From Nitrosophilus kaiyonis (lineage in GTDB: Bacteria; Campylobacterota; Campylobacteria; Campylobacterales; Nitratiruptoraceae), in NCBI RefSeq assembly GCF_027943725.1, contig NZ_AP025696.1, positions 1,155,501 to 1,219,500 of the forward strand: 64,000 nt of DNA, read 5' to 3'. Every line of letters begins with the position of its first letter. Position 1 is the first letter of the stretch. Under the pieces are notes generated by a model. The model searched no databases. It was not told the DNA's origin and saw only the letters and a program-made list of their open reading frames with translations. Made by a program: the position numbers and the translations under genes. Below are positions 1 through 64,000 of the stretch, piece by piece.

Positions 1-122
1 GTCAATTTGTAATTAGTGGAATAGGGGCATAGCGGGATAGCAGGATGGTTGAATAGGTGGTAAGGGGATAAGAAGGTAAAGTGTAAAGTGGCCAATTCCC
101 AATTACTAATTCCTAATTTGAG
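1..122 (+). repeat. Composite intergenic repeat: purine tract plus heptad array
   Basis: The tract opens with an inverted heptad-like piece (AATTAGTGG near 11-19). A G/A-rich strand follows, including TAGTGGAATAGGGG-C-ATAGCGGGATAG (14-40). The junction GGCCAATT leads into four in-phase heptads at 92-119 (CCAATTC, CCAATTA, CTAATTC, CTAATTT). It ends just before the ribosome binding site of the thioredoxin-like gene. The 27-base core recurs with one mismatch at 22046-22072. The left edge may continue beyond the window. Confidence 0.8.
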
Positions 123-133
123 AAAGGAAGCAA

Positions 134-463
134 ATGAAAAAACTTAAAAATTTAAATGATATAGAAAATGAGATAACACAAAATGATGCTCTCTTACTTT
201 ATATAACTTCGCCAAATTGTAATGTTTGTGAAGTATTAAAACCAAAAATAGAAGAGCTTTTTTCAAAAGAGTTTCCAAAAATTAAATTGATTGAGTCTGA
301 TATCTCAGAGACTCCAGAGCTTGGAGGAAAATTTAATATATTTAGTGCTCCTACAATTTTAATATTTTTTGATAAAAAGGAGTTTTTAAGGGAAGGTAGA
401 AATGTGAGTTTATCGCTTTTAAAAGAAAAAATTCAAAAAATCTATAAGCTTTATTTTGGATAA
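134..463 (+). CDS. Thioredoxin-like protein
   Basis: A small (109 aa) single-domain thioredoxin-fold protein. Residues 29-32 form a CNVC redox pair in the CxxC position after the first beta strand. Residues 72-74 (APT) supply the cis-proline that faces the active site in this fold. No signal peptide or membrane segment is visible, so it is probably cytoplasmic and either reduces disulfides or acts as a redox carrier. The partner is unknown. The CxxC dipeptide (NV) is not the GP of classical thioredoxin, so I avoid the trxA symbol. The start has a good AAAGGAAG ribosome binding site. The next gene follows after three bases, suggesting co-transcription. Confidence 0.8.
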   Translation: MKKLKNLNDIENEITQNDALLLYITSPNCNVCEVLKPKIEELFSKEFPKIKLIESDISETPELGGKFNIFSAPTILIFFDKKEFLREGRNVSLSLLKEKIQKIYKLYFG

Positions 464-466
464 GTT

Positions 467-1072
467 ATGCTGAAAAAATATTTCCCATATATCCTTTTAG
501 GAATATATATAATTTTATTTGTTATTTGTGCAATAAATCCTGTAGATAAAACTGTTTGGATAACAGAAAATATTACTGTTTTGATTGTTGTTATACCATT
601 AGTTTTAACATATAAAAAGTTTAGATTTTCAAATATGGCTTATTTTTTAATGAGCATTTGGATATATATGCATACAATTGGAGGGCATTATACCTTTAAA
701 AATGTCCCTTTTGATTTTATCAATCATCTATTTGGATGGGAGAGAAACAATTATGATAGATTTGCACATTTTGCAGTTGGATTTTATGCTTATGCTATTG
801 CAGAACTTTTAGATAGAAAAAAACTTGTAAATTCAAAAGTAATTCTATTTTTGTTTCCAATATTTTCAATTTTCACAGTTGCATCAGTTTATGAGATATT
901 TGAGTGGATTGCAACAATTTTTATGAATCCAGAAGCTGGACTTGATTATGTAAGTGCTCAAGGTGATATTTGGGATGCGCAAAAAGATATGTGCTGCGAT
1001 GGTCTAGGTGCAATTTTAGCAACTATTTTTTATTTTTTAAAGAATTTTCGAAGCAAAGCTTCGAAAATTTAG
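467..1072 (+). CDS. DUF2238 (YjdF-like) inner-membrane protein
   Basis: A 201-aa polytopic membrane protein with about five to six hydrophobic segments (roughly 7-23, 36-50, 58-74, 98-115, 124-150, 178-192). It has the conserved polar motifs of the DUF2238/YjdF family: NYDRFAHF (95-102), YEIFEW (142-147) and AQGDIWDAQKDM (164-175). The family has no established biochemical role. The acidic and histidine residues clustered at the membrane edge could bind metal, but that is inference. Its last codons (KNFRSKASKI) are also the DNA of a long hairpin, and its stop overlaps that of the convergent cytochrome gene. Close spacing suggests co-transcription with the thioredoxin-like gene. Confidence 0.8.
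   Translation: MLKKYFPYILLGIYIILFVICAINPVDKTVWITENITVLIVVIPLVLTYKKFRFSNMAYFLMSIWIYMHTIGGHYTFKNVPFDFINHLFGWERNNYDRFAHFAVGFYAYAIAELLDRKKLVNSKVILFLFPIFSIFTVASVYEIFEWIATIFMNPEAGLDYVSAQGDIWDAQKDMCCDGLGAILATIFYFLKNFRSKASKI
1043..1069. terminator. Bidirectional hairpin terminator inside coding ends
   Basis: A perfect 12-bp stem (1043-1054 with 1058-1069) closes a three-base AAA loop. It lies inside the last codons of the DUF2238 gene and abuts the stop of the convergent cytochrome gene. The A/T-rich outer pairs give a short U run on either transcript, so it can serve both genes. Confidence 0.75.
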
Positions 1073-2160
1073 TAGGAAAAAATCTCTTTTTTAAAAATAA
1101 AAGGTTTATTTGCTATTTCTATTTTTTGTAGTCCAAGTTTTTTTGATAATGGTGGTTTAACAAGTTTGTAACCTAAAACTACAACTACTTTATCACCTTT
1201 TTTTAGCTCAAAATTGTATTTGAATACTCTTTTTTCATTTGCTTTAAGCATACTATCTTTTACAACCTCTTTTGCAAGCCATGGAGGGGTTGGTTTGCCA
1301 TTTGCTCCAATTACTCTTACAAGAATCTCTTTTTTTTCAAAAATTTTTTTCTTATCTCTAATAACCATTATTTTTGCAAAGGCTACACGTGCTGGATGAA
1401 GTAAAAAATCGTGAGGGATTTTAGAATTAATCGCAATCTCAAAACCTTTTAAATGTGCTAAAAACTCAATATCTACATATTTTTTTAAAAGATTTTGATG
1501 AACATGAGCCCCTGGAAATCCATGAAAGGTATGTGTTTTTGTTTGACGCAAAGTAGAAACACTTCCCTTTACTTTTGGCATGTGACAACTAACACAATTT
1601 GCATTTTCGATTTCTCTATTTTCATTTGTTGAACAAACATTTAGACCAAATTTGTTTCTTTTATGAGAGTGGCATCCCATACATACATTTCCCTTTAAAA
1701 AGTTTGGGTTTGTTGTTTCGATTTTATGATATGGAGATTTTATATGTTCTTTAAGGGTTCCAAAATATTTTTTTGGCTCTTTTGAGATAATATTGTGATT
1801 TGTTTTTAAATCCTCTTTTATAGCTTTTATTCTATGGCAATATGCACACGCAACTGCATCTGATTGTGTTTTATTGTTTGGATCTGGCAAAACACCATTA
1901 TTTGGTTTTATTAACTCTTTTAAATTATCTGCTGCTGGAGTATGACATTTTGCACAATTGTATGATTCTTTTTTCTTAGCTGGATTTTTATCCCAAACAG
2001 CTTTATGTATTGGGTCTTTAAAAATGGTCGCATTTGCATGTTGGCTCGTTTGATACTCTTCATATATTAATGGATGGCACTGTTTACAATCTTTGTTTGG
2101 TGCAAAATGCGCTGCATAGCTCAGTACTACAGCAAATACTAATAAAATCGACTTTTTCAT
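1069..2160 (-). CDS. Pentaheme periplasmic cytochrome c family protein
   Basis: A 363-aa exported multiheme cytochrome. After a short hydrophobic signal peptide (about 1-20) there are five CxxCH heme-attachment motifs at residues 25-29, 69-73, 105-109, 160-164 and 189-193. Further histidines (for example in THTFHGFPG near 211) are likely distal ligands. The C-terminal half lacks heme motifs and looks beta-rich, with no membrane anchor. It probably carries electrons in the periplasm, but donor and acceptor cannot be read from the sequence. Spacing resembles cytochrome c-554/NrfH-like families only loosely. Heme attachment would depend on the ccsBA gene at 52002. The start has a very strong GAGGGGGG ribosome binding site on the minus strand. 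Confidence 0.85.
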   Translation of the reverse strand: MKKSILLVFAVVLSYAAHFAPNKDCKQCHPLIYEEYQTSQHANATIFKDPIHKAVWDKNPAKKKESYNCAKCHTPAADNLKELIKPNNGVLPDPNNKTQSDAVACAYCHRIKAIKEDLKTNHNIISKEPKKYFGTLKEHIKSPYHKIETTNPNFLKGNVCMGCHSHKRNKFGLNVCSTNENREIENANCVSCHMPKVKGSVSTLRQTKTHTFHGFPGAHVHQNLLKKYVDIEFLAHLKGFEIAINSKIPHDFLLHPARVAFAKIMVIRDKKKIFEKKEILVRVIGANGKPTPPWLAKEVVKDSMLKANEKRVFKYNFELKKGDKVVVVLGYKLVKPPLSKKLGLQKIEIANKPFIFKKEIFSY

Positions 2161-2237
2161 ATTCCCCCCTCTTTTGGATTTTTGAAGAACACCTCTAATT
2201 AATATAGTAGATAGTAATAAATTGAAAACTTACATTT

Positions 2238-2271
2238 AATACTAATTACTAATGATTAATGACTAATGTCT
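2238..2271 (+). repeat. Short heptad array
   Basis: Five in-phase seven-base units (AATTACT, AATGATT, AATGACT, AATGTCT and a flanking AATACT) lie between the stop of the cysteine-rich minus-strand gene and the start of the cytochrome gene. There is no purine tract here. A shorter piece (AATGATT, AATAACT) lies at about 2483-2500, on the other side of the small gene. Confidence 0.65.
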
Positions 2272-2274
2272 AAA

Positions 2275-2466
2275 TCATTCATACCCCAACTCTTTTCTTT
2301 TTTTTCTTATCTCTTCCCTTCTTTTTACAGCTTCATTTGAAGGAGTTTGAGGATTGCTAAATATTGCTTTTCCATATAGCACGCAACCTTTATCGCCAGG
2401 ATCACACTTTTTTTTCAAGAGATCACAATATTCACCAATTTGATGAGAGCATGTCCATCCACTCAT
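2275..2466 (-). CDS. Small cysteine-rich conserved-looking protein
   Basis: A 63-aa protein with four cysteines (residues 6, 14, 21, 28) and a histidine at 8 in the first half, then a charged, lysine/arginine-rich helical tail. The C-x7-C-x6-C-x6-C pattern suggests a small metal site, perhaps zinc or iron-sulfur, but no known family is recognised. The start is supported by AAAAGGGA about seven bases upstream on the minus strand. It is flanked on both sides by heptad repeat pieces and lies upstream of the pentaheme cytochrome in the same direction, so a shared transcript is possible. It could be an unannotated redox or zinc-ribbon-like protein. Confidence 0.6.
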   Translation of the reverse strand: MSGWTCSHQIGEYCDLLKKKCDPGDKGCVLYGKAIFSNPQTPSNEAVKRREEIRKKRKELGYE

Positions 2467-2519
2467 TGAATCCCTTTTATGAATAATGATTAATAACTAA
2501 GCATTTAAATCTGATATGA

Positions 2520-2525
2520 TATAAT
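2520..2525 (+). promoter_or_regulatory. -10 element of the lipoprotein gene
   Basis: A perfect TATAAT lies 26 bases upstream of the ATG at 2552. An AAGAGG ribosome binding site follows at about 2540-2545. No clear -35 is seen, as is usual for the main sigma factor in this phylum. Confidence 0.5.
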
Positions 2526-2551
2526 ACCAAAAATCTTAAAAAGAGGTTGAA

Positions 2552-2896
2552 ATGCGAAAAACTATGTTATTAGGAATAGTTTTAGTTACTATTTTTATAA
2601 CCGGTTGTACACAAGAGACACAAAATAAACTTGGACGTGCAATTGTTAACTGGACAGGAACAAATGGAGTTTTAGAGATTGTTAGTGGTGGGAAAATAAT
2701 AAAAAGATTTATGAAAATAGACAAACTTTCAACTGCATATGGAACAAGTGATAATAGACCAAGACCATATAGATATGGTTATGGATATATTGATATGAAT
2801 TTAGATGGGATATTGCAAAAAGAGGAGAAAAAAAGAAAAGTATATTTTGAAATAGGTGCATATGATCATTATATTTTTTATGAAAATCCAAAATAA
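2552..2896 (+). CDS. Small predicted lipoprotein, unknown function
   Basis: A 114-aa protein with a type II signal peptide. A hydrophobic stretch (about 5-17) ends in a lipobox, ITGC, with the acylated cysteine at residue 19. The mature part has no recognised domain. It contains a tyrosine/arginine/proline-rich stretch (about 64-80) and a short acidic segment around MNLDGILQKEE resembling a calcium-binding loop, though a single weak loop is not enough to call an EF-hand. It should sit in the inner or outer membrane facing the periplasm. The next gene starts three bases after its stop with no clear ribosome binding site, so translational coupling is likely. Confidence 0.65.
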   Translation: MRKTMLLGIVLVTIFITGCTQETQNKLGRAIVNWTGTNGVLEIVSGGKIIKRFMKIDKLSTAYGTSDNRPRPYRYGYGYIDMNLDGILQKEEKKRKVYFEIGAYDHYIFYENPK

Positions 2897-2898
2897 AA

Positions 2899-3459
2899 AT
2901 GATTTTATATATTCATGGTTTTGCCAGTTGTGGGACCGGTAATAAAAGTGATACATTAAAAAGTTATTTTGGTGAAGATAATGTTATAGCACCTAATCTG
3001 CCTTTTTCTCCGAAAGAAGCTATAAAATTTTTATCAAATATTATAAAAAATAATAAAATAGATCTTTTAATTGGCTCTTCTTTAGGTGGATATTATGCTA
3101 TCTATTTAGCTCAAAAATTTAACAAAAAGGCAGTGCTTATCAATCCATCTCTAAAGCCGCATCATACACTTTTGCCTCATATTGGAAAAATTAAAAGATT
3201 TTGCGATGGATATGAATTTATTTGGAAAGAAGAATTTATAAAAGAACTCATTGCTTTAAAAGTTAAGAGATATGAATATGAAAGATATCTTATATTGCTC
3301 CAAAGTCTTGATGAAGTTTTAAATTATCAAGAGACTCTAAATCAATTTGTTCATAAATCAAAAGTTATTGTAGAGTATGGAGGAAATCATAGATTTGAAA
3401 ATTTAGAAGATTATTTATGTTTGATTGATAATTTTAGGAGAGAAAATGGAAGTCATTGA
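2899..3459 (+). CDS. YqiA-type alpha/beta-hydrolase (UPF0227 esterase-like)
   Basis: A 186-aa compact alpha/beta hydrolase. It starts directly with the first strand (MILYIHGF), then has the nucleophile elbow GSSLGG at 59-64 with Ser61. The GGNHRFEN segment near 160-167 offers the catalytic histidine. Size and motif order match the YqiA/YcfP family, whose E. coli member hydrolyses short acyl esters in vitro; the natural substrate is unknown. No signal peptide is present, so it is cytoplasmic. It overlaps the start of dapE by 14 bases and is probably translated together with it and the preceding lipoprotein gene. Confidence 0.75.
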
Positions 3460-4540
3460 ACTTTTTAAAAAACTTTTATCTTTTCACTCTATTACTCCTC
3501 ATGATGGAGGTAGTTTAGATTTTATAAAAGATTATTTAGATGGATTTGAAGCTATATGGTTTAATAAATATGATACAAAAAATCTATTTTTATATAAAAA
3601 ATTTGGACAAGGTGAGCATCTATGTTTTGGAGGACATGTAGATGTAGTTCCTCCTGGTGATGGTTGGGAGAGTGATCCTTTTGAGCCAATTGAAAAAAAT
3701 GGATATATCTATGCAAGAGGTGCTCAAGATATGAAAAGTGGGGTTGCTGCATTTGTGCAAGCGGTAAAAGAGGTAAAAGATTTTAAAGGAACTTTGTCTT
3801 TGCTTTTAACGAGTGATGAAGAGGGTGATGCCAAATATGGAACAAGGTACGCATTAAAAGAGTTAAAAAAGATTGATCTGATTCCAGATTTTGCCATAGT
3901 TGCTGAGCCTACTTGTGAAAAGATTTTTGGAGATGCGATAAAAATAGGAAGGCGTGGTTCAATAAATGGAGTAATCGAGAAAATTGGTAAACAAGGACAT
4001 GCAGCATACCCTGAAAAAGCAATAAATCCTATACACAAAGTTGCTAAAGTTCTTCCATATATGGCTGGTGCAAATTTGGATGATGGAGATGAATATTTTG
4101 CTCCTAGTAAATTTGTTATAACAGATATTAGAGCTGGTATGGAAGTAACAAATGTTACTCCTGGGAAGCTAAAGATGATGTTTAATGTCAGAAATTCAAC
4201 AAAAACAACATTAAAAGATATTGAAGATTTTGTTCATAAATATTTTAATGAGATGAATTATACTTTAAGATTAACTCAGAGTGCAAAACCTTTTTTAACC
4301 GATCCAAATAGTAAAATAGTAAAAATTTTAGATAAATCAATTCAAAAAATATGCAATGTTAAACCAAAATACTCTACTGCTGGTGGAACAAGTGATGCAA
4401 GATTTTTTGGTGAGTTTGGTGTAAAAACAGTTGAATTTGGTGTTATAAATGATACCATTCATGCACCAAATGAAAGAACAAATAAAGATGAGGTTATAAA
4501 ACTTTATAAAGTATTTAAAGAGGTACTAAAAAATTTTTAA
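3446..4540 (+). CDS. dapE: Succinyl-diaminopimelate desuccinylase
   Basis: A 364-aa M20-family metallohydrolase removing succinate from N-succinyl-LL-diaminopimelate in the lysine and peptidoglycan precursor pathway. Metal-site residues are visible: H64 and D66 in [13 protein letters not shown]95 in RGAQDMKSG, and the catalytic/metal glutamate pair in [11 protein letters not shown] (about 123-133). The late [10 protein letters not shown] and final HAPNE segments are typical of DapE. I chose the ATG at 3446 because AGGAG lies six bases upstream; an upstream in-frame codon would add seven residues without a ribosome binding site. It overlaps the end of the esterase-like gene. A strong bidirectional hairpin follows. 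Confidence 0.93.
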
Positions 4541-4562
4541 TTTGGCGGAAATATCCGCCAAA
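4541..4562. terminator. Bidirectional terminator between dapE and the DUF2231 gene
   Basis: A perfect 9-bp stem TTTGGCGGA/TCCGCCAAA closes an AATA loop and extends by one A-T pair. It sits exactly between the convergent stops, with T-rich sequence on the outgoing side of each transcript. Confidence 0.8.
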
Positions 4563-4564
4563 TA

Positions 4565-5395
4565 TTAGTGCTTACTGCCGTGTTGCTCTTCTACTGGAGC
4601 CTCTTGATTTTCATGAGTTTCACTATGCTTAGTTGTTTGAGGTTCTGTTTTTGGCTCAGTCTCTTGAGTTTCATCTTTTTTTTCTAAACTATTTTCATTA
4701 TGAGTTTGTGATTCTTCTAAATTTTGATTTTTAGATTCTTCTTCTGATTTACTTTCTTCATGTTTTGTCTCTTGAGGTTTTATAGCTTCACTCTTAATCT
4801 CTTTTTCTGCTTCAGTTTTAATTTCTTCTTTTACTGATGTTTTTTGAGCTTCTTCGAGTTTACTTTTGCACTCATCAAGCTCATCTTCAAGCTCCATTAT
4901 CTTATCATCCATTTGCGAAACTATTTTTACATTTGCACCATATTTATAAACAAGCTCTCCACCATCTTTACCTTGTTTTAGTGTCAATCCAATAAATGCA
5001 AGTAAAATTAGAAAATAGATACCTATCATCCACTCTTTTTTGACAAAAATTGATATAACTTTTACAATAAATACAATAACACTTAAATATACAAGATACA
5101 TTCCAAGCAATTTATGAGTTTTTAGCTCTTCCTGTCCTTCTGTACTTAAGAGTGAAAAGGCATGACCTCCATCTGATTTTCCAGCGAAAAATGCGACAAT
5201 ATAAATAAGAATTATAATAAACAAAAAAGAAGTGGTAAATCTTGTAATAGATGGTCTTTTAACTATAAGATTAAAAAGTTCTAAAATCAGAATGACTATT
5301 GGAATAGCTATAGCAAAATGAACAGTAATTGGATGCATTAAAAGTGGAAGCTCAAAAGGAAGCTTTATTTTGTCAAGAAAATAGATAAAGTCCAT
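4565..5395 (-). CDS. DUF2231-type membrane protein with long acidic tail
   Basis: A 276-aa protein with four hydrophobic segments in its first half (about 18-38, 48-70, 92-116, 122-142) and the HPITVHFAIAIP motif near residue 20 characteristic of the DUF2231 group (two histidines beside a membrane helix). From about residue 165 it is a soluble tail. The first part (MELEDELDECKSKLEEAQ) should form a coiled coil. The remaining 90 residues are low-complexity Glu/Lys/Gln/Ser/Thr, probably disordered. The function is unknown; heme or small-redox roles have been guessed for the family. The ATG at 5395 is chosen because AAAGGA lies six bases upstream; a TTG two codons earlier is too close to it. Confidence 0.7.
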   Translation of the reverse strand: MDFIYFLDKIKLPFELPLLMHPITVHFAIAIPIVILILELFNLIVKRPSITRFTTSFLFIIILIYIVAFFAGKSDGGHAFSLLSTEGQEELKTHKLLGMYLVYLSVIVFIVKVISIFVKKEWMIGIYFLILLAFIGLTLKQGKDGGELVYKYGANVKIVSQMDDKIMELEDELDECKSKLEEAQKTSVKEEIKTEAEKEIKSEAIKPQETKHEESKSEEESKNQNLEESQTHNENSLEKKDETQETEPKTEPQTTKHSETHENQEAPVEEQHGSKH

Positions 5396-5441
5396 TTTCA
5401 ATCCTTTAAATTGGTTTTAAAGATTTTAACATAAAAAAAAT

Positions 5442-6908
5442 TTATATATACTTATTTTTATCTGATAATATAAAATTATGTAACTCTTTACAAAAATCAC
5501 TATAGCAAACAATGTTTTGCTCTTCTATTATTTCACTTGCTTCATATTGTAATCTTAAATAATCAATATCTTTTCTTCTTAAAAAAATAACTCCACTATA
5601 AAAAAAGTCAAACTCTTTTAAAACTTTTACAGTTTTGTCTATATCGCTTATCTCTTCTAAGTTGATATCTGCATAAATCATATCCGGATGTTTTGATAAT
5701 GTTTTTTCAAAAATTGATTTAAACTGTTTTTCAAAATCATCATCAATATTATCAATTACAATTGTAGCTATATTGAATTTTGGATTGTGTTCAATAAAAA
5801 CTTTATGCTCTTTTTCCCCAATATTTTTATTTATTTCAAAATCAACACTGCAATTTTTATAAGTTTTTATAACCCAATCTTTATAAAATGATGGAACTTT
5901 TATATATTTTTTAAATTTTTTTAATATCTTATAATCAACTAAAGATGCACCTCTTCTGTTTCTAAATGGATATTTGTGTCCTTTTAATTTAACCATTTGA
6001 TGAATCTCTCCAAGCATTAAAGCTGTAGGACAAAAGCCATATTTTGCATTTGCTTTTTGACTATATGGATGAAATGTTACAGCTTCGCCAAAAATAGCAC
6101 TTAAATTTAGCTCTTTTGCTCTATTTATTAAAAGTTTAAACATTTCATTCATTATACCCATACCTTTATAGGCAGGGTCAACTACTGCTATCCCAATTTC
6201 AGCAATATTTGAGTTTGGAACTTTAACAAGAGCAAAATGTCCAACAATCTTTTTATCTATTTGAGCAACAATTGATGATATATCTCCACTTTTTTCTTTT
6301 TGCAGTATCTTTTCAGGAAAATAGAAAATATCTTTAAAATAGGTATAGCCATAATTTTTATAGATAAGTTTGCTTATCCAGATTTCATCTCCCTCTTCAA
6401 AGAGCCTAACTTGAAGTTTATCTTTTATTAACTCTTTTGCTGATTTATCAAGGTCATCTCCAATATCACTATAATAAGAGATATTTTCTTTCAATTTTAA
6501 TGAAATAGGGACATATTTAAGAATAGAAAATTTTTTTCCATGAAGTCCAAGATTAAAATATTTAAAACTATCAACAAGTAAAAATACTCTATTTAATCCT
6601 CTGTTTTTCTCTTTTAAGTCAATTGGAACCATTTTTAATATTTTTGGATCAAAAGGCAGTCCTTTATCCTTTACATCTACTTTTATTCCATTATCAAACA
6701 GTTCAAACTCAATCTCTATCTCTCCCTCTTCATTTTTGCTATATGCATGTATTACTGCATTTTCAAATAGCTCTTTTATGGCATTTTCAAGCTCTTTGGC
6801 CTCTTTCTTAGGAAAAGAGATTATAGAGCATAGTTTTTCATAAAAAGCTTTTATTAATTCCCAATATTCGATGTCGTTATATAGTTTTATAAAAAATCTA
6901 TTTTTCAT
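5442..6908 (-). CDS. Anti-sigma-type ATPase domain fused to GNAT acetyltransferase
   Basis: A 488-aa multidomain protein. Residues 1-140 resemble the HATPase of RsbW/anti-sigma kinases: an N-box around ELFENAVIHAY (46-56) and a DKGLPFD G1 motif (81-87). Residues about 165-310 form a GNAT acyltransferase domain, with the acetyl-CoA pyrophosphate loop near YKGMGIM (247-253) and a conserved FHPYSQKANAKYGF segment (279-292). The last 170 residues are unassigned. It may couple nucleotide binding to acylation or act as a signalling protein; substrate and partner are unknown. It overlaps the end of the M20 peptidase gene by 11 bases, so the two are translated from one message. Confidence 0.7.
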   Translation of the reverse strand: MKNRFFIKLYNDIEYWELIKAFYEKLCSIISFPKKEAKELENAIKELFENAVIHAYSKNEEGEIEIEFELFDNGIKVDVKDKGLPFDPKILKMVPIDLKEKNRGLNRVFLLVDSFKYFNLGLHGKKFSILKYVPISLKLKENISYYSDIGDDLDKSAKELIKDKLQVRLFEEGDEIWISKLIYKNYGYTYFKDIFYFPEKILQKEKSGDISSIVAQIDKKIVGHFALVKVPNSNIAEIGIAVVDPAYKGMGIMNEMFKLLINRAKELNLSAIFGEAVTFHPYSQKANAKYGFCPTALMLGEIHQMVKLKGHKYPFRNRRGASLVDYKILKKFKKYIKVPSFYKDWVIKTYKNCSVDFEINKNIGEKEHKVFIEHNPKFNIATIVIDNIDDDFEKQFKSIFEKTLSKHPDMIYADINLEEISDIDKTVKVLKEFDFFYSGVIFLRRKDIDYLRLQYEASEIIEEQNIVCYSDFCKELHNFILSDKNKYI

Positions 6909-8097
6909 TTTTCATTGCCTCTATTGCTGCTGCACTTAATATTTTCATTCCTATAGGCAAAGCATCTTCATCAACATCAAATTTTGGATTGTGTTGACTA
7001 ATACATGTACCTTTTTTAGGATTGCAAATACCAAGTCTAAAAAAAGCCCCTGGCACTATTTGAAGATATCTACTAAAATCTTCTCCACCCATTACAGGAT
7101 CTTTTAAATCTATAACATTTTCTTCTCCTACTATTTTTTTTGCTTCTTTAACAATAATATCAACCATTTTATCATCATTGATAAGTTCAGGTTGTCCATA
7201 TTGATAATCAAATTTATATGATGCACCCATTGAGTGAGTTATACCTTTTACACTATCTTCCATCATTAGAGGTATTTTATTTCTAACATGTTCATTAACC
7301 GTTCTTACAGTTCCACTTAATTTTACATGATCACAGATTATATTTGGAGCTGTTCCACCTTCAATTGTACCAAGACTAATGACTGCTGGATGAAGTGGGT
7401 CGATTCTTCTTGAAATGATATGATTTAGTGAATTTACACACATTGCAGCTACCAATATTGCATCAACTCCCTCGTGTGGTCTTGCGCCATGAGAGCTTTT
7501 ACCAAAAATCTCTATTTCAAATGTATCTGCACTTGCCATCATAACACCATATTTATAACCTATTTGACCAGTCATTAAATATGGATATACATGAAGTCCA
7601 AATATTGCTTTTACATTTTTCAAAGCCCCATCTCTTATCATCTCTTCGCTACCACCTTCATTTACCTCTTCAGATGGCTGAAATATAAATCTTACATTCC
7701 AAGGAAGCTCATTTTTGACAAAATTTAGAGCAATAGCACATCCTACAGCAATAGCAGTATGGGCATCATGTCCACAAGCATGCATAACACCTTTTACTTC
7801 AGAAGAGTAGGGCTTATTTGTTTTTTCTTGTATTGGAAGAGCATCCATATCAGCTCTTATTGCTATAAAAGGTTTTTTCTTATCAACAATTAAATCAGCT
7901 ATTATTCCATTATGATCTTTAAACTCTTTTATTTCAAACCCTTCTACTTCAAGTATTCCTTTAACAAGATATTTTGTATGTTCTTCATGTCCAGATAATT
8001 CTGGATGTTTATGTATATCTCTTCTAACTTTTATAACTTTATCTTTTAATGAATCAATTACTTTAAAAACTCTTTTTTTTATACTTTCTTTATCCAT
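6898..8097 (-). CDS. M20D-family amidohydrolase (N-acyl amino acid/hippurate hydrolase-like)
   Basis: A 399-aa cytoplasmic metallo-amidohydrolase. The M20D metal-site motifs are present: RADMDALPIQE (81-91), MHACGHDAH (105-113) and the catalytic EEVNEGG around 143-149. The dimerisation insert with SSHGARPHEGVDA follows near 203, and the late MGGEDFS motif completes the site. Family members cut N-acyl or N-benzoyl amino acids (hippurate) or N-acetyl-diaminopimelate; the exact substrate cannot be decided here. An AGGAGG ribosome binding site precedes the start. ridA is divergent, 62 bases away. The downstream ATPase-GNAT gene overlaps it. Confidence 0.85.
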   Translation of the reverse strand: MDKESIKKRVFKVIDSLKDKVIKVRRDIHKHPELSGHEEHTKYLVKGILEVEGFEIKEFKDHNGIIADLIVDKKKPFIAIRADMDALPIQEKTNKPYSSEVKGVMHACGHDAHTAIAVGCAIALNFVKNELPWNVRFIFQPSEEVNEGGSEEMIRDGALKNVKAIFGLHVYPYLMTGQIGYKYGVMMASADTFEIEIFGKSSHGARPHEGVDAILVAAMCVNSLNHIISRRIDPLHPAVISLGTIEGGTAPNIICDHVKLSGTVRTVNEHVRNKIPLMMEDSVKGITHSMGASYKFDYQYGQPELINDDKMVDIIVKEAKKIVGEENVIDLKDPVMGGEDFSRYLQIVPGAFFRLGICNPKKGTCISQHNPKFDVDEDALPIGMKILSAAAIEAMKNEK

Positions 8098-8159
8098 TTT
8101 TAACCTCCTATATCATATGATATAACTATAAATTTTAATGATTAATAAAAGGAAGGTAT

Positions 8160-8537
8160 ATGGATTTTATAAGTACTAAAAATGCACCTCAAGCTATTGG
8201 ACCTTATTCACAAGCTGTAAAAGTAGAAAATTTTATATATACCTCAGGTCAAATTGCTTTAACACCAGAAGGTAGCGATGATATATTGCATAAAGGAATA
8301 GAAGAGCAGACTAAACAGGTCTTAAATAATCTTAAAAATGTATTAGAAGCTGCTGGAAGCGGTTTAGAAAAAGTTATAAAAACAACAATATTTTTGGCAG
8401 ATATGAACGATTTTTCAAAGGTAAATAGTATTTATGAAGAGTTTTTTAAAACTCATAAGCCTGCACGTAGTACAGTTGCAGTAAAAACTTTGCCAAAAAA
8501 TGCTTTAATTGAAATAGAAGCTATTGCAATTGTTTAA
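8160..8537 (+). CDS. ridA: RidA family enamine/imine deaminase
   Basis: A 125-aa protein of the YjgF/YER057c/UK114 family, which hydrolyses reactive enamine/imine intermediates released by PLP enzymes such as threonine dehydratase. The family signatures are complete: the N-terminal APQAIGPYSQAV (9-20), a central TSGQIAL (29-35), and the C-terminal PARSTVAVKTLPKNALIEIEAIA with the catalytic arginine. The length is normal for the trimeric cytosolic enzyme. A strong AAGGAAGG ribosome binding site supports the start. It lies alone between a divergent amidohydrolase and the ribosomal protein pair. Confidence 0.92.
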   Translation: MDFISTKNAPQAIGPYSQAVKVENFIYTSGQIALTPEGSDDILHKGIEEQTKQVLNNLKNVLEAAGSGLEKVIKTTIFLADMNDFSKVNSIYEEFFKTHKPARSTVAVKTLPKNALIEIEAIAIV

Positions 8538-8558
8538 ACTAAACTTAAACTAAAATTT

Positions 8559-8566
8559 GATAATAT
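8559..8566 (+). promoter_or_regulatory. Candidate -10 for rplU-rpmA
   Basis: GATAATAT, inside TTTGATAATATTCGC, lies about 43 bases upstream of the rplU start. It follows a T/A-rich stretch as is usual for sigma-70 promoters in this phylum. Confidence 0.4.
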
Positions 8567-8608
8567 TCGCCATCAAAATGCCAATATAATAAATGAAGAG
8601 GGTAAGAG

Positions 8609-8914
8609 ATGTATGCAATTATAAAAAATGGTGGGAAACAGTATAAAGTAAAAGAAGGCGATATAATCTGTTTTGACAAAATGAATTTAGAGCCTAAAGC
8701 AAAAGTTGAGTTTAAAGAGGTTCTAGCTATAAATGATGGAGAGCTTAAAGTTGGTACTCCATTTGTTGAGGGTGCAGTAGTTGAAGGTGAAGTTATTAAT
8801 GAAGGTAGAGGTAAAAAAGTTATTATCTTCAAAAAGAGAAGAAGAAAAGACTCTAAATTAAAAAGAGGTTTTAGAAGAGATTTTACAAGAGTAAAAATTA
8901 CTAAAATAGCTTAA
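8609..8914 (+). CDS. rplU: 50S ribosomal protein L21
   Basis: A 101-aa ribosomal protein binding 23S rRNA in the large subunit. It starts with the near-universal [14 protein letters not shown] and has the basic [15 protein letters not shown] stretch near residues 72-87 that contacts rRNA. The length is normal. It is followed ten bases later by rpmA, the usual bacterial pairing, and both sit upstream of obgE as in other Campylobacterota. A GAGGG ribosome binding site lies just upstream. Confidence 0.98.
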
Positions 8915-8924
8915 GGAGAAATAG

Positions 8925-9179
8925 ATGGCTCACAAGAAAGGTCAAGGTAGTACTCAGAATAACCGTGATAGTGCGGGTAGACGTTTAGGTGTTAAAAAGT
9001 TTGGTGGAGAATTTGTTAGAGCAGGTAACATAATCATAAGACAAAGAGGAACAAAAATTCATCCAGGAAACAATGTAGGACTTGGAAAAGATCATACTAT
9101 TTTTGCGCTAGTTGATGGTTATGTAAAATTTGAAAGAAAAGATAAAAAAAGACAAAAAGTTTCAGTTTATCCTGCATAA
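8925..9179 (+). CDS. rpmA: 50S ribosomal protein L27
   Basis: An 84-aa ribosomal protein whose flexible N-terminus reaches the peptidyl transferase centre. The first residues [15 protein letters not shown] are the proteobacterial form, without the cleavable N-terminal extension of Firmicutes. The [14 protein letters not shown] core is present. AAGGAG lies seven bases upstream of the ATG. After its stop comes a short GGGC-TTTT-GCCC hairpin and then heptad repeats, which separate it from obgE. Confidence 0.98.
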
Positions 9180-9184
9180 TTTTT

Positions 9185-9196
9185 GGGCTTTTGCCC
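9185..9196 (+). terminator. Weak hairpin after rpmA
   Basis: A GGGC/GCCC 4-bp stem with a TTTT loop, followed by TATTTAG rather than a clean U run. It may slow or end transcription before the heptad array, but it is weak. Confidence 0.35.
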
Positions 9197-9312
9197 TATT
9201 TAGTCATTAGTCATTAGTCATTAGTCATTAGTTAGGCTAAAGCTAATGACTTTATCTACTTATATCTTCAAAATACTTCTATAACTAATGTCTAGTGTCT
9301 AATGTCTAATAT
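9197..9312. repeat. Inverted heptad arrays between rpmA and obgE
   Basis: The left array has four exact consecutive copies of TCATTAG (9204-9231, the reverse complement of CTAATGA), preceded by TATTTAG. The right array reads CTAATGT, CTAGTGT, CTAATGT, CTAATAT (9285-9312) in opposite orientation. About 50 bases of AT-rich spacer lie between them. The two arrays could pair as a long imperfect hairpin. Confidence 0.85.
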
Positions 9313-9335
9313 TTATTAAGCAATAAGGAATATTG

Positions 9336-10421
9336 ATGTTCATAGATAGTGTGGAACTAACTGTAAGTTCTGGTAAAGGTGGAGCTGGAGCTGTTAGTTT
9401 TAGAAGAGAAAAATTTATGCCAAAGGGCGGACCTGATGGTGGAGATGGTGGAAAAGGCGGAGATGTATATTTTGTTGTAGATAAAAACACCCATACTCTT
9501 TCTCATTTTAAAGGAAAAAAAGTTTTAAAAGCAAAAAATGGCCGTCCAGGTGAAGGTAGAAAAAAACATGGAAAAAATGGTGACCCACTTGTTTTAATAG
9601 TTCCACCAGGAACAGAAGTTAGAGACGCTGTTACCGGCGAACTTCTTTTAGATTTAATTAATGATGGAGAAAAGGTTCTTTTTTTAGAAGGTGGAAAAGG
9701 AGGAAAAGGTAATTGGCACTTTAAAAGTCCAACTAACCAAAGACCCACTTATGCCCAACCTGGACTTCCTGGAAAAACAGTGCAAATTAGACTTGAATTA
9801 AAACTTATTGCAGATGTTGGCCTTGTAGGATTTCCAAATGTTGGAAAATCTACATTAATTTCTGTATTATCAAATGCTAAACCAGAAATTGCAAATTATG
9901 AATTTACTACTTTAACACCAAAACTCGGTGTTGTAGAAGTTAGTGAATTTGAAAGTTTTGTAATGGCTGATATTCCTGGAATTATTGGTGGGGCAAGTGA
10001 AGGAAAAGGGTTAGGATTACAATTTTTAAAACATATTGAAAGAACAAAGACACTTTTATATATGATTGATATTTCAAGTTATAGAGACCCAATAACTCAG
10101 TATAAAACACTAAAAAAAGAGCTTAATAAATTTAGTGAAGTATTAAGTAAAAGAAGTTATGCAATAGCTTTAACAAAGATAGATGCTTTAAGTTTAGAAG
10201 AAGCGAATGAAAAAATTTCAAAATTTTTAGAAAGTTTAAAATTAAAACAAAATAGTGAAAATAGATATGGATTAGATAAAAATTACAGATATTTTTTACA
10301 AAAAAAAGATGATATTGATATAGAAAAACCATATTTTGTTTTTCCAATTTCAGCTGTGTCAAATATAAATATTAAACCTCTATCTTATGCTTTATATGAT
10401 TTGGTTAAAATGAATAGATAA
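9336..10421 (+). CDS. obgE: GTPase Obg
   Basis: A 361-aa ribosome-assembly GTPase acting on the 50S subunit. The glycine-rich Obg fold occupies about residues 1-158 ([31 protein letters not shown]). The G domain follows with G1 GFPNVGKST (about 165-173), a TT switch, G3 DIPGI and G4 TKID. The C-terminal OCT domain of some orthologs is absent; the protein ends after the G domain with [13 protein letters not shown] as the G5 region. I place the start at the ATG at 9336, six bases after AAGGA, not at the preceding TTG. It sits downstream of the heptad arrays and 14 bases before proB. Confidence 0.96.
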
Positions 10422-10435
10422 ATTTAGGAAAAATG

Positions 10436-11197
10436 ATGAAACGAGTAGTTATCAAAGTAGGTAGTGCAGTTTTAACAGAAAATAATAGGCTTGCAAAAAA
10501 AAGAATGTTAAATCTTGTAGAATTTATAAGTAAATTATCAAATATTTATGAAGTAATTTTAGTAACTTCTGGAGCAGTTGCTGCAGGATATACAAAAATA
10601 AAACTTGATAAAAAAGAGATAGCAAATAAACAGGCTTTAGCTGCAATTGGACAACCTCTTTTGATGATGAGTTATCAAAAAAAATTTGAAAAATTTAATA
10701 AAATTTGTGCACAACTGCTTTTAAGTGCAGACGATTTTGATAGTAGAAAAAGAACTGCTCATGCTAAAAATGCGATTGAAGCTCTTTTGGAAAATAGAGT
10801 TATACCAATAATAAATGAAAATGATGTAACCGCTACAGAAGAGCTTGTATTTGGTGATAATGATCAACTTTCAGCTCATGTTGCATACTATTTTGATGCT
10901 GATATGTTAGCAATTTTAAGTGATATTGATGGTCTTTATGATAAAGATCCTAAAAAGTATAGTGATGCAAAACTGTTAAAAGAGGTTAATAAGATTCCGC
11001 AAGAGTTATTAGAAGAGGAGTGTAATCCAAATTATACTTTTGCAACAGGTGGAATAGTCACAAAATTAAAAGCTGCAAACTTTTTAATGAAAAGAGGCTT
11101 GCCAATGTTTTTGGCAAGTGGATTTGACTTAAAAGATATTAAAAGTTTTTTAATTGATGGCAAACATTTAGGTGGAACACTTTTTAGGAAGCAATAA
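10436..11197 (+). CDS. proB: Glutamate 5-kinase (short form)
   Basis: A 253-aa amino-acid kinase that phosphorylates glutamate at the start of proline synthesis. Visible motifs are KVGSAVLTE (substrate/ATP lobe), [31 protein letters not shown] (glutamate binding) and [12 protein letters not shown] near the end. It lacks the C-terminal PUA domain of the 367-aa E. coli enzyme, as usual in this phylum. Two ATG codons are in tandem; the second (10436) is better spaced from AGGAA, but the first (10433) is possible. No proA is nearby. Its stop runs directly into an inverted heptad repeat. Confidence 0.93.
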
Positions 11198-11204
11198 TTA
11201 GTTA

Positions 11205-11289
11205 TTGGTATATTAGTTATTAGTATATTAGTATATAATAAATAATTTTTATTCTTTTGCCAATAACTAATAACCAATATACCAATTAC
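11205..11289. repeat. Inverted 7/8-nt repeat arrays between proB and fmt
   Basis: The left side reads TAATTAG, TTATTGG, TATATTAG, TTATTAG, TATATTAG (11205-11241). The right side reads CCAATAA, CTAATAA, CCAATATA, CCAATTA (11260-11288) in opposite orientation, with a T-rich loop between. The right arm (11260-11289) is the exact reverse complement of 27268-27297 upstream of mtnN. Confidence 0.85.
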
Positions 11290-11304
11290 CAAAAAGGTTT
11301 TTAA

Positions 11305-12219
11305 ATGAGAGTTATATTTATGGGCACTCCAGATTATGCAACTGCCATTTTAGAGGGATTAATTGAAGATGAAAATATTGAAGTAGTTGCAGTTTTTACT
11401 CAGCCAGATAAACCTGTAGGAAGAAAAAAGATTTTAACTCCGCCAGATGTAAAAAGATTTTTAATTGAAGAGAATATTGATATTCCTATTTTTCAGCCTA
11501 TAAATTTAAAAAATAAAAATATTCAAAAAGATATAAAAGAGCTTAATCCAGATTTCATAGTTGTTGCGGCATATGGACAGATTTTACCAAAAGAGATATT
11601 AGATATTGCACCATGTATCAATCTTCATGCCTCAATTTTACCAAAATATAGAGGTGCAAGTCCTATTCAGCAAGCTCTTTTAAATGGTGATGATATTACT
11701 GGTGTTACTGCTATGCTTATGGATGAGGGCTTAGATACTGGTGATATTTTAGCTTATTCAATTGTAAATATTGAAAAAAATGATGTAGCACCTACACTTT
11801 TTGAAAAACTTTCACTCTCTGCAAAAATTTTAACACCAAAAGTTTTGAAAAATTATCACAAAATATCTCCTGTTAAACAAAATAGTGTTGATGCAAGTTA
11901 TTGTAAAAAGATAAAAAAAGATGATGGATTAGTTGATTTTGTAGATGCAAAAACAGTTTATAACAAATATAGAGCCTTTTATTTTTGGCCAGGAATATTT
12001 TTAAAAAGTGGATTGAAACTTCTTGAAATAGATATAGCTGATGAAGAGGGGTCATATGAGAAGGGAAAAATTTTAGAATTAAGTGATAATGGTGTTATAG
12101 TGGGTTGTGAAAAAGGAAAAATAGAGATTATAAAAGTTCAGCCACCTTCAAAAAAGAGTATGGATATATTTAGCTATTTAAGAGGTAGGAGAATAGGTAT
12201 TGGAGATTATTTATCTTGA
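11305..12219 (+). CDS. fmt: Methionyl-tRNA formyltransferase
   Basis: A 304-aa enzyme that formylates initiator Met-tRNA using 10-formyl-tetrahydrofolate. The N-terminal Rossmann domain starts MRVIFMGTPDYA. The catalytic segment INLHASILPKYRGASPIQ (about 109-126) holds the conserved N-H pair, and GVTAMLMDEGLDTGDIL carries the catalytic aspartate. The C-terminal domain (about 205-304) includes the FYFWPG and LRGRRIG segments that grip tRNA. The length is near normal. Its last 20 bases overlap birA. Confidence 0.96.
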   Translation: MRVIFMGTPDYATAILEGLIEDENIEVVAVFTQPDKPVGRKKILTPPDVKRFLIEENIDIPIFQPINLKNKNIQKDIKELNPDFIVVAAYGQILPKEILDIAPCINLHASILPKYRGASPIQQALLNGDDITGVTAMLMDEGLDTGDILAYSIVNIEKNDVAPTLFEKLSLSAKILTPKVLKNYHKISPVKQNSVDASYCKKIKKDDGLVDFVDAKTVYNKYRAFYFWPGIFLKSGLKLLEIDIADEEGSYEKGKILELSDNGVIVGCEKGKIEIIKVQPPSKKSMDIFSYLRGRRIGIGDYLS

Positions 12220-12835
12220 TGAAGTTAACTCAACACAGCTATATTTAATTGAAAAAATAAAATCAAAAGAGTTGTTACCATCAGTAGCAGTTGTAGCAAA
12301 AAATCAAAAAAATGGTATTGGTAGCAGAGGAAATCGATGGATAGGCAGATCTGGAAATCTTTTTTTCTCTTTTGCTATTTATTTAAATGATCTTCCAAAT
12401 GATTTAAAAATACAATCTTCATCTATTTATTTTTCTTATATATTAAAATCAATTTTAGAAGAAGAGGGCTCATCAATTTGGTTAAAATGGCCAAATGATT
12501 TTTATATTGAAAATTTAAAAATTGGTGGGACAATTTCAAATTTAATCGGAAATATAATAATTTGTGGAATAGGGCTAAATATCAAAGAAAACCCCGAAAA
12601 TTTCGGAAAACTTGATATTGAGATTGATAAAAATGAAATATTGGAAAAATATTTTGAAAAGATTGAAAAAAAAATTTCATGGAAGGAAATTTTTAGTAAA
12701 TATAAGTTAGAATTTCATAAGAGCAAAAAATATTTTGTTCATTCTAAAAATGAAAAAATTTCATTAGAAAATGCCAAACTTTGTGAAGATGGCTCGATAG
12801 AAATCAACTCTAAAAGGATTTATTCACTAAGATGA
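12200..12835 (+). CDS. birA: Biotin-[acetyl-CoA-carboxylase] ligase (group I)
   Basis: A 211-aa biotin protein ligase that adenylates biotin and attaches it to the carrier protein of acetyl-CoA carboxylase. Motifs are [20 protein letters not shown] (biotinyl-AMP loop, about 35-54), [15 protein letters not shown] (catalytic lysine region) and [11 protein letters not shown]. It lacks the N-terminal winged helix of E. coli BirA, so it should not repress transcription. The start is a TTG overlapping fmt, with GGTAGGAGAA upstream; no ATG fits the conserved N-terminus [11 protein letters not shown]. The partner subunit accD is at 39187. Confidence 0.9.
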
Positions 12836-13617
12836 GTGAGATAATAACTATAGCGAATCAAAAAGGTGGTGTAGGCAAAACCACAACTGCAGTAAATCTT
12901 GCAGCATCATTGGCGCTTGAAAATAAAAAAGTTTTATTAATTGATGCTGATCCTCAGGCTAATGCTACTACAAGCCTTGGGTATAGTAGAAATGATTATG
13001 AGTTTAATATTTATCATGTAATGATTGGATCAAAAAAATTATCAGAGATCATATTGAAAACTTCTGTTGAAAATCTTTATCTTGCTCCATCAAATATAGG
13101 TTTAGTAGGAGTTGAAAAGGAGTTTTATAGCTCTCGTGCAAAACAAAGAGAATTGGTATTAAAAGAGAAACTAGATAGTATAAAAGATGAGTTTGATTTT
13201 GTTATTATTGATTCTCCTCCAGCGCTTGGCCCAATGACAATAAATGCATTAAGTGCAGCAAATTCGGTTATAATTCCAATACAGTGTGAATTTTTTGCCT
13301 TAGAGGGTCTTGCTCAGCTTTTAAATACTATAAGACTTATTAGAAAAACTATAAATCCAAAACTTACTATAAAAGGATTTTTACCAACAATGTATAGTAA
13401 ACAGAATAATCTATCAAAACAGGTTTTTGCAGATCTTTCTCACCATTTTAAAAATAAACTATTTAAAGATGAAAAAAATTCAACATTTATTGTTATTCCT
13501 AGAAATGTAAAATTGGCCGAATCTCCAAGTTTTGGAAAGCCTGTAATTTTATATGATAATAAATCATCAGGAAGTATGGCATATCAAAGTTTAGCAAAAG
13601 TTATATTGGAAAAGTAA
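12832..13617 (+). CDS. parA: Chromosome-partitioning ATPase ParA (Soj)
   Basis: A 261-aa ParA/MinD-type ATPase that works with ParB in origin segregation. It has the deviant Walker [15 protein letters not shown] (about 11-24), Walker A' [12 protein letters not shown] and a Walker B-like [11 protein letters not shown]. The absence of an N-terminal helix-turn-helix extension marks it as the chromosomal (Soj) type. It overlaps the birA stop by four bases and is followed after one base by parB, so it is translated in one operon. Confidence 0.95.
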
Positions 13618-13618
13618 A

Positions 13619-14473
13619 ATGGCAAAAAAAACATTAGGAAGAGGTTTAGGCGCAATACTTGGGGAAGTAACCCAAGCTTATGAAAATGAGATAAATCTTG
13701 ATGAAAATAGAATCTTGGATATTGATATTGATGCAATTAGAGTAAATCCACATCAGCCAAGAAAAACATTTGATGAGAAAAATTTAAAAGAACTTGCAAG
13801 TTCAATTAAGAAAAATGGTCTTCTTCAACCTATTGTTGTTACTGAAGATATTGACGGTTTTATTTTAATTGCAGGAGAAAGAAGATTAAGAGCATCTAAA
13901 TTGGCTGGCCTTGAAAAAATAAAAGCAATAGTTATTGATATAGAGCCAAAAAAATTTAGAGAGATTGCTCTTATAGAAAATATTCAAAGAGAGGATTTAA
14001 ATCCTATAGATTTAGCACTTTCATATAAAGAGTTAATAGAGGATTATAATATTACTCATGAAGAGTTATCAAATATTGTTCATAAAAGTAGAGCACATAT
14101 AACTAATACTTTAAGACTTCTTCATTTAAGCGATTATACAAAAGAGGCGATAAAAAGTGGAAAAATAAGTTCAGGTCATGCTAAAGTTTTAGTAGGATTA
14201 GATAAAGATAAACAAAAGATATTAGTTGATTCAATTATTGGACAAAAATTAAGTGTAAGAGATGTTGAAAAACTTGTAAAAAAAGAGAAAAATCAAGAAA
14301 ATAGAAATAAAAAAGAAAATAAAAAAGATATTTTAGATTTATCTGATGTAAAAAAATCTTTAGAAAATACACCATTAAATTTTAAAATAAAAAATAACAA
14401 ATTGATTATAGAGTTTAAAAATAGTGATGAAATTAGTTACTTTTTAGAAAGTTTTTTAAGTAAAAACTATTAA
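13619..14473 (+). CDS. parB: Chromosome-partitioning protein ParB
   Basis: A 284-aa parS-binding CTPase. The N-terminal tail MAKKTLGRGLGAILGE is the short peptide that stimulates ParA. The ParB/Srx domain has NPHQPRKTFDEKNLKELA and the AGERRLRASKLAGL box (CTP-binding region, near 85-100). The HTH (about 140-185) includes the SRAHITNTLRLL segment. The C-terminal dimer domain follows a lysine/asparagine-rich linker (about 225-240). I found no convincing parS palindrome nearby. The ATP synthase operon starts 70 bases later. Confidence 0.95.
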   Translation: MAKKTLGRGLGAILGEVTQAYENEINLDENRILDIDIDAIRVNPHQPRKTFDEKNLKELASSIKKNGLLQPIVVTEDIDGFILIAGERRLRASKLAGLEKIKAIVIDIEPKKFREIALIENIQREDLNPIDLALSYKELIEDYNITHEELSNIVHKSRAHITNTLRLLHLSDYTKEAIKSGKISSGHAKVLVGLDKDKQKILVDSIIGQKLSVRDVEKLVKKEKNQENRNKKENKKDILDLSDVKKSLENTPLNFKIKNNKLIIEFKNSDEISYFLESFLSKNY

Positions 14474-14501
14474 TTTAATAAAAAAATATAATTTCATATG
14501 A

Positions 14502-14507
14502 TAAAAT
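14502..14507 (+). promoter_or_regulatory. Candidate -10 for the atp operon
   Basis: TAAAAT, inside CATATGATAAAATCAC, lies 36 bases before the atpF' start and is preceded by alternating A/T runs. A second -10-like TATAAT lies at 14487-14492. Either could drive the operon. Confidence 0.45.
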
Positions 14508-14543
14508 CACAATCAATTTGAAAAGGAAAAAAAAGGAGACCTG

Positions 14544-14969
14544 ATGTTAGATATCAGTTTTGGGCTAATTATTATGACTGCAGTAATATTTTTTATTTTA
14601 GTTGCAGTTCTTAATGGATGGCTTTATAGACCACTTCTTAATTTTATGCAGGAAAGAGAAGAGAGCATCAGAAAAGATATGGAAGATGCAAATAAAAATA
14701 GTAGTGGTTCTACTAAACTTCTTCAAGAGGCTGATGAAATAATTGCAAAAGCAAAAGCCGAAGCAGCTTCAATTAAAAATGAGATTATTAATGAAGCTAA
14801 AGAGTATGCAAATAGAGTAATAGAAGAGAAAAAAGAGGAACTTGCAAAAGAGTATGAATCTTTTAAAATAAAGCTAAAAGAAGATGAAGAGAATATTAAA
14901 AATACTCTTCTTTCTCAAACACCGCTTTTTAAAGAAGCTATTAAAGCAAAATTTAGCAAATTACAATAA
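14544..14969 (+). CDS. atpF': ATP synthase Fo subunit b'
   Basis: A 141-aa peripheral-stalk subunit. One membrane helix (about residues 5-28, followed by NGWLYRPLLNFMQEREESI) precedes a long charged coiled coil rich in Ala, Glu and Lys. It forms the b-b' heterodimer with the product of the next gene, linking the membrane part of ATP synthase to F1. A b/b' pair (rather than two identical b copies) is usual in Campylobacterota. AAAGGAG lies eight bases before the ATG. Confidence 0.9.
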   Translation: MLDISFGLIIMTAVIFFILVAVLNGWLYRPLLNFMQEREESIRKDMEDANKNSSGSTKLLQEADEIIAKAKAEAASIKNEIINEAKEYANRVIEEKKEELAKEYESFKIKLKEDEENIKNTLLSQTPLFKEAIKAKFSKLQ

Positions 14970-14978
14970 GGAGATATA

Positions 14979-15494
14979 GTGAAAGCTAAACTTGCATTTT
15001 TATTAATTTTGGCTTTGAGTTCAGTTGCCTTTGCAAACGAAGGAAGTGGCTCAACGGACATTTTGCCTAGAACTGTTAACTTTTTGATTTTTGCTGGAAT
15101 ATTGTATTATCTTTTGGCAGAACCTATAAAAAATTTCTTTAAAGGAAGAAGTGCTTCAATTGCTGCACAACTTGAATCTGTTCAGGCTAAACTGAAAGAG
15201 ACAAAAGAAGAGATGGAAAAAGCAGAAGCTGAACTTGAAAAGGCTAAAAAACAAGCTATAGAAATAGTTGAGATTGCAAAAAAAGAGGGGAAAATTTTAA
15301 GTGATAAAATAAAAGATAATTTAGAAGAAGAGTTAAAAGTTTTAGAAAAAATGCATAAAGAAAATTGCGAACTTGAAGAGAGAAAAATGGTAAGAAATCT
15401 TGTCAAAAATATATTGGATGAGGCTTTTGAAGATAAAAATATCTCTATAAATGAAAAAGAGTTTGTAAATCTAATAACAAAAAAGGTTGCATAA
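14979..15494 (+). CDS. atpF: ATP synthase Fo subunit b
   Basis: A 171-aa peripheral-stalk subunit starting at GTG after AAGGAG. An N-terminal hydrophobic stretch (1-19, ending AFA) looks like a signal peptide. It is followed by a second membrane helix (about 30-48, LPRTVNFLIFAGILYYLLAE) and a coiled coil of about 110 residues. The extra N-terminal segment is typical of b subunits in this phylum and may be cleaved, leaving a single-span protein. It abuts atpH with no gap. Confidence 0.92.
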   Translation: MKAKLAFLLILALSSVAFANEGSGSTDILPRTVNFLIFAGILYYLLAEPIKNFFKGRSASIAAQLESVQAKLKETKEEMEKAEAELEKAKKQAIEIVEIAKKEGKILSDKIKDNLEEELKVLEKMHKENCELEERKMVRNLVKNILDEAFEDKNISINEKEFVNLITKKVA

Positions 15495-16025
15495 ATGGAA
15501 GAGTTAATTGCTAAAAGATATGTAAAAGCTTTAGTTGATAGTTCTTCAATTGACGAACTTGAAAAATATAATAGTATTCTAAAAGCTCTTAGTTCTCTTT
15601 TTAAAGAAAAAGAGATAAAAGATATTCTTGCCTCTCCTGAAATTAAGGAGGAAAAAAAGTGCGAACTTTTACTTAATGCAATAAAAGAAGAAGATAAAAA
15701 AATTAAAAACTTTTTAAAACTTTTGGCTGAAAAAAAGAGGATATCTTTAATTCCAGATATTTCAAGAGAACTTCAAAATCAACTTTATGTTTTAAAAAAT
15801 GAATATGAAGGTAAAGTTTATTCTGAAACAGAATTAAATGATAAAGAACTAAAAGAGATAGAAGATAGTTTAAGTAAGAAAGTAGGTGCAAAAATTGTTT
15901 TAAAAAAATCACCTCAAAAATATGATGGAATTAAAGTTGAAGTTGATAGTTTAGGAATAGAGATAAGTTTTTCAAGATCAAAGATTAAAAATCAAATAAT
16001 TGAACATATTCTAAAAGCAATATAA
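15495..16025 (+). CDS. atpH: ATP synthase F1 subunit delta
   Basis: A 176-aa stalk subunit joining the b/b' dimer to the top of the alpha3beta3 head. The N-terminal helical bundle begins [13 protein letters not shown], the family signature. The C-terminal domain holds the conserved [18 protein letters not shown] segment (about 147-164). The length is normal. The start directly follows the atpF stop, with the ribosome binding site inside the end of atpF. Confidence 0.94.
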
Positions 16026-16044
16026 ACAAAAGAAAGGAGAAACT

Positions 16045-17562
16045 GTGGCACATAAATTGCAAGCAGATGAGATTAGCTCTATAATAAAAGAGAGAATCGA
16101 AGATTTCGAGATAAAAATTGATGTTGATGAGACAGGAAAAGTAATCTCTTATGCTGATGGTATAGCAAAAGTATATGGTCTTAATAATGTAATGGCAGGC
16201 GAAATGCTTGAATTTGAAAATGGTGAAAAAGGTATGGCGGCTAACCTTGAAGAGTCAGCAGTAGGTATAGTTGTACTCGGTAAAGGTGAAGGTATTAGAG
16301 AGGGAATGAGCGTTAAAAGACTTGGAAAACTTCTAAGAACACCAGTTGGTGACTCTCTTATAGGTAGAGTTATAAATCCTCTTGGTGAGCCTATTGATGG
16401 AAAAGGTCCAATTGAAGCAACTGAATTTAGATTTGTTGAAGAAAAAGCTCCAGGAATTATGGCAAGAAAATCTGTTCATGAGCCATTACAAACCGGTATT
16501 AAAGCTATTGATGCATTAGTTCCAATTGGTAGAGGACAAAGAGAGTTGATTATTGGTGATAGACAAACAGGAAAAACAACTGTTGCAATTGACACTATCA
16601 TCAATCAAAAAGGCCAAGATGTTATATGTATATATGTTGCAATTGGACAAAAACAGTCAACAGTTGCTCAAGTTGTTAGAAAACTAGAAGAGCATGGAGC
16701 AATGGATTATACAATTGTTGTTAATGCTGGTGCAAGTGATTCTGCAACTATGCAATTTTTAGCTCCATATACTGGTGTTACAATTGGAGAATTTTTCAGA
16801 GACAATGGAAGACATGCATTGATAGTTTATGATGATCTAAGCAAACATGCAGTTGCATATAGAGAGATGAGTTTGATTTTAAGAAGACCTCCTGGAAGGG
16901 AAGCATATCCTGGTGATGTTTTTTATATCCATTCAAGATTGCTTGAAAGAGCTGCTAAACTAAATGATGAGTTGGGTGCTGGAAGTTTAACTGCTCTTCC
17001 AATTATTGAGACTCAAGCAGGTGATGTTTCAGCATATATTCCAACTAATGTTATTTCTATTACTGATGGACAGATTTTCTTAGAATCAGATCTATTTAAT
17101 GCTGGTATTAGACCTGCAATTAATGTTGGTATATCTGTTTCTAGAGTTGGTGGTGCTGCTCAAATTAAAGCTATGAAACAAGTATCTGGAACATTAAGAC
17201 TAGATCTTGCACAATATAGAGAACTTCAAGCTTTCGCTCAATTTGCTAGTGATTTAGATGAAGCAAGTAGAAAGCAGTTAGAGCGTGGACAAAGAATGGT
17301 TGAAGTTTTAAAACAGCCACCTTATTCACCACTGCCAGTTGAAAAGCAAGTACTTATAATATATGCAGGTGCAAATGGATTTTTAGATGATATTCCTGCA
17401 GATAAAGTAACAAAATTTGAAGCTGAGCTTTATCCATTTGTAGAAGCAAAATATCCTCAAGTTTTTGAGCAAATTAGAACAAAAAAAGCACTTGATGATG
17501 AATTAAAAGAGTTAATGAATAAAGCAATTGAAGAGTTTAAGGCAACATTTAGCGCCGAATAA
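16045..17562 (+). CDS. atpA: ATP synthase F1 subunit alpha
   Basis: A 505-aa non-catalytic nucleotide-binding subunit. Residues 1-95 form the beta-barrel crown. Walker [10 protein letters not shown] (about 172-180) and the Walker B region [12 protein letters not shown] (about 262-273) lie in the central domain. The C-terminal helical domain ends with the usual acidic tail. The start is GTG at 16045 with AAAGGAG seven bases upstream; the [19 protein letters not shown]-terminus matches the family. Confidence 0.98.
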
Positions 17563-17571
17563 GGATAGTAA

Positions 17572-18456
17572 ATGGCAAATTTAAAAGATATAAAAAGAAA
17601 AATAAGCAGTGTTAAAAACACGCAAAAAACAACTAGGGCTATGAAACTTGTATCAACTGCCAAGTTAAGAAGGACTGAAGAGTTAGCAAAACGTTCTAAA
17701 GCTTTTGCGGATGCAATTAATGAAACTTTGGCAGAAATTAGCTATTCTATCCATAAATATAAAGTTGGTGGTATAAAAAGCAGATATTTTGAAGATATTG
17801 AACTGCCTGCAGTAGTTGATATAGTTTTTATAACTGCTGATAAAGGTTTATGTGGTGGATTTAACCATCAAACAATTAAAACTGTTAACTCTTTGATAAA
17901 AGAGTATAGTGAAAAAAAATCTAAAATTAGATTAAGAGCTATAGGAAAGAAAGGTATAGAATATTTTAAATTCCAAGATATTGAACTTATGGATGAAGTT
18001 ATAGGGCTAAGTGCTTCTCCAGATTATAAAAAAGCAGCAGAATTTATTAATATATCAGTAGAAGATTTTCTAGATGGCAAAACAGATAAAATAATTTTAG
18101 TTCATAATGGTTATAAATCTATGATAGCTCAAGAATTAAAAATAAATAATGTTTTGCCTATTGATATTAATAAAATTGAGATGAAAGAGAGTACATCAAT
18201 GATGGAACTTGAACCTGAAGATAGTGAAAAGGTTCTTGAATCATTAATCAAAAAATATATTGAATATAATATGTATTATTCGTTGATCGATTCACTAGCT
18301 GCTGAACATAGTGCAAGAATGCAAGCTATGGATGCAGCTACAAACAATGCAAAAGAGATGGTTGAGCAATTAACTATCTCATACAATAAAGCAAGACAAG
18401 AATCTATTACTACTGAGCTGATAGAAATTATCAGCGGTATGGAAGCAATGAAATAA
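17572..18456 (+). CDS. atpG: ATP synthase F1 subunit gamma
   Basis: A 294-aa central-shaft subunit whose rotation drives the catalytic cycle. The two long terminal helices are marked by [28 protein letters not shown] (shown here as its start, [20 protein letters not shown]) and the C-terminal [19 protein letters not shown] segment. The Rossmann-like middle part has [12 protein letters not shown] near 87-98. The length is normal, and GGATAG precedes the ATG. Confidence 0.97.
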
Positions 18457-18475
18457 GAAATCTAAGGAGAAATGA

Positions 18476-19887
<1,412 letters not shown>

Positions 19888-19888
<1 letters not shown>

Positions 19889-19905
19889 CAAAGCTTTTGC
19901 TTTGT
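19888..19905 (+). promoter_or_regulatory. Intercistronic hairpin between atpD and atpC
   Basis: A perfect 7-bp stem ACAAAGC/GCTTTGT closes a TTTT loop directly after the atpD stop. No U run follows, so it is not a full terminator. It could protect the atpD 3' end or lower atpC expression. Confidence 0.45.
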
Positions 19906-19921
19906 ATAGAAAGGGATATTG

Positions 19922-20311
19922 ATGGAGACCTTAAGATTAGAAATTGTTACTCCTCAAGGATTGATTTTTGATGATGATGTTAAAAGTGTAACTTTTCCTG
20001 GAGAAGAGGGGGAGTTTGGTGTATTACCAAAACATGCTTCTTTATTATCTCTTTTAAAGCCAGGAGTAATTGAAATTGAAAAAAAAGATGGCTCGAAAGA
20101 GTCTATTGTTATAAACTGGGGTCATGTTAAAGTTGATGAAAATAAAGCTACTGTACTAGTAGATAGTGCAGTACCATTAGCAGGTGAGACTGAAAGTGAT
20201 ATTGCTAAAGCTATAAAAGAAGCAAAAGAGTTAGTTGAAAAAGCTAGTGAAAATAAAGCCGCTTTAGCTACTGTTGAAGCAAGGATTGAAAAAGCCGCTA
20301 AGTTAATATAA
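19922..20311 (+). CDS. atpC: ATP synthase F1 subunit epsilon
   Basis: A 129-aa stalk subunit binding gamma and inhibiting ATP hydrolysis. The beta-sandwich N-terminal domain contains EIVTPQGLIF and FPGEEGEFGVLPKHA (about 26-40). The C-terminal helical hairpin follows from about residue 88. The ATG at 19922 is chosen because AAGGGA lies six bases upstream; a TTG one codon earlier is less likely. Its stop overlaps the first base of the tolQ-like gene. Confidence 0.95.
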   Translation: METLRLEIVTPQGLIFDDDVKSVTFPGEEGEFGVLPKHASLLSLLKPGVIEIEKKDGSKESIVINWGHVKVDENKATVLVDSAVPLAGETESDIAKAIKEAKELVEKASENKAALATVEARIEKAAKLI

Positions 20312-20880
20312 TGAGAGCAATAGATATTCTTTTAGACTACATTGATAGAAGCAGTCCTGTTACGATAGCAGTTTTAATACTGCTATCTATATATTTTATT
20401 TTAGTTAATTGGATTTTTTTCTATAGATTTTTTTCAATAAAATCTTGGATAAAAAAAGAAGAAGCATCATTAGAATCTTTATATCTTGGCTCAATTAGGG
20501 TTGCTCACAATTCAGTATTAAATAACTGCATAAAAAAAGCTGACAAATTAGATAAAGATATATTAGATTTTTGTAAATTTGCTGCAACAAAAGAGGCAAC
20601 TAAAGGGTTGACATTTTTATCTATTGCTGCATCTACTTCTCCTTTTATAGGTCTTTTTGGAACGGTTATCTCAATTTTAGAAGCTTTTAGTATGTTAGGT
20701 GCTTCAAAAGCCTCTATTGGCGTTATAGCCCCCGCAATTGGTGAAGCCTTAGTAGCAACTGCTGCTGGCATTTTTGTTGCAGTTTTTGCATATTCTTATC
20801 ATCTATTTCTAAAAAGAAAAGGATTTGAAGTAATTTCTCTATTACAGATGCAAAGTGATTTGCTCTTATCAAGAAGGTAA
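20311..20880 (+). CDS. tolQ: MotA/TolQ/ExbB proton-channel protein (TolQ-like)
   Basis: A 189-aa inner-membrane protein with three helices (about 17-37, 100-125, 143-166). The conserved ASTSPFIGLFGTVISILEAF segment sits in the second, and EALVATAAGIFVA in the third. It forms the proton channel with the TolR-like protein that energises the TonB/TolA partner. The placement before tolB-pal supports a Tol-Pal role, but ExbB is an equally valid family name. It runs directly on from atpC with a one-base overlap, so it may share the atp transcript. Confidence 0.85.
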   Translation: MRAIDILLDYIDRSSPVTIAVLILLSIYFILVNWIFFYRFFSIKSWIKKEEASLESLYLGSIRVAHNSVLNNCIKKADKLDKDILDFCKFAATKEATKGLTFLSIAASTSPFIGLFGTVISILEAFSMLGASKASIGVIAPAIGEALVATAAGIFVAVFAYSYHLFLKRKGFEVISLLQMQSDLLLSRR

Positions 20881-20882
20881 AT

Positions 20883-21272
20883 ATGTTTGATTGGGAAGAA
20901 AAACCGGAATTAAACATAACTCCTTTAGTCGATGTTATGCTTGTTCTTCTTGCTATTTTGATGGTAACAACTCCTGCTTTAATATATGAAGAGCTTATTG
21001 AACTTCCAAAAGGTTCTAAAACTAAAGTTTTACAAAAAAGTGAAACTATTGAAATTAGAGTTGATAAGAATAAAATTATTTATATAAAAAAAGATAGATA
21101 CAATTATTCAAATTTTGCTGATAATTTTATTTTATTGGCACAAAAATATGATAAAAACTCTCCAGTTTACATAAGAGCTGATAAAAGGCTCTCATACGGG
21201 GATGTTATGTATATTTTAAAAACAGTAAAAGAAGCAGGATTTGCAAAGGTCTCATTGGTTACAGATGGATAA
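20883..21272 (+). CDS. tolR: ExbD/TolR biopolymer transport protein
   Basis: A 129-aa single-span protein. ELNITPLVDVMLVLLAILMV (about 9-28) is the membrane helix containing the key aspartate (D17) that binds protons in ExbD/TolR. The remaining 95 residues form the periplasmic domain ending in the YGDVMYILKTVKEAGFAKVSLVT segment (in part YGDVMYILKTVKEAG). It pairs with the preceding TolQ-like protein. Two bases separate the genes, and the following tolA-like gene overlaps its stop. Confidence 0.87.
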   Translation: MFDWEEKPELNITPLVDVMLVLLAILMVTTPALIYEELIELPKGSKTKVLQKSETIEIRVDKNKIIYIKKDRYNYSNFADNFILLAQKYDKNSPVYIRADKRLSYGDVMYILKTVKEAGFAKVSLVTDG

Positions 21273-22011
21273 TAAAAAGCTTTTTTATATCTCAGGGTTT
21301 TTCTCTATATTTTTATATATTTCTATTTTTATTTTAATGCTTTTTTATTTTGTTGAAAATCAAGAGATTTTGAAAAAATTTAATATAAAACAAAAAAGTG
21401 TTGAAGTTTCTTTAATTGAGCCGCAAAAAATAAAAAAAATCGAAACAAAGAAAATTAAAAAAACAGGACCTAAAGAGAAAATTGAGGCAAAAAAAACTAA
21501 AAAAAGAGTAGGCTCACTTTCACCAAAAGAAGAGATAGATATTTCCAAACTTTTTTCAACTATAAAAACATCAAAGAAAAAGACTATCAAGAAAAAAGCT
21601 AAACCAATTAAAAAGAGAACTCCGCCAAGTAGATTTAAAGGAGAGAGTTTAAGAAAGAAAGAATCAGCCAAAGAGATATTAAAAAAGATGAATATTAAAG
21701 ATGTAAGTAGAGTTTTGGCAAAAGCTAGTATAGAGTCTGTTGAAGGTGAAAATGATCCATATATGTCAAAAGTTTATGAGATATTATATAAATATTGGTT
21801 ACCATCACAAGAGAGTGCAGGTAATAGAGCTAAAGTAAAAATCATGATAGATAGTAGTGGGAATTTTGATTATAAAGTTTTACTTTTTTCACCTAGTGAA
21901 ATTTTTAACAAAGAGTTGATAGAATATCTAGAGTATTTAAAAACTAAAAAGTTTCCAATACCAAAAGAAGGTTATAAAGAGATTACTGTATATTTTGAAG
22001 CAAAAGAATAA
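21265..22011 (+). CDS. TonB/TolA-like energy-transducing protein
   Basis: A 248-aa protein with one N-terminal membrane helix (about 6-30), a highly lysine-rich periplasmic linker (about 48-140) and a C-terminal globular domain (about 160-248, YKYWLPSQESAGN.. VKIMIDSSGNF) resembling the TonB/TolA C-terminus. It should transmit force from TolQ-TolR across the periplasm. The position before tolB-pal favours TolA. I use the ATG at 21265, which overlaps the tolR stop by eight bases; upstream in-frame TTG codons would extend it without better support. The lysine-rich DNA is nearly pure A/G. Confidence 0.8.
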   Translation: MDNKKLFYISGFFSIFLYISIFILMLFYFVENQEILKKFNIKQKSVEVSLIEPQKIKKIETKKIKKTGPKEKIEAKKTKKRVGSLSPKEEIDISKLFSTIKTSKKKTIKKKAKPIKKRTPPSRFKGESLRKKESAKEILKKMNIKDVSRVLAKASIESVEGENDPYMSKVYEILYKYWLPSQESAGNRAKVKIMIDSSGNFDYKVLLFSPSEIFNKELIEYLEYLKTKKFPIPKEGYKEITVYFEAKE

Positions 22012-22015
22012 AATT

Positions 22016-22177
22016 GGTCATTAGTTATTAGTTTAGTGATAGTTATAGTGGAATAGGGGTATAGCGGGATAGTGGAATAGAAGGATAGATGTCAAGGAGG
22101 TAAGGGGATAAGGGGGTAAGGGATAAGGAAAACGACCAATTCCCAATGACTAATGACTAATGTCCAATGACTATTAT
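22016..22177 (+). repeat. Composite repeat between tolA-like gene and tolB
   Basis: This holds an inverted array first (TTGGTCATTAGTTATTAG), then a purine tract with TAGTGGAATAGGGG-T-ATAGCGGGATAG (22046-22072) and several GGTAAGGGGATAAG-like units. The ACGACCAATTCC junction and six in-phase heptads follow (22136-22177: CCAATTC, CCAATGA, CTAATGA, CTAATGT, CCAATGA, CTATTAT). It interrupts the otherwise conserved tolQRA-tolB order. Confidence 0.88.
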
Positions 22178-22191
22178 AAACTGGAGGAAAT

Positions 22192-23451
22192 ATGAAAAAA
22201 ATTTTTTTAATATGCATACTGCTTGTATCATATATTTTTGCAAAAGATTTAACATTAGAAGTTGTAAAAGAGGTGGGGAAAAAGCCTTTAATTAGTGTAG
22301 AAGACTCATCGCCAGCTTTTAGTGATAGATTGAATAAAAAATTTTTTAAATTGCTAGTAGCAGATTTAAAAGTAACCTCTCATTTTAATGTTGATGAGAA
22401 ATATAATTATTCCAATTTTGACTCTTCATTTGATTTTTCAAAATATAAAAACAATAATTTAGTTGTAAGATATGAATTGAATTATGATGATTATGCAAAT
22501 CTAATTGCAAAAGTAAAACTTTTCAATATGAAAACAGATGAAATTGCATATCAAAAAATATATAAAATAAGAGGCAGTAAAAGATATCCTTTTTTAGCTC
22601 ATAAAATTGTATGTGATATAAATGATTTCATTGGTGCACCATCTGTTGATTGGATGAGAAGATTTGTTATTTTTTCAAAATATACAAAACCTAGAAATGC
22701 AGATATTGTAGTAAGTGATTATACATTAACATATCAAAAAACCATAATCCAAGGTGGTTTAAATGTTTTTCCTAAATGGGGGGATAAAGATCAAAAGACT
22801 TTTTACTATACTGCATATGAAAAAAAGCCAACTTTATATAGAGTAAATCTTTATACTGGCAAAAGGGCAAAAGTTTTATCAAGCGAAGGAATGATTGTCT
22901 GTTCTGATGTTAGTAAAGACGGTAAAAAACTTTTAATTACAATGGCGCCAAATTTTCAGCCAGATATTTATGTTTATAACCTTTTAACAAAAACATTAAA
23001 AAGAGTAACAAAATATAAAGGTATTGATGTTAATGGTAATTTTATTGAAAATGATAAAAGAGTAGTATTTGTTTCTGATAGATTAGGATATCCAAATATA
23101 TTTGCAAAATCAATTGATGGAATTGGTGTTGAAAGACTTGTATATCATGGAAAAAATAATAGTTCTTGTTCGGCTTATGGCAATTATATAGTATATTCAA
23201 GCAGAGAATCAAATAATGAATTTGGTAAAAATATATTTAACCTTTATCTTATATCTACAAAAAGTGATTATATAAGAAGATTAACAGCAACAGGTGTTAA
23301 TCAATTTCCAAGATTTTCAATTGATGGTGAATCTATACTCTTTATAAAACATTTAAAAAACCAAAGCGCTCTTGGAATAATAAGGCTAAATTATAATAAA
23401 AGTTATCTATATCCTTTAAAAGTAGGAAAAATTCAATCGATAGATTGGTAA
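22192..23451 (+). CDS. tolB: Tol-Pal system protein TolB
   Basis: A 419-aa periplasmic protein with a cleavable signal peptide (about 1-18, ending FAK). The N-terminal TolB domain (about 20-150) precedes a six-bladed beta-propeller with repeated strand motifs such as DVSKDGKKLLITMA and FSIDGESILFIKH. It links Pal in the outer membrane to the TolA-type protein. The ribosome binding site GGAGG is six bases upstream of the ATG. The upstream composite repeat separates it from the TolQ/R/A genes. Confidence 0.93.
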   Translation: MKKIFLICILLVSYIFAKDLTLEVVKEVGKKPLISVEDSSPAFSDRLNKKFFKLLVADLKVTSHFNVDEKYNYSNFDSSFDFSKYKNNNLVVRYELNYDDYANLIAKVKLFNMKTDEIAYQKIYKIRGSKRYPFLAHKIVCDINDFIGAPSVDWMRRFVIFSKYTKPRNADIVVSDYTLTYQKTIIQGGLNVFPKWGDKDQKTFYYTAYEKKPTLYRVNLYTGKRAKVLSSEGMIVCSDVSKDGKKLLITMAPNFQPDIYVYNLLTKTLKRVTKYKGIDVNGNFIENDKRVVFVSDRLGYPNIFAKSIDGIGVERLVYHGKNNSSCSAYGNYIVYSSRESNNEFGKNIFNLYLISTKSDYIRRLTATGVNQFPRFSIDGESILFIKHLKNQSALGIIRLNYNKSYLYPLKVGKIQSIDW

Positions 23452-23514
23452 TAGAGTTGGCTTTAAGAAAAATATTGGTAAAATTATAAAAAGTTGAATT
23501 TAAAAGGAGAAATT

Positions 23515-24072
23515 ATGAAAAAAAGTTTGTATATTGGACTTTTTGTTGCTGCTTTGATTTTTAGCGGTTGTGCGAAAAAGAGTGTTGAGATAGAGGCACC
23601 TCAAGGCCAAGCTGCTCAAGCTACAGAACAAGCTACGACAGTAAGTGAAGGGGAAGGAATTTCTGAGGTTACTCCTGAGAGTGCAAATTTAAGCGAAGAA
23701 GAATTAAAAATTCAAAAAATGAAAGCAATTGAAGCAAAAGCTAAAAAGATATATTTTGATTTTGACAAATATAATATAAGACCTGATCAAGTTGAAAATG
23801 TAGATTTTGATGCAGAACTTTTCAATGAAGAGGATGCAAAAGAGTTTAAAATTAGAGTTGAGGGAAATTGTGACGAGTGGGGTACAGATGAGTATAATTA
23901 TGCCCTTGGCTTAAAAAGAGCAAAATCAGTTAGAGATGCTTTAGCTGCAAGAGGCGTTGAAAGTTCAAGAATGACACTTATAAGTTATGGAGAAAGCAAT
24001 CCTGTATGTACTGAACACAATATTCCATGTTGGAGAAAAAATAGAAGAGTAGAGTTTACTTTACTTCCATAA
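23515..24072 (+). CDS. pal: Peptidoglycan-associated lipoprotein Pal
   Basis: A 185-aa outer-membrane lipoprotein. The signal peptide ends in a lipobox FSGC (cysteine near residue 18). A Glu/Ala/Gln-rich linker follows, then an OmpA-like peptidoglycan-binding domain (about 78-185) containing VEGNCDEWGTDEYN and LGLKRAKSVRDAL, where the Asp and Arg contact diaminopimelate. The ATG at 23515 has AAAGGAGA upstream and gives a proper signal peptide; an upstream TTG would add seven odd residues. A pair of cysteines (NPVCTEHNIPCW) near the end could form a disulfide. Confidence 0.94.
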   Translation: MKKSLYIGLFVAALIFSGCAKKSVEIEAPQGQAAQATEQATTVSEGEGISEVTPESANLSEEELKIQKMKAIEAKAKKIYFDFDKYNIRPDQVENVDFDAELFNEEDAKEFKIRVEGNCDEWGTDEYNYALGLKRAKSVRDALAARGVESSRMTLISYGESNPVCTEHNIPCWRKNRRVEFTLLP

Positions 24073-24090
24073 TTCTTTAGAGGAGGCAAA

Positions 24091-25011
24091 ATGAAAAATT
24101 ATAAAAAATTTATGGTATTACTATTTTTTTGCCTCCCCCTTTTTGCAAAAGAACCATCTGCTTTTGAAGCTGGAAATTTAGAGAGCCCAAATCCTTATGG
24201 ACTTACTACTACAGAAAAATATATTCTTCAAAATAAAAAAAATATCGAATCTGTAAAAAAGCAGAGTGCTATAAATAGTTCTAAAATTGATCAATTAGAA
24301 GAAAAAGTTGAAGGATTAAGAAGCGTAGTAGAAGGAATAGATAATAATCTTAATGAAATTAAAATCAAAATAAATACCATTTTGGAAGAAAAAAATAAAG
24401 ATAAGGAAGAGGTTGATAAAAAAATCTCATTATTGAAAGAGGATTTAAATAAGACTATTTCATTACAACAAGAAAACTTTGAACAGATTAAAAAAGTTCT
24501 TAATGAATTGACAACATTAATTGATTCTATAAATAGTACATATGTTAATAAAAATGAATTTAAAAATGAGATTGAGAAAGTTTATTCTTATATTGATAGA
24601 AAATTTTTAGAAATCAAAAAAGAGAGACAAAAACAAAAAATAGCCTCAAAAAGTGGTGCAACACTATTTAAAGAAGCACAAAAATTTTATAAAAAGAAAG
24701 ATTATGATAAAGCAAAAGAGTATTTTTTAGCTTCTATAAAAAAGCATTATAAACCTGCCACTTCAAATTTTTATATAGGTGAGATTTGTTATTATCAAAA
24801 AGATTACAGTTGTGCAATAGAACATTATAAAAATAGTGCAAATCTTTATTCTAAAGCTTCCTATATGCCTACTTTACTACTTCATACTGCCATATCTTTA
24901 GAAAGAATTGGCCAAAAAAGAGAGGCCAAGATTTTTTATGAGAATTTAATAAAGAAATATCCAAAAAGTAAAGCTGCAAAAATAGCAAAGAAAAATATTA
25001 AAAAATTATAA
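24091..25011 (+). CDS. cpoB: Tol-Pal-associated TPR protein CpoB (YbgF)
   Basis: A 306-aa periplasmic protein. A signal peptide (about 1-20, ending LFAK) leads to a coiled-coil region (about 45-175) that trimerises in the family. Tetratricopeptide-type repeats follow (about 190-306, for example LFKEAQKFYKKKDYDKAKEYF and AKIFYENLIKKYPKSKAAK). In E. coli CpoB coordinates Tol with peptidoglycan synthesis during constriction. The coiled coil is longer than in E. coli. GGAGG precedes the start; pal is 18 bases upstream. Confidence 0.85.
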   Translation: MKNYKKFMVLLFFCLPLFAKEPSAFEAGNLESPNPYGLTTTEKYILQNKKNIESVKKQSAINSSKIDQLEEKVEGLRSVVEGIDNNLNEIKIKINTILEEKNKDKEEVDKKISLLKEDLNKTISLQQENFEQIKKVLNELTTLIDSINSTYVNKNEFKNEIEKVYSYIDRKFLEIKKERQKQKIASKSGATLFKEAQKFYKKKDYDKAKEYFLASIKKHYKPATSNFYIGEICYYQKDYSCAIEHYKNSANLYSKASYMPTLLLHTAISLERIGQKREAKIFYENLIKKYPKSKAAKIAKKNIKKL

Positions 25012-25051
25012 TTTATTTAAATAAATTAATATAAACGAAAGAAAATTTTGA

Positions 25052-25057
25052 TACAAT
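25052..25057 (+). promoter_or_regulatory. Candidate -10 for slyD
   Basis: TACAAT in TTTTGATACAATCTTAAGCGC, 31 bases upstream of the slyD start, preceded by a T-rich stretch. Confidence 0.4.
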
Positions 25058-25088
25058 CTTAAGCGCAAATAAAGATGAAAGGTTTACA

Positions 25089-25595
25089 ATGGCAATAGCA
25101 GACAACAAAGTTGTATCAATGGAATATGAAGTAAGAGATGCAGCTACAAATGAAGTAATTGATTCTAACAAGGGACAAAGACCTCTACAATTTATTACAG
25201 GAAAAGGTCAAATTATTCCTGGTCTTGAGAATAAAATAAAAGAGATGAGTGAAAATGAAGAAGCTGATGTACTAGTTAGATCAGAAGAAGCATATGGACA
25301 AAAAGATGAAAATGCAGTTCAAACACTTCCAATAGAACAGTTCGCAGGTATTGATCTACAAGAAGGAATGACTCTTTATGGTCAAGGAGAAAATGGAGAA
25401 ACAGTACAGGTTACTGTAAAATCATTTAATGATAAAGAAGTAGTTATAGATTTTAATCATCCATTGGCTGGTAAAGATCTTCTATTCACTGTAAAAATTT
25501 TAGGAGTTAGAGACGCAACTGCAGAAGAGGCTATGACAGGTCAAGTAATTGACCCTAATGAGTCTTGTGGATGTGGAACAGGATGTGGCTGCTAA
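25089..25595 (+). CDS. slyD: FKBP-type peptidyl-prolyl isomerase SlyD
   Basis: A 168-aa cytoplasmic prolyl isomerase and metallochaperone. The FKBP halves (MEYEVRDAATNEVIDS.. GKGQIIPGLENKI; later FTVKILGVRDA) flank the insert-in-flap chaperone domain (about 75-130, beginning FAGIDLQEGMTLYG). The tail ends CGCGTGCGC, with four cysteines, a shortened version of the nickel-binding tail of E. coli SlyD. The family often supports hydrogenase or urease maturation. The tail DNA overlaps, in another frame, the start of the next gene. Confidence 0.9.
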   Translation: MAIADNKVVSMEYEVRDAATNEVIDSNKGQRPLQFITGKGQIIPGLENKIKEMSENEEADVLVRSEEAYGQKDENAVQTLPIEQFAGIDLQEGMTLYGQGENGETVQVTVKSFNDKEVVIDFNHPLAGKDLLFTVKILGVRDATAEEAMTGQVIDPNESCGCGTGCGC

Positions 25596-26325
25596 TTTTA
25601 TAGCAAACTCAAAGGCCTCGAAAGAGGCCTTAAAATCTGCAAATATATTAAAAACTCTAAATATTAATGTTTTAATCGAAGGACCAACAGGAGTAGGTAA
25701 AGAGCTATTAGCTAAATATATCTCAAATGATGCTCCAGTTATAAAAGAAAATCTCTCTAATTTAAAACAACTATCTCAAAGTAGCAAAGATATTATAATT
25801 TTAAATATCGAAAAATGTAAAAATCTTCATATTTTTGAAGAAATCGATAAAAAACATAGAATTATTGCTACATCAAATCAGATAACAAAAAGTGAAATTA
25901 TAGATAAAATATTTCCTATAAAGATATATATTCCACCATTACAAGATAGACCAGAAGATATATTGCCTATAGCTAAGAAGTTTTTAAAAGAGGCAAATGA
26001 GATATTTTCAAGAGATTTAGATATTAATCTTGAAAAGATTGATTTTAATCTTGATGAAAATGGAGATTCTATAAAAAAAGATATTTATTTACATTTTTTT
26101 TTAGAGAATATTTCTGATAAGCAGATAATGATGTGTTTAGAAAAATATCTAATCAATAAAATTGGTACTCAAAAAGACTATAAACAGTTTTTATATCTAT
26201 ATGAAGTACCTCTAATTAAAGCTGGATTTAAAAGATTTAAAAGTCAGCTAAAAATGGCTGAAATGCTTGGTTTAAATAGAAATACTCTTAGAAAAAAAAT
26301 TAATGAAAATAAGGATTGGTTATGA
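25558..26325 (+). CDS. Small AAA+/Fis-type regulator lacking the sigma-54 loop
   Basis: A protein of about 255 aa resembling a shrunken sigma-54 activator. Walker A GPTGVGKE lies near 42-49. A Walker B-like strand (DIIILNIEK) lacks the paired acidic residues, then come a sensor-like IIATSNQ and the IPPLQDRPEDILPIAKKFLKEA lid segment. The C-terminal Fis-type helix-turn-helix reads KMAEMLGLNRNTLRKKI. The GAFTGA loop that contacts sigma-54 is absent, so classical activation is doubtful; DNA binding remains likely. It overlaps slyD by about 38 bases. The start is uncertain (TTG 25549, ATG 25558 or GTG 25585). It overlaps fabD by an ATGA. Confidence 0.7.
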   Translation: MSLVDVEQDVAANFIANSKASKEALKSANILKTLNINVLIEGPTGVGKELLAKYISNDAPVIKENLSNLKQLSQSSKDIIILNIEKCKNLHIFEEIDKKHRIIATSNQITKSEIIDKIFPIKIYIPPLQDRPEDILPIAKKFLKEANEIFSRDLDINLEKIDFNLDENGDSIKKDIYLHFFLENISDKQIMMCLEKYLINKIGTQKDYKQFLYLYEVPLIKAGFKRFKSQLKMAEMLGLNRNTLRKKINENKDWL

Positions 26326-27251
26326 AAAAAGTTGTTTTTCTTTTTCCAGGACAAGGTAGTCAAAAGATAGGAATGGGCAGAGATTTTTATGAAAATTCTC
26401 AAATCGCAAAAGAGTTAATTGAAAACTCAAGTGATAGATTAAAAATTGATTTTAAAAAGCTTTTATTTGAAGAAAATGAAGATATTAATAAAACTGAGTT
26501 TACACAACCTGCTATTTTACTTGTTAGTTCAATTGCTCATAAACTGTTTTCTCAAAATTTAGATATTAAACCATTATACTCTTTAGGACACTCTTTAGGT
26601 GAATTTAGTGCTCTTGTTAGTGTAAATGCTTTAGATGTAATTGATGGAGTTGAACTTGTTCATAATAGAGGAAAATTTATGACTGATGCTGCTAAAGGTG
26701 TAAATGGTGGTATGATGGTTGTAATGGGCTTAAGTGATGAAGATGTTGAAAAAATATGTGAAGATGCAAGAAAAGATGGTAAAAAAGTTTGGCCTGCAAA
26801 TTATAATAGTGATGGTCAAATAGTAGTGGCTGGAATAAAAGATGATTTAAAAAGTATTGAAAATATATTTAAAGAAAAAGGGGCAAAAAGAGCACTTTTA
26901 TTAAATATGAGTGTTGCAAGTCACTGTCCATTACTGGAAGATGCAAGAAAGCCTTTAAGAGAGTATTTAGAAAAATTTATAAAAGATAGTTTTATCTCTC
27001 CAGTTATTTCTAATGTTAGCGCAAAACCTTATAATTCAAAAAAAGATGCAATAGAACTTCTTGATAGACAGCTTGTTGAGCCAGTACTTTATAAACAATC
27101 TATTAAAAATATTGAAAATGAAACAGAACTTTTTATAGAATTTGGAGAGGGCTCAGTATTAAAAGGGCTAAATAGGCGAATAACAAAAGTCCCAACAATA
27201 AATGTAAATAATATGAAAACGTTAGAGGAAGCTTTAAAAGCAGTTGAGTAA
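26322..27251 (+). CDS. fabD: Malonyl-CoA:ACP transacylase
   Basis: A 309-aa enzyme that moves malonyl from CoA to acyl carrier protein for fatty-acid synthesis. It starts KKVVFLFPGQGSQKIGMG, has the nucleophile motif GHSLGEFSALV (serine near residue 90), and SHCPLLEDARKPL with the catalytic histidine near 203. The ATG at 26322 overlaps the stop of the AAA+ gene (ATGA) and has AAGGA upstream; an earlier TTG would add two residues. After the stop comes an inverted heptad repeat. Confidence 0.95.
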   Translation: MKKVVFLFPGQGSQKIGMGRDFYENSQIAKELIENSSDRLKIDFKKLLFEENEDINKTEFTQPAILLVSSIAHKLFSQNLDIKPLYSLGHSLGEFSALVSVNALDVIDGVELVHNRGKFMTDAAKGVNGGMMVVMGLSDEDVEKICEDARKDGKKVWPANYNSDGQIVVAGIKDDLKSIENIFKEKGAKRALLLNMSVASHCPLLEDARKPLREYLEKFIKDSFISPVISNVSAKPYNSKKDAIELLDRQLVEPVLYKQSIKNIENETELFIEFGEGSVLKGLNRRITKVPTINVNNMKTLEEALKAVE

Positions 27252-27267
27252 GTTGAGTTTGAAAGAA

Positions 27268-27354
27268 GTAATTGGTATATTGGTTATTAGTTATTGGTAA
27301 AAATCTTTGAAGCTATCTATTTCCAATTACTAATATACCAATAACCAATAAACC
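27268..27354. repeat. Inverted 7/8-nt repeat arrays between fabD and mtnN
   Basis: The left array reads TAATTGG, TATATTGG, TTATTAG, TTATTGG (27269-27297). The right array reads CCAATTA, CTAATATA, CCAATAA, CCAATAA (27323-27351) in opposite orientation, with a 25-base spacer. Positions 27268-27297 are the exact reverse complement of 11260-11289. Confidence 0.87.
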
Positions 27355-27369
27355 AAATTAGGAGTTTTA

Positions 27370-28059
27370 ATGAAGATTGCTATAATGGGTGCAATGCCAG
27401 AAGAGATTGAACCACTTTTATCATATATGAACGATATTAAATCTTATGAACTAGCAGATAATAGATATTATGAAGCAAAATATAAAGGGATCGATGTAGT
27501 TTTAGCCTATAGTAAAATTGGTAAAGTTTTTGCATCTTTAACAGCTTCAGTTATGATACAGCATTTTAAAGCACAAAAGCTTCTTTTTAGTGGTGTAGCT
27601 GGCGCAATTAATGAAAATCTTAAAATTGGAGATTTAATTGCAGCAACAAAACTTTGTCAGCACGATCTTGATATTACAGCTTTTGGACATCCATATGGGT
27701 ATGTTCCAGAAGGTAAAGTTTATATAGAAAGTGATAAAGAACTTCTATTTTTGGCAAAAAATATTGCCAAAACCAAAGGTATTGATTTAAAAGAGGGAAT
27801 TATCGCAACGGGTGATCAATTTATAGCTGATCCTAAGAAAAAAGAGTGGATTAAAAATACATTTAGTGCAGATGCTTTAGAGATGGAAGGAGCTGCGGTT
27901 GCTGTAGTATGTGATGCTTTTGATATTCCTTTTTTTATTTTAAGAGCTATAAGTGATGCTGCAGATATGGATGCTGGATTTGATTTTGATAAATTTTTGG
28001 AAAAGTCTTCAAAAATAAGTGCCGATTTTATAATTTCTATGCTAGATGAAATGGTATAG
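27370..28059 (+). CDS. mtnN: 5'-methylthioadenosine/S-adenosylhomocysteine nucleosidase
   Basis: A 229-aa nucleosidase that cleaves adenine from MTA and SAH; in this phylum the enzyme also acts on 6-amino-6-deoxyfutalosine for menaquinone synthesis. It starts MKIAIMGAMPEEIEPLL (catalytic glutamate near 12). It has FSGVAGAINENLKIGDL, the QFIADPKKKEWI segment, ALEMEGAAVAVVC (catalytic Glu near 174) and RAISDAAD with the catalytic Asp near 197. TAGGAG precedes the ATG. It sits between heptad arrays and the TtcA-like gene. Confidence 0.94.
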   Translation: MKIAIMGAMPEEIEPLLSYMNDIKSYELADNRYYEAKYKGIDVVLAYSKIGKVFASLTASVMIQHFKAQKLLFSGVAGAINENLKIGDLIAATKLCQHDLDITAFGHPYGYVPEGKVYIESDKELLFLAKNIAKTKGIDLKEGIIATGDQFIADPKKKEWIKNTFSADALEMEGAAVAVVCDAFDIPFFILRAISDAADMDAGFDFDKFLEKSSKISADFIISMLDEMV

Positions 28060-28068
28060 GATTTAGAT

Positions 28069-28836
28069 TTGAAAAGGGCTGAGTTTACAAAAAAGCTTAT
28101 AAAACAGATTGCAAAAACAAATTTTGAGTTTGAACTTATAAAAGATAAAGATAAAGTTTTAGTTGGTTTAAGTGGAGGTAAAGATTCTCTAACTTTAATC
28201 CATGCTTTAAAACATATCCAAAGAGTTGCTCCATATAGTTTTGAATTCAAAGCAGTAACCATTAGCTATGGAATGGGTGAAAATTATGATTATTTAAAGA
28301 AACATTGTCAAGAGTATGAAATTGAGCATGAAATATATGAGACTGAGATATTTGAAATTGCAAAGGATAAAATAAGAAAAAACTCTTCATATTGCAGCTT
28401 TTTTTCAAGAATGAGAAGAGGAGCACTATATACTTATGCTTTGGAAAATGGTTTTAACAAACTTGCTTTAGGACACCATTTTGATGATGCAGTTGAGAGT
28501 TTTTTTATGAATATGTTTTACAATGGGGCTATGAGAAGCATGCCTCCTATATATAAAACCGAAAAAGGATTATATGTTATTAGGCCTTTGATAGAAGTTA
28601 GAGAGAGACAACTTAAAGGATTTGTTGAAAGAAACAACTTTTTTGCAATTGGTGATGAGATGTGCCCTGCAATGAGATTTGATATAAAAGAGCCCTATGT
28701 TAGAGAAAATATGAAAAGCTTTGTTGCTGATTTGGAAAAAAGATTCCCAGATGTAATAAAATATATCAAAGCATCTTTTAGACATATTCATGATGATACT
28801 TTTTTAGATAAAACAAGGTTTAATTTAGGTGAGTAA
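28069..28836 (+). CDS. TtcA-like PP-loop ATPase
   Basis: A 255-aa N-type ATP pyrophosphatase of the TtcA/TilS superfamily. The PP-loop SGGKDS lies near 35-40. The segment CSFFSRMRRGALYTYA (about 107-122) matches the TtcA cluster region, where E. coli TtcA has CxxC, but here the second cysteine is phenylalanine. A later cysteine occurs in EMCPAMRFD (about 202). GHHFDDAVESFFMNM is the helix after the ATP site. E. coli TtcA 2-thiolates cytidine 32 in tRNA with an iron-sulfur cluster; with one ligand missing, activity or specificity may differ. The start is TTG, ten bases after mtnN, with TAGGA upstream. Confidence 0.75.
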   Translation: MKRAEFTKKLIKQIAKTNFEFELIKDKDKVLVGLSGGKDSLTLIHALKHIQRVAPYSFEFKAVTISYGMGENYDYLKKHCQEYEIEHEIYETEIFEIAKDKIRKNSSYCSFFSRMRRGALYTYALENGFNKLALGHHFDDAVESFFMNMFYNGAMRSMPPIYKTEKGLYVIRPLIEVRERQLKGFVERNNFFAIGDEMCPAMRFDIKEPYVRENMKSFVADLEKRFPDVIKYIKASFRHIHDDTFLDKTRFNLGE

Positions 28837-28844
28837 GGTGGTAA

Positions 28845-28980
28845 GTGAGCGAGGGCAAAGCGAAGCTTTAAGACAATAATTGTTTGTTGTCTGTGCCTGA
28901 AGCGAAAGCTGAGAGTATATGCGAAGCCGAAATTCAAGGAATTTCGTGTCTGAGCATACGAACAGCTGGTTTACCTTGAA
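28845..28980 (+). ncRNA. Candidate structured RNA/hairpin element, copy 1
   Basis: Nested helices can be drawn on the plus strand. AAAGC-GAA-GCTTT is at 28857-28869, and a variable hairpin AGACAA/TTGTCT at 28871-28892. A GAAA-capped AGC/GCT at 28901-28910 is an alternative pairing. The closing helix AGCTG/CAGCT pairs 28907-28911 with 28963-28967. Inside it TATGC/GCATA pairs 28918-28922 with 28954-28958. Innermost is CGAAATT/AATTTCG with a CAAGG loop (28928-28946). CCTTG at 28974-28978 could pair with the loop. Copy 2 keeps each helix with compensatory changes. Whether it acts as RNA or as a DNA repeat is unknown. Confidence 0.55.
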
Positions 28981-29036
28981 GAAAATCAAATGAGCGAAGA
29001 GAATGAAGATTTTCGGTTAAATTTGGTGAGTTAGAG

Positions 29037-29229
29037 AGTGAGAAAGTTAGAAAGTGGAATAGCGGGATAGGAGATAATGTGATAATGGGGTAAGATGATA
29101 AGCTGTGAAGCTGTGAAGCCGGATAGGTTGAAGGTAGAAGGCTGAAGAATAAGGAAGTAAAGCGGCCAATTCCTGATTCCCAATTCCCAATGTCTAATGA
29201 CCAATGACTAATGTCTAATTTCTAATTTG
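29037..29229 (+). repeat. Purine tract plus nine-unit heptad array
   Basis: The purine-rich part includes AAGTGGAATAGCGGGATAGG (29052-29071). It passes through AAAGCGGCCAATTCC into nine contiguous in-phase heptads at 29166-29228: CCAATTC, CTGATTC, CCAATTC, CCAATGT, CTAATGA, CCAATGA, CTAATGT, CTAATTT, CTAATTT. The array ends two bases before the TATAAT of the next gene. Confidence 0.92.
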
Positions 29230-29230
29230 T

Positions 29231-29236
29231 TATAAT
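29231..29236 (+). promoter_or_regulatory. Extended -10 TATAAT abutting the FliK-like start codon
   Basis: TTTGTTATAAT has both the TGn extension and a perfect TATAAT. It lies directly after the heptad array and five bases before the ATG at 29242. No ribosome binding site is visible, so a transcript from here would be leaderless or nearly so. Confidence 0.5.
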
Positions 29237-29241
29237 AAATT

Positions 29242-30318
29242 ATGATACATTTTAAGCCATATACTGAACCTTTTGAGTTTTTATATCTTAATAAACCTCT
29301 TGGTAAATCTATTAGCTTTAAAGTTGGAGAAACTATTAAAGCTGAAGTAATTGATATTTTACCTAATGGTGCTGTTGTAGCTAGACTTAAAGGGCAACAT
29401 GTTCATATTAAAACTGAAATTCCTTTAAAAAAAGATACTAATTTACTTTTAAGAGTGATGGATACCCAAGATTCAGATAAGAAACTAAAACTGCAAATTC
29501 TCTCAACAGAAAGTAGAAATAAAAATATTTTAGATAAATTGGAAAATATAGATATTAAATTAAATCAAGATGTTTATATAAAGCTTTCTAAAAATGAACA
29601 TAATAAAGAGTTGATTTTAAAACAGCTAATTGAAAAAGATTTTTTTAATGAGTATGAAAATTTAACAAAAAATATGCAAAATATTCTAAAAAATTTAGAA
29701 AATAAAAATATTGATAACAGTTTAATAAATAGCTTAAAATCTCAATTTATAAATTTATCAAAAATAGATTTTTTACAAATTAAAAAAGCTATAGAAGATA
29801 GTGGAATTTTTTTTGAAAATAAAATTTCTAAAAAAATAGAAAAAAAAGATATTATAAAGGATATAAAAGCCTCTCTTTTATCAATATTAGATAATACAGA
29901 GGATAAAGATATTAAAAAAGAGGTTTCACATTTAATATCGAGTATTCAAAATTACCAACTTTTATCAAATTTAATTGATGGAATTTATACCTATCTTCCT
30001 CTTATTTGGGATGAGTTGAATGATTCAGAGTTTATTATGAAAAAAGGCGAAAAGAAAAATCAATATCTGTGCAAGATTATATTGGATTTTGTAGATTATG
30101 GAAAAGTTGATTCAACAATTTTTTTGTTTGGTGATGATTTAAAAATTGTATTTGAAATTGAAAGCAAAGATTTTGAAAAAAATTTAAAAAACAGCATTGA
30201 AGTTTTAAAACAGGAGTTAAAAAAAGATGGTTTTGAAAATATTTTTGTCTCTTTTGGTAAAGGTATTGATATAAAAAATTTGCAAAAGCTTTCTTCTATA
30301 ATTGATACAAAGGTTTAA
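29242..30318 (+). CDS. FliK-like flagellar hook-length control protein
   Basis: A 358-aa soluble protein with weak similarity by architecture to FliK. There is an N-terminal beta-rich part (about 28-95, GETIKAEVIDILPNGAVVARLKG), a Lys/Asn/Ile-rich middle, and a C-terminal domain (about 255-350, KIILDFVDYGKVDSTIFLFGDDLKIVFE) like the Flg_hook domain that binds FlhB. The next gene is an FlhB C-terminal homolog, which strongly supports a role in switching flagellar export specificity. No other flagellar gene is beside it. No signal peptide or ribosome binding site is visible. The call rests on domain layout plus the neighbour, not a clear motif. Confidence 0.65.
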   Translation: MIHFKPYTEPFEFLYLNKPLGKSISFKVGETIKAEVIDILPNGAVVARLKGQHVHIKTEIPLKKDTNLLLRVMDTQDSDKKLKLQILSTESRNKNILDKLENIDIKLNQDVYIKLSKNEHNKELILKQLIEKDFFNEYENLTKNMQNILKNLENKNIDNSLINSLKSQFINLSKIDFLQIKKAIEDSGIFFENKISKKIEKKDIIKDIKASLLSILDNTEDKDIKKEVSHLISSIQNYQLLSNLIDGIYTYLPLIWDELNDSEFIMKKGEKKNQYLCKIILDFVDYGKVDSTIFLFGDDLKIVFEIESKDFEKNLKNSIEVLKQELKKDGFENIFVSFGKGIDIKNLQKLSSIIDTKV

Positions 30319-30319
30319 A

Positions 30320-30580
30320 ATGCAAAAAAAAGAGGCAGTTGCGTTAAAATATAATAAAAAAAATGACAATGCTCCAAAAGTTGTTGCAAAAGGAAAAGGA
30401 AATATTGCAGAAAATATTTTAAAAAAAGCAAAAGAGTATAATATACCTATAAAAGAAGATCCTGATCTTTTAGAGGTATTATCAAAACTTGATATTTATG
30501 AAGAGATTCCTCCAAAACTTTATAAAGCAGTTGCAAATATTTTAATATTTATATATAACAATAAAAAGGAGAAAAAATGA
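30320..30580 (+). CDS. FlhB C-terminal domain homolog (FlhX-type)
   Basis: An 86-aa cytoplasmic protein matching the part of FlhB after its autocleavage site. AVALKYN (about 5-11), PKVVAKGKGNIAENI and KKAKEYNIPIKEDPDLLEVL are the typical FlhB/YscU segments. It lacks the membrane helices and the NPTH cleavage motif, as in FlhX proteins known from other flagellated bacteria, which can partly replace the cleaved FlhB C-terminus. It begins one base after the FliK-like stop; an upstream ATT-ATA stretch in frame is not used. It overlaps the CBS protein gene by an ATGA, so the three genes form one operon. Confidence 0.85.
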   Translation: MQKKEAVALKYNKKNDNAPKVVAKGKGNIAENILKKAKEYNIPIKEDPDLLEVLSKLDIYEEIPPKLYKAVANILIFIYNNKKEKK

Positions 30581-31029
30581 CAGCTGGAGAACTTTGTATA
30601 AGAGAAACAGTTATCGCTTATGAAAATGATAGTATAACTGATGCTGCAAGATTGATGAGAAAGTTTCATGTTGGAGATATAGTGATAGTTGAAGAGAGTG
30701 AAGATGGAAGAATACCTGTAGGCATTTTAACTGATAGAGATATTGTTGTAGAAATAGTAGCTTTACAAGCAAATCCAGATGATATTTTAATTAAAGATGT
30801 TATGAGTAAGGATCTTTTAATTGCAAAAGAAAAAGATGATATTTATGAAACTTTAGAGAGAATGAAAGATAAAGGTGTCAAAAGAGTACCAGTTGTTGAT
30901 ATATATGGATATTTAATAGGAATTTTATCAAGTGATGATATATTAGAACTAATTTCACAAGAACTAAATGATTTAGTAAAGATTTTTTATAAAGAGATTG
31001 ATAAAGAAGAAAAAAAGCTTGGAAGTTAA
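30577..31029 (+). CDS. CBS-domain pair protein
   Basis: A 150-aa protein made almost only of two tandem CBS domains (about 8-68 and 78-137), with the typical DAARLMRKFHVGDIVIVEE.. GILTDRDI and RVPVVDIYGYLIGILSSDDI segments. Such stand-alone CBS pairs bind adenine nucleotides or S-adenosylmethionine and usually act as sensors; the partner here is not evident. Its AAAGGAG ribosome binding site lies within the FlhX gene and the start overlaps its stop, so a link with flagellar export is possible but unproven. Confidence 0.85.
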   Translation: MTAGELCIRETVIAYENDSITDAARLMRKFHVGDIVIVEESEDGRIPVGILTDRDIVVEIVALQANPDDILIKDVMSKDLLIAKEKDDIYETLERMKDKGVKRVPVVDIYGYLIGILSSDDILELISQELNDLVKIFYKEIDKEEKKLGS

Positions 31030-31051
31030 AAGGTATTAAACAAAACTTGGC

Positions 31052-31057
31052 TATAAT
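31052..31057 (+). promoter_or_regulatory. -10 element for the gene at 31104
   Basis: A perfect TATAAT in CTTGGCTATAATAAATAAAGG, 46 bases before the ATG. Confidence 0.5.
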
Positions 31058-31103
31058 AAATAAAGGGCACCTCTAAAGTAAATATTTTTAAGTAGGAGAA
31101 ATA

Positions 31104-31808
31104 ATGGGATTGAATTTATCAATAAATGGTACAGCAAAAATTTTTAAAATTTATAATCTTTCAAGAATGGAAATAGAAGGAATAGATTTTAGTGCTTATG
31201 ATATTGAAGTTAAAGAAGATGTTATAGAACTTATGGAGATATTAAATGAATTTATTGAGACAGGTGAAGCAGACGCGTATGATTATCATCAGGAGATTCA
31301 TGGAGTTGAACCAGAAAATTGTAAATTTAAATTAACAAACTCTACAACAAAAGAAATAGTTTTAGATGAAATTACTCTAAAAAATATAAAACCTCAAGAG
31401 CTTATAAAAGATATAGAAAATGCAAATGTAGGAGATCTATTTTTTATAAAAAATTTTGAGGGTGAAGCTTTATGGGATTTTGACAGTGATATTGAAGTAG
31501 AAAATATTGATCCTCAAAAGCTTGAAATTGGCTATATTGAGTGTTTAGAAGGTCTTGATCAATATGATATATTCAGAGAAGGAATTTATGATCTTTTATG
31601 TGATACAGTATCAACTGATTATATAAGATATGAAGGCGAAAAATTTGAACTTTTAGATTTTGTTTTTCATCCAATACATATTTTTGCACAACTTTATATT
31701 GTTAAAGAGGATCCTTTAGGTGAGACAAAAGTTTTACAAAAAGTTCAATATGGTGGTATTAGGTTAGCTGGTACAGATTTAGATGTGAGTGATTTAGAAA
31801 ATAATTAA
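31104..31808 (+). CDS. Conserved-looking acidic protein, unknown function
   Basis: A 234-aa strongly acidic soluble protein with no signal peptide, membrane segment, cysteine pair or nucleotide-binding motif that I can recognise. Sequence features are an N-terminal MGLNLSINGTAKIFKIYNL, a histidine/tyrosine patch (DAYDYHQEIHG near 67-77) and a C-terminal VQYGGIRLAGTDLDVSDL. It has its own TATAAT and an AGGAG ribosome binding site and is convergent with recO, overlapping its end by four bases. I do not recognise the family. Confidence 0.6.
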   Translation: MGLNLSINGTAKIFKIYNLSRMEIEGIDFSAYDIEVKEDVIELMEILNEFIETGEADAYDYHQEIHGVEPENCKFKLTNSTTKEIVLDEITLKNIKPQELIKDIENANVGDLFFIKNFEGEALWDFDSDIEVENIDPQKLEIGYIECLEGLDQYDIFREGIYDLLCDTVSTDYIRYEGEKFELLDFVFHPIHIFAQLYIVKEDPLGETKVLQKVQYGGIRLAGTDLDVSDLENN

Positions 31809-32422
31809 AATCCCTCCATTAAAATATTCCATAGATTATCTATAATTTTATCATCCAAAAAAAGAGTTTTTTTATTATTAAATAGATATTCAATCTCTTT
31901 TTTTGGATATATATTTGAATGTATACAATGAGAATGAGCAGGTAAAAAACCTCTTGCTAATGAGAGATCTTTTTCAATTTTTTCATTACAGATAAAACAT
32001 CTAAAATCTTTATGGAGTCTTCCTTCAAATTCTAAAAGTTTAACATAGCTCTCAATTGCAACTCTTTTGGGATTTTGTTTTTCCCAAATTTTAGAGCTTT
32101 TATCTAAGATATCAAAATAGATATTATCAACTTCATATAGATCTTTTAAATGCTCATAAAATCTTTGAATAAATTGTTGCCAAAGGAGAACTTTTTGATT
32201 GTTTAAAAGCCAATTGAATCCAAGGTGAGTTATATGTCTTAATCTTGGAAGATATGCTTTTTGAGAATATTCAATTTCAAAATCTATCTTATATCCAAGG
32301 TTTATAATACTATGTCTTGCACCATAAAATCTATAAAGAGTATAAAGATGTTTTTGTGTTAAAATATTTACAATTAAATCTTCATTTTTTGCTTTTGTAA
32401 TTTTTAATATAAAACCTTGCAT
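31805..32422 (-). CDS. recO: DNA repair protein RecO
   Basis: A 205-aa protein of the recombination-mediator family that loads RecA with RecR onto SSB-coated DNA. The N-terminal OB-fold region (about 1-75) starts MQGFILKITKAKNEDLIVNIL. The C-terminal helical part carries the zinc-like cysteines in RCFICNEKI and PAHSHC (about 141-171). It is shorter than E. coli RecO (242 aa), as in Campylobacter and Helicobacter orthologs. recR is elsewhere in the window (56626). The ribosome binding site is weak (TAGG). The 3' end overlaps the convergent acidic protein gene by four bases. Confidence 0.8.
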   Translation of the reverse strand: MQGFILKITKAKNEDLIVNILTQKHLYTLYRFYGARHSIINLGYKIDFEIEYSQKAYLPRLRHITHLGFNWLLNNQKVLLWQQFIQRFYEHLKDLYEVDNIYFDILDKSSKIWEKQNPKRVAIESYVKLLEFEGRLHKDFRCFICNEKIEKDLSLARGFLPAHSHCIHSNIYPKKEIEYLFNNKKTLFLDDKIIDNLWNILMEGF

Positions 32423-32454
32423 ATATTACCTATTTTCGTTAAACTGGTTGAGTG

Positions 32455-32600
32455 ATTAAATTATACAAAAAACTATATAGCTATTCGCCCATTATAACTA
32501 TTTAACTACTAAACTACTCATCAACTTAACCAATTTAACTATTCAACCATTTTTAAGTAGTTATTAACTAACTATTAAGTACAATTTAGTAATTTTCTAT
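32455..32600. repeat. Degenerate heptad-like region upstream of gltB
   Basis: This AT-rich stretch contains TTTAACT, ACTAAAC, TACTCAT, ATTTAAC, TATTCAA and similar units on one side, and TTAAGTAGTTATTAACTAACTATTAAG on the other in opposite sense. The 7-nt periodicity is weaker than elsewhere, so this is a decayed or divergent member of the family. Confidence 0.5.
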
Positions 32601-32613
32601 ATACAAAAATAAG

Positions 32614-32632
32614 GTTTAAAGTTAGTTTAAAC
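32614..32632. promoter_or_regulatory. 19-bp inverted repeat upstream of gltB
   Basis: GTTTAAA-GTTAG-TTTAAAC has perfect 7-base arms and a 5-base spacer, 26 bases before the gltB ATG. A -10-like TATACA lies just upstream (32600-32605). It may be an operator for nitrogen control, or a leader hairpin. Confidence 0.4.
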
Positions 32633-32657
32633 ACTCAAAAGCCAAAGGGGTTTATAG

Positions 32658-35600
32658 ATGGATATATTAACAAGTTATAAAGACAATTGTGGTTTTGGTT
32701 TGCTTGCAGATATTTATAATAGACCAAGCCATAAAAATGTTTTGGATGCAGTAAAATCTTTAGAGAGAATGATGCATAGAGGCGCAATTGCTGCAGATGG
32801 TAAAAGTGGTGATGGAAGTGGGCTTTTGTTTTCTCTTCCAAAAAAGTTTTTAGAAAAAAAAGCTGGTGAAGCCGGAGTTGCTCTTCCAAAAGATTATGCA
32901 GTTGCTATGGTTTTTTATAAAGATGAAAAAAATCTTGAAGTTTTTGAAGAAATTTGTGAAAAAAATGATTTGAAAGTTTTGTTAATTAGAGAGGTACCTG
33001 TAGATACTACTGCTTTAGGAGAACTTGCTTTAAAAACATTACCAAAAATTGTTCAAATATATGTAGAACCTAACTCTTTAATGGCAGTAAAAAGATTTGA
33101 AGCTCTGCTTTATTTAACAAGAAGAGAGATAGAACTTAAATTAAAAGATGATAAAGATTTCTATATTCCTACATTTTCAAATAAGGTCATAGCATATAAA
33201 GGCCTTGTTATGCCAACATATATCAAAAAGTTTTATCCAGATTTAGAAGATCCAGATTTTGAAGCAAGTTTTGCACTATTTCACCAAAGATTTTCGACAA
33301 ATACACTTCCTGAGTGGAGACTTGCTCAACCATTTAGAGCAATTGCTCATAATGGTGAGATAAATTCCATAACAGCAAATAGATTTAATGTAATGGCTAA
33401 ATGTGAAGCTTTAAAAAGTGAAGTGTTTAGCGATGAAGAGCTTAAAAGAATCTTGCCAATACTTGAAGAGGGTGCAAGTGATAGTAAAAGTTTAGATAAC
33501 TTTTTTGAGTTTTTACTTATTAATGGAATCGATTTTTTTAAAGCAGCACGTTCTATAATTCCTGCTCCTTGGCAAAATGCACCACATATGGATGCAAATT
33601 TAAGAGCTTTTTATGAGTATTCAAGTACATGCTTTGAGGCTTGGGATGGTCCAGCTGCAGTAAGTATGACTGATGGTAGATATATTGGATGTGTTCTTGA
33701 TAGAAATGGATTAAGACCAGCAAAATACATAATTACTAAAGATAATAGATTAATTATTGCAAGTGAATATGGAATATTACAAATCCCAGAAGAAGATATT
33801 TTAGAGAGAGGAAGACTTCAAAGTGGTGAGATGATTGCCCTTGATTTAAAATATGGGAAAATATTAAAAAATGAAGATATTAATGAATATTTAAAAAATT
33901 CAAAACCATATGCAAAATGGCTAAATGAAAATATGGTTTATCTTCAAGAGCATGTTGAGAACCCATTTGGAAATTTAGAAGATTATAAAATTGAAGATAT
34001 TGTTCATAAACAGAGATTTTACAATATTACTCATGAAGTTATTGAACAGGTAATAGAGCCTATGATTAAAGATGGCAAAGAGGCTGTTGGCTCAATGGGT
34101 GATGATACTCCACTTGCTGCTTTTAGCAAGCATCAAAGAAGTTTTACAGACTTTTTCAAACAAAAATTTGCTCAAGTTACAAATCCGCCAATTGATCCTA
34201 TTAGAGAGAAAATTGTAATGAGTTTAAATACAGGATTTGGTGAAATACACAATATTTTAGATGAAGATCCAAATCATGCTTGCAGACTAAAATCTGTATC
34301 TCCAATTCTAACAAAAGATAAACTTGATGTATTAATTTCATATGGTGATGAAAAACATCCAAGATTTAAAGAAAATTATAAAGCAAAAACATTTTCAACT
34401 GCATTTGATAAAGATTTAAAAATTTCTCTTCAAAAATTAGCTGATGTAGTGGTAAAAGCTGTAAAAGAAGAAAAAATTAGAATAGTTATATTTGATGATA
34501 GAGAATTGAGCCAATTTAAGAAAACTATGCCAATGGCATTAGTAATAGGAAAAGTTAATCAAACACTTTTAAAAGAAAAAATTAGGCATCTTGTCTCTAT
34601 GATAGCAATCACTGGCGAGGTTTATGATTCTCACTCTGCTGCTGTTTTAATAGGTTATGGAGCTTCAGCTGTTTATCCTTATCTTCTGTTTGCAACTGTT
34701 TATGAATATCTTAAAAAGAAAAAAGATTTAAGTGCATATGAGATTAGAAATGAGTTTAAAAATGTACATAAAGCTATAAATGGTGGCCTTTTAAAAATAA
34801 TGTCAAAAATGGGTATATCAACTATAGCTTCTTATAGAAATAGTGCTCTATTTGATATTATTGGACTTGATAAAGATATAGTAGAAGAGTGTTTTAAAGG
34901 TTCACATTGTCATTTAAGTGGATTAACTTATGAGGATTTAGAAGAGAGATTAGAAAATTATCATAAAAAAGCTTATGAAATTGATTTAACAAAAAGAGTT
35001 TTTCCACTTGAACTTGGAGGATTTTATAAATATATAGATAAAACTGAATATCACGATTTTGCGCCAAATACTGTAAATCAGATTCATACTGCAAGTATTA
35101 CAGGAGATAAAGAGGACTTTAAAAAATTAAAAAATATGGTTGATGGTCGTGGTTTTAGAATGATAAGAGACTTTTTTGAATTTAAAAGTGATAGAAAACC
35201 AATAGATATAGATGAAGTGGAACCTGTTGAAAATATATTTAAAAGATTTGCAAGTGCTGCTATGAGTCTTGGTTCAATTTCTCCAGAAGCTCATGAGTGC
35301 ATAGCTGAAGCTATGAATAAGATTGGAGCTCAAAGTAACTCAGGTGAAGGTGGAGAGGATGCAGCAAGATTTGGAACGATTAAAAACTCTAAAATCAAAC
35401 AGGTTGCTAGCGGTAGATTTGGTGTAACTCCAGCTTATTTAAGAAGTGCCGAAGAGATACAGATAAAAATTGCTCAAGGCGCAAAACCAGGAGAAGGTGG
35501 ACAGCTTCCTGGACATAAAGTTACTGAACTTATTGCAAAATTAAGACATACAATTCCAGGAGTTACACTAATTTCTCCTCCGCCACACCATGATATCTAC

Positions 35601-37085
35601 TCTATTGAAGATTTAGCTCAACTTATTTTCGATCTAAAACAGATTAACCCTGATGCTAAAATTGCAGTAAAACTTGTTTCAACTGCAGGTGTTGGAACAA
35701 TTGCAACAGGTGTTGCAAAAGCTTATGCTGATAAGATAATAATATCAGGTGGTGAAGGTGGAACTGGTGCAGCACCACTTAGCTCAATTAAATTTGCTGG
35801 AAATCCTTGGGAACTTGGTCTTGCTGAAGCTCATAACGCACTAAAAGCAAACCATTTAAGAAGTTTTGTTCATCTACAAACTGATGGAGGTTTAAAAACT
35901 GGACTTGATATTGTAAAAGCTGCACTTCTTGGAGCTGAAAGTTATGCTTTTGGTACAGGTGTTTTAACAATTCTTGGCTGTAAAATACTTAGAGTTTGCC
36001 ATTTAAATAGATGTACTGTTGGTATAGCAACACAACATAAGTTTTTAAGAGATCATTATGTAGGTACTGTTGATAGACTTATAAACTATTTTACATTATT
36101 GGCTGAGGATGTCAGAGAGATACTAGCTAATCTGGGATATAGAAGTTTAGAAGAGATTATTGGAAGAAGCGATCTATTAAAGGTTGTTGAAACAAATTTT
36201 GCGAAAAAATTTGACTTTAGTTCAGTTCTTCAAAGATTAGAAGGACCTGATACTTGTCAAGTAAAATCCAATGAACCATTTGATAAAAATGAGTTTGAAA
36301 AAGAGGTATTAAAAGAGATATATCAAGCGATTGAAAATCCTGATTCTACTATAACAATTAGAAAAAAAATAGAAAATATAAATAGAAGTTTTGGCGCAAG
36401 AATTAGTGGTGAGATTGCAAAATATTATGGAGACAGCGGATTAAAAGATGGGACAATTAATATTGAATTAGAAGGTGTTGCAGGTCAAAGTCTTGGAGCA
36501 TTTTTAATAAACGGAGTAAATATTTATCTAAAAGGTGCAGCAAACGATTATGTTGGAAAAGGAATGCATGGTGGTAAAATTGTAATAACTGGTAAAAAAC
36601 ATGGTGAAAAATTTTCACTTGCAGGAAATACATGTCTTTATGGAGCAACAGGTGGGAAACTTTTTGTTGCTGGGAGTGTAGGAGAGAGATTTGCTGTTAG
36701 AAACTCTGGAGCTTTGGCAGTAGTAGAAGGAACAGGCGATCATGCTTGTGAATATATGACTGGTGGAATAGTTGTTGTTCTTGGTAAAACAGGTATTAAC
36801 TTTGGTGCAGGTATGACTGGAGGGCTTGCTTTTGTTTATGATAAAGAGCATGAATTTGCTGAAAAGATAAATCAAGAGCTGATTGAAGCAAGAAGAATTG
36901 ATACTGATGAGTATGATGAGGCAAGGCATTATCTAAAAAGGCTTCTTAAAATCTATTATAATGAGACAAAAAGTGAAAAAGCAAAAAATATTTTAGAAAA
37001 TTTTAGAATGGAACTTAGAAATTTCTGGATGGTACGACCAAAAGAGCTTACAAAAGTACCTCTAAACCTTGAGGAAGGGGAATAA
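32658..37085 (+). CDS. gltB: Glutamate synthase (NADPH) large subunit
   Basis: A 1475-aa enzyme making glutamate from glutamine and 2-oxoglutarate. The N-terminal class II amidotransferase domain has its nucleophile cysteine at residue 11 (DNCGFGLL), after a ten-residue propeptide. The central and FMN synthase domains follow, with the NSGEGGEDAARFG segment near 894. A 3Fe-4S cluster motif C-x5-C-x4-C (CKILRVCHLNRC) lies near 1107-1118, and a glycine-rich GXGXG beta-helix domain ends the protein. The length matches the family. GGGG ahead of the start gives a modest ribosome binding site. gltD follows directly and receives electrons from NADPH. Confidence 0.97.
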   Translation: MDILTSYKDNCGFGLLADIYNRPSHKNVLDAVKSLERMMHRGAIAADGKSGDGSGLLFSLPKKFLEKKAGEAGVALPKDYAVAMVFYKDEKNLEVFEEICEKNDLKVLLIREVPVDTTALGELALKTLPKIVQIYVEPNSLMAVKRFEALLYLTRREIELKLKDDKDFYIPTFSNKVIAYKGLVMPTYIKKFYPDLEDPDFEASFALFHQRFSTNTLPEWRLAQPFRAIAHNGEINSITANRFNVMAKCEALKSEVFSDEELKRILPILEEGASDSKSLDNFFEFLLINGIDFFKAARSIIPAPWQNAPHMDANLRAFYEYSSTCFEAWDGPAAVSMTDGRYIGCVLDRNGLRPAKYIITKDNRLIIASEYGILQIPEEDILERGRLQSGEMIALDLKYGKILKNEDINEYLKNSKPYAKWLNENMVYLQEHVENPFGNLEDYKIEDIVHKQRFYNITHEVIEQVIEPMIKDGKEAVGSMGDDTPLAAFSKHQRSFTDFFKQKFAQVTNPPIDPIREKIVMSLNTGFGEIHNILDEDPNHACRLKSVSPILTKDKLDVLISYGDEKHPRFKENYKAKTFSTAFDKDLKISLQKLADVVVKAVKEEKIRIVIFDDRELSQFKKTMPMALVIGKVNQTLLKEKIRHLVSMIAITGEVYDSHSAAVLIGYGASAVYPYLLFATVYEYLKKKKDLSAYEIRNEFKNVHKAINGGLLKIMSKMGISTIASYRNSALFDIIGLDKDIVEECFKGSHCHLSGLTYEDLEERLENYHKKAYEIDLTKRVFPLELGGFYKYIDKTEYHDFAPNTVNQIHTASITGDKEDFKKLKNMVDGRGFRMIRDFFEFKSDRKPIDIDEVEPVENIFKRFASAAMSLGSISPEAHECIAEAMNKIGAQSNSGEGGEDAARFGTIKNSKIKQVASGRFGVTPAYLRSAEEIQIKIAQGAKPGEGGQLPGHKVTELIAKLRHTIPGVTLISPPPHHDIYSIEDLAQLIFDLKQINPDAKIAVKLVSTAGVGTIATGVAKAYADKIIISGGEGGTGAAPLSSIKFAGNPWELGLAEAHNALKANHLRSFVHLQTDGGLKTGLDIVKAALLGAESYAFGTGVLTILGCKILRVCHLNRCTVGIATQHKFLRDHYVGTVDRLINYFTLLAEDVREILANLGYRSLEEIIGRSDLLKVVETNFAKKFDFSSVLQRLEGPDTCQVKSNEPFDKNEFEKEVLKEIYQAIENPDSTITIRKKIENINRSFGARISGEIAKYYGDSGLKDGTINIELEGVAGQSLGAFLINGVNIYLKGAANDYVGKGMHGGKIVITGKKHGEKFSLAGNTCLYGATGGKLFVAGSVGERFAVRNSGALAVVEGTGDHACEYMTGGIVVVLGKTGINFGAGMTGGLAFVYDKEHEFAEKINQELIEARRIDTDEYDEARHYLKRLLKIYYNETKSEKAKNILENFRMELRNFWMVRPKELTKVPLNLEEGE

Positions 37086-37086
37086 T

Positions 37087-38460
37087 ATGCAAAGTTTTAT
37101 TTTTACAGAAAGAAATGAGCCAAAAAAAAGAGCTATAAATGAGAGAATAAAAGATTTTAGTGAGATTTATGAAGTGTTTAATCCAAATGAAGCAAGCCTT
37201 CAAAGTGAAAGATGTGTACAGTGTGGTGATCCATATTGTCATAATAGATGTCCTTTGCATAATTTCATACCGCATTGGCTAAAAGCAGTTGCAGAAGGAG
37301 AACTTGAACTTGCTTTTAAACTATCAAATGATTCTTCTCCTTTTCCAGAAGTAATGGGAAGAATCTGCCCACATGATAGACTTTGTGAAGGACACTGTAC
37401 TTTAAATGAGGGGTATGGAGCAGTAACTATAGGCCCAGTTGAGACATTTATAAGTGAAGAGGGCTTTAAAAAAGGACTGCGTCCAGAATTTCCTGGAATA
37501 ACTACAAATAAAAAGGTTGCTATTATAGGTTCTGGTCCTGCTGGATTATCATGTGCAACATTTTTGCTTAGGGCTGGTATTGAACCGCATGTTTACGAAA
37601 AAGAGGATCGTGCTGGCGGACTTTTGACATATGGAATTCCAGGATTTAAACTTGATAAAAAAGTTATACAAAGAAGAGTAGATTGGATGATTGAAGCTGG
37701 TATGAAACTTTATCTAAATAAAGAGGTTGGAAAAGATATAACATTTGATTATCTACTTGAAAATTATGATGCTATCTTTATAGGAATTGGTGCAAAAAAA
37801 TCAAGAATGCCTAAAATTCCAGGAGAAAATGCAAAAGGTGCAATGCCTGCAATGAAATTTTTGGTAAATATTCAAAGAAAACTTTTTGGCGATGATTATG
37901 ATACATCCATAAATGTAAAAGATAAAAAGGTTGTTGTAATAGGTGGTGGTGATACAGCGATGGATTGTGTTAGAACATCTATAAGAGAGGGAGCAAAAAA
38001 GGTAATTTGTGCCTATAGAAGAGATGTAAAAAGTATGCCAGGAAGCCGTAAAGAGTATAAAAATGCAATAGAAGAGGGAACAGAGTTTATGTTTAATGTT
38101 GCTCCAAAAGAGGTTTTGGTAAATGATAAAGGTGAAGTAATAGGTGTACAATTAATTAAAACATTGCAAAGTGGAAGAAAACTTGAAGAGATTAAAGGGA
38201 GTGAATTTAGAATAGATGCAGATGTCGTTATATTTGCTCTTGGATTTTCAAATACACCTTTAGAATTTTTATCAAAAAATGGAATAGAAACTGATGAATG
38301 GGGAGCTATAAAAGTTGATGAAAATTATGAAACAACAAAACCTGGCGTTTATGCTGGAGGTGATTGTTATAGAGGAGCTGATCTTGTTGTAACTGCGGCT
38401 TATGATGGAAGAGAAGCAGCTAACTCCATTATAAAAAAACTTTTGAGTAAAAATGGTTGA
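37087..38460 (+). CDS. gltD: Glutamate synthase (NADPH) small subunit
   Basis: A 457-aa flavoprotein feeding NADPH electrons to GltB. Two cysteine-rich 4Fe-4S sites sit in the N-terminal 110 residues (CVQCGDPYCHNRCPLHNF near 41-58 and ICPHDRLCEGHC near 98-109). The FAD-binding GSGPAGLSCA lies near 150 and the NADPH-binding GGGDTAMDC near 290. I use the ATG at 37087; its GAGGAAGGGG ribosome binding site lies within the end of gltB, and an earlier in-frame codon is unlikely. It overlaps the next gene by eight bases. Confidence 0.96.
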   Translation: MQSFIFTERNEPKKRAINERIKDFSEIYEVFNPNEASLQSERCVQCGDPYCHNRCPLHNFIPHWLKAVAEGELELAFKLSNDSSPFPEVMGRICPHDRLCEGHCTLNEGYGAVTIGPVETFISEEGFKKGLRPEFPGITTNKKVAIIGSGPAGLSCATFLLRAGIEPHVYEKEDRAGGLLTYGIPGFKLDKKVIQRRVDWMIEAGMKLYLNKEVGKDITFDYLLENYDAIFIGIGAKKSRMPKIPGENAKGAMPAMKFLVNIQRKLFGDDYDTSINVKDKKVVVIGGGDTAMDCVRTSIREGAKKVICAYRRDVKSMPGSRKEYKNAIEEGTEFMFNVAPKEVLVNDKGEVIGVQLIKTLQSGRKLEEIKGSEFRIDADVVIFALGFSNTPLEFLSKNGIETDEWGAIKVDENYETTKPGVYAGGDCYRGADLVVTAAYDGREAANSIIKKLLSKNG

Positions 38461-39184
38461 AAAATATTTAAAAAATGTTTTAGTAGCAAGTAAAAAAATC
38501 TTTACTCTCATCCAAAACGGCTTGGATGAGAGCTATTTTGATGTTATAAAGGTTGGAGCAGGTGGAGACAAAAGTACAAAAATTGATCTAGTAAGCGAAG
38601 AGATATATATAAAATATTTAAAAAGTTTTGGACAGATTATCTCTGAAGAGAGTGGTATTATAGGTGAAGGTGAAGAAAAAATTATTTTAGATCCTATTGA
38701 TGGAAGTGATAATCTTATTTCTGGATTTCCTTACTATGGCTCTTCTATAGCTATTAAAAAAGATAATTTAACAATATTTTCTTTTATTGCAAATTTTGCA
38801 AATGGTGATTTTTTTGTAAAAAGTGATGATTTTTATAAAAAAGGCAATTTATATTTTGAAGACTTTAACTTAAAAGATATAGAAATCAAAGAGTATAAAG
38901 GCAGAATTGGACTTTTTGAAAAAGCATATGCCAATCCAAAAATTGTAAAGGCTTTAAAAGATAACTATATAAAATTTAGAAGTCCAGGTGCTGTTGCTCT
39001 ATCTTTATCTTATGCCCATAATGTAAGATTTGTTTTATTTGCTGGAAAAATTAGAGAGTATGATATTGCAGCTGGCCTACATCAGTGTGTAGACCTTAAT
39101 TTATATTATAATGATAAATATATTTTAGTGAGTAAAAGCAAGGAGCTATTTGATAAAATAAGAAAAGATGTTTTAAAGGATTGA
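38453..39184 (+). CDS. Inositol monophosphatase-family phosphatase
   Basis: A 243-aa lithium-sensitive-type sugar phosphatase homolog. The metal-binding motifs of the family are visible: EES near residue 64 and ILDPIDGSDNLISGFPYYG (about 79-97). The late motif around EYDIAAGLHQC (about 203) corresponds to the WDxAAG motif. Substrates in bacteria include fructose-1,6-bisphosphate, inositol phosphate or 3'-phosphoadenosine phosphate; I cannot decide among them. It overlaps the gltD stop by eight bases and lies four bases from the overlap with accD. Confidence 0.8.
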   Translation: MVEKYLKNVLVASKKIFTLIQNGLDESYFDVIKVGAGGDKSTKIDLVSEEIYIKYLKSFGQIISEESGIIGEGEEKIILDPIDGSDNLISGFPYYGSSIAIKKDNLTIFSFIANFANGDFFVKSDDFYKKGNLYFEDFNLKDIEIKEYKGRIGLFEKAYANPKIVKALKDNYIKFRSPGAVALSLSYAHNVRFVLFAGKIREYDIAAGLHQCVDLNLYYNDKYILVSKSKELFDKIRKDVLKD

Positions 39185-39186
39185 AT

Positions 39187-40038
39187 GTGAAATTTAGTTT
39201 TTTTGAAAAAATTAGAAGAAGTCAGCCTTCAAAAGAGGAAAAACCAAGTCATTGGATTAAATGTCCAAGCTGTAATGCGCTTATGTACTATAAAGAGGTT
39301 GTGAATAGAAACTATGTTTGTCCAAAGTGCGGGTATCATTTTAGAATAAGCGCTGAAGATAGAATTAAAATATTATGTGATGAAGATAGTTTTATTGAAC
39401 ATGATGCTTCATTGCAACCTGTTGATCCTTTAAAATTTGTTGATAAAAAGAGTTACAAAAAAAGAATCGATGAAAATTATAAAAAAACAAAAAGATATAG
39501 TTCAGCTATCAGTGGAACATGTAAAATAGATGGTATTGAAAGTGAAATAGTTGTTTTTGATTTTAATTTTATGGGTGGAAGTTTAGGTTCAGTTGAAGGT
39601 GAAAAGATAGTTAGAGCTGTTAATAGAGCAATAGAGAAAAGAAATCCTTTAATAATAGTTAGTGCTAGTGGTGGTGCACGTATGCAAGAGAGTACATTTT
39701 CTTTAATGCAAATGAGTAAAACAAGTGCTGCTTTAGCAAGACTTGATGAAGAGAAACTCCCTTTTATATCTGTTTTAACTGATCCAACAATGGGTGGAGT
39801 AAGTGCATCTTTTGCAATGCTTGGCGATATTATAATGGCCGAACCTGGTGCACTTATTGGTTTTGCTGGACAAAGAGTTATCAAGCAAACAATTGGTGCA
39901 GATCTTCCAGAAGGGTTTCAAAAAAGTGAATTTTTACTAGAACATGGTTTGATAGATATGATAGTTAATAGAAATGATATGAAAAAAACAATCTCTTTAT
40001 TATTAAAACAGTTTTTACCTCATAAAATTGGATTATAA
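39187..40038 (+). CDS. accD: Acetyl-CoA carboxylase carboxyltransferase subunit beta
   Basis: A 283-aa subunit of the carboxyltransferase that makes malonyl-CoA with AccA. An N-terminal four-cysteine zinc ribbon (CPSCNALMYY..YVCPKCGYHF, about 24-47) precedes the crotonase-fold domain with FNFMGGSLGSVEGEKI and SASGGARMQES. AAAGGA lies six bases before the GTG at 39187, so I prefer that start over the TTG two codons earlier, which abuts the ribosome binding site. AccA is not in this window. The carboxylase's biotin ligase is birA at 12200. Confidence 0.93.
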   Translation: MKFSFFEKIRRSQPSKEEKPSHWIKCPSCNALMYYKEVVNRNYVCPKCGYHFRISAEDRIKILCDEDSFIEHDASLQPVDPLKFVDKKSYKKRIDENYKKTKRYSSAISGTCKIDGIESEIVVFDFNFMGGSLGSVEGEKIVRAVNRAIEKRNPLIIVSASGGARMQESTFSLMQMSKTSAALARLDEEKLPFISVLTDPTMGGVSASFAMLGDIIMAEPGALIGFAGQRVIKQTIGADLPEGFQKSEFLLEHGLIDMIVNRNDMKKTISLLLKQFLPHKIGL

Positions 40039-40631
40039 TGGCAAAAATTTATGCTTTATGTGATATGTCTTTATTGAAAAAGTATAAAATTGATATAAAA
40101 GAGTATGTAAAAATTGCTAAATATTTTAATGCTTCAATAATCCAATATAGAGATAAAATTTCATCTTTAGAAGAAAAAAAAGAAAACTTAAAAATATTAA
40201 AAAATCAAAGTGATATTCCAGTAATTATTAACGATTTTTTAGAACTTGTTCAATTTGCAGATGGATTACATATTGGTCAAGAAGATCTAATAAACATAAT
40301 AGATAGTTTTGGATTTAGATCAAAATATGAAGCAATTGAAGGAATTAGAAAGATTATTGGTAAAAAAATTTTAGGTCTTTCAACACATAATGAATCAGAA
40401 ATAAAAGAGGCAAATCTATTTAATCTTGATTATATTGGCTTAGGTGCTTATAGAAGTAGTTCAACAAAAGAGGTAGAAAATATTTTAGGTGAAAAATTGC
40501 ATTGTTTAGGTGTGATTTCTAAACATCCTGTAGTTGCAATAGGTGGTATAAGACTGTTTGATAACATTAAAAATGTTTCATATAAAGCTATTGGATCCGA
40601 TTTACTAAAAAAATATTTAACTTATAGTTAG
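40038..40631 (+). CDS. ThiE/TenI-family thiamine phosphate synthase-like protein
   Basis: A 197-aa TIM-barrel protein. Visible signatures are IIQYRDK (about 34-40), NDFLELVQFADGLHIGQEDL (about 64-83), GLSTHNESEIKEA (about 114-126) and YIGLGAYRSSSTKEV. VVAIGGI (about 168-174) makes up the phosphate-binding end. These match thiamine-phosphate synthase or its relative TenI. The barrel is slightly shorter than the usual ThiE, and no other thi gene is nearby, so the exact reaction is open. Its ATG overlaps the final base of the accD stop. Confidence 0.75.
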   Translation: MAKIYALCDMSLLKKYKIDIKEYVKIAKYFNASIIQYRDKISSLEEKKENLKILKNQSDIPVIINDFLELVQFADGLHIGQEDLINIIDSFGFRSKYEAIEGIRKIIGKKILGLSTHNESEIKEANLFNLDYIGLGAYRSSSTKEVENILGEKLHCLGVISKHPVVAIGGIRLFDNIKNVSYKAIGSDLLKKYLTYS

Positions 40632-40639
40632 GAATTTCA

Positions 40640-41101
40640 TTGGTAAAAATTAATATTTATGCAATCTCAAAAAAAGATGAAAAATCTTATCAAAATATAA
40701 TAGATGATTTTATCAAGATGTCAAAAAAATATGCTCAAATTAATATTGAAAATATTTTCAATAAAAAAATAAACCAAGCACAATGCAAAGATGAAAAAAG
40801 TGCTAAAAAAAGTTATACTCAAAGTTTTGAACCTTTTTTAAAAAAGGGATTTAATATTGTTTTAGATCCAAGAGGAAAAGAAATTGACAGTTATGAATTT
40901 GCAAATATTTTAAAAAATTTAGATAGTGTTAATTTTTTTATTGGTGGGGCTTACGGTTTTGAGGAAGATTTTATAAAAAGAAGCGATTTATGTTTAAGCT
41001 TAAGCCGTTTAACTATGAGCCATAAAATTGCTAAAATTGTACTGTTAGAACAGATTTATCGAGCTTTTACAATTATTCATTCACATCCATATCATAAATG
41101 A
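40640..41101 (+). CDS. rlmH: 23S rRNA (pseudouridine1915-N3)-methyltransferase RlmH
   Basis: A 153-aa SPOUT-class methyltransferase acting on helix 69 of 23S rRNA. The knotted C-terminal half has LDPRGKEIDSYEFA (about 74-87), FFIGGAYGFEEDF (SAM-binding) and LSLSRLTMSHKIAKIVLLEQIYRAF (in part LSRLTMSHKIAKIVLLEQ). It ends HPYHK, the usual end of RlmH. The start is TTG with TAGGAA seven bases upstream. Its stop codon is the first base of the second structured element. Confidence 0.93.
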   Translation: MVKINIYAISKKDEKSYQNIIDDFIKMSKKYAQINIENIFNKKINQAQCKDEKSAKKSYTQSFEPFLKKGFNIVLDPRGKEIDSYEFANILKNLDSVNFFIGGAYGFEEDFIKRSDLCLSLSRLTMSHKIAKIVLLEQIYRAFTIIHSHPYHK

Positions 41102-41233
41102 GCGAGGGCAAAGCGAAGCTTTGAGCAAGCAAACTGCTTTGCTTGCGTCCCGAAGCGAAAGCCTTGAGTATATGTGAGTCTGAAAAACAAGGTTTTTCGT
41201 GACGAACATACGAGAGGCTGGTTTACCTTAAAG
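41099..41233 (+). ncRNA. Candidate structured RNA/hairpin element, copy 2
   Basis: This begins at the rlmH stop codon. AAAGC-GAA-GCTTT is at 41110-41122, and a 9-bp hairpin GCAAGCAAA/TTTGCTTGC at 41125-41146 replaces the unrelated hairpin of copy 1. The closing helix AGCCT/AGGCT pairs 41160-41164 with 41215-41219. TATGT/ACATA pairs 41171-41175 with 41206-41210. Innermost is GAAAAA/TTTTTC with a CAAGG loop (41182-41198). CTGGTTTACCTT follows, as in copy 1. Helix sequence differs between the copies but pairing is kept. Confidence 0.55.
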
Positions 41234-41442
41234 GAAACGAAGTTGAGCAAAGCGAAACAAGTTTGAGGTTAGATTTGAGGTTGAAGGCTGAAGGGAGAAG
41301 AATGAAGGGAAGAAAGGGTGAAGCGACCAATTCCAAATTTCAAATTACCAATGACTAATGACCAATGACTAATGTCAAATATCTAATCTCAACTTTTTTT
41401 TAAGAAATTTTATGATAAAGTACTAAAAAAACGGAGTTTAGA
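41102..41442 (+). other. Long intergenic region with structured element and repeats
   Basis: This 341-base gap holds the second structured element, a purine-rich GAAG-repeat tract (about 41241-41326) and nine heptads (41327-41389). A short AT-rich promoter-like stretch (ATTTTATGATAAAGT near 41407-41421) comes before the next gene. No open reading frame here looks real. Confidence 0.8.
41241..41390 (+). repeat. Purine tract plus nine-unit heptad array
   Basis: The purine tract has GGTTGAAGGCTGAAGGGAGAAG-type units, also seen near 29130-29155 and 61722-61750. The junction GAAGCGACCAATTCC leads to nine contiguous in-phase units at 41327-41389: CCAATTC, CAAATTT, CAAATTA, CCAATGA, CTAATGA, CCAATGA, CTAATGT, CAAATAT, CTAATCT. 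Confidence 0.92.
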
Positions 41443-42453
41443 ATGCATTTAAAAAGATATACATTTTTTTCAATTATTTTAATAGCTTTAATCGGGATTT
41501 TAGTTTATACTCAAATTGATGCTAAATATACATTAGATATTTTTGGTATTCCTGTTTCTTTACCTGTTGCAGTATGGATTGTATTGCCAATGGTGTTATT
41601 ATATTTTGCATCTATATTTCATATGGCTTACTACTCATTTAAAGGCTATATAAAAGGAAAAAAATATAAAAAAGATTATGAAAATATAGTTAAATCTTTA
41701 TTTAATGCAATACTTAGAGAGCCAAAACTACAAAGTTACAAAACTCAAGAATTTAGAAATATAGGATCTATTACTGATAGATCAAACATATTGCTGAAAG
41801 AGTATAATTTTGATATTAAAGATGATATTTTAAGAAAAGCTGTACAATATGTAAAAGATATTGAAAGAGGAGAGTATATAGATATAAAAGATATAAAATT
41901 TTCAAAGGATAATCCTCTTTATTTGAAAAATTTAGAAAACAGAATTAATGAAGAGATGACATATAGTGGGGTTATATTAAATAAATGCAATGAGTTTCCA
42001 GAGGAGTTATGTAAAAAAGCATTAAATAGATTTTTAGATTATGGAGAGATAACAAAGATAAAAGATTATTCAAAAATTTTTGATTTTGAAAATCTCTATA
42101 AACTTCTTGAAATGGCAAAAGATGAGGAAAGAAAATTAAATCTTAATACTACTGATCTTATTTATATAATTCAAGAATCAAAACTGAAATTTACTCCTAA
42201 AGAGTATATAAATCTTGCAAAAAATATCAAAGATATATTTATGCCAGATGAGAGATTAAAATTTTTTGAACTTTTAAAAAATAGTGATGAGAAAGCAGAA
42301 GCTGGATATATATATACTCTTTTAGATCTTGAGATGATTGAAAAGGCTAAAGATGAACTCGAAAATAGCGAAGAAAATGAATTTTTAAACTTCAAAGCAT
42401 TTTTAGAACTGAAAGAGTGCGGAAGAAATTATCCTCTTGATCTTTTTGCTTAA
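41443..42453 (+). CDS. Membrane-anchored protein of unknown function
   Basis: A 336-aa protein with two N-terminal membrane helices (about 7-24 and 40-62) separated by a short loop. A mainly helical, charged cytoplasmic domain of about 265 residues follows, in which I see no known motif. Helices of the C-terminal third (for example YINLAKNIKDIFMPDERLKFFELL) look TPR- or HEAT-like in spacing, but this is only an impression. GGAG precedes the ATG. It stands alone between the composite repeat and a terminator, so context gives no hint of function. I do not recognise the family. Confidence 0.6.
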   Translation: MHLKRYTFFSIILIALIGILVYTQIDAKYTLDIFGIPVSLPVAVWIVLPMVLLYFASIFHMAYYSFKGYIKGKKYKKDYENIVKSLFNAILREPKLQSYKTQEFRNIGSITDRSNILLKEYNFDIKDDILRKAVQYVKDIERGEYIDIKDIKFSKDNPLYLKNLENRINEEMTYSGVILNKCNEFPEELCKKALNRFLDYGEITKIKDYSKIFDFENLYKLLEMAKDEERKLNLNTTDLIYIIQESKLKFTPKEYINLAKNIKDIFMPDERLKFFELLKNSDEKAEAGYIYTLLDLEMIEKAKDELENSEENEFLNFKAFLELKECGRNYPLDLFA

Positions 42454-42459
42454 CCCTTT

Positions 42460-42480
42460 AAGCCTTTTGGCTTTTCTTTC
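42460..42480 (+). terminator. Rho-independent terminator
   Basis: AAGCC-TTTT-GGCTT (42460-42473) followed by TTCTTTC, seven bases after the stop of the membrane protein gene. Confidence 0.65.
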
Positions 42481-42552
42481 AAATAAATTTGCTTCAATTT
42501 GATTTTACCTTAAAAATAGTTTAAAATTACGCAAAAAATTTGAAGGTATAAA

Positions 42553-43485
42553 ATGAAAATTGATTTTAATAAGCCTCTATATGTTTTAGCGCCTCTTGCT
42601 GGATATACTGACCTGCCTTTTAGAAGTGTGGTTAAAAGATTTGGTGCTGATCTGACAATAAGCGAAATGATCAGTTCAAATGCTCTTGTTTATGATAGTA
42701 AGAAAACATATAAAATGATAGAAAAGTCACCTTTAGAAGACCCATATTTTGTTCAAATAGCGGGAAGTGATGAAAATATTATAAAAGAGGCTGTAAAAAG
42801 ATTAAATGATATTGAAGGAATTGATGGAATTGATCTAAATTGTGGATGTCCAGTACCAAAAGTTGTAAAACAGGGTGCTGGAAGTGCTTTATTGAATGAT
42901 TTAAAAAAGCTATCAAAAATAGTTGAAACTATAAAAAAATATTCAGACAAAAATTATACATCTGTAAAAATAAGACTGGGTTTTACTAAAAACAATGTTG
43001 TTGAAATTGTAAAGATTTTAGAAAGTTCTGGCGCAGATTTTGTAACAATACATGGAAGAACAAGAAGTGGCGGATTTAAGGCTTCTGTCAATTATGAAGC
43101 TATAAAAGAGGCAAAAGAGAGTGTTAAAATACCTATAATTGCCAATGGAGATATAGTTGATTTTAATAAAGCAAAAGAGGTTTTAGAGTTTACTAAAGCT
43201 GATGGTGTAATGATAGGAAGAGGCGCTATTGGAAAGCCATGGATATTTTATCAATTAAAAGAGGGTAAAGAGTTTGTTGATAAAGATATAAAATTAAAAA
43301 TAATTTTGGAGCATTTTTATCAAATGATCAATTTTTATGGTGAATATGGTGCTGTTATGTTTAGAAAACATTTACATACATATTCAAAAGGATATAGTGG
43401 TGCTTCAATTTTTAGAGATGAAATCAACAAAATAAAAGACCCAGTAACTATGCGTAAAAAAATTGAAGAATTTTTTGGAAAATAG
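42553..43485 (+). CDS. tRNA-dihydrouridine synthase
   Basis: A 310-aa FMN enzyme reducing uridines in tRNA. The TIM barrel starts VLAPLAGYTDLPFRSVV (about 11-27). It has the catalytic cysteine in LNCGCPVPKVVKQGAGSALL (about 96-115), the HGRTRSGGF motif (about 161-169), and IANGDIV and VMIGRGAIGKPW for FMN phosphate binding. It resembles DusB in these motifs; I leave the symbol empty because the subclass sets which tRNA positions are modified. GAAGG lies eight bases before the ATG. A convergent gene follows after seven bases. Confidence 0.93.
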   Translation: MKIDFNKPLYVLAPLAGYTDLPFRSVVKRFGADLTISEMISSNALVYDSKKTYKMIEKSPLEDPYFVQIAGSDENIIKEAVKRLNDIEGIDGIDLNCGCPVPKVVKQGAGSALLNDLKKLSKIVETIKKYSDKNYTSVKIRLGFTKNNVVEIVKILESSGADFVTIHGRTRSGGFKASVNYEAIKEAKESVKIPIIANGDIVDFNKAKEVLEFTKADGVMIGRGAIGKPWIFYQLKEGKEFVDKDIKLKIILEHFYQMINFYGEYGAVMFRKHLHTYSKGYSGASIFRDEINKIKDPVTMRKKIEEFFGK

Positions 43486-43492
43486 TTAAATA

Positions 43493-44296
43493 TTATTTGC
43501 TAACTTTTTCTTTATAAGATTCTAATTCATTTAAAATTTCATTTTCTTCATTTTTTTCAAAAATATCTTTTAATTGAGGTTGGTTTTCCTCAATAATTTT
43601 CTCAAATTCCTCTTCATTTGATATATTTTGTTTATATTTTCCAAGTAAAAGATTTGTAGAACCTATGATAACTAGATAATTTGTACCTTTAAATGATATT
43701 AGAGCAATTTTATTATGTTCATCTAAATTTTTTTCAAATTTTATCTCTATTTCATTTTCTTTTTGATTTTTAACATTGATTGTTTTCTTTTTTATTTTCT
43801 CTTTTTTCGTTGAACTAATAAAAAGAATCAATAAAAATAGCAAAATTATTATAATAGCTCCTATTATAAATAGAAAAATATTATATTCACTATTTTGAGC
43901 TGTTTTTTCTTTTTTAACTGTAACTTTTTTATTATTTTTTGGTATATATTTTTTTATTAAAAGTTTTAGACTATATCCATCTGATGATTTTGCGGCTAAA
44001 ACTGCTGCTTTTTCTATTGTATAGATTATAAGTTCGCTATCTTGGTTTTTTGGTAGAAGTTCTATTTGATATATGAAATTAGAGTCTATTTTTTTTGACC
44101 AAGGAACTAGTGTTTTTGCATTTTTTAAAAGGATTTTTATTTTCTCTTTTTCGACTTTTTGGACAAGTTTTCCTTCATAAGGAGTATCAAAATTTAAAAA
44201 TATTTCAATATTTTCATTGATTTTTTTTACATTTATATTTAAAATATTAGAAGCATTTAAAAAAAGTGCAAATAAAAAAATAATAAAAAATCTCAA
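43493..44296 (-). CDS. FliO-like membrane protein with periplasmic domain
   Basis: A 267-aa protein with an N-terminal signal peptide (about 1-17), a periplasmic beta-rich domain (about 18-125) and one membrane helix (about 138-160). A cytoplasmic part follows, where KIALISFKGTNYLVIIGSTNLLLGKY (in part ALISFKGTNYLVIIGS, near 199-222) resembles the FliO cytoplasmic motif. FliO of Helicobacter and Campylobacter has just such a large periplasmic extension. A long acidic tail ends the protein. FliO helps assemble the FliP-FliR flagellar export gate. The TTG start has AGGAG eight bases upstream. No flagellar neighbour confirms the call. Confidence 0.55.
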   Translation of the reverse strand: MRFFIIFLFALFLNASNILNINVKKINENIEIFLNFDTPYEGKLVQKVEKEKIKILLKNAKTLVPWSKKIDSNFIYQIELLPKNQDSELIIYTIEKAAVLAAKSSDGYSLKLLIKKYIPKNNKKVTVKKEKTAQNSEYNIFLFIIGAIIIILLFLLILFISSTKKEKIKKKTINVKNQKENEIEIKFEKNLDEHNKIALISFKGTNYLVIIGSTNLLLGKYKQNISNEEEFEKIIEENQPQLKDIFEKNEENEILNELESYKEKVSK

Positions 44297-44377
44297 AATT
44301 AGCTCCTGCTTTTAGATAATATGAAATGCTTATAAAGCTTATTATAAAAAAAATTTTATTAATACTATCTTTTTTTG

Positions 44378-44383
44378 TATAAT
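44378..44383 (+). promoter_or_regulatory. -10 element of the TauE/SafE gene
   Basis: TATAAT in TTTTTTTGTATAATCCC, 26 bases before the TTG start, preceded by a T run. Confidence 0.5.
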
Positions 44384-44408
44384 CCCACTCAAAAAAAAGG
44401 TTTTAAAA

Positions 44409-45146
44409 TTGATTTTTGAATTATCTATAGTAGGTATATTAGTTGGCTTTCTATCAGGATTTTTTGGAATAGGCGGCGGTACTATTTTAGTTCCATTACT
44501 AATGCTACTTGGTATAGATATAAAAGAGGCAGTAGGAATATCTGTAACACAGATGGTTTTTTCTTCTCTTTTTGGCTCATACTTAAATTTCAAAAAAAAT
44601 ATTTTTAAAATTCATGAGGGTTTTTCATTAGGAGTTGGTGGATTTATTGGAGCTTTAGGAAGTGGATATTTTGTCTCAATTGTAAATTCAAAAATATTAG
44701 AGTATATGTTTTTAGGATTTATACTTTTTGCTTTTTATAGATTTTTTAAGAAAAATATTGAAGAAAACAGCGAAAAAGATATTCCTAAAATTGTAATATT
44801 TTTTGTTGGTATATTTATAGGACTTTTTGCAATATCAATAGGTGTTGGAGGATCTATTCTTGTTACACCTATACTTGTAGGACTTTTTCATTTTGATATA
44901 AAAAAAGCTGCCTCTATGGGACTATTTTTTGTGATATTTTCTTCAATTTCAGGGTTTATAAGTTTATCTTTTTTTGGACATATAAATTATCTTTATGGAT
45001 TAATTGTTGGTACATCTTCATTAATAGGTGTATATTTTGGTATAAAATTGGCCCATAAAACAGATAGAAAAAAATTTAGGAATCTTTTAGTAGTGATGTA
45101 TAGTATTATTTTGATACTTGTTATTAAAAAGATTTTTCTAAGTTAA
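44409..45146 (+). CDS. TauE/SafE-family (TSUP) permease
   Basis: A 245-aa inner-membrane protein with seven to eight hydrophobic segments arranged as two similar halves. Each half has the family's glycine-rich motif: GFLSGFFGIGGGTILVPLL near 13-31 and GLFAISIGVGGSILVTPIL near 137-155. Members export or import sulfite, sulfoacetate, thiosulfate or other sulfur and organic anions; the substrate is not readable here. The start is TTG with AAGG eight bases upstream. uvrA follows after 13 bases, so the two could share a transcript. Confidence 0.88.
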   Translation: MIFELSIVGILVGFLSGFFGIGGGTILVPLLMLLGIDIKEAVGISVTQMVFSSLFGSYLNFKKNIFKIHEGFSLGVGGFIGALGSGYFVSIVNSKILEYMFLGFILFAFYRFFKKNIEENSEKDIPKIVIFFVGIFIGLFAISIGVGGSILVTPILVGLFHFDIKKAASMGLFFVIFSSISGFISLSFFGHINYLYGLIVGTSSLIGVYFGIKLAHKTDRKKFRNLLVVMYSIILILVIKKIFLS

Positions 45147-45159
45147 AAAAGAGGGGAGA

Positions 45160-47973
45160 ATGGAATATATAGAGATTTTTGGTGCAAGAGAGAACAATTT
45201 AAAAGATATTCATTTAAGATTGCCCAAAAACAAACTTATTGTTTTTACAGGATTATCTGGTAGTGGAAAAAGTACTTTGGCATTTGAAACACTTTATGCT
45301 GAAGGACAAAGAAGATATATAGAATCTCTTTCAAGCTATGCAAGGCAGTTTTTAGAAAGACTTGAAAAGCCAGATGTTGATAAAATTGAAGGACTAACTC
45401 CAGCAATTGCGATTGAGCAAAAAACAACAAGCAAAAATCCAAGAAGTACAGTCGGAACAATAACAGAAATATATGATTATTTAAGACTTTTATATGCAAG
45501 AGTAGGAATTCAACACTGTCATATATGTGGAAGACCAATATCAAAAATGAGTGCAAGTGATATTATAAATGAGGTTTTAAAACTACCTGAAGGTGCAAAA
45601 ATCGTAATTTTATCTCCATTAATAAGAGAAAAAAAGGGTAGTTTTAATGATTTAATAGAGAAATTAAGACATAAAGGCTATGTTAGGGCTATGATAGATG
45701 GTGTAATGGTAAGGCTTGATGAAGATATTGAACTATCAAAAACAAAAAAGCATACCATTAAAGCTGTTGTAGATAGAGTTGTTGTAAAAAAAGAAAATAG
45801 CGCCAGAATAGCTAGTGATGTTGAAAAAGCACTGAATGAATCTTTTGGAGAGGTAGAGATACAGATAATTAACTATAAAGATTTAAATCTTGAAAAAGAG
45901 CTTATTCATTATAGTGAACATTTGGCCTGTTTTCATTGCAAGGTTAGTTTTGAGCCATTAGAGCCTCTTAGCTTTTCATTTAATTCGCCAAAAGGCGCAT
46001 GTCCTGCTTGTGATGGGCTTGGAATTAGATATACCCTTGATTTAAAAAAGATTATAAATGAGTCTTTATCGATAGAAAAAGGCGCAATAAAGATACTTTT
46101 TGGATATAACAGAAGTTACTATTTTACTTTTTTAAAGGCATTTTGTTTAAGTTATGGGATAGATATAAAAAAACCTTTTGAAGAATTGGCCGAAAATGAG
46201 AAAAAAGCAATTTTATATGGAGCAGCAGATGAAGTTGATTTTGTTTGGAAAACACATAGATTAAAAAGGATATGGCCTGGTGTTGTAAAGATTGCTTATG
46301 ATATGTTTAAAGATGAAAAAGAGTTAAATGAGTATATGAGCGAGAAAGTTTGTGATAAATGTAAAGGGTATAGATTAAAGCCTGAATCTTTAGCTGTAAA
46401 AGTTGCAGATAAAACAATTGGAGAGATTTTAGACCTTCCAATAGAGGATTGTTATAAATTTTTTGAAAATGAAAAAAATTTTGATTATCTAACACCTCAG
46501 CAAAAGGTTATAGCAGCTCCTATATTAAAAGAGATTAAAGAGAGACTTTACTTTTTAAATGATGTTGGACTTGGATATTTGACTCTTGGTAGAGATGCAA
46601 GAACTATAAGCGGAGGAGAAGCTCAAAGAATAAGAATAGCAAGCCAGATTGGAAGTGGTTTAACTGGAGTAATGTATGTTTTGGATGAGCCAAGTATCGG
46701 GCTTCATGAAAGAGATACATCAAAGCTCATCAGAACACTAAAAAATCTTCAAAGAAAAGGAAATAGTGTAATAGTTGTTGAACATGATAAAGAGACAATA
46801 GAGTCAGCAGATTTTATAGTTGATATTGGTCCTGGTGCTGGAAAATATGGTGGAGAAGTTGTTTTTAGCGGTACGTTAAAAGAGTTAAAAGATAGTGATA
46901 CTTTAACCTCACAATATCTTACTGGCAAAAAAAGAATAGAGTATAAATTTAATAGAGAACAAAAAGAGTGGCTTGAGATTAAAAATGTAAATATAAATAA
47001 TATAAAAAATCTTAATGTCAAAATTCCTCTTAGAAATTTTGTTGCTATAACTGGAGTTAGTGGAAGTGGGAAAAGTTCTTTAATTTTACAGACTCTTCTT
47101 CCTGTAGCAAAAGAGATTTTAAATCATGCAAAAAAGGTTAAAAAAGTAGCTGGAGTTGAAATAGATGGACTTGAAAAACTTGATAAAGTAATATATCTTG
47201 ATCAAAGTCCAATTGGAAGAACTCCAAGAAGCAATCCTGCTACTTATACAGGTGTTATGGATGAGATAAGAAATCTTTTTGCAAAAACTAAAGAGGCTCA
47301 AATTAGAGGATATACACCGGGAAGATTTAGTTTTAATGTAAAAGGGGGAAGATGTGAAAAGTGTAAAGGTGAAGGCGAGATAAAGATTGAGATGCATTTT
47401 CTACCAGATATTATGGTTAAATGTGATGCCTGCAAAGGAAAAAGATATAATGCACAAACTCTTGAAATTGAGTATAAAGGCAAAAATATTGCTGATGTAT
47501 TAGAGATGAGTGTTGATGAGGCAATTGAGTTTTTTAAAAATATTCCAAAAATATATCAAAAACTAAAAACTTTACAAGATGTGGGACTTGGATATATAAC
47601 TCTTGGACAAAATGCTGTGACTTTAAGTGGCGGTGAAGCTCAAAGAATAAAATTATCAAAAGAGTTAAGCAAAAAAGATACGGGAAATACACTATATATT
47701 TTGGATGAGCCAACTACAGGTCTTCATTTTGCAGATGTTGATAGACTTTTAAAAGTTTTACACTATTTAGTTGAACTTGGAAATAGCGTAATAGTAATTG
47801 AGCATAATATGGATATTATAAAAAATGCTGATTTTATTATAGATATGGGTCCAGAAGGTGGAAGTAGAGGAGGAAAAGTTATTGCAACTGGCTCACCACT
47901 AGAAGTTGCAAAAAATTATAAAAAAACTGGAAGTTATACTGGAGAGTTTTTAGCAAAAGAGTTAAAACTTTAA
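45160..47973 (+). CDS. uvrA: Excinuclease ABC subunit A
   Basis: A 937-aa damage-recognition ATPase of nucleotide excision repair. It has two ABC halves: Walker A GLSGSGKST (about 29-37) and GVSGSGKSS (about 632-640), and two signatures LSGGEAQRI-type (ISGGEAQRIRIAS and LSGGEAQRIKLSK). Zinc-binding cysteine pairs are visible in CHICGRPI, CFHCKV..CPACDGLG and CEKCKGEGEI..CDACKGKRYN. The length is normal. AGGGGAG precedes the ATG. Confidence 0.98.
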   Translation: MEYIEIFGARENNLKDIHLRLPKNKLIVFTGLSGSGKSTLAFETLYAEGQRRYIESLSSYARQFLERLEKPDVDKIEGLTPAIAIEQKTTSKNPRSTVGTITEIYDYLRLLYARVGIQHCHICGRPISKMSASDIINEVLKLPEGAKIVILSPLIREKKGSFNDLIEKLRHKGYVRAMIDGVMVRLDEDIELSKTKKHTIKAVVDRVVVKKENSARIASDVEKALNESFGEVEIQIINYKDLNLEKELIHYSEHLACFHCKVSFEPLEPLSFSFNSPKGACPACDGLGIRYTLDLKKIINESLSIEKGAIKILFGYNRSYYFTFLKAFCLSYGIDIKKPFEELAENEKKAILYGAADEVDFVWKTHRLKRIWPGVVKIAYDMFKDEKELNEYMSEKVCDKCKGYRLKPESLAVKVADKTIGEILDLPIEDCYKFFENEKNFDYLTPQQKVIAAPILKEIKERLYFLNDVGLGYLTLGRDARTISGGEAQRIRIASQIGSGLTGVMYVLDEPSIGLHERDTSKLIRTLKNLQRKGNSVIVVEHDKETIESADFIVDIGPGAGKYGGEVVFSGTLKELKDSDTLTSQYLTGKKRIEYKFNREQKEWLEIKNVNINNIKNLNVKIPLRNFVAITGVSGSGKSSLILQTLLPVAKEILNHAKKVKKVAGVEIDGLEKLDKVIYLDQSPIGRTPRSNPATYTGVMDEIRNLFAKTKEAQIRGYTPGRFSFNVKGGRCEKCKGEGEIKIEMHFLPDIMVKCDACKGKRYNAQTLEIEYKGKNIADVLEMSVDEAIEFFKNIPKIYQKLKTLQDVGLGYITLGQNAVTLSGGEAQRIKLSKELSKKDTGNTLYILDEPTTGLHFADVDRLLKVLHYLVELGNSVIVIEHNMDIIKNADFIIDMGPEGGSRGGKVIATGSPLEVAKNYKKTGSYTGEFLAKELKL

Positions 47974-48026
47974 ATGTAAGATAAGTAATTTTTGGGCAAA
48001 ATCTAAAAAAAACAGTTGAGGTAAAA

Positions 48027-48833
48027 ATGAAAGAATCAATTATAAAAAAGATAAGATCTTTGCCACCTTTACCAAAAACTATCGATGAGTTTGAGAGAGC
48101 TTATAATGATCCAAATGTAAGCTTAGAAAAAATTGCAGATATTTTAGAAAAAGATCCTATGATAGTGGCAAATATTTTAAAAAGAGTCAATTCTCCATAT
48201 TATGGTTTAAGAAAAGAGATAACAGATCTATCTCATGCGATTTCACTTCTTGGACTCTCAGAAGTGAAGGGTGTGGTTTTACAAAACTCAATAAAAAAAC
48301 TTTTAAATATAGATATGGAGCCTTATGGAGTATCTGCAGAAGAGTTTGCCAATATCTCTCATCTTCAAAGTCATTTAATGTATAGATGGTATAGAAAAGT
48401 AGATAGTAGAAAATTAAAAATTTTAAGTCTTGCATCACTTCTTCAAGAAATGGGAAAAATAGTTATTGCAGATGAAATAATAAAAGATGATTTAGTATAT
48501 CCATTTAGGTCTGAAATAGAAACTACAGATGATATTGCATCTGTTGAAAATAGCTTTGTTGGAACAACTACCGCAGAAGTAACAGCAGAAATGTTTGATT
48601 ATTGGGGATTTGATAAATTTTTTGTTGAATCTATAAGATATTCAGATAATTTTAAAGACGCAAATGAAGAGGTTTATGAATATTCAAGAGCTTTAAATAT
48701 TGTAAAAACAGCAATTCCAGTTAATAAGCCTTTTAAAGAATCAAGTATAAATAAAGCTATTAATATCGCAAAATCTGAAAATATGGATACTGACTTTTTA
48801 ATTGATGCAATAGAGAGTTTAAAAAATACTTAA
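48027..48833 (+). CDS. HDOD-domain protein
   Basis: A 268-aa cytoplasmic protein with an HDOD domain (about 8-200), recognised by SLPPLPKTIDEFERAYNDPNVSLEKIADILEKDPMI (beginning LPPLPKT) and NSPYYGLRKEITDLSHAISLLG (in part ITDLSHAISLLG). HDOD is related to HD phosphohydrolases but lacks the metal-binding HD pair and is thought to serve in signalling or regulation. No output domain is attached. It stands alone after uvrA with a GAGG ribosome binding site, and is convergent with a small secreted protein gene, overlapping it by four bases. Confidence 0.82.
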   Translation: MKESIIKKIRSLPPLPKTIDEFERAYNDPNVSLEKIADILEKDPMIVANILKRVNSPYYGLRKEITDLSHAISLLGLSEVKGVVLQNSIKKLLNIDMEPYGVSAEEFANISHLQSHLMYRWYRKVDSRKLKILSLASLLQEMGKIVIADEIIKDDLVYPFRSEIETTDDIASVENSFVGTTTAEVTAEMFDYWGFDKFFVESIRYSDNFKDANEEVYEYSRALNIVKTAIPVNKPFKESSINKAINIAKSENMDTDFLIDAIESLKNT

Positions 48834-49168
48834 TTTTTTAAACATTTAATTGCTTCACTTTTGTTAATAGCTTTTCCCCAGCAAATTTTCTCTTTCTCTA
48901 AAATTTTTATATCTCTAATTAATGTATTTATATAAAAACTTTTTGGAAAAGAGCTTGAGAATACTTTTGCAAGATTATCGCTTTTTGGATTATTTGGAAA
49001 TTTTTCTATACACTCATTAACAATGTTTTCATTTTCTATGCATTTTAGTCTATTTTTATAAATATCTATAATTTTATTAATTTCAATTATATTTTTTTCT
49101 CTTATTTTTGAGAAATCTTGTGCATTTAAAAATATAAGTAGAAAAAAAGGTATTAAAAATTTTTTCAT
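48830..49168 (-). CDS. Small secreted protein, unknown function
   Basis: A 112-aa protein with a signal peptide (about 1-16, ending NAQ) and a mainly helical mature part with four cysteines (C43, C53, C96, C109 approximately), which could form two disulfides in the periplasm. No domain is recognised. The start follows AAAGG on the minus strand. It is divergent from polA and convergent with the HDOD gene. Its function cannot be inferred from context. Confidence 0.6.
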   Translation of the reverse strand: MKKFLIPFFLLIFLNAQDFSKIREKNIIEINKIIDIYKNRLKCIENENIVNECIEKFPNNPKSDNLAKVFSSSFPKSFYINTLIRDIKILEKEKICWGKAINKSEAIKCLKN

Positions 49169-49234
49169 ACTTTACCTTTTGGAAAAATTTTATAAAATTA
49201 TACTCAAAATCTGTTTTGCCTTAAAAGGATATTG

Positions 49235-51898
49235 ATGAAAACATTAACAATTATTGATACTTTTGGATTTTTTTTCAGAAACTATTATGCCCTTCCTCCA
49301 TTAAAAAGTAAAAAAGGTTTTCCTACAGGACTTTTAACAGGATTTATAAATTTTATATATAACCTATCAAGTGAGCATAAAAGCGATTATCTACTATTTG
49401 CTTTAGATAGCGAAGGACCATCCTTTAGAAATAAAATCGATAAAAATTATAAAGCTCAAAGGCCAGAGGCTCCGCAAGAGCTTTTAATGCAGCTTCCAGT
49501 TGCTATAGAATGGATAAAAAAGATGGGTTTTAAACAGCTGATGAAAGAAGGGTATGAAGCTGATGATATTATTGCTTCAATAGTAAAATGTGCTAAAGAG
49601 AAAAATATAAAGGTTAGAATTGTAAGTCATGATAAAGATCTTTATCAGCTAATTGATGATGGAAAAGTTGTCATATATGATCCCATTAAAAAAGAGGAGA
49701 TTGATGAAGAAAAGGCTAAAAGGAAGTTTGGTGTTGAGCCAAAATATATAAAAGATTTTCTAGCTTTAACTGGGGATAGTGCTGATAATATTCCAGGTGT
49801 AAAAGGTATAGGTCCAAAAACTGCCGCAAAACTTATAAATGAGTATGGCTCTTTAGAAAATATTTATAAAAATATTGAAAATATTAAACCAGATAGAATA
49901 AGAAGACTTTTAGAAGAGGGGAGAGAATCAGCCTTTTTGAGTAAAAAATTGGTTGAACTTAAAAGTGATCTATTTAATGATTGTAATTTTGAAGATTTTA
50001 AACTGCCAGCTATGAATCCGATACTGAAAATTGCTGATGAGTTAATTGATTATGATATTACATCTGTTTTAAATAGATTAAAAAAAGCTCCAATTATTGA
50101 AAAAGAGAGTAAACAGTTAGAGTTTGAATATATTCTTTTAGATAAAGAGGAAAAACTTTTCGAGGTTTTAGAAAAAATTAGTAAAGATACACTTGTTGCA
50201 TTTGATACTGAAACAAACTCTCTTGATACAAAAGAGGCAGATTTAGTTGGATTTAGTTTCTGCTTTGAAAAAAATAGAGCCTATTATGTTCCAGTAGGCC
50301 ATAATTATTTAGGAGTATCTGAGCAGATTCCTCTAGAAACTGCTTTAAAAGCTATAAAAAAGATTTTAAAATCTAAATTTTTTGGTCACAATCTAAAATT
50401 TGACCTATCTTTGCTGTATAAATATAAGATAGAAGAGATAACTCCTTATGCTGATACAATGATACTTGCATGGCTTGTAAATCCTGAGAGCTCTTTGGGG
50501 CTTGAATCTTTGTCAAAAAGATATTTTTCACACTCTATGATAACTTTCAAAGAGACTGTTAAAAAGGGTGAGGATTTTTCATTGGTAAATATTGATGAAG
50601 CTTGTAAATATGCAAGCGAAGATGCACTTGTTACATATCTTTTATATTTTGAACTGATAAAAGAGTTAAAAGAGCAAAACGCAGCTCATCTGATAAATGA
50701 AGCTAAAGATGTTGAATTTCCATTTATCAATACTCTTATTTGGATGGAGAAAAATGGAATTAAAGTTGATATAGATTTTTTTGAAAATCTTTTGAAAAAA
50801 ACGCAAAAAAGATTGGAAGAGCTTACAAATAAAATTTATGAACTAGCAGGGGTAGAATTTAATATAAATTCAACAAAACAGCTTGGAAATGTTTTATTTG
50901 AAAAACTTAAACTTCCAGTTATAAAAAAGACAAAAACCGGTTTTAGTACAAATGAAGCAGTTTTAAATGAGTTAAAAGATAAGCATCTAATAATCAAAGA
51001 GCTTTTAGAATATAGAGAACTTTTTAAATTAAAATCAACCTATATTGAGCCTCTTTTAAAACTTGGTAAAAAAGATAAAAAAAATAGAATATATACTTCT
51101 TTTATACAAACTGGAACTGCTACAGGAAGGCTTGCAAGTAAAAACCCAAATTTACAAAATATTCCAGTTAAGACTGATGTTGGAAGAGAGATAAGATACG
51201 GCTTTATAGCAGATGAGGGAAATTTATTAATTGGAATAGACTATTCTCAAATAGAGTTAAGATTGCTTGCTCATTTTAGTAAAGATCCATCACTCGTGAA
51301 TGCTTTTTATGAAGATAAAGATATACATCTTGAAACTGCAAAAAAACTCTTTGGAGAAAAAGCTAAAGAGATGAGAAATGTAGCAAAAAGCATAAATTTT
51401 GGTTTGATTTATGGAATGGGAAGCAGAAAACTTGCGCAAACTCTTGGTATTAGCACAAAAGAGGCAAAAAATATCATAGATAACTATTTTGCATCATTTC
51501 CAACTGTAAAGCATTATCTTCAATCAATTGAAATTTTTGCTAAAAACAATGGATATGTTGAGACTTTGCTTGGCAGAAGGAGATATTTTGATTTTGCTCA
51601 TGCAAGTCCAGTTCAACTTGCAGCATATTTAAGAGAAGCAACAAATACAGTGTTTCAAGGAAGTGCTGCAGATTTGATAAAGCTTGCTATGAATAAAATA
51701 AAAAATGAAATTTTTGAAAAACACTATCCTGCAAAAATGATTCTGCAAATACATGATGAACTAATTTTTGAAGTGGATGAAAAGGAAGCAGAAAATTTAT
51801 CAAAAATTTTTAAAAATATTATGGAAAATATATATAAACTCAATGTTCCACTAAAATGCAGTGTTTCTATAGCAAAAAGATGGGGGGATTTAAAGTAG
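49235..51898 (+). CDS. polA: DNA polymerase I
   Basis: An 887-aa repair and Okazaki-processing polymerase. The 5'-3' exonuclease domain (about 1-260) starts TLTIIDTFGFFFRNYYA and has the GYEADDIIAS and TGDSADNIPGVKGIGPKTA motifs. The 3'-5' exonuclease domain has all three motifs: FDTETNSLD (about 322-330), HNLKFDLSLL and YASEDALVTY, so proofreading looks intact. The polymerase domain has RNVAKSINFGLIYGMG and QIHDELIFEV. The ATG at 49235 is six bases after AAAAGGA; a TTG one codon before it is less likely. Confidence 0.97.
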   Translation: MKTLTIIDTFGFFFRNYYALPPLKSKKGFPTGLLTGFINFIYNLSSEHKSDYLLFALDSEGPSFRNKIDKNYKAQRPEAPQELLMQLPVAIEWIKKMGFKQLMKEGYEADDIIASIVKCAKEKNIKVRIVSHDKDLYQLIDDGKVVIYDPIKKEEIDEEKAKRKFGVEPKYIKDFLALTGDSADNIPGVKGIGPKTAAKLINEYGSLENIYKNIENIKPDRIRRLLEEGRESAFLSKKLVELKSDLFNDCNFEDFKLPAMNPILKIADELIDYDITSVLNRLKKAPIIEKESKQLEFEYILLDKEEKLFEVLEKISKDTLVAFDTETNSLDTKEADLVGFSFCFEKNRAYYVPVGHNYLGVSEQIPLETALKAIKKILKSKFFGHNLKFDLSLLYKYKIEEITPYADTMILAWLVNPESSLGLESLSKRYFSHSMITFKETVKKGEDFSLVNIDEACKYASEDALVTYLLYFELIKELKEQNAAHLINEAKDVEFPFINTLIWMEKNGIKVDIDFFENLLKKTQKRLEELTNKIYELAGVEFNINSTKQLGNVLFEKLKLPVIKKTKTGFSTNEAVLNELKDKHLIIKELLEYRELFKLKSTYIEPLLKLGKKDKKNRIYTSFIQTGTATGRLASKNPNLQNIPVKTDVGREIRYGFIADEGNLLIGIDYSQIELRLLAHFSKDPSLVNAFYEDKDIHLETAKKLFGEKAKEMRNVAKSINFGLIYGMGSRKLAQTLGISTKEAKNIIDNYFASFPTVKHYLQSIEIFAKNNGYVETLLGRRRYFDFAHASPVQLAAYLREATNTVFQGSAADLIKLAMNKIKNEIFEKHYPAKMILQIHDELIFEVDEKEAENLSKIFKNIMENIYKLNVPLKCSVSIAKRWGDLK

Positions 51899-52001
51899 AG
51901 AATTAAGTTTTTTCTTAATCCCTTTACTTAACTTTATAATATCTTTCTTTTTTTGCAAAAAAGATATAAAATCTCCAAATCTTCTAATATCGGGGAAATA
52001 G

Positions 52002-55000
52002 ATGGCTAAATTTTTGAAAAACTTTTTTCTCTCTATAAAGTCTGCAGTTTTTTTTATGTTTATATTTGCTATTGCAATAGGTGTAGCTACATTCATAGAA
52101 AATGATTATGGGACTCAGAGTGCCAAAGCGCTAGTTTATAATGCAAGATGGTTTGAGATTTTACTTGTGATATTAGGGATAAATCTTGTTTATAATATTT
52201 TTAGATTTAGACTCTATAGAAAAGAGAAATGGCTTACTGGACTTTTTCATTTTGCTTTTATTTTAATTTTAATAGGCGCAGCAGTTACAAGATATTTTGG
52301 ATATGAAGGAATTATGCATATTAGAGAAGGAGCAATCCAGGATAAAATAGTATCTGATAGAGCATATCTGCAAGCTGATATTGTTAAAGATGGTAAAAAA
52401 TACCATTTTGAGTTTCCATTGCTTTTGTCTGCATTAGGAAAAAATAGTTTTAAAAAGGTCTTAAAATTTGATAATGATGAAATTGAGATAGATTTAAAAA
52501 AATATATTCCAAATGCAAAAACAGCTCTTGTAAAAGATAAAAATGGTGATACATATATTGAATTAATGATAGCATTTGGTAATTCTCCTCAAAGTGTTAC
52601 TATTAAAAAGGGTGATTTTGTTGATCTGGGAGATTTTATAATAGCTTTTGAAAAAGAGCCGAATGTGAATAAAAAAGTTATTAAAATAGAGCAAAAAGGA
52701 GATAAACTTTATATTAAATCACCTTTTGCAATTTCAACTTTTCGTATGAGTGAAAATTTGGCTAAAAATTTTAAAGAAAATGAAGAGATTGTTTTTGAAA
52801 AAGGAAAACTTTATGGTCTAAAAAATTTAAAAATTGTTTTAAAAGATTTTAAGGAAGGCGTTAAAACAAAACTGATCTCAGCAGGTCCTAAGCCAAAAGA
52901 AAGAGGGCTTCAAGATGCACTTGTTTTGGAAATAAAAAATAAAAATATTAAAAAAAGTGTTACTGTTTTTGGTAAAAAAGGGCAATTAGGAAATCCGGCT
53001 ACAATAACTTTAGGAGATACAAAACTTTTTTTAACATATGGGTCTAAAATTATAAAACTTCCTTTTGCTTTAAAACTTGTTGATTTTCAGATAGAAAAAT
53101 ATCCAGGATCAAATTCACCTTCTTCTTATGCTAGTGAAGTGATATTAATAGATAAGGAAAAAGATATAAAAATGCCATTTAGAATTTATATGAATCATGT
53201 GCTTGATTATAGAGGATATAGATTTTTTCAAAGTTCATATGATATGGATGAAAGAGGTACAATTTTATCAGTAAATCATGATCCAGGAACAATTATCACT
53301 TACATTGGTTATGCTATGCTATTTTTTGGTCTTATTTTTCATCTATTTATGCCTCAAAGTAGGTTTATGAAATTAATTAGACTTACTAAAAAAGTTCAAA
53401 AAAAGAGGGAGTCTTTAGTTCTATCAATACTATTTCTTTTTATCTTTTTTCCTTATTCAATAAAAGCATCTCAAATAAATTATGAAGAGGCATTAAAAGT
53501 TGTAAAATCTTTTGATAAAAAGCATTGTGAAAAATTTGGAGAATTATTAGTACAAGATAGAAGCGGAAGGGTTGAGCCTATTGACACTCTATCAAGAGAG
53601 GTTTTAGCAAAAGTTACTAGAAAAGAGAAATTTTTAGGGCTTAATCCAAACCAGATTTTTCTTGGAATGACGGTAAAGCCAAATTATTGGCAAGTTATAA
53701 AGATGATTTATCTTCATCATCCCCAATTAAAAAAGATAATTGGATTAAAAAAAGATGAAAAATATGCAGCATTTCAAGATTTCTTTGATAAAAATGGAGA
53801 GTATAAACTTGCAAAATATGTTCAAGAAGCAGTACTTAAAAAGCCGGCTCAAAGAAATCAATTTGATAAAGATGTAATAAAAGTGGATGAGAGAGTAAAT
53901 GTTTGTTATATGGTATATGTTGGAGATTTATTGAGAATTTTTCCAAAACCAAATGATAAAAATCAAAAATGGTACTCTCCAGTTGAAGCAATAAAATCAT
54001 TTCCACCAAAAGAGGCTGAACTTGTAAGATTAATAATCGCAAGCTATTTTTCAAATATTGATAAAGCTTTAGAAAATGGTGATTGGAAAAAAGCTGATGA
54101 AGCTTTAGATGTAATTAAAAATTATCAAAAATATTATGGTGCTTCAATAATCCCAAAAGAGAAAAAAATAAAAGCTGAACTTTTATACAATAGATTGGAT
54201 ATTTTTAATAGGTTAGTTCCATATTATATGATTATTGGCTCAATTTTACTTATTTTAGTTCTTGCAAATTTAATCAATCCTAAAATAAAAATAGGTCCTG
54301 TTATAAAAATAGGGCTATTTTTTATTATTTTAGGATTTTTTGCTCATACATTTGGTTTGGCTCTAAGATGGTATGTTGCTGGACATGCTCCTTGGAGTGA
54401 TGGATATGAATCTATGGTATATATTTCCTGGGCTATAGTATTAGCTGGCTTTTTCTTTTCTAAAAACTCTCCAGTTGCCCTTGCTACAACTGCACTGCTT
54501 GGAGGACTAATATTATTTGTCGCTCATCTAAATTGGTTAGACCCTCAAATAACAAATCTTGTTCCAGTTTTAAAATCATACTGGCTTATGATTCATGTTT
54601 CTGTAATAACTGCAAGTTATGGATTCTTGGCTCTTAGTGCACTTTTAGCATTTATTGTTTTGATTTTGTATATATTTATGAATCAAAAAAACAAAGAGTC
54701 TTTAGTTTTAACTATTAAAGAGTTAACATATACAAATGAGATGAGCTTAATAATTGGCCTTGTTTTGGTAACAATAGGGAATTTTCTCGGTGGAGTTTGG
54801 GCAAATGAGAGTTGGGGAAGATATTGGGGATGGGATCCAAAAGAGACATGGGCTCTTGTTACTATTTTGATATATGCATGTGTTGAGCATTTAAGACTTA
54901 TACCAAAACTAAATGGTCTATTTTTATATAATGTGATGTCGCTTTTAGCATTTTCTTCAGTAATAATGACATATTTTGGTGTAAATTTTTATCTATCAGG

Positions 55001-55136
55001 TCTTCATTCATATGCTCAAGGAGATCCTGTACCAATTCCAACATGGGTTTATTATGCGATATCTTTAGTGTTTTCTATGATAGCTCTTGCTTATTATAAA
55101 AGGAGAAAATTAAATATAGATTTGAGAATGAATTAA
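52002..55136 (+). CDS. ccsBA: Fused ResB-CcsA cytochrome c maturation protein
   Basis: A 1044-aa inner-membrane system II heme exporter and ligase, attaching heme to CxxCH apocytochromes. The N-terminal ResB/CcsB part has membrane helices near 13-32, 52-68 and 78-95, a large periplasmic domain, and a further helix near 430. The C-terminal CcsA part (about 745-1044) has seven or more helices and the heme-handling WWD-type motif WGRYWGWDPKETWAL (about 937-951), with conserved histidines nearby. Fusion of the two proteins is usual in Campylobacterota. The pentaheme cytochrome at 1069 is a likely client. GGGGAA lies six bases before the ATG. Confidence 0.93.
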   Translation: MAKFLKNFFLSIKSAVFFMFIFAIAIGVATFIENDYGTQSAKALVYNARWFEILLVILGINLVYNIFRFRLYRKEKWLTGLFHFAFILILIGAAVTRYFGYEGIMHIREGAIQDKIVSDRAYLQADIVKDGKKYHFEFPLLLSALGKNSFKKVLKFDNDEIEIDLKKYIPNAKTALVKDKNGDTYIELMIAFGNSPQSVTIKKGDFVDLGDFIIAFEKEPNVNKKVIKIEQKGDKLYIKSPFAISTFRMSENLAKNFKENEEIVFEKGKLYGLKNLKIVLKDFKEGVKTKLISAGPKPKERGLQDALVLEIKNKNIKKSVTVFGKKGQLGNPATITLGDTKLFLTYGSKIIKLPFALKLVDFQIEKYPGSNSPSSYASEVILIDKEKDIKMPFRIYMNHVLDYRGYRFFQSSYDMDERGTILSVNHDPGTIITYIGYAMLFFGLIFHLFMPQSRFMKLIRLTKKVQKKRESLVLSILFLFIFFPYSIKASQINYEEALKVVKSFDKKHCEKFGELLVQDRSGRVEPIDTLSREVLAKVTRKEKFLGLNPNQIFLGMTVKPNYWQVIKMIYLHHPQLKKIIGLKKDEKYAAFQDFFDKNGEYKLAKYVQEAVLKKPAQRNQFDKDVIKVDERVNVCYMVYVGDLLRIFPKPNDKNQKWYSPVEAIKSFPPKEAELVRLIIASYFSNIDKALENGDWKKADEALDVIKNYQKYYGASIIPKEKKIKAELLYNRLDIFNRLVPYYMIIGSILLILVLANLINPKIKIGPVIKIGLFFIILGFFAHTFGLALRWYVAGHAPWSDGYESMVYISWAIVLAGFFFSKNSPVALATTALLGGLILFVAHLNWLDPQITNLVPVLKSYWLMIHVSVITASYGFLALSALLAFIVLILYIFMNQKNKESLVLTIKELTYTNEMSLIIGLVLVTIGNFLGGVWANESWGRYWGWDPKETWALVTILIYACVEHLRLIPKLNGLFLYNVMSLLAFSSVIMTYFGVNFYLSGLHSYAQGDPVPIPTWVYYAISLVFSMIALAYYKRRKLNIDLRMN

Positions 55137-55141
55137 AGGGC

Positions 55142-55159
55142 TTAAGGGTTATCCCTTAA
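55142..55159. terminator. Bidirectional terminator between ccsBA and dnaJ
   Basis: A perfect 7-bp stem TTAAGGG/CCCTTAA with a TTAT loop. The loop contains the dnaJ stop codon (minus strand), so one arm lies in the dnaJ coding end. Confidence 0.65.
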
Positions 55160-56270
55160 ACCAGCCTTTGATTTTATTAAAAACATTTTCAAATTTTTTT
55201 TCATGTGGTTTGCTTTCTATCCCAAAGCTCTCTTGAAGTTTTTCTAAGAGCTCTTTTTGCTCACTGTTTAATTTTTTAGGAAACTCTATCTTTATTTGAG
55301 CTATTAAATTTCCAACTCTTCCTGTTCTAACATTTTTTGCACCTTCGCCTCTAAAAACAAACTGCTGCTTATCTTTTGCACCAGCTGGAAGTTTTAGCTC
55401 TTTTTCACCTCGTGGAGTTGGTATTTTTATCGATTCTCCTAAAATTGCCTGAGTAAAAAATACAGGAACTTCTAAATAGATATCATCATTATATCTTACA
55501 AAATGCTCATCCTCTTTTACATAAAAAGTGATATAAAGATCTCCTCTTTCTCCATTTACTCCAATATTTCCTTTTCCAGAAACTCTTATTCTATCTTCGT
55601 TGTCTATACCTTCAGGTATATTTATCGTGATTTTTTCTTTTTTCTTTTCATATCCTAAACCTCTACATTCAGGACATTTCTCTTTTGCTATTTTTCCACT
55701 TCCATTACATTTTGGACAAGTTTGTGAAAATGTCATAAATCCTTGTCTATAATATATCTGTCCTCTGCCTGCACATTCTGGACAGGTTATAAATTCTGCA
55801 TTTTTTGCTCCAGTTCCTTTACATGCATTACAAGGGACTTTATATTCATACTCTATATCTTTTTTTGTTCCAAAAAATGCTTCATTAAATGAAATTTCCA
55901 TCTCAAGTGATAAATCAAGAGGATATTTTTCATCTTTTCTTCTACTTCCAAATCCAAATCCTCCAAAACTTCCTCCAAATACTGATTCAAAGAAATCCAT
56001 AATATCTTCATATGAGCTATGGCTAAAACCTTCAAAGCCTTGATTTTCAAGACCTCTTTTTCCATATCTATCGTATAAAGCTCTTTTCTCTTTATCACTT
56101 AATACTTGATAAGCTTCGTTTATAAGCTTGAATTTCTCTTCTGCCTCTTTATTGTCTGGATTTCTATCTGGATGATATTTAAGTGCAAGTTTTCTATAAG
56201 ATTTTTTAATCTCTTCAAATGTAGCGTCTCTATCAACTTCTAAAATTTCATAATAATCTAAATCAACCAT
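55149..56270 (-). CDS. dnaJ: Chaperone protein DnaJ
   Basis: A 373-aa Hsp40 that delivers clients to DnaK. The J domain (about 1-70) contains the HPDRNPDN motif (about 34-41). A glycine/phenylalanine-rich linker (about 78-112) follows, then four CxxCxGxG zinc repeats ([32 protein letters not shown], about 145-210) and the C-terminal client domains. The ATG at 56270 follows AGAGGTGG; an upstream GTG is part of that ribosome binding site. A -10 lies upstream at 56308-56320. No CIRCE or HrcA operator is seen. Confidence 0.97.
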
Positions 56271-56307
56271 CCCCACCTCTTAAGTGAATTTTAAGCTTTT
56301 GCTGGCT

Positions 56308-56320
56308 GATTTTATCAAAA
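56308..56320 (-). promoter_or_regulatory. Candidate dnaJ -10
   Basis: On the minus strand TTTTGATAAAATC, preceded by a further T run, lies about 40 bases upstream of the dnaJ ATG. Confidence 0.45.
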
Positions 56321-56347
56321 AAATTGTAATAAATCAATGATTGGTGG

Positions 56348-56584
56348 ACATTAGTCATTGGTCATTGGGAATTAGGAATTAGTATTAAGTATTAAGAGTT
56401 AAGTAATAAGACTTAAATATTAAGTTTTTAAATTATCACTAAATCTTTTTTACTTAGCTCTTAAATCTTAATTCTTAACTCTCACCTTACTCATCTATGC
56501 TCCTATTCCACTATCCCGCTATGTCCCTTTCCCGCCTCCCCGCTTCATAGCTTCGCTCCTTCGCTGCTTATCACCTCTTATTCC
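56348..56584 (-). repeat. Composite repeat in minus orientation upstream of dnaJ
   Basis: Read on the minus strand toward dnaJ, it holds a purine tract with ATAGCGGGATAGTGGAATAGG, an inverted array (GAGAGTTAAGAATTAAG), then about eleven contiguous heptads. On the plus strand these occupy 56348-56424: ACATTAG, TCATTGG twice, GAATTAG twice, TATTAAG twice, AGTTAAG, TAATAAG, ACTTAAA and TATTAAG. The order of parts is the same as in plus-orientation copies. Confidence 0.9.
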
Positions 56585-56625
56585 CTTAATTATTGTATAA
56601 TTTCATAAAAAATTAAAGGATAGAG

Positions 56626-57195
56626 TTGAAAAAGGGCTTTAAAAAATTTGACGAACTTGTCCAATCTTTAGAATCTCTTCCTACAATTGGAAAAAAGAGT
56701 GCAATAAGACTTGCTTTTTATATGGTTATGGAAAACTCTATGAATGCTTTAAAAATTGCTCATGCAATTGAAGATGCGATTAGAAATATAAAAAAATGTA
56801 GCAGATGTGGCGGTCTTAGCGAAGATGAGTTGTGTTATATCTGTAGTGATGAATTAAGAGATAGTTCAACTTTATGTATAGTTGAAAATGCTAAAGATGT
56901 ATTGGTTATTGAGGAGAGTAATGAATATAATGGCAAATATTTTGTTTTAGATAATCTTGATGAAAGAATTGAAGATTTAAAAAATCTAGTAGAAAAAGAG
57001 AAAATAAAAGAGATTATTTTTGCCTTAACACCATCAGTTGCAAATGATGCAATAATAATTTTTATTGAGGATAAATTAAAAGATTTTAATATAGAGTTTA
57101 CAAAAATAGCCCAAGGTGTGCCAACAGGGGTTAGCCTTGAAAATGTTGATATTCTATCTTTAACAAAGGCGATGAAAGATAGAGTCAAAGTTTAA
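56626..57195 (+). CDS. recR: Recombination protein RecR
   Basis: A 189-aa recombination mediator that works with RecO at single-strand gaps. The helix-hairpin-helix near the N-terminus (SLPTIGKKSAIRLAFYM, about 16-32) is followed by a four-cysteine zinc site (CSRCGGLSEDELCYIC, about 57-72). The Toprim domain begins LCIVENAKDVLVIEES, and the C-terminal GVPTGVSLENVD contains the Walker-like end. The start is TTG with AAAGGA five bases upstream. recO is at 31805. Confidence 0.94.
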   Translation: MKKGFKKFDELVQSLESLPTIGKKSAIRLAFYMVMENSMNALKIAHAIEDAIRNIKKCSRCGGLSEDELCYICSDELRDSSTLCIVENAKDVLVIEESNEYNGKYFVLDNLDERIEDLKNLVEKEKIKEIIFALTPSVANDAIIIFIEDKLKDFNIEFTKIAQGVPTGVSLENVDILSLTKAMKDRVKV

Positions 57196-57236
57196 AAGAA
57201 AAAAATTATTAAATAGTAAAAATTTAATTTATATGG

Positions 57237-57242
57237 TATAAT
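57237..57242 (+). promoter_or_regulatory. Upstream -10 of the DAHP synthase gene
   Basis: TATAAT in TATATGGTATAATCATTTA, 66 bases before the ATG. It may be an alternative promoter to the one at 57274. Confidence 0.45.
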
Positions 57243-57273
57243 CATTTATATTAAATTTTTGCCTATTTTTAGG

Positions 57274-57279
57274 TATAAT
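57274..57279 (+). promoter_or_regulatory. Proximal -10 of the DAHP synthase gene
   Basis: TATAAT in TTTTTAGGTATAATTTCGC, preceded by a T-rich run and 29 bases before the ATG. It is one of the clearest promoters in the window. Confidence 0.55.
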
Positions 57280-57307
57280 TTCGCAATTTTTTATTAAGGA
57301 TATATAA

Positions 57308-58651
57308 ATGAGTTGGAATCCAAAAAGCTGGAGAGATTTTCCAATAAAGCAGCAACCTACATATAAAGATTTAGATAAATTAAAAAAGATAGAAGAGGAG
57401 TTAAGAAATTATCCACCTTTAATTTTTGCAGGAGAGGCAAGAGAGTTAAAAGATAAACTCTCACTTGTTTCAAAAGGAAAAGCGTTTTTACTTCAAGGTG
57501 GAGACTGTGCAGAGAGTTTTGCAAATTTTAATGCTCCTACTATTAGAAATCTTTTTAAAGTGCTTTTACAGATGAATATGGTTTTGATGTATTCATCAGG
57601 TAAGCCAATAGTAAAAATAGGAAGAATTGCAGGTCAATATGCAAAACCAAGAAGCAGTGATTATGAAGAGATAAATGGAGTCAAACTGCCAAGTTATAGA
57701 GGCGATATTATAAATGATATCGATTTTACACCTGAGGCAAGAGAGCCAAAACCAGAAAAGATGCTTGAAGCATATTATAAATCTGCTGCTACTTTGAATC
57801 TTATTAGAGCTTTTGCTAGAGGCGGTTTTGCATCATTAGATAAAGTTCATAAATGGAATTTAGAATATGTAAAAAACAAAGCTCTTGGAGAAAAATTTGA
57901 AGATCTTGCAGATAAAATCACAGAATCTTTAAAGTTTATGGAAGCATGTGGCATTGACATAGCTCATACTCCACAATTAAAACAGACAACTCTTTATACA
58001 TCTCATGAGGCTCTTTTATTAAATTATGAAGAGGCTTTAACAAGAAAAGATAGTTTTACAGATGAATGGTATGATTGTAGCGCTCACTTTTTGTGGATAG
58101 GAGATCGTACAAGAGACATTGATGGAGCACATGTTGAGTTTTTTAGAGGAATAAAAAACCCAATAGGTGTAAAAGTTGGACCATCAATGAAAAAAGATGA
58201 GTTGTTAAAATTGATAGATAAATTAAATCCAAAAAATGAAGATGGAAGATTAACTCTTATTGTAAGAATGGGTGCAGATAAGATTTCAGATATGTTTCCA
58301 CCTCTTTTAAGAGCTGTTAAAGAAGCTGGTAAAAATGTGGTATGGAGCTGTGATCCTATGCATGGAAATACATATAAAACAGAAGGCGGAATAAAAACAA
58401 GAGATTTTGAAAAAATATTAAGTGAAGTTAAACAGTTCTTTCAAATACATAAATCTGAAGGTACTTATGCAGGCGGAATCCATCTTGAAATGACAGGAAG
58501 TGATGTAACAGAATGTACAGGAAGTATTAGTAGCACAATTACAGAAGAGGGGCTTCTTAGCAGATACCATACTCAATGTGACCCAAGACTAAATGCAGAC
58601 CAAGCACTAGAGCTTGCTTTTATGGTTTCTGATATTATGAAAGATATATAA
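57308..58651 (+). CDS. Class II 3-deoxy-D-arabino-heptulosonate-7-phosphate synthase
   Basis: A 447-aa first enzyme of the shikimate pathway, joining phosphoenolpyruvate and erythrose-4-phosphate. It is the plant-like class II form: [14 protein letters not shown] (metal-binding cysteine, about 62-75), [35 protein letters not shown] and [18 protein letters not shown] are all visible. The length is near normal. AAGGA lies eight bases before the ATG. Convergent with aroE, which acts later in the same pathway, and with trpE beyond it. Confidence 0.95.
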
Positions 58652-58654
58652 AAT

Positions 58655-58681
58655 AAAGCCAGCATTATTTTTGCTGGCTTT
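58655..58681. terminator. Bidirectional terminator between DAHP synthase and aroE
   Basis: A 9-bp perfect stem AAAGCCAGC/GCTGGCTTT with a 9-base T-rich loop. It ends on the first base of the aroE stop (minus strand). Confidence 0.8.
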
Positions 58682-59469
58682 TAAAGCTCTAAACCCTCTT
58701 TCATATATTTTTCAATCTCACTTTTTTCATACTCAAAATCTGTAAAAATCTCAAAAGCTAAAACTCCCTGATATAAAAGCATATCTTTACCATCTTTTAT
58801 TGTCAAATTAAACTCTTTTGCCATTTTTAAAAATGGCGTTTCTTTGCCATATATAACATCGACTGCATATTTCGCATTTTTGAAAATAGACTCTAATATC
58901 TCTTTAGGAGCAGGCAAATTTTCATCATTTAAACCTGCACTTGTTGTATTGATTATTAAATCAAAGCCATCTATTTTAAAATCATCCCAGCTAAAAGATT
59001 TATAGCCTTTATTTATAAAATAGTCTAATCTTTTTTTGCTTCTATTTAAAATAGTAAAATCTATATTTTTTTCATCAAATATTTCACTAATTGCTTTTGC
59101 AGTACCACCAGCACCCAAAATTAGAGCATTTTTAAATTTATAGCTCTTTATGGACTCATAAAATCCAGGAGCATCAGTATTGTATCCAATAAGTTTGTTA
59201 TCTTTTTTTATTATAGTATTTACAGCTTTTATTGAGTTTGCAATGCCAACTGTTTCATCACATATTTCAAAGGCTTTTTCTTTAAAAGGTACTGTAATAT
59301 TTGCACCATCAATATTTAGTTCAAAAAATTTATCTTTTAAAAGATTTTCATCTTTTAAAAGATATCTTGTATAACATCCATCAAAATTCAAACTTTTGAA
59401 TGTGAAATTATGCATTTGAGGTGATTTAGAGTGAGCAACAGGATTTCCAAAAATAATAAAAAATTTCAT
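58681..59469 (-). CDS. aroE: Shikimate dehydrogenase
   Basis: A 262-aa NADPH enzyme reducing 3-dehydroshikimate to shikimate. The substrate site is at the N-terminus (GNPVAHSKSPQMHNFTF, about 8-24) and ITVPFKEKAFEICDE (catalytic lysine near 64). The nucleotide site GAGGTAKAI lies near 117-125, and ILNRSKKR marks NADP preference. YNTDAPGFYES completes the shikimate pocket. Its ATG overlaps the trpE stop (ATGA), so it is translated after trpE in one operon. Confidence 0.95.
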   Translation of the reverse strand: MKFFIIFGNPVAHSKSPQMHNFTFKSLNFDGCYTRYLLKDENLLKDKFFELNIDGANITVPFKEKAFEICDETVGIANSIKAVNTIIKKDNKLIGYNTDAPGFYESIKSYKFKNALILGAGGTAKAISEIFDEKNIDFTILNRSKKRLDYFINKGYKSFSWDDFKIDGFDLIINTTSAGLNDENLPAPKEILESIFKNAKYAVDVIYGKETPFLKMAKEFNLTIKDGKDMLLYQGVLAFEIFTDFEYEKSEIEKYMKEGLEL

Positions 59470-60884
59470 TTTATCTCACTTAAAATGTTTAATGTATTCA
59501 TTAAAGCGCCAAGTTTATTTTTAACTTCCAAATATTCAAGTTCAGGTTTACTATCCGCTACTATTCCAGCTCCGGCTTGAAAAATTATTTCATCATTTTT
59601 TATAAGAGCAGTTCTTATTGTAATTGCACTATCCATATTTCCATCAAAACCAAAATATCCAATGCTTCCACTATAATACCCTCTTTTTAAACCTTCAAAT
59701 TCTGCAATCAACTCCATAGCTCTTATTTTTGGGGCTCCTGTCATTGTACCAGCAGTAAAGGTTGCCATAAAAAGATCAAACATATCATATTTTGGATCCA
59801 GTTCAGCTTCAACATCGCTTACCATATGCATCACATGTGAATATTTTTCTACTCTCATTAAAGAAGTTACTTGAACGGTTCCTTTTTTTGCTACTCTTCC
59901 AACATCATTCCTTCCAAGGTCAACAAGCATTATATGTTCAGCTCTCTCTTTTGGATCATTTAACATTTCAAGTTCAAGCTCTTTATCTCTTTTAATATCA
60001 TTTCCTCTTTTTCTTGTTCCTGCAATTGGTCTTAAAAGTATTCTTCCATCAGTTAATCTAACCATTACCTCAGGGGAACTTCCAGCAATTGCAAAATCTT
60101 TGAATTCCAAAAGATAAAGATATGGAGATGGATTTAGACTCCTTAGAGCTCTATAAAAACTAAATCTATCTACAATAGCTTTTTGTGTTAATCTATTTGA
60201 CATAACTATTTGAAAAACATCGCCACTTCTTATCATTTTTTTTGATTTTTCAACCATTTCAAAAAATTTTTTCTTATCAAAAGCAAACTTTGCTTCGCCT
60301 AGTATTTTTGCAGGCTTTAAAGGCTGATGTTCATAACTGTCTAATAGATCATTTTTTAATTTCTCAAATATGTTTTCTTTAATGCTTTCAATAGAGGAGA
60401 TTATTGTTAATTTTGCATTTTTATGGGAATATGCCAAAATAATTTTTGGCCTAATCATATCAAAATCTGGAATATTTGTTTCATCTTTTAAATTTTTCAT
60501 ATATTTTTTTAAAACAGGCTCAAATTCAGCAACCATATCATAACCAATATATCCAATAAAACCATCTACAAATCCAACATTAAGCTCTTTACATTTTTTT
60601 TTGTAGTATTCTTTGTTTATATTTTTATAATACTTTTTCAAAAATATTAAGGGATTTTCTTCAACCTCTTTTATTTCGCCTTTTTCATTTTTATAATAAC
60701 TTTTTTCATTTTTATGCCATATTCTTTCTCTCTCACCTATAGCAATATAACTATAATTTCCTTCACTTGTATATACAACACTTTCAAATAAGAAAGATAA
60801 TTCATTTGGAAAATATTTTTTTACTTTTTCATAAATTGCAATTGGAGTAAATTCATCTAACATAAAATTTATTGCATAAATCAT
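59466..60884 (-). CDS. trpE: Anthranilate synthase component I (or PabB-like)
   Basis: A 472-aa chorismate-using enzyme. The catalytic half has the family motifs AGTRKRGNDIKRDKELE, DLGRNDVGRVA, FTAGTMTGAPKIRAME and AGAGIVADSKPELEYLE. The N-terminal half carries a domain in which tryptophan binds in true TrpE; I cannot see a clean regulatory motif there, so a PabB role is not excluded. The glutaminase partner (trpG/pabA) is not adjacent. The next gene aroE overlaps it, and the SPOR protein gene precedes it with a one-base overlap. The AGGA ribosome binding site sits seven bases upstream of the ATG. Confidence 0.85.
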   Translation of the reverse strand: MIYAINFMLDEFTPIAIYEKVKKYFPNELSFLFESVVYTSEGNYSYIAIGERERIWHKNEKSYYKNEKGEIKEVEENPLIFLKKYYKNINKEYYKKKCKELNVGFVDGFIGYIGYDMVAEFEPVLKKYMKNLKDETNIPDFDMIRPKIILAYSHKNAKLTIISSIESIKENIFEKLKNDLLDSYEHQPLKPAKILGEAKFAFDKKKFFEMVEKSKKMIRSGDVFQIVMSNRLTQKAIVDRFSFYRALRSLNPSPYLYLLEFKDFAIAGSSPEVMVRLTDGRILLRPIAGTRKRGNDIKRDKELELEMLNDPKERAEHIMLVDLGRNDVGRVAKKGTVQVTSLMRVEKYSHVMHMVSDVEAELDPKYDMFDLFMATFTAGTMTGAPKIRAMELIAEFEGLKRGYYSGSIGYFGFDGNMDSAITIRTALIKNDEIIFQAGAGIVADSKPELEYLEVKNKLGALMNTLNILSEIK

Positions 60885-61600
60885 TATTGAATCCTAGTAA
60901 TAAAAGCATCTTTTTTTATATTTTGTTTAATTTTAAGAAGTGCTTTTTTAGCTTCACTTCTTGATGTAAAAGGCCCTATCAATACTTTTTTAATTTCACT
61001 TGAATCTTTAATAACTGTTTTTATTATATAGTTAAAACCATTTGTTTCTATTCTTTTTAGAAATTTTTTACTTGGAGCAAGTCTATAAAATGCACCAACT
61101 TGTACATAATAATTTCCTTTAGGTACAGCTTGAATTTCTTGTTTTTTTTCTATTTTTTTTGATTCTGGTATTTTGGCTTTTGCTATTTTTTTAACTTCTT
61201 CTTTTTCTTCCACTTTTGGAGCTATATTTTCTTCTTTTTGAGTTTTTTGCGAAGTTTCCTCTTTTGTTATCTCTTTTACTATTTTTTCATACTCTTCTTC
61301 TGGTTCTTTTGATTCCTCTTTTATTATTGGAACCTGCTCAAAATTATCCTCTTGTTTATTTTCTGTTTCAGGAGCAGTTTGTGTTGCAAAAAAGTCTTCA
61401 TTTTCGTTTTTTGGTTCTTGTGAGATAATTTTATATGCAGAAATAACAATAAGAAGTATTAAAATAGCGCTACCTGCTAATAAAATTAACTTTTTTATAT
61501 CAAATTTTTTATCTTTTTTATTTAGAATAATATCTTCTAATTCATTATGTGACTCTTCTTTTTTTTCATTTTTAGGTTCATTGGTATCAAAAATATCCAT
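60884..61600 (-). CDS. SPOR-domain membrane protein
   Basis: A 238-aa single-span protein. A short acidic cytoplasmic part (about 1-36) precedes a membrane helix (about 38-57, LILLAGSAILILLIVISAYK). A Glu/Lys/Pro-rich periplasmic linker of about 100 residues follows, then a C-terminal SPOR domain (about 163-238, GNYYVQVGAFYR.. FTSRSEAKKALLKIK) that binds denuded peptidoglycan at division sites. The ATG at 61600 follows AAAGGA and gives a normal layout; a longer upstream form lacks a ribosome binding site. Placement ahead of trpE-aroE is seen in other members of the phylum, as I recall. Confidence 0.87.
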   Translation of the reverse strand: MDIFDTNEPKNEKKEESHNELEDIILNKKDKKFDIKKLILLAGSAILILLIVISAYKIISQEPKNENEDFFATQTAPETENKQEDNFEQVPIIKEESKEPEEEYEKIVKEITKEETSQKTQKEENIAPKVEEKEEVKKIAKAKIPESKKIEKKQEIQAVPKGNYYVQVGAFYRLAPSKKFLKRIETNGFNYIIKTVIKDSSEIKKVLIGPFTSRSEAKKALLKIKQNIKKDAFITRIQ

Positions 61601-61676
61601 AATTAAATCCTTTAAAACAATTTTCATAAATTATAAATAGATTTTACTAAATTATGGGTTAAATGAGCAAATGAGA

Positions 61677-61831
61677 GAAGTAATATCAATAGATAAGTGG
61701 AATATAGATATAGCGGGATAGGCTGAATGGAGAAGGATGAAGGGAAGAAGCAGTGAAAAGGCCAATTACTAATTCCAAATTACCAATGACCAATGACTAA
61801 TGACCAATAACTAATGTCCAATGTCTAATGT
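61677..61831 (+). repeat. Purine tract plus ten-unit heptad array
   Basis: The purine tract includes AAGTGGAATATAGATATAGCGGGATAGG (ATAGCGGGATAG at 61710-61721). The AAAAGGCCAATTA junction leads into ten contiguous in-phase units at 61762-61831: CCAATTA, CTAATTC, CAAATTA, CCAATGA twice, CTAATGA, CCAATAA, CTAATGT, CCAATGT, CTAATGT. It ends at the glyA terminator, in the gap between the glyA stop and the SPOR gene start. Confidence 0.93.
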
Positions 61832-61836
61832 CAAAA

Positions 61837-61862
61837 AAGGAGAGTAAAGTTTTACTCTCCTT
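61837..61862 (-). terminator. Rho-independent terminator of glyA
   Basis: A 12-bp perfect stem AAGGAGAGTAAA/TTTACTCTCCTT with a minimal loop lies just after the glyA stop. On the minus strand it is followed by six T residues. Confidence 0.85.
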
Positions 61863-61868
61863 AAAATT

Positions 61869-63116
61869 TTAATAAGTTGGCTGTGTATATATAATAAATT
61901 TTCTTGCAAGTTCAGTTAACTCATTTTTAATTTTTTCTTGAAGTGCAGTGTTATTTATATCATCTAAAACATCTGCAATTCTTGTAGCAATGAGTCTAAA
62001 TTCTTCCTCTTTCATTCCTCTGCTAGTAAGGGCAGGGCTTCCTATTCTTATACCACTTGTTACAAAAGGGCTTCTTGTCTCTCCAGGGACTGTATTTTTA
62101 TTTACTGTAATGCCAGCTCTACCAAGAGCCTCGTCTGCATCTTTACCACTAAAATCTTTATCTAAAAAGCTAACAAGAATTAGATGATTGTCTGTTCCAC
62201 CACTAACTATATTATACCCTCTATCCATTAAAACTTCAGCTAAAACAGCAGCATTTTTCTTTACCTGTTTTGCATACTCTTTCCATTCTGGTTTTAAATT
62301 TTCTCCAAATCCAACCGCTTTTGCAGCAATCACATGAACAAGAGGTCCCCCTTGAATTCCTGGAAATATTGCACTATTTATTTTTTTTGCAATTTCTTCA
62401 TCATTTGTCATTATGATTCCGCCTCTTGGACCTCTTAATGTTTTATGTGTTGTTGATGTTACAACATCACAATAAGGAAAAGGACTCGGATGCTCACCTG
62501 CTGCAACAAGGCCTGCTATATGAGCAATATCAGCAAATAAAATTGCTCCAACTTCATCAGCAATCTCTCTAAATTTTTTAAAATTTATCTCTCTTGGATA
62601 AGCACTTGCACCACAAACTACGATTTTTGGCTGAACAATTTTTGCAATATCTCTAACTCTATCATAATCTATCCATCCATCTTCATTTACCCCATAAAAA
62701 AAACTGTGATAAATTTTCCCACTTGCATTAACTTTTGCACCATGAGTTAAATGTCCACCATGGCTAAGGCTCATACCAAGAATTTTGTCATAAGGTTTTA
62801 ATAAAGCCATATAAACTGCTTGATTTGCTTGGCTTCCTGAATGTGGCTGAACATTTACATAGTTACAGCCAAAAAGTTTTTTAGCTCTTTCAATAGCTAA
62901 ATTTTCTATAGCATCTGCATTTTCACATCCACCATAATATCTTTTGCCAGGATATCCTTCAGCATATTTATTTGTAAAGACACTACCCATAGCTTCCATC
63001 ACAGCTGGGCTTGTGAAGTTTTCACTTGCTATCATTTCAAGATGGTCTGTTTGTCTTTTTAACTCATTTTCTATAATCGAATAAACTTCAGGATCAAAAT
63101 CTTTTAATATGCTCAT
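61869..63116 (-). CDS. glyA: Serine hydroxymethyltransferase
   Basis: A 415-aa PLP enzyme converting serine and tetrahydrofolate to glycine and methylene-tetrahydrofolate. Visible signatures are [18 protein letters not shown] (about 27-44), [18 protein letters not shown] and [15 protein letters not shown] with the PLP lysine (about 221-235). GTDNHLILV and the late [11 protein letters not shown] also fit. The length is normal. Its start overlaps the lysS stop as ATGA, so the two genes are translationally coupled, a common pairing in this phylum. Confidence 0.97.
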
Positions 63117-64000
63117 TTTTTTTCCTTTTTTGTTTTTTCTTCAGTTTCACTTTTTTTTGGTCTCATTGCAGGAAATAAGATAACATCTCTTATTGTATGC
63201 TGATTTGTTAATAACATAATTAATCTATCTATCCCTATTCCTTCTCCAGCAGTTGGAGGCATTCCATATCCAAGTGCTCTAACAAAATCTTCATCCATAT
63301 GCATTGCTTCATCATCAACATCTTTTTGAGCAACTTGAGCTTTAAATCTTTCATATTGATCAATTGGGTCATTAAGCTCATTAAAACCATTGGCTATTTC
63401 GCGACCAGCAATAAATAATTCAAATCTCTCAGCTATTTCTGGATCTTCATCACTTCTTCTAGCAAGTGGACTTATCTCAATTGGAAAATGTGTAACAAAA
63501 GTTGGATTTATAAGTCTGTTTTCTACAAAATTATCAAAAAGTTCAGCCTGAAGTGCTCCAAGAGATAGTCTCTCATCTACTTCAATGCCGTTTTCTTTTA
63601 AAAATTTTATGATTTTATCTCTGTTTTCTACTATTTCAGGGTCTATTCCACCAACTTCAACAATTGCATCTTTATATTTTATTCTTTTAAATGGTGTTGA
63701 AAAATCTACTTCATACTCATCATATGGCAAAATTTTTGGAAGGTTTAATTTTTCAAAAATATAATCAAAAAGATCTTCAGTTAGTTTCATCAAATCTTCA
63801 TAAGTATGATATGCCCAATAAAACTCAATCATTGTAAATTCTGGATTGTGAGTAGCATCCATACCTTCGTTTCTAAAATTTCTGTTTATTTCAAAAACAG
63901 CTTCAAAACCGCCTACAACTAATCTTTTTAGATAAAGTTCTGGTGCAATTCTTAGATATCTATCAACTCCTAATGCATGATGGTGAGTTACAAAAGGTCT
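63113..64000 (-). CDS. lysS: Lysyl-tRNA synthetase class II, C-terminal part (5' end beyond window)
   Basis: The reading frame stays open to the window edge, giving 295 residues of the catalytic domain without a start codon. The edge begins with [23 protein letters not shown]; class II motif 2 is in [26 protein letters not shown]. Lysine-site residues follow, and motif 3 is [20 protein letters not shown] near the end. An internal ATG at 63862 is not the true start, since conserved motif 2 sequence lies upstream of it. The tail is lysine-rich ([14 protein letters not shown]). It is joined to glyA by a four-base overlap. Confidence 0.95.

What the first reader, a model, noticed from the sequence alone, without database searches (positions are those of the whole stretch)
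28845..28980. Two-copy structured element with compensatory changes in three helices
Copy 1 (28845-28980) and copy 2 (41099-41233) share anchors: GAGCGAGGGCAAAGCGAAGC, GAAGCGAAAGC, CAAGG and CTGGTTTACCTT. Between the anchors, helices keep pairing while bases change: AGCTG/CAGCT versus AGCCT/AGGCT, TATGC/GCATA versus TATGT/ACATA, and GAAATT/AATTTC versus GAAAAA/TTTTTC, the last with an identical CAAGG loop. A further hairpin is AGACAA/TTGTCT in one copy and GCAAGCAAA/TTTGCTTGC in the other. Paired change with pairing kept is the classic sign of selection on RNA (or single-strand DNA) structure. No known RNA family comes to mind.
Basis: partly seen in the sequence, partly recalled or inferred. 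Interest (0 to 1): 0.85.

Follow-up and report, generated by a model that had tools for sequence, protein, structure and literature searches.

The report
Structured mobile repeat pairing with tRNAs
The two copies belong to a previously uncatalogued family of ~180-base folded, non-coding, apparently mobile elements, present about 34 times in this genome and, in distant Patescibacteria, sitting directly behind tRNA genes with one strand complementary to that very tRNA.

Summary
The element runs 28846-29023 and 41099-41275 (longer than reported: a 3' hairpin was missed). A covariance model finds 34 copies in this 1.77 Mb genome and homologs in 13 of 22 genomes of the family. In the family alignment 41 of 51 base pairs change on both sides with pairing kept (covariation 0.469 vs 0.167 shuffled). 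No Rfam family matches.

The core also occurs in Campylobacter and in Patescibacteria (18 of 287 sampled genomes, up to 18 copies in those examined). There nearly every copy lies 12-60 nt behind a tRNA gene on the same strand. The strand between P3 and P4 is complementary (typically 9-14 nt) to that tRNA's own T-arm (swap tests: 9.2 vs 6.5 and 9.6 vs 6.4; no permutation of 10,000 reached the observed value), another strand to its acceptor stem, and the tRNA 3' end is often repeated downstream.

Window copy 1 is a lineage-specific insertion. The element has no ORF, and this genome shows no Y1 transposase or reverse transcriptase. Best reading: a new family of non-autonomous mobile elements whose folded strand pairs with its insertion target. 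Inferred, not shown: that pairing guides integration, and whether RNA or single-stranded DNA folds.

The parts
28846..29023 (+). copy 1 of the element, full length (178 nt)
   Evidence: R1 match 207 bits, E 1.1e-57; lineage-specific insertion vs G001/G004
41099..41275 (+). copy 2 of the element, full length (177 nt); its first TGA is the stop codon of the ORF 40640-41101
   Evidence: R1 match 171.7 bits; ORF list
28853..28898 (+). copy 1 P1 (GGGC 28853-28856 with GCCT 28895-28898), enclosing P2 and P3; counterpart of the target:guide helix of the tRNA-linked copies
   Evidence: helix 2 of A7: all 4 pairs change on both sides
28857..28869 (+). copy 1 P2 hairpin AAAGC-GAA-GCTTT
   Evidence: helix 3 of A7, 96.8% paired
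28871..28892 (+). copy 1 P3 hairpin (AGACAATAA / TTGTTGTCT)
   Evidence: helix 4 of A7 98.4% paired; 99% across phyla, 9/9 pairs changed on both sides
28907..28967 (+). copy 1 P4 (AGCTG 28907-28911 / CAGCT 28963-28967) with P5 inside it, separated by conserved GA/GA
28929..28945 (+). copy 1 P6 hairpin GAAATT-CAAGG-AATTTC; the loop may pair with CCTTG of 28974-28978 (pseudoknot, suggestive only)
   Evidence: helix 8 of A7
41125..41146 (+). copy 2 P3 hairpin GCAAGCAAA-CTGC-TTTGCTTGC
   Evidence: conserved loop
41160..41219 (+). copy 2 P4 (AGCCT 41160-41164 / AGGCT 41215-41219) enclosing P5 and P6
29024..29232 (+). low-complexity tail (degenerate GTGAGTTAG.../CCAATGACTAATG repeats) absent from G001 and G004 together with copy 1
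   Evidence: repeat count

Best explanation
This is a new family of small (~95-200 nt), non-coding, non-autonomous mobile elements. One strand folds into a conserved architecture: P1 enclosing P2 and the P3 hairpin (loop usually CTGC), then P4 - GA/GA - P5 (P6), then a 3' hairpin. Shown: dispersion and presence/absence; covariation; in Patescibacteria, placement behind tRNA genes, complementarity of the P1 and P2 3' strands to the T-arm and acceptor of the adjacent tRNA, and a downstream copy of that tRNA's 3' end. Inferred: the P1/P2 strand acts as a target-recognition (guide) strand for integration next to the complementary site, by a recombinase supplied in trans. The T-loop consensus TTCGANTCC, common to most tRNAs, would explain why tRNAs are the landing sites in Patescibacteria. 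In the window's lineage the same architecture uses a fixed element-borne P1 (GAGCGAGGGC) and lands mostly at gene ends.
For: 34 copies in own genome, family-wide multi-copy; patchy across the phylum and 18/287 Patescibacteria. Orthologous empty sites: 2-21 nt intergenic in G001/G004 vs ~400 nt here, no element at that locus in 21 relatives; Campylobacter empty sites. Insertions inside CRISPR repeats (L031; L112). Covariation. Model R1, built from this genome alone, finds 14 Patescibacteria copies at E 8.5e-8 to 2.5e-3. tRNA adjacency: 24/25 independent hits have an upstream same-strand tRNA. Guide-to-own-tRNA complementarity by swap tests; acceptor complement and downstream copy also tRNA-specific (6.77 vs 3.84; 11.28 vs 5.53; permutation maxima 4.72 and 7.15). 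Free folding of three tRNA-linked copies recovers P1, P2 and P3.
Against: No mobilising protein found: no Y1_Tnp or RVT_1 in this genome; tyrosine recombinases and IS110 not tested. A mobile element with a target-specific strand must somehow acquire a new strand at each new tRNA, which is unexplained. No long direct repeats at the Campylobacterota sites read. Many tRNA-linked copies have a terminator-like hairpin between tRNA and P3, so the guide might rarely be on the tRNA transcript.
Confidence: 0.5

Rival explanations
1. A folded single-stranded DNA attachment site (as in integron attC or CTX phage attP): the hairpin formed by the tRNA 3' end and its complement in the element recreates a double-stranded tRNA att site, and a host or phage tyrosine recombinase integrates the mini-element at the T-loop; the downstream copy of the tRNA 3' end is attR.
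For: Downstream copies often start in the T-loop (CGA...) and run to the tRNA 3' end, as expected for integration at tRNA 3' ends; tandem units behind one tRNA and tandem copies in the window's family; complementarity of the hairpin to the tRNA is then required by the recombinase.
Against: Does not explain the conserved P4-P5 core and GA/GA motif, the many different tRNAs used in one genome, or Campylobacterota copies at gene ends without such repeats. G.T exceeds A.C in stems (91:41) but that does not separate RNA from DNA.
Confidence: 0.22
2. A cis-acting RNA (tRNA trailer or 3'-UTR structure) that captures the T-arm and acceptor of its own tRNA after read-through and controls maturation or stability.
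For: Same strand as the tRNA in essentially all close Patescibacteria copies; co-oriented with the upstream gene in 18/24 copies here; RNA-like loops, covariation.
Against: Patchy distribution, high copy number, location between divergent genes in some copies (L004, L009, L012, L013), terminator-like hairpins before the guide strand in many copies, insertions in CRISPR arrays.
Confidence: 0.18
3. A plain palindromic DNA repeat (REP/MITE type) whose structure serves only a transposase.
For: Dispersed, intergenic, small; some copies carry a nested second repeat; Y1_Tnp proteins exist in some Patescibacteria hosts.
Against: Eight covarying helices with conserved internal loops; no Y1 transposase in this genome or in other copy-rich genomes such as G416 and G419.
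Confidence: 0.1

Closest known systems
HEARO / IscB omega RNA (RF02033)
   Same: Structured non-coding element, many copies without ORF, insertion-site preference; the 5' junction here reads ATGA/GTGA in most copies, a site that I recall (not tested) for HEARO
   Different: No HEARO match at the element even at E 10; PF14239 gave no hit in 22 family genomes, though its control also found none; the guide-like strand is internal and paired to the flank, not the flank itself
Integron attC / CTX phage attP (folded single-stranded att sites)
   Same: Long imperfect hairpin that could recreate a recombination site; tandem units; tRNA 3' end repeated on the far side
   Different: Extra conserved core; many different tRNA targets; no integron integrase shown
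IS200/IS605 Y1-transposon ends and REP/RAYT repeats
   Same: Subterminal hairpin, target recognised by base pairing with an internal strand (IS608 principle, from memory)
   Different: No Y1_Tnp in this genome; far longer target pairing and different structure
IS110 bridge RNA (PMC11208160)
   Same: ~170-180 nt structured RNA bearing target-complementary strands (length from memory)
   Different: IS110 transposase not searched; no ORF in the element; no bridge-RNA model compared

Membership tests
Any Rfam 15 family | match at or above the gathering score | tested here: not met
   only tRNAs next to the elements reach a gathering score
HEARO / IscB omega RNA | RF02033 covariance match | tested here: not met
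   weak sub-threshold hits lie elsewhere in relatives; none in this genome
HEARO / IscB omega RNA | IscB/IsrB (RRXRR, PF14239) in the genome | tested here: inconclusive
   0 of 22, but the control genomes gave no hit either
IS200/IS605 or REP/RAYT | Y1 transposase present where copies are many | tested here: not met
   none in G000, G002, G003, G416, G419
Group II intron / retron / DGR | reverse transcriptase present where copies are many | tested here: not met
   none in G000, G002, G007, G415, G417, G419, G420
tRNA-integrating (tyrosine recombinase) element | duplication of the tRNA 3' end at the far side | tested here: met
   Patescibacteria copies only, and degenerate in many of them
tRNA-integrating (tyrosine recombinase) element | encodes or depends on an integrase | not tested
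   element has no ORF; integrases were not searched
IS110 bridge RNA | adjacent DEDD transposase and donor/target loops | not tested

The most novel reading that the evidence does not exclude
A protein-free class of RNA-guided (or single-strand-guided) mobile elements that carry a strand complementary to their landing site, with the tRNA T-arm as a general target, spread across at least Campylobacterota and Patescibacteria.
Probability: 0.35. Interest if true: 0.95.

Novelty: categorically new. Interest (0 to 1): 0.83.

Why it matters
A compact folded element that reads its host tRNA by base pairing, in two distant bacterial phyla and without coding capacity, would be a new kind of guided mobile element or tRNA-linked RNA. 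It gives a clear test: does changing the complementary strand retarget insertion or alter tRNA maturation? It also gives a covariance model with which to annotate otherwise blank repeats.

Tried and rejected
HEARO/omega RNA: weak RF02033 hits in relatives turned out to be other IS605-like sequences (GTCAACTACC...). Reverse-transcriptase and Y1-transposase mobilisation in this genome: no such genes. An autonomous version with an internal ORF: the clusters examined showed none. Viral, phage and plasmid collections: of four viral-contig scans only the first matched, and its four matches look like chance; no match in phages or plasmids. The hits of the core pattern in Firmicutes, Bacteroidota and others lack the other features and look like chance; about 19 chance hits were expected by my own estimate. 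Long direct repeats at Campylobacter sites: the empty-site comparison showed none, although in two loci the start of the next gene is duplicated (L088, L089). Pseudoknot CAAGG/CCTTG: compensated in some copies (CTAGG/CCTAG) but broken in others, left as suggestive. Literature searches found no description; only open-access text was searched. An early idea that GCGAAAGC is a GNRA tetraloop holds only in the window's family.

Full report
1. The observation. A 20-base anchor with up to three mismatches already gives 25 places in the 1.77 Mb genome against none for the reversed pattern; 24 of them belong to element copies and one (L021) lies in a coding-like stretch. Three copies (L008, L010, L011) carry a second structured repeat inside P3.

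2. Structure is under selection. A covariance model (R1) from 21 copies of this genome finds 34 matches here and matches in 13 of 22 family genomes. Aligned (A7, 55 distinct rows), 95.1% of 2719 cells pair, 41 of 51 pairs change on both sides, covariation score 0.469 against 0.167 +/- 0.007 in shuffles; slid partners drop to 33-44% paired. Helix P3 keeps 98-99% pairing with up to four or five pair types per position. No Rfam family matches. A7 and A6 were fitted to the models, so their pair counts lean towards the structure; A2, aligned by MAFFT without structure, already shows 13 of 42 predicted pairs with changes on both sides.

3. The family reaches other phyla. Weaker matches in Campylobacter-type genomes show a ~95-nt core (one is Campylobacter concisus, L137). 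A pattern from that core, run once over the GTDB species set, returned Patescibacteria hits (Nomura-, Taylor-, Yonath-, Kaiserbacteria and others) with extra shared features, among chance hits. A second model (R2) gives 1-18 copies in 11 such genomes. R1, built from the window's genome only, independently recovers 14 Patescibacteria copies at E 8.5e-8 to 2.5e-3. Cross-phylum covariation: 19 of 20 pairs changed on both sides, score 0.767 against 0.203.

4. The tRNA link. In Patescibacteria the copies follow tRNA genes on the same strand. In a further sample of 287 genomes, 18 (including the reference genome G416 itself) had matches; of 25 hits in new genomes 24 had a same-strand tRNA upstream, for a dozen amino acids. 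Distances are mostly 12-60 nt; several of the distant ones are second units of a tandem array. The strand between P3 and P4 is complementary to the T-arm of the copy's own tRNA, typically 9-14 contiguous bases: own score 9.18 versus 6.53 when flanks are permuted (maximum of 10,000: 7.64), and 9.56 versus 6.42 (maximum 7.8) in the new set. The stretch before P3 likewise contains the complement of the acceptor 3' strand (6.77 versus 3.84) and a direct copy of the tRNA 3' end lies downstream (11.28 versus 5.53). Free RNA folding of three such loci returns P1 (T-arm:guide), P2 (acceptor:complement) and P3 as a three-way junction. In one genome several neighbouring tRNA genes are each followed by such units, with a strand matched to their own T-arm.

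5. Mobility. Between the same two genes (the upstream one an ATP-binding, TtcA/TilS-like protein by its sequence motifs, my reading), G001 has ~20 and G004 ~2 intergenic bases where the window has ~400, and none of 21 other family genomes carries the element at that locus. In Campylobacter, related species lack the element between the same two genes. Copies sit inside CRISPR repeats in two genera. In this genome copies lie in intergenic DNA, 18 of 24 co-oriented with the upstream gene, often touching its stop codon. No element-borne ORF was seen, and neither Y1 transposase nor reverse transcriptase is found in this genome.

6. Mechanism. Shown: a folded strand, a dispersed distribution with empty sites, and in one phylum pairing capacity with the adjacent tRNA plus a downstream copy of its 3' end. 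Inferred: the pairing strand recognises the landing site during integration, by an unknown enzyme in trans. Whether RNA or single-stranded DNA folds is open: G.T exceeds A.C mismatches 91:41 on the + strand, which favours a single folded + strand but not RNA over DNA. Terminator-like hairpins between many tRNAs and P3 speak against a purely co-transcribed cis-acting RNA, without excluding it.

7. Known relatives. Tested and not met: Rfam, HEARO RNA, Y1 transposons, reverse-transcriptase elements. Met in part: the tRNA 3'-end duplication typical of tyrosine-recombinase integration. Not tested: tyrosine recombinases, IS110. 'Categorically new' rests on the lack of any known system with this anatomy in the resources searched; if the folded-att rival is right, it would be a new variant of a known kind instead.

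Noticed in passing
window 99-61830, e.g. 22143-22176, 29187-29213, 41348-41374, 61762-61830: Degenerate CCAATGACTAATG-type repeats occur 29 times (1.8 expected), in about ten clusters; two follow the element copies, the others do not. Similar low-complexity GGTAAGGTGGTAAG tracts precede many copies.
   Followed up: partly
L008, L010, L011 (nested, antisense in P3), L031, L096, L098, L097: A second, related structured repeat (GGAGC-GTTAAG-hairpin with AACTGCTT loop-TA-GCTCC) is nested in three copies and found alone in other families.
   Followed up: partly
L031 (1501-1952), L039, L059, L112/L028: Element copies are inserted inside CRISPR repeats or arrays; in G008 and G012 an ORF with a reverse-transcriptase domain lies 2-3 kb away, beside a Cas1-like sequence.
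   Followed up: partly
L088 and L089 near 1440-1700: The start of the downstream gene (tail-sheath-like, hsdS-like) is duplicated upstream of the element with small or synonymous differences, as if the insertion regenerated the gene start.
   Followed up: no
L032/L060, L048, L062, L043; many Patescibacteria copies: P2 is an intrinsic-terminator-like hairpin with a T run (downstream of tsf in G007).
   Followed up: partly
L101-L106: Sub-threshold HEARO matches: another multi-copy structured element (GTCAACTACC...) in relatives, possibly IS605-type ends.
   Followed up: no
G000 copies L003, L005, L007, L014, L019, L024: Haplotypes of P3, P4-P6 and P7 occur in many combinations, suggesting exchange of modules between copies.
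   Followed up: partly
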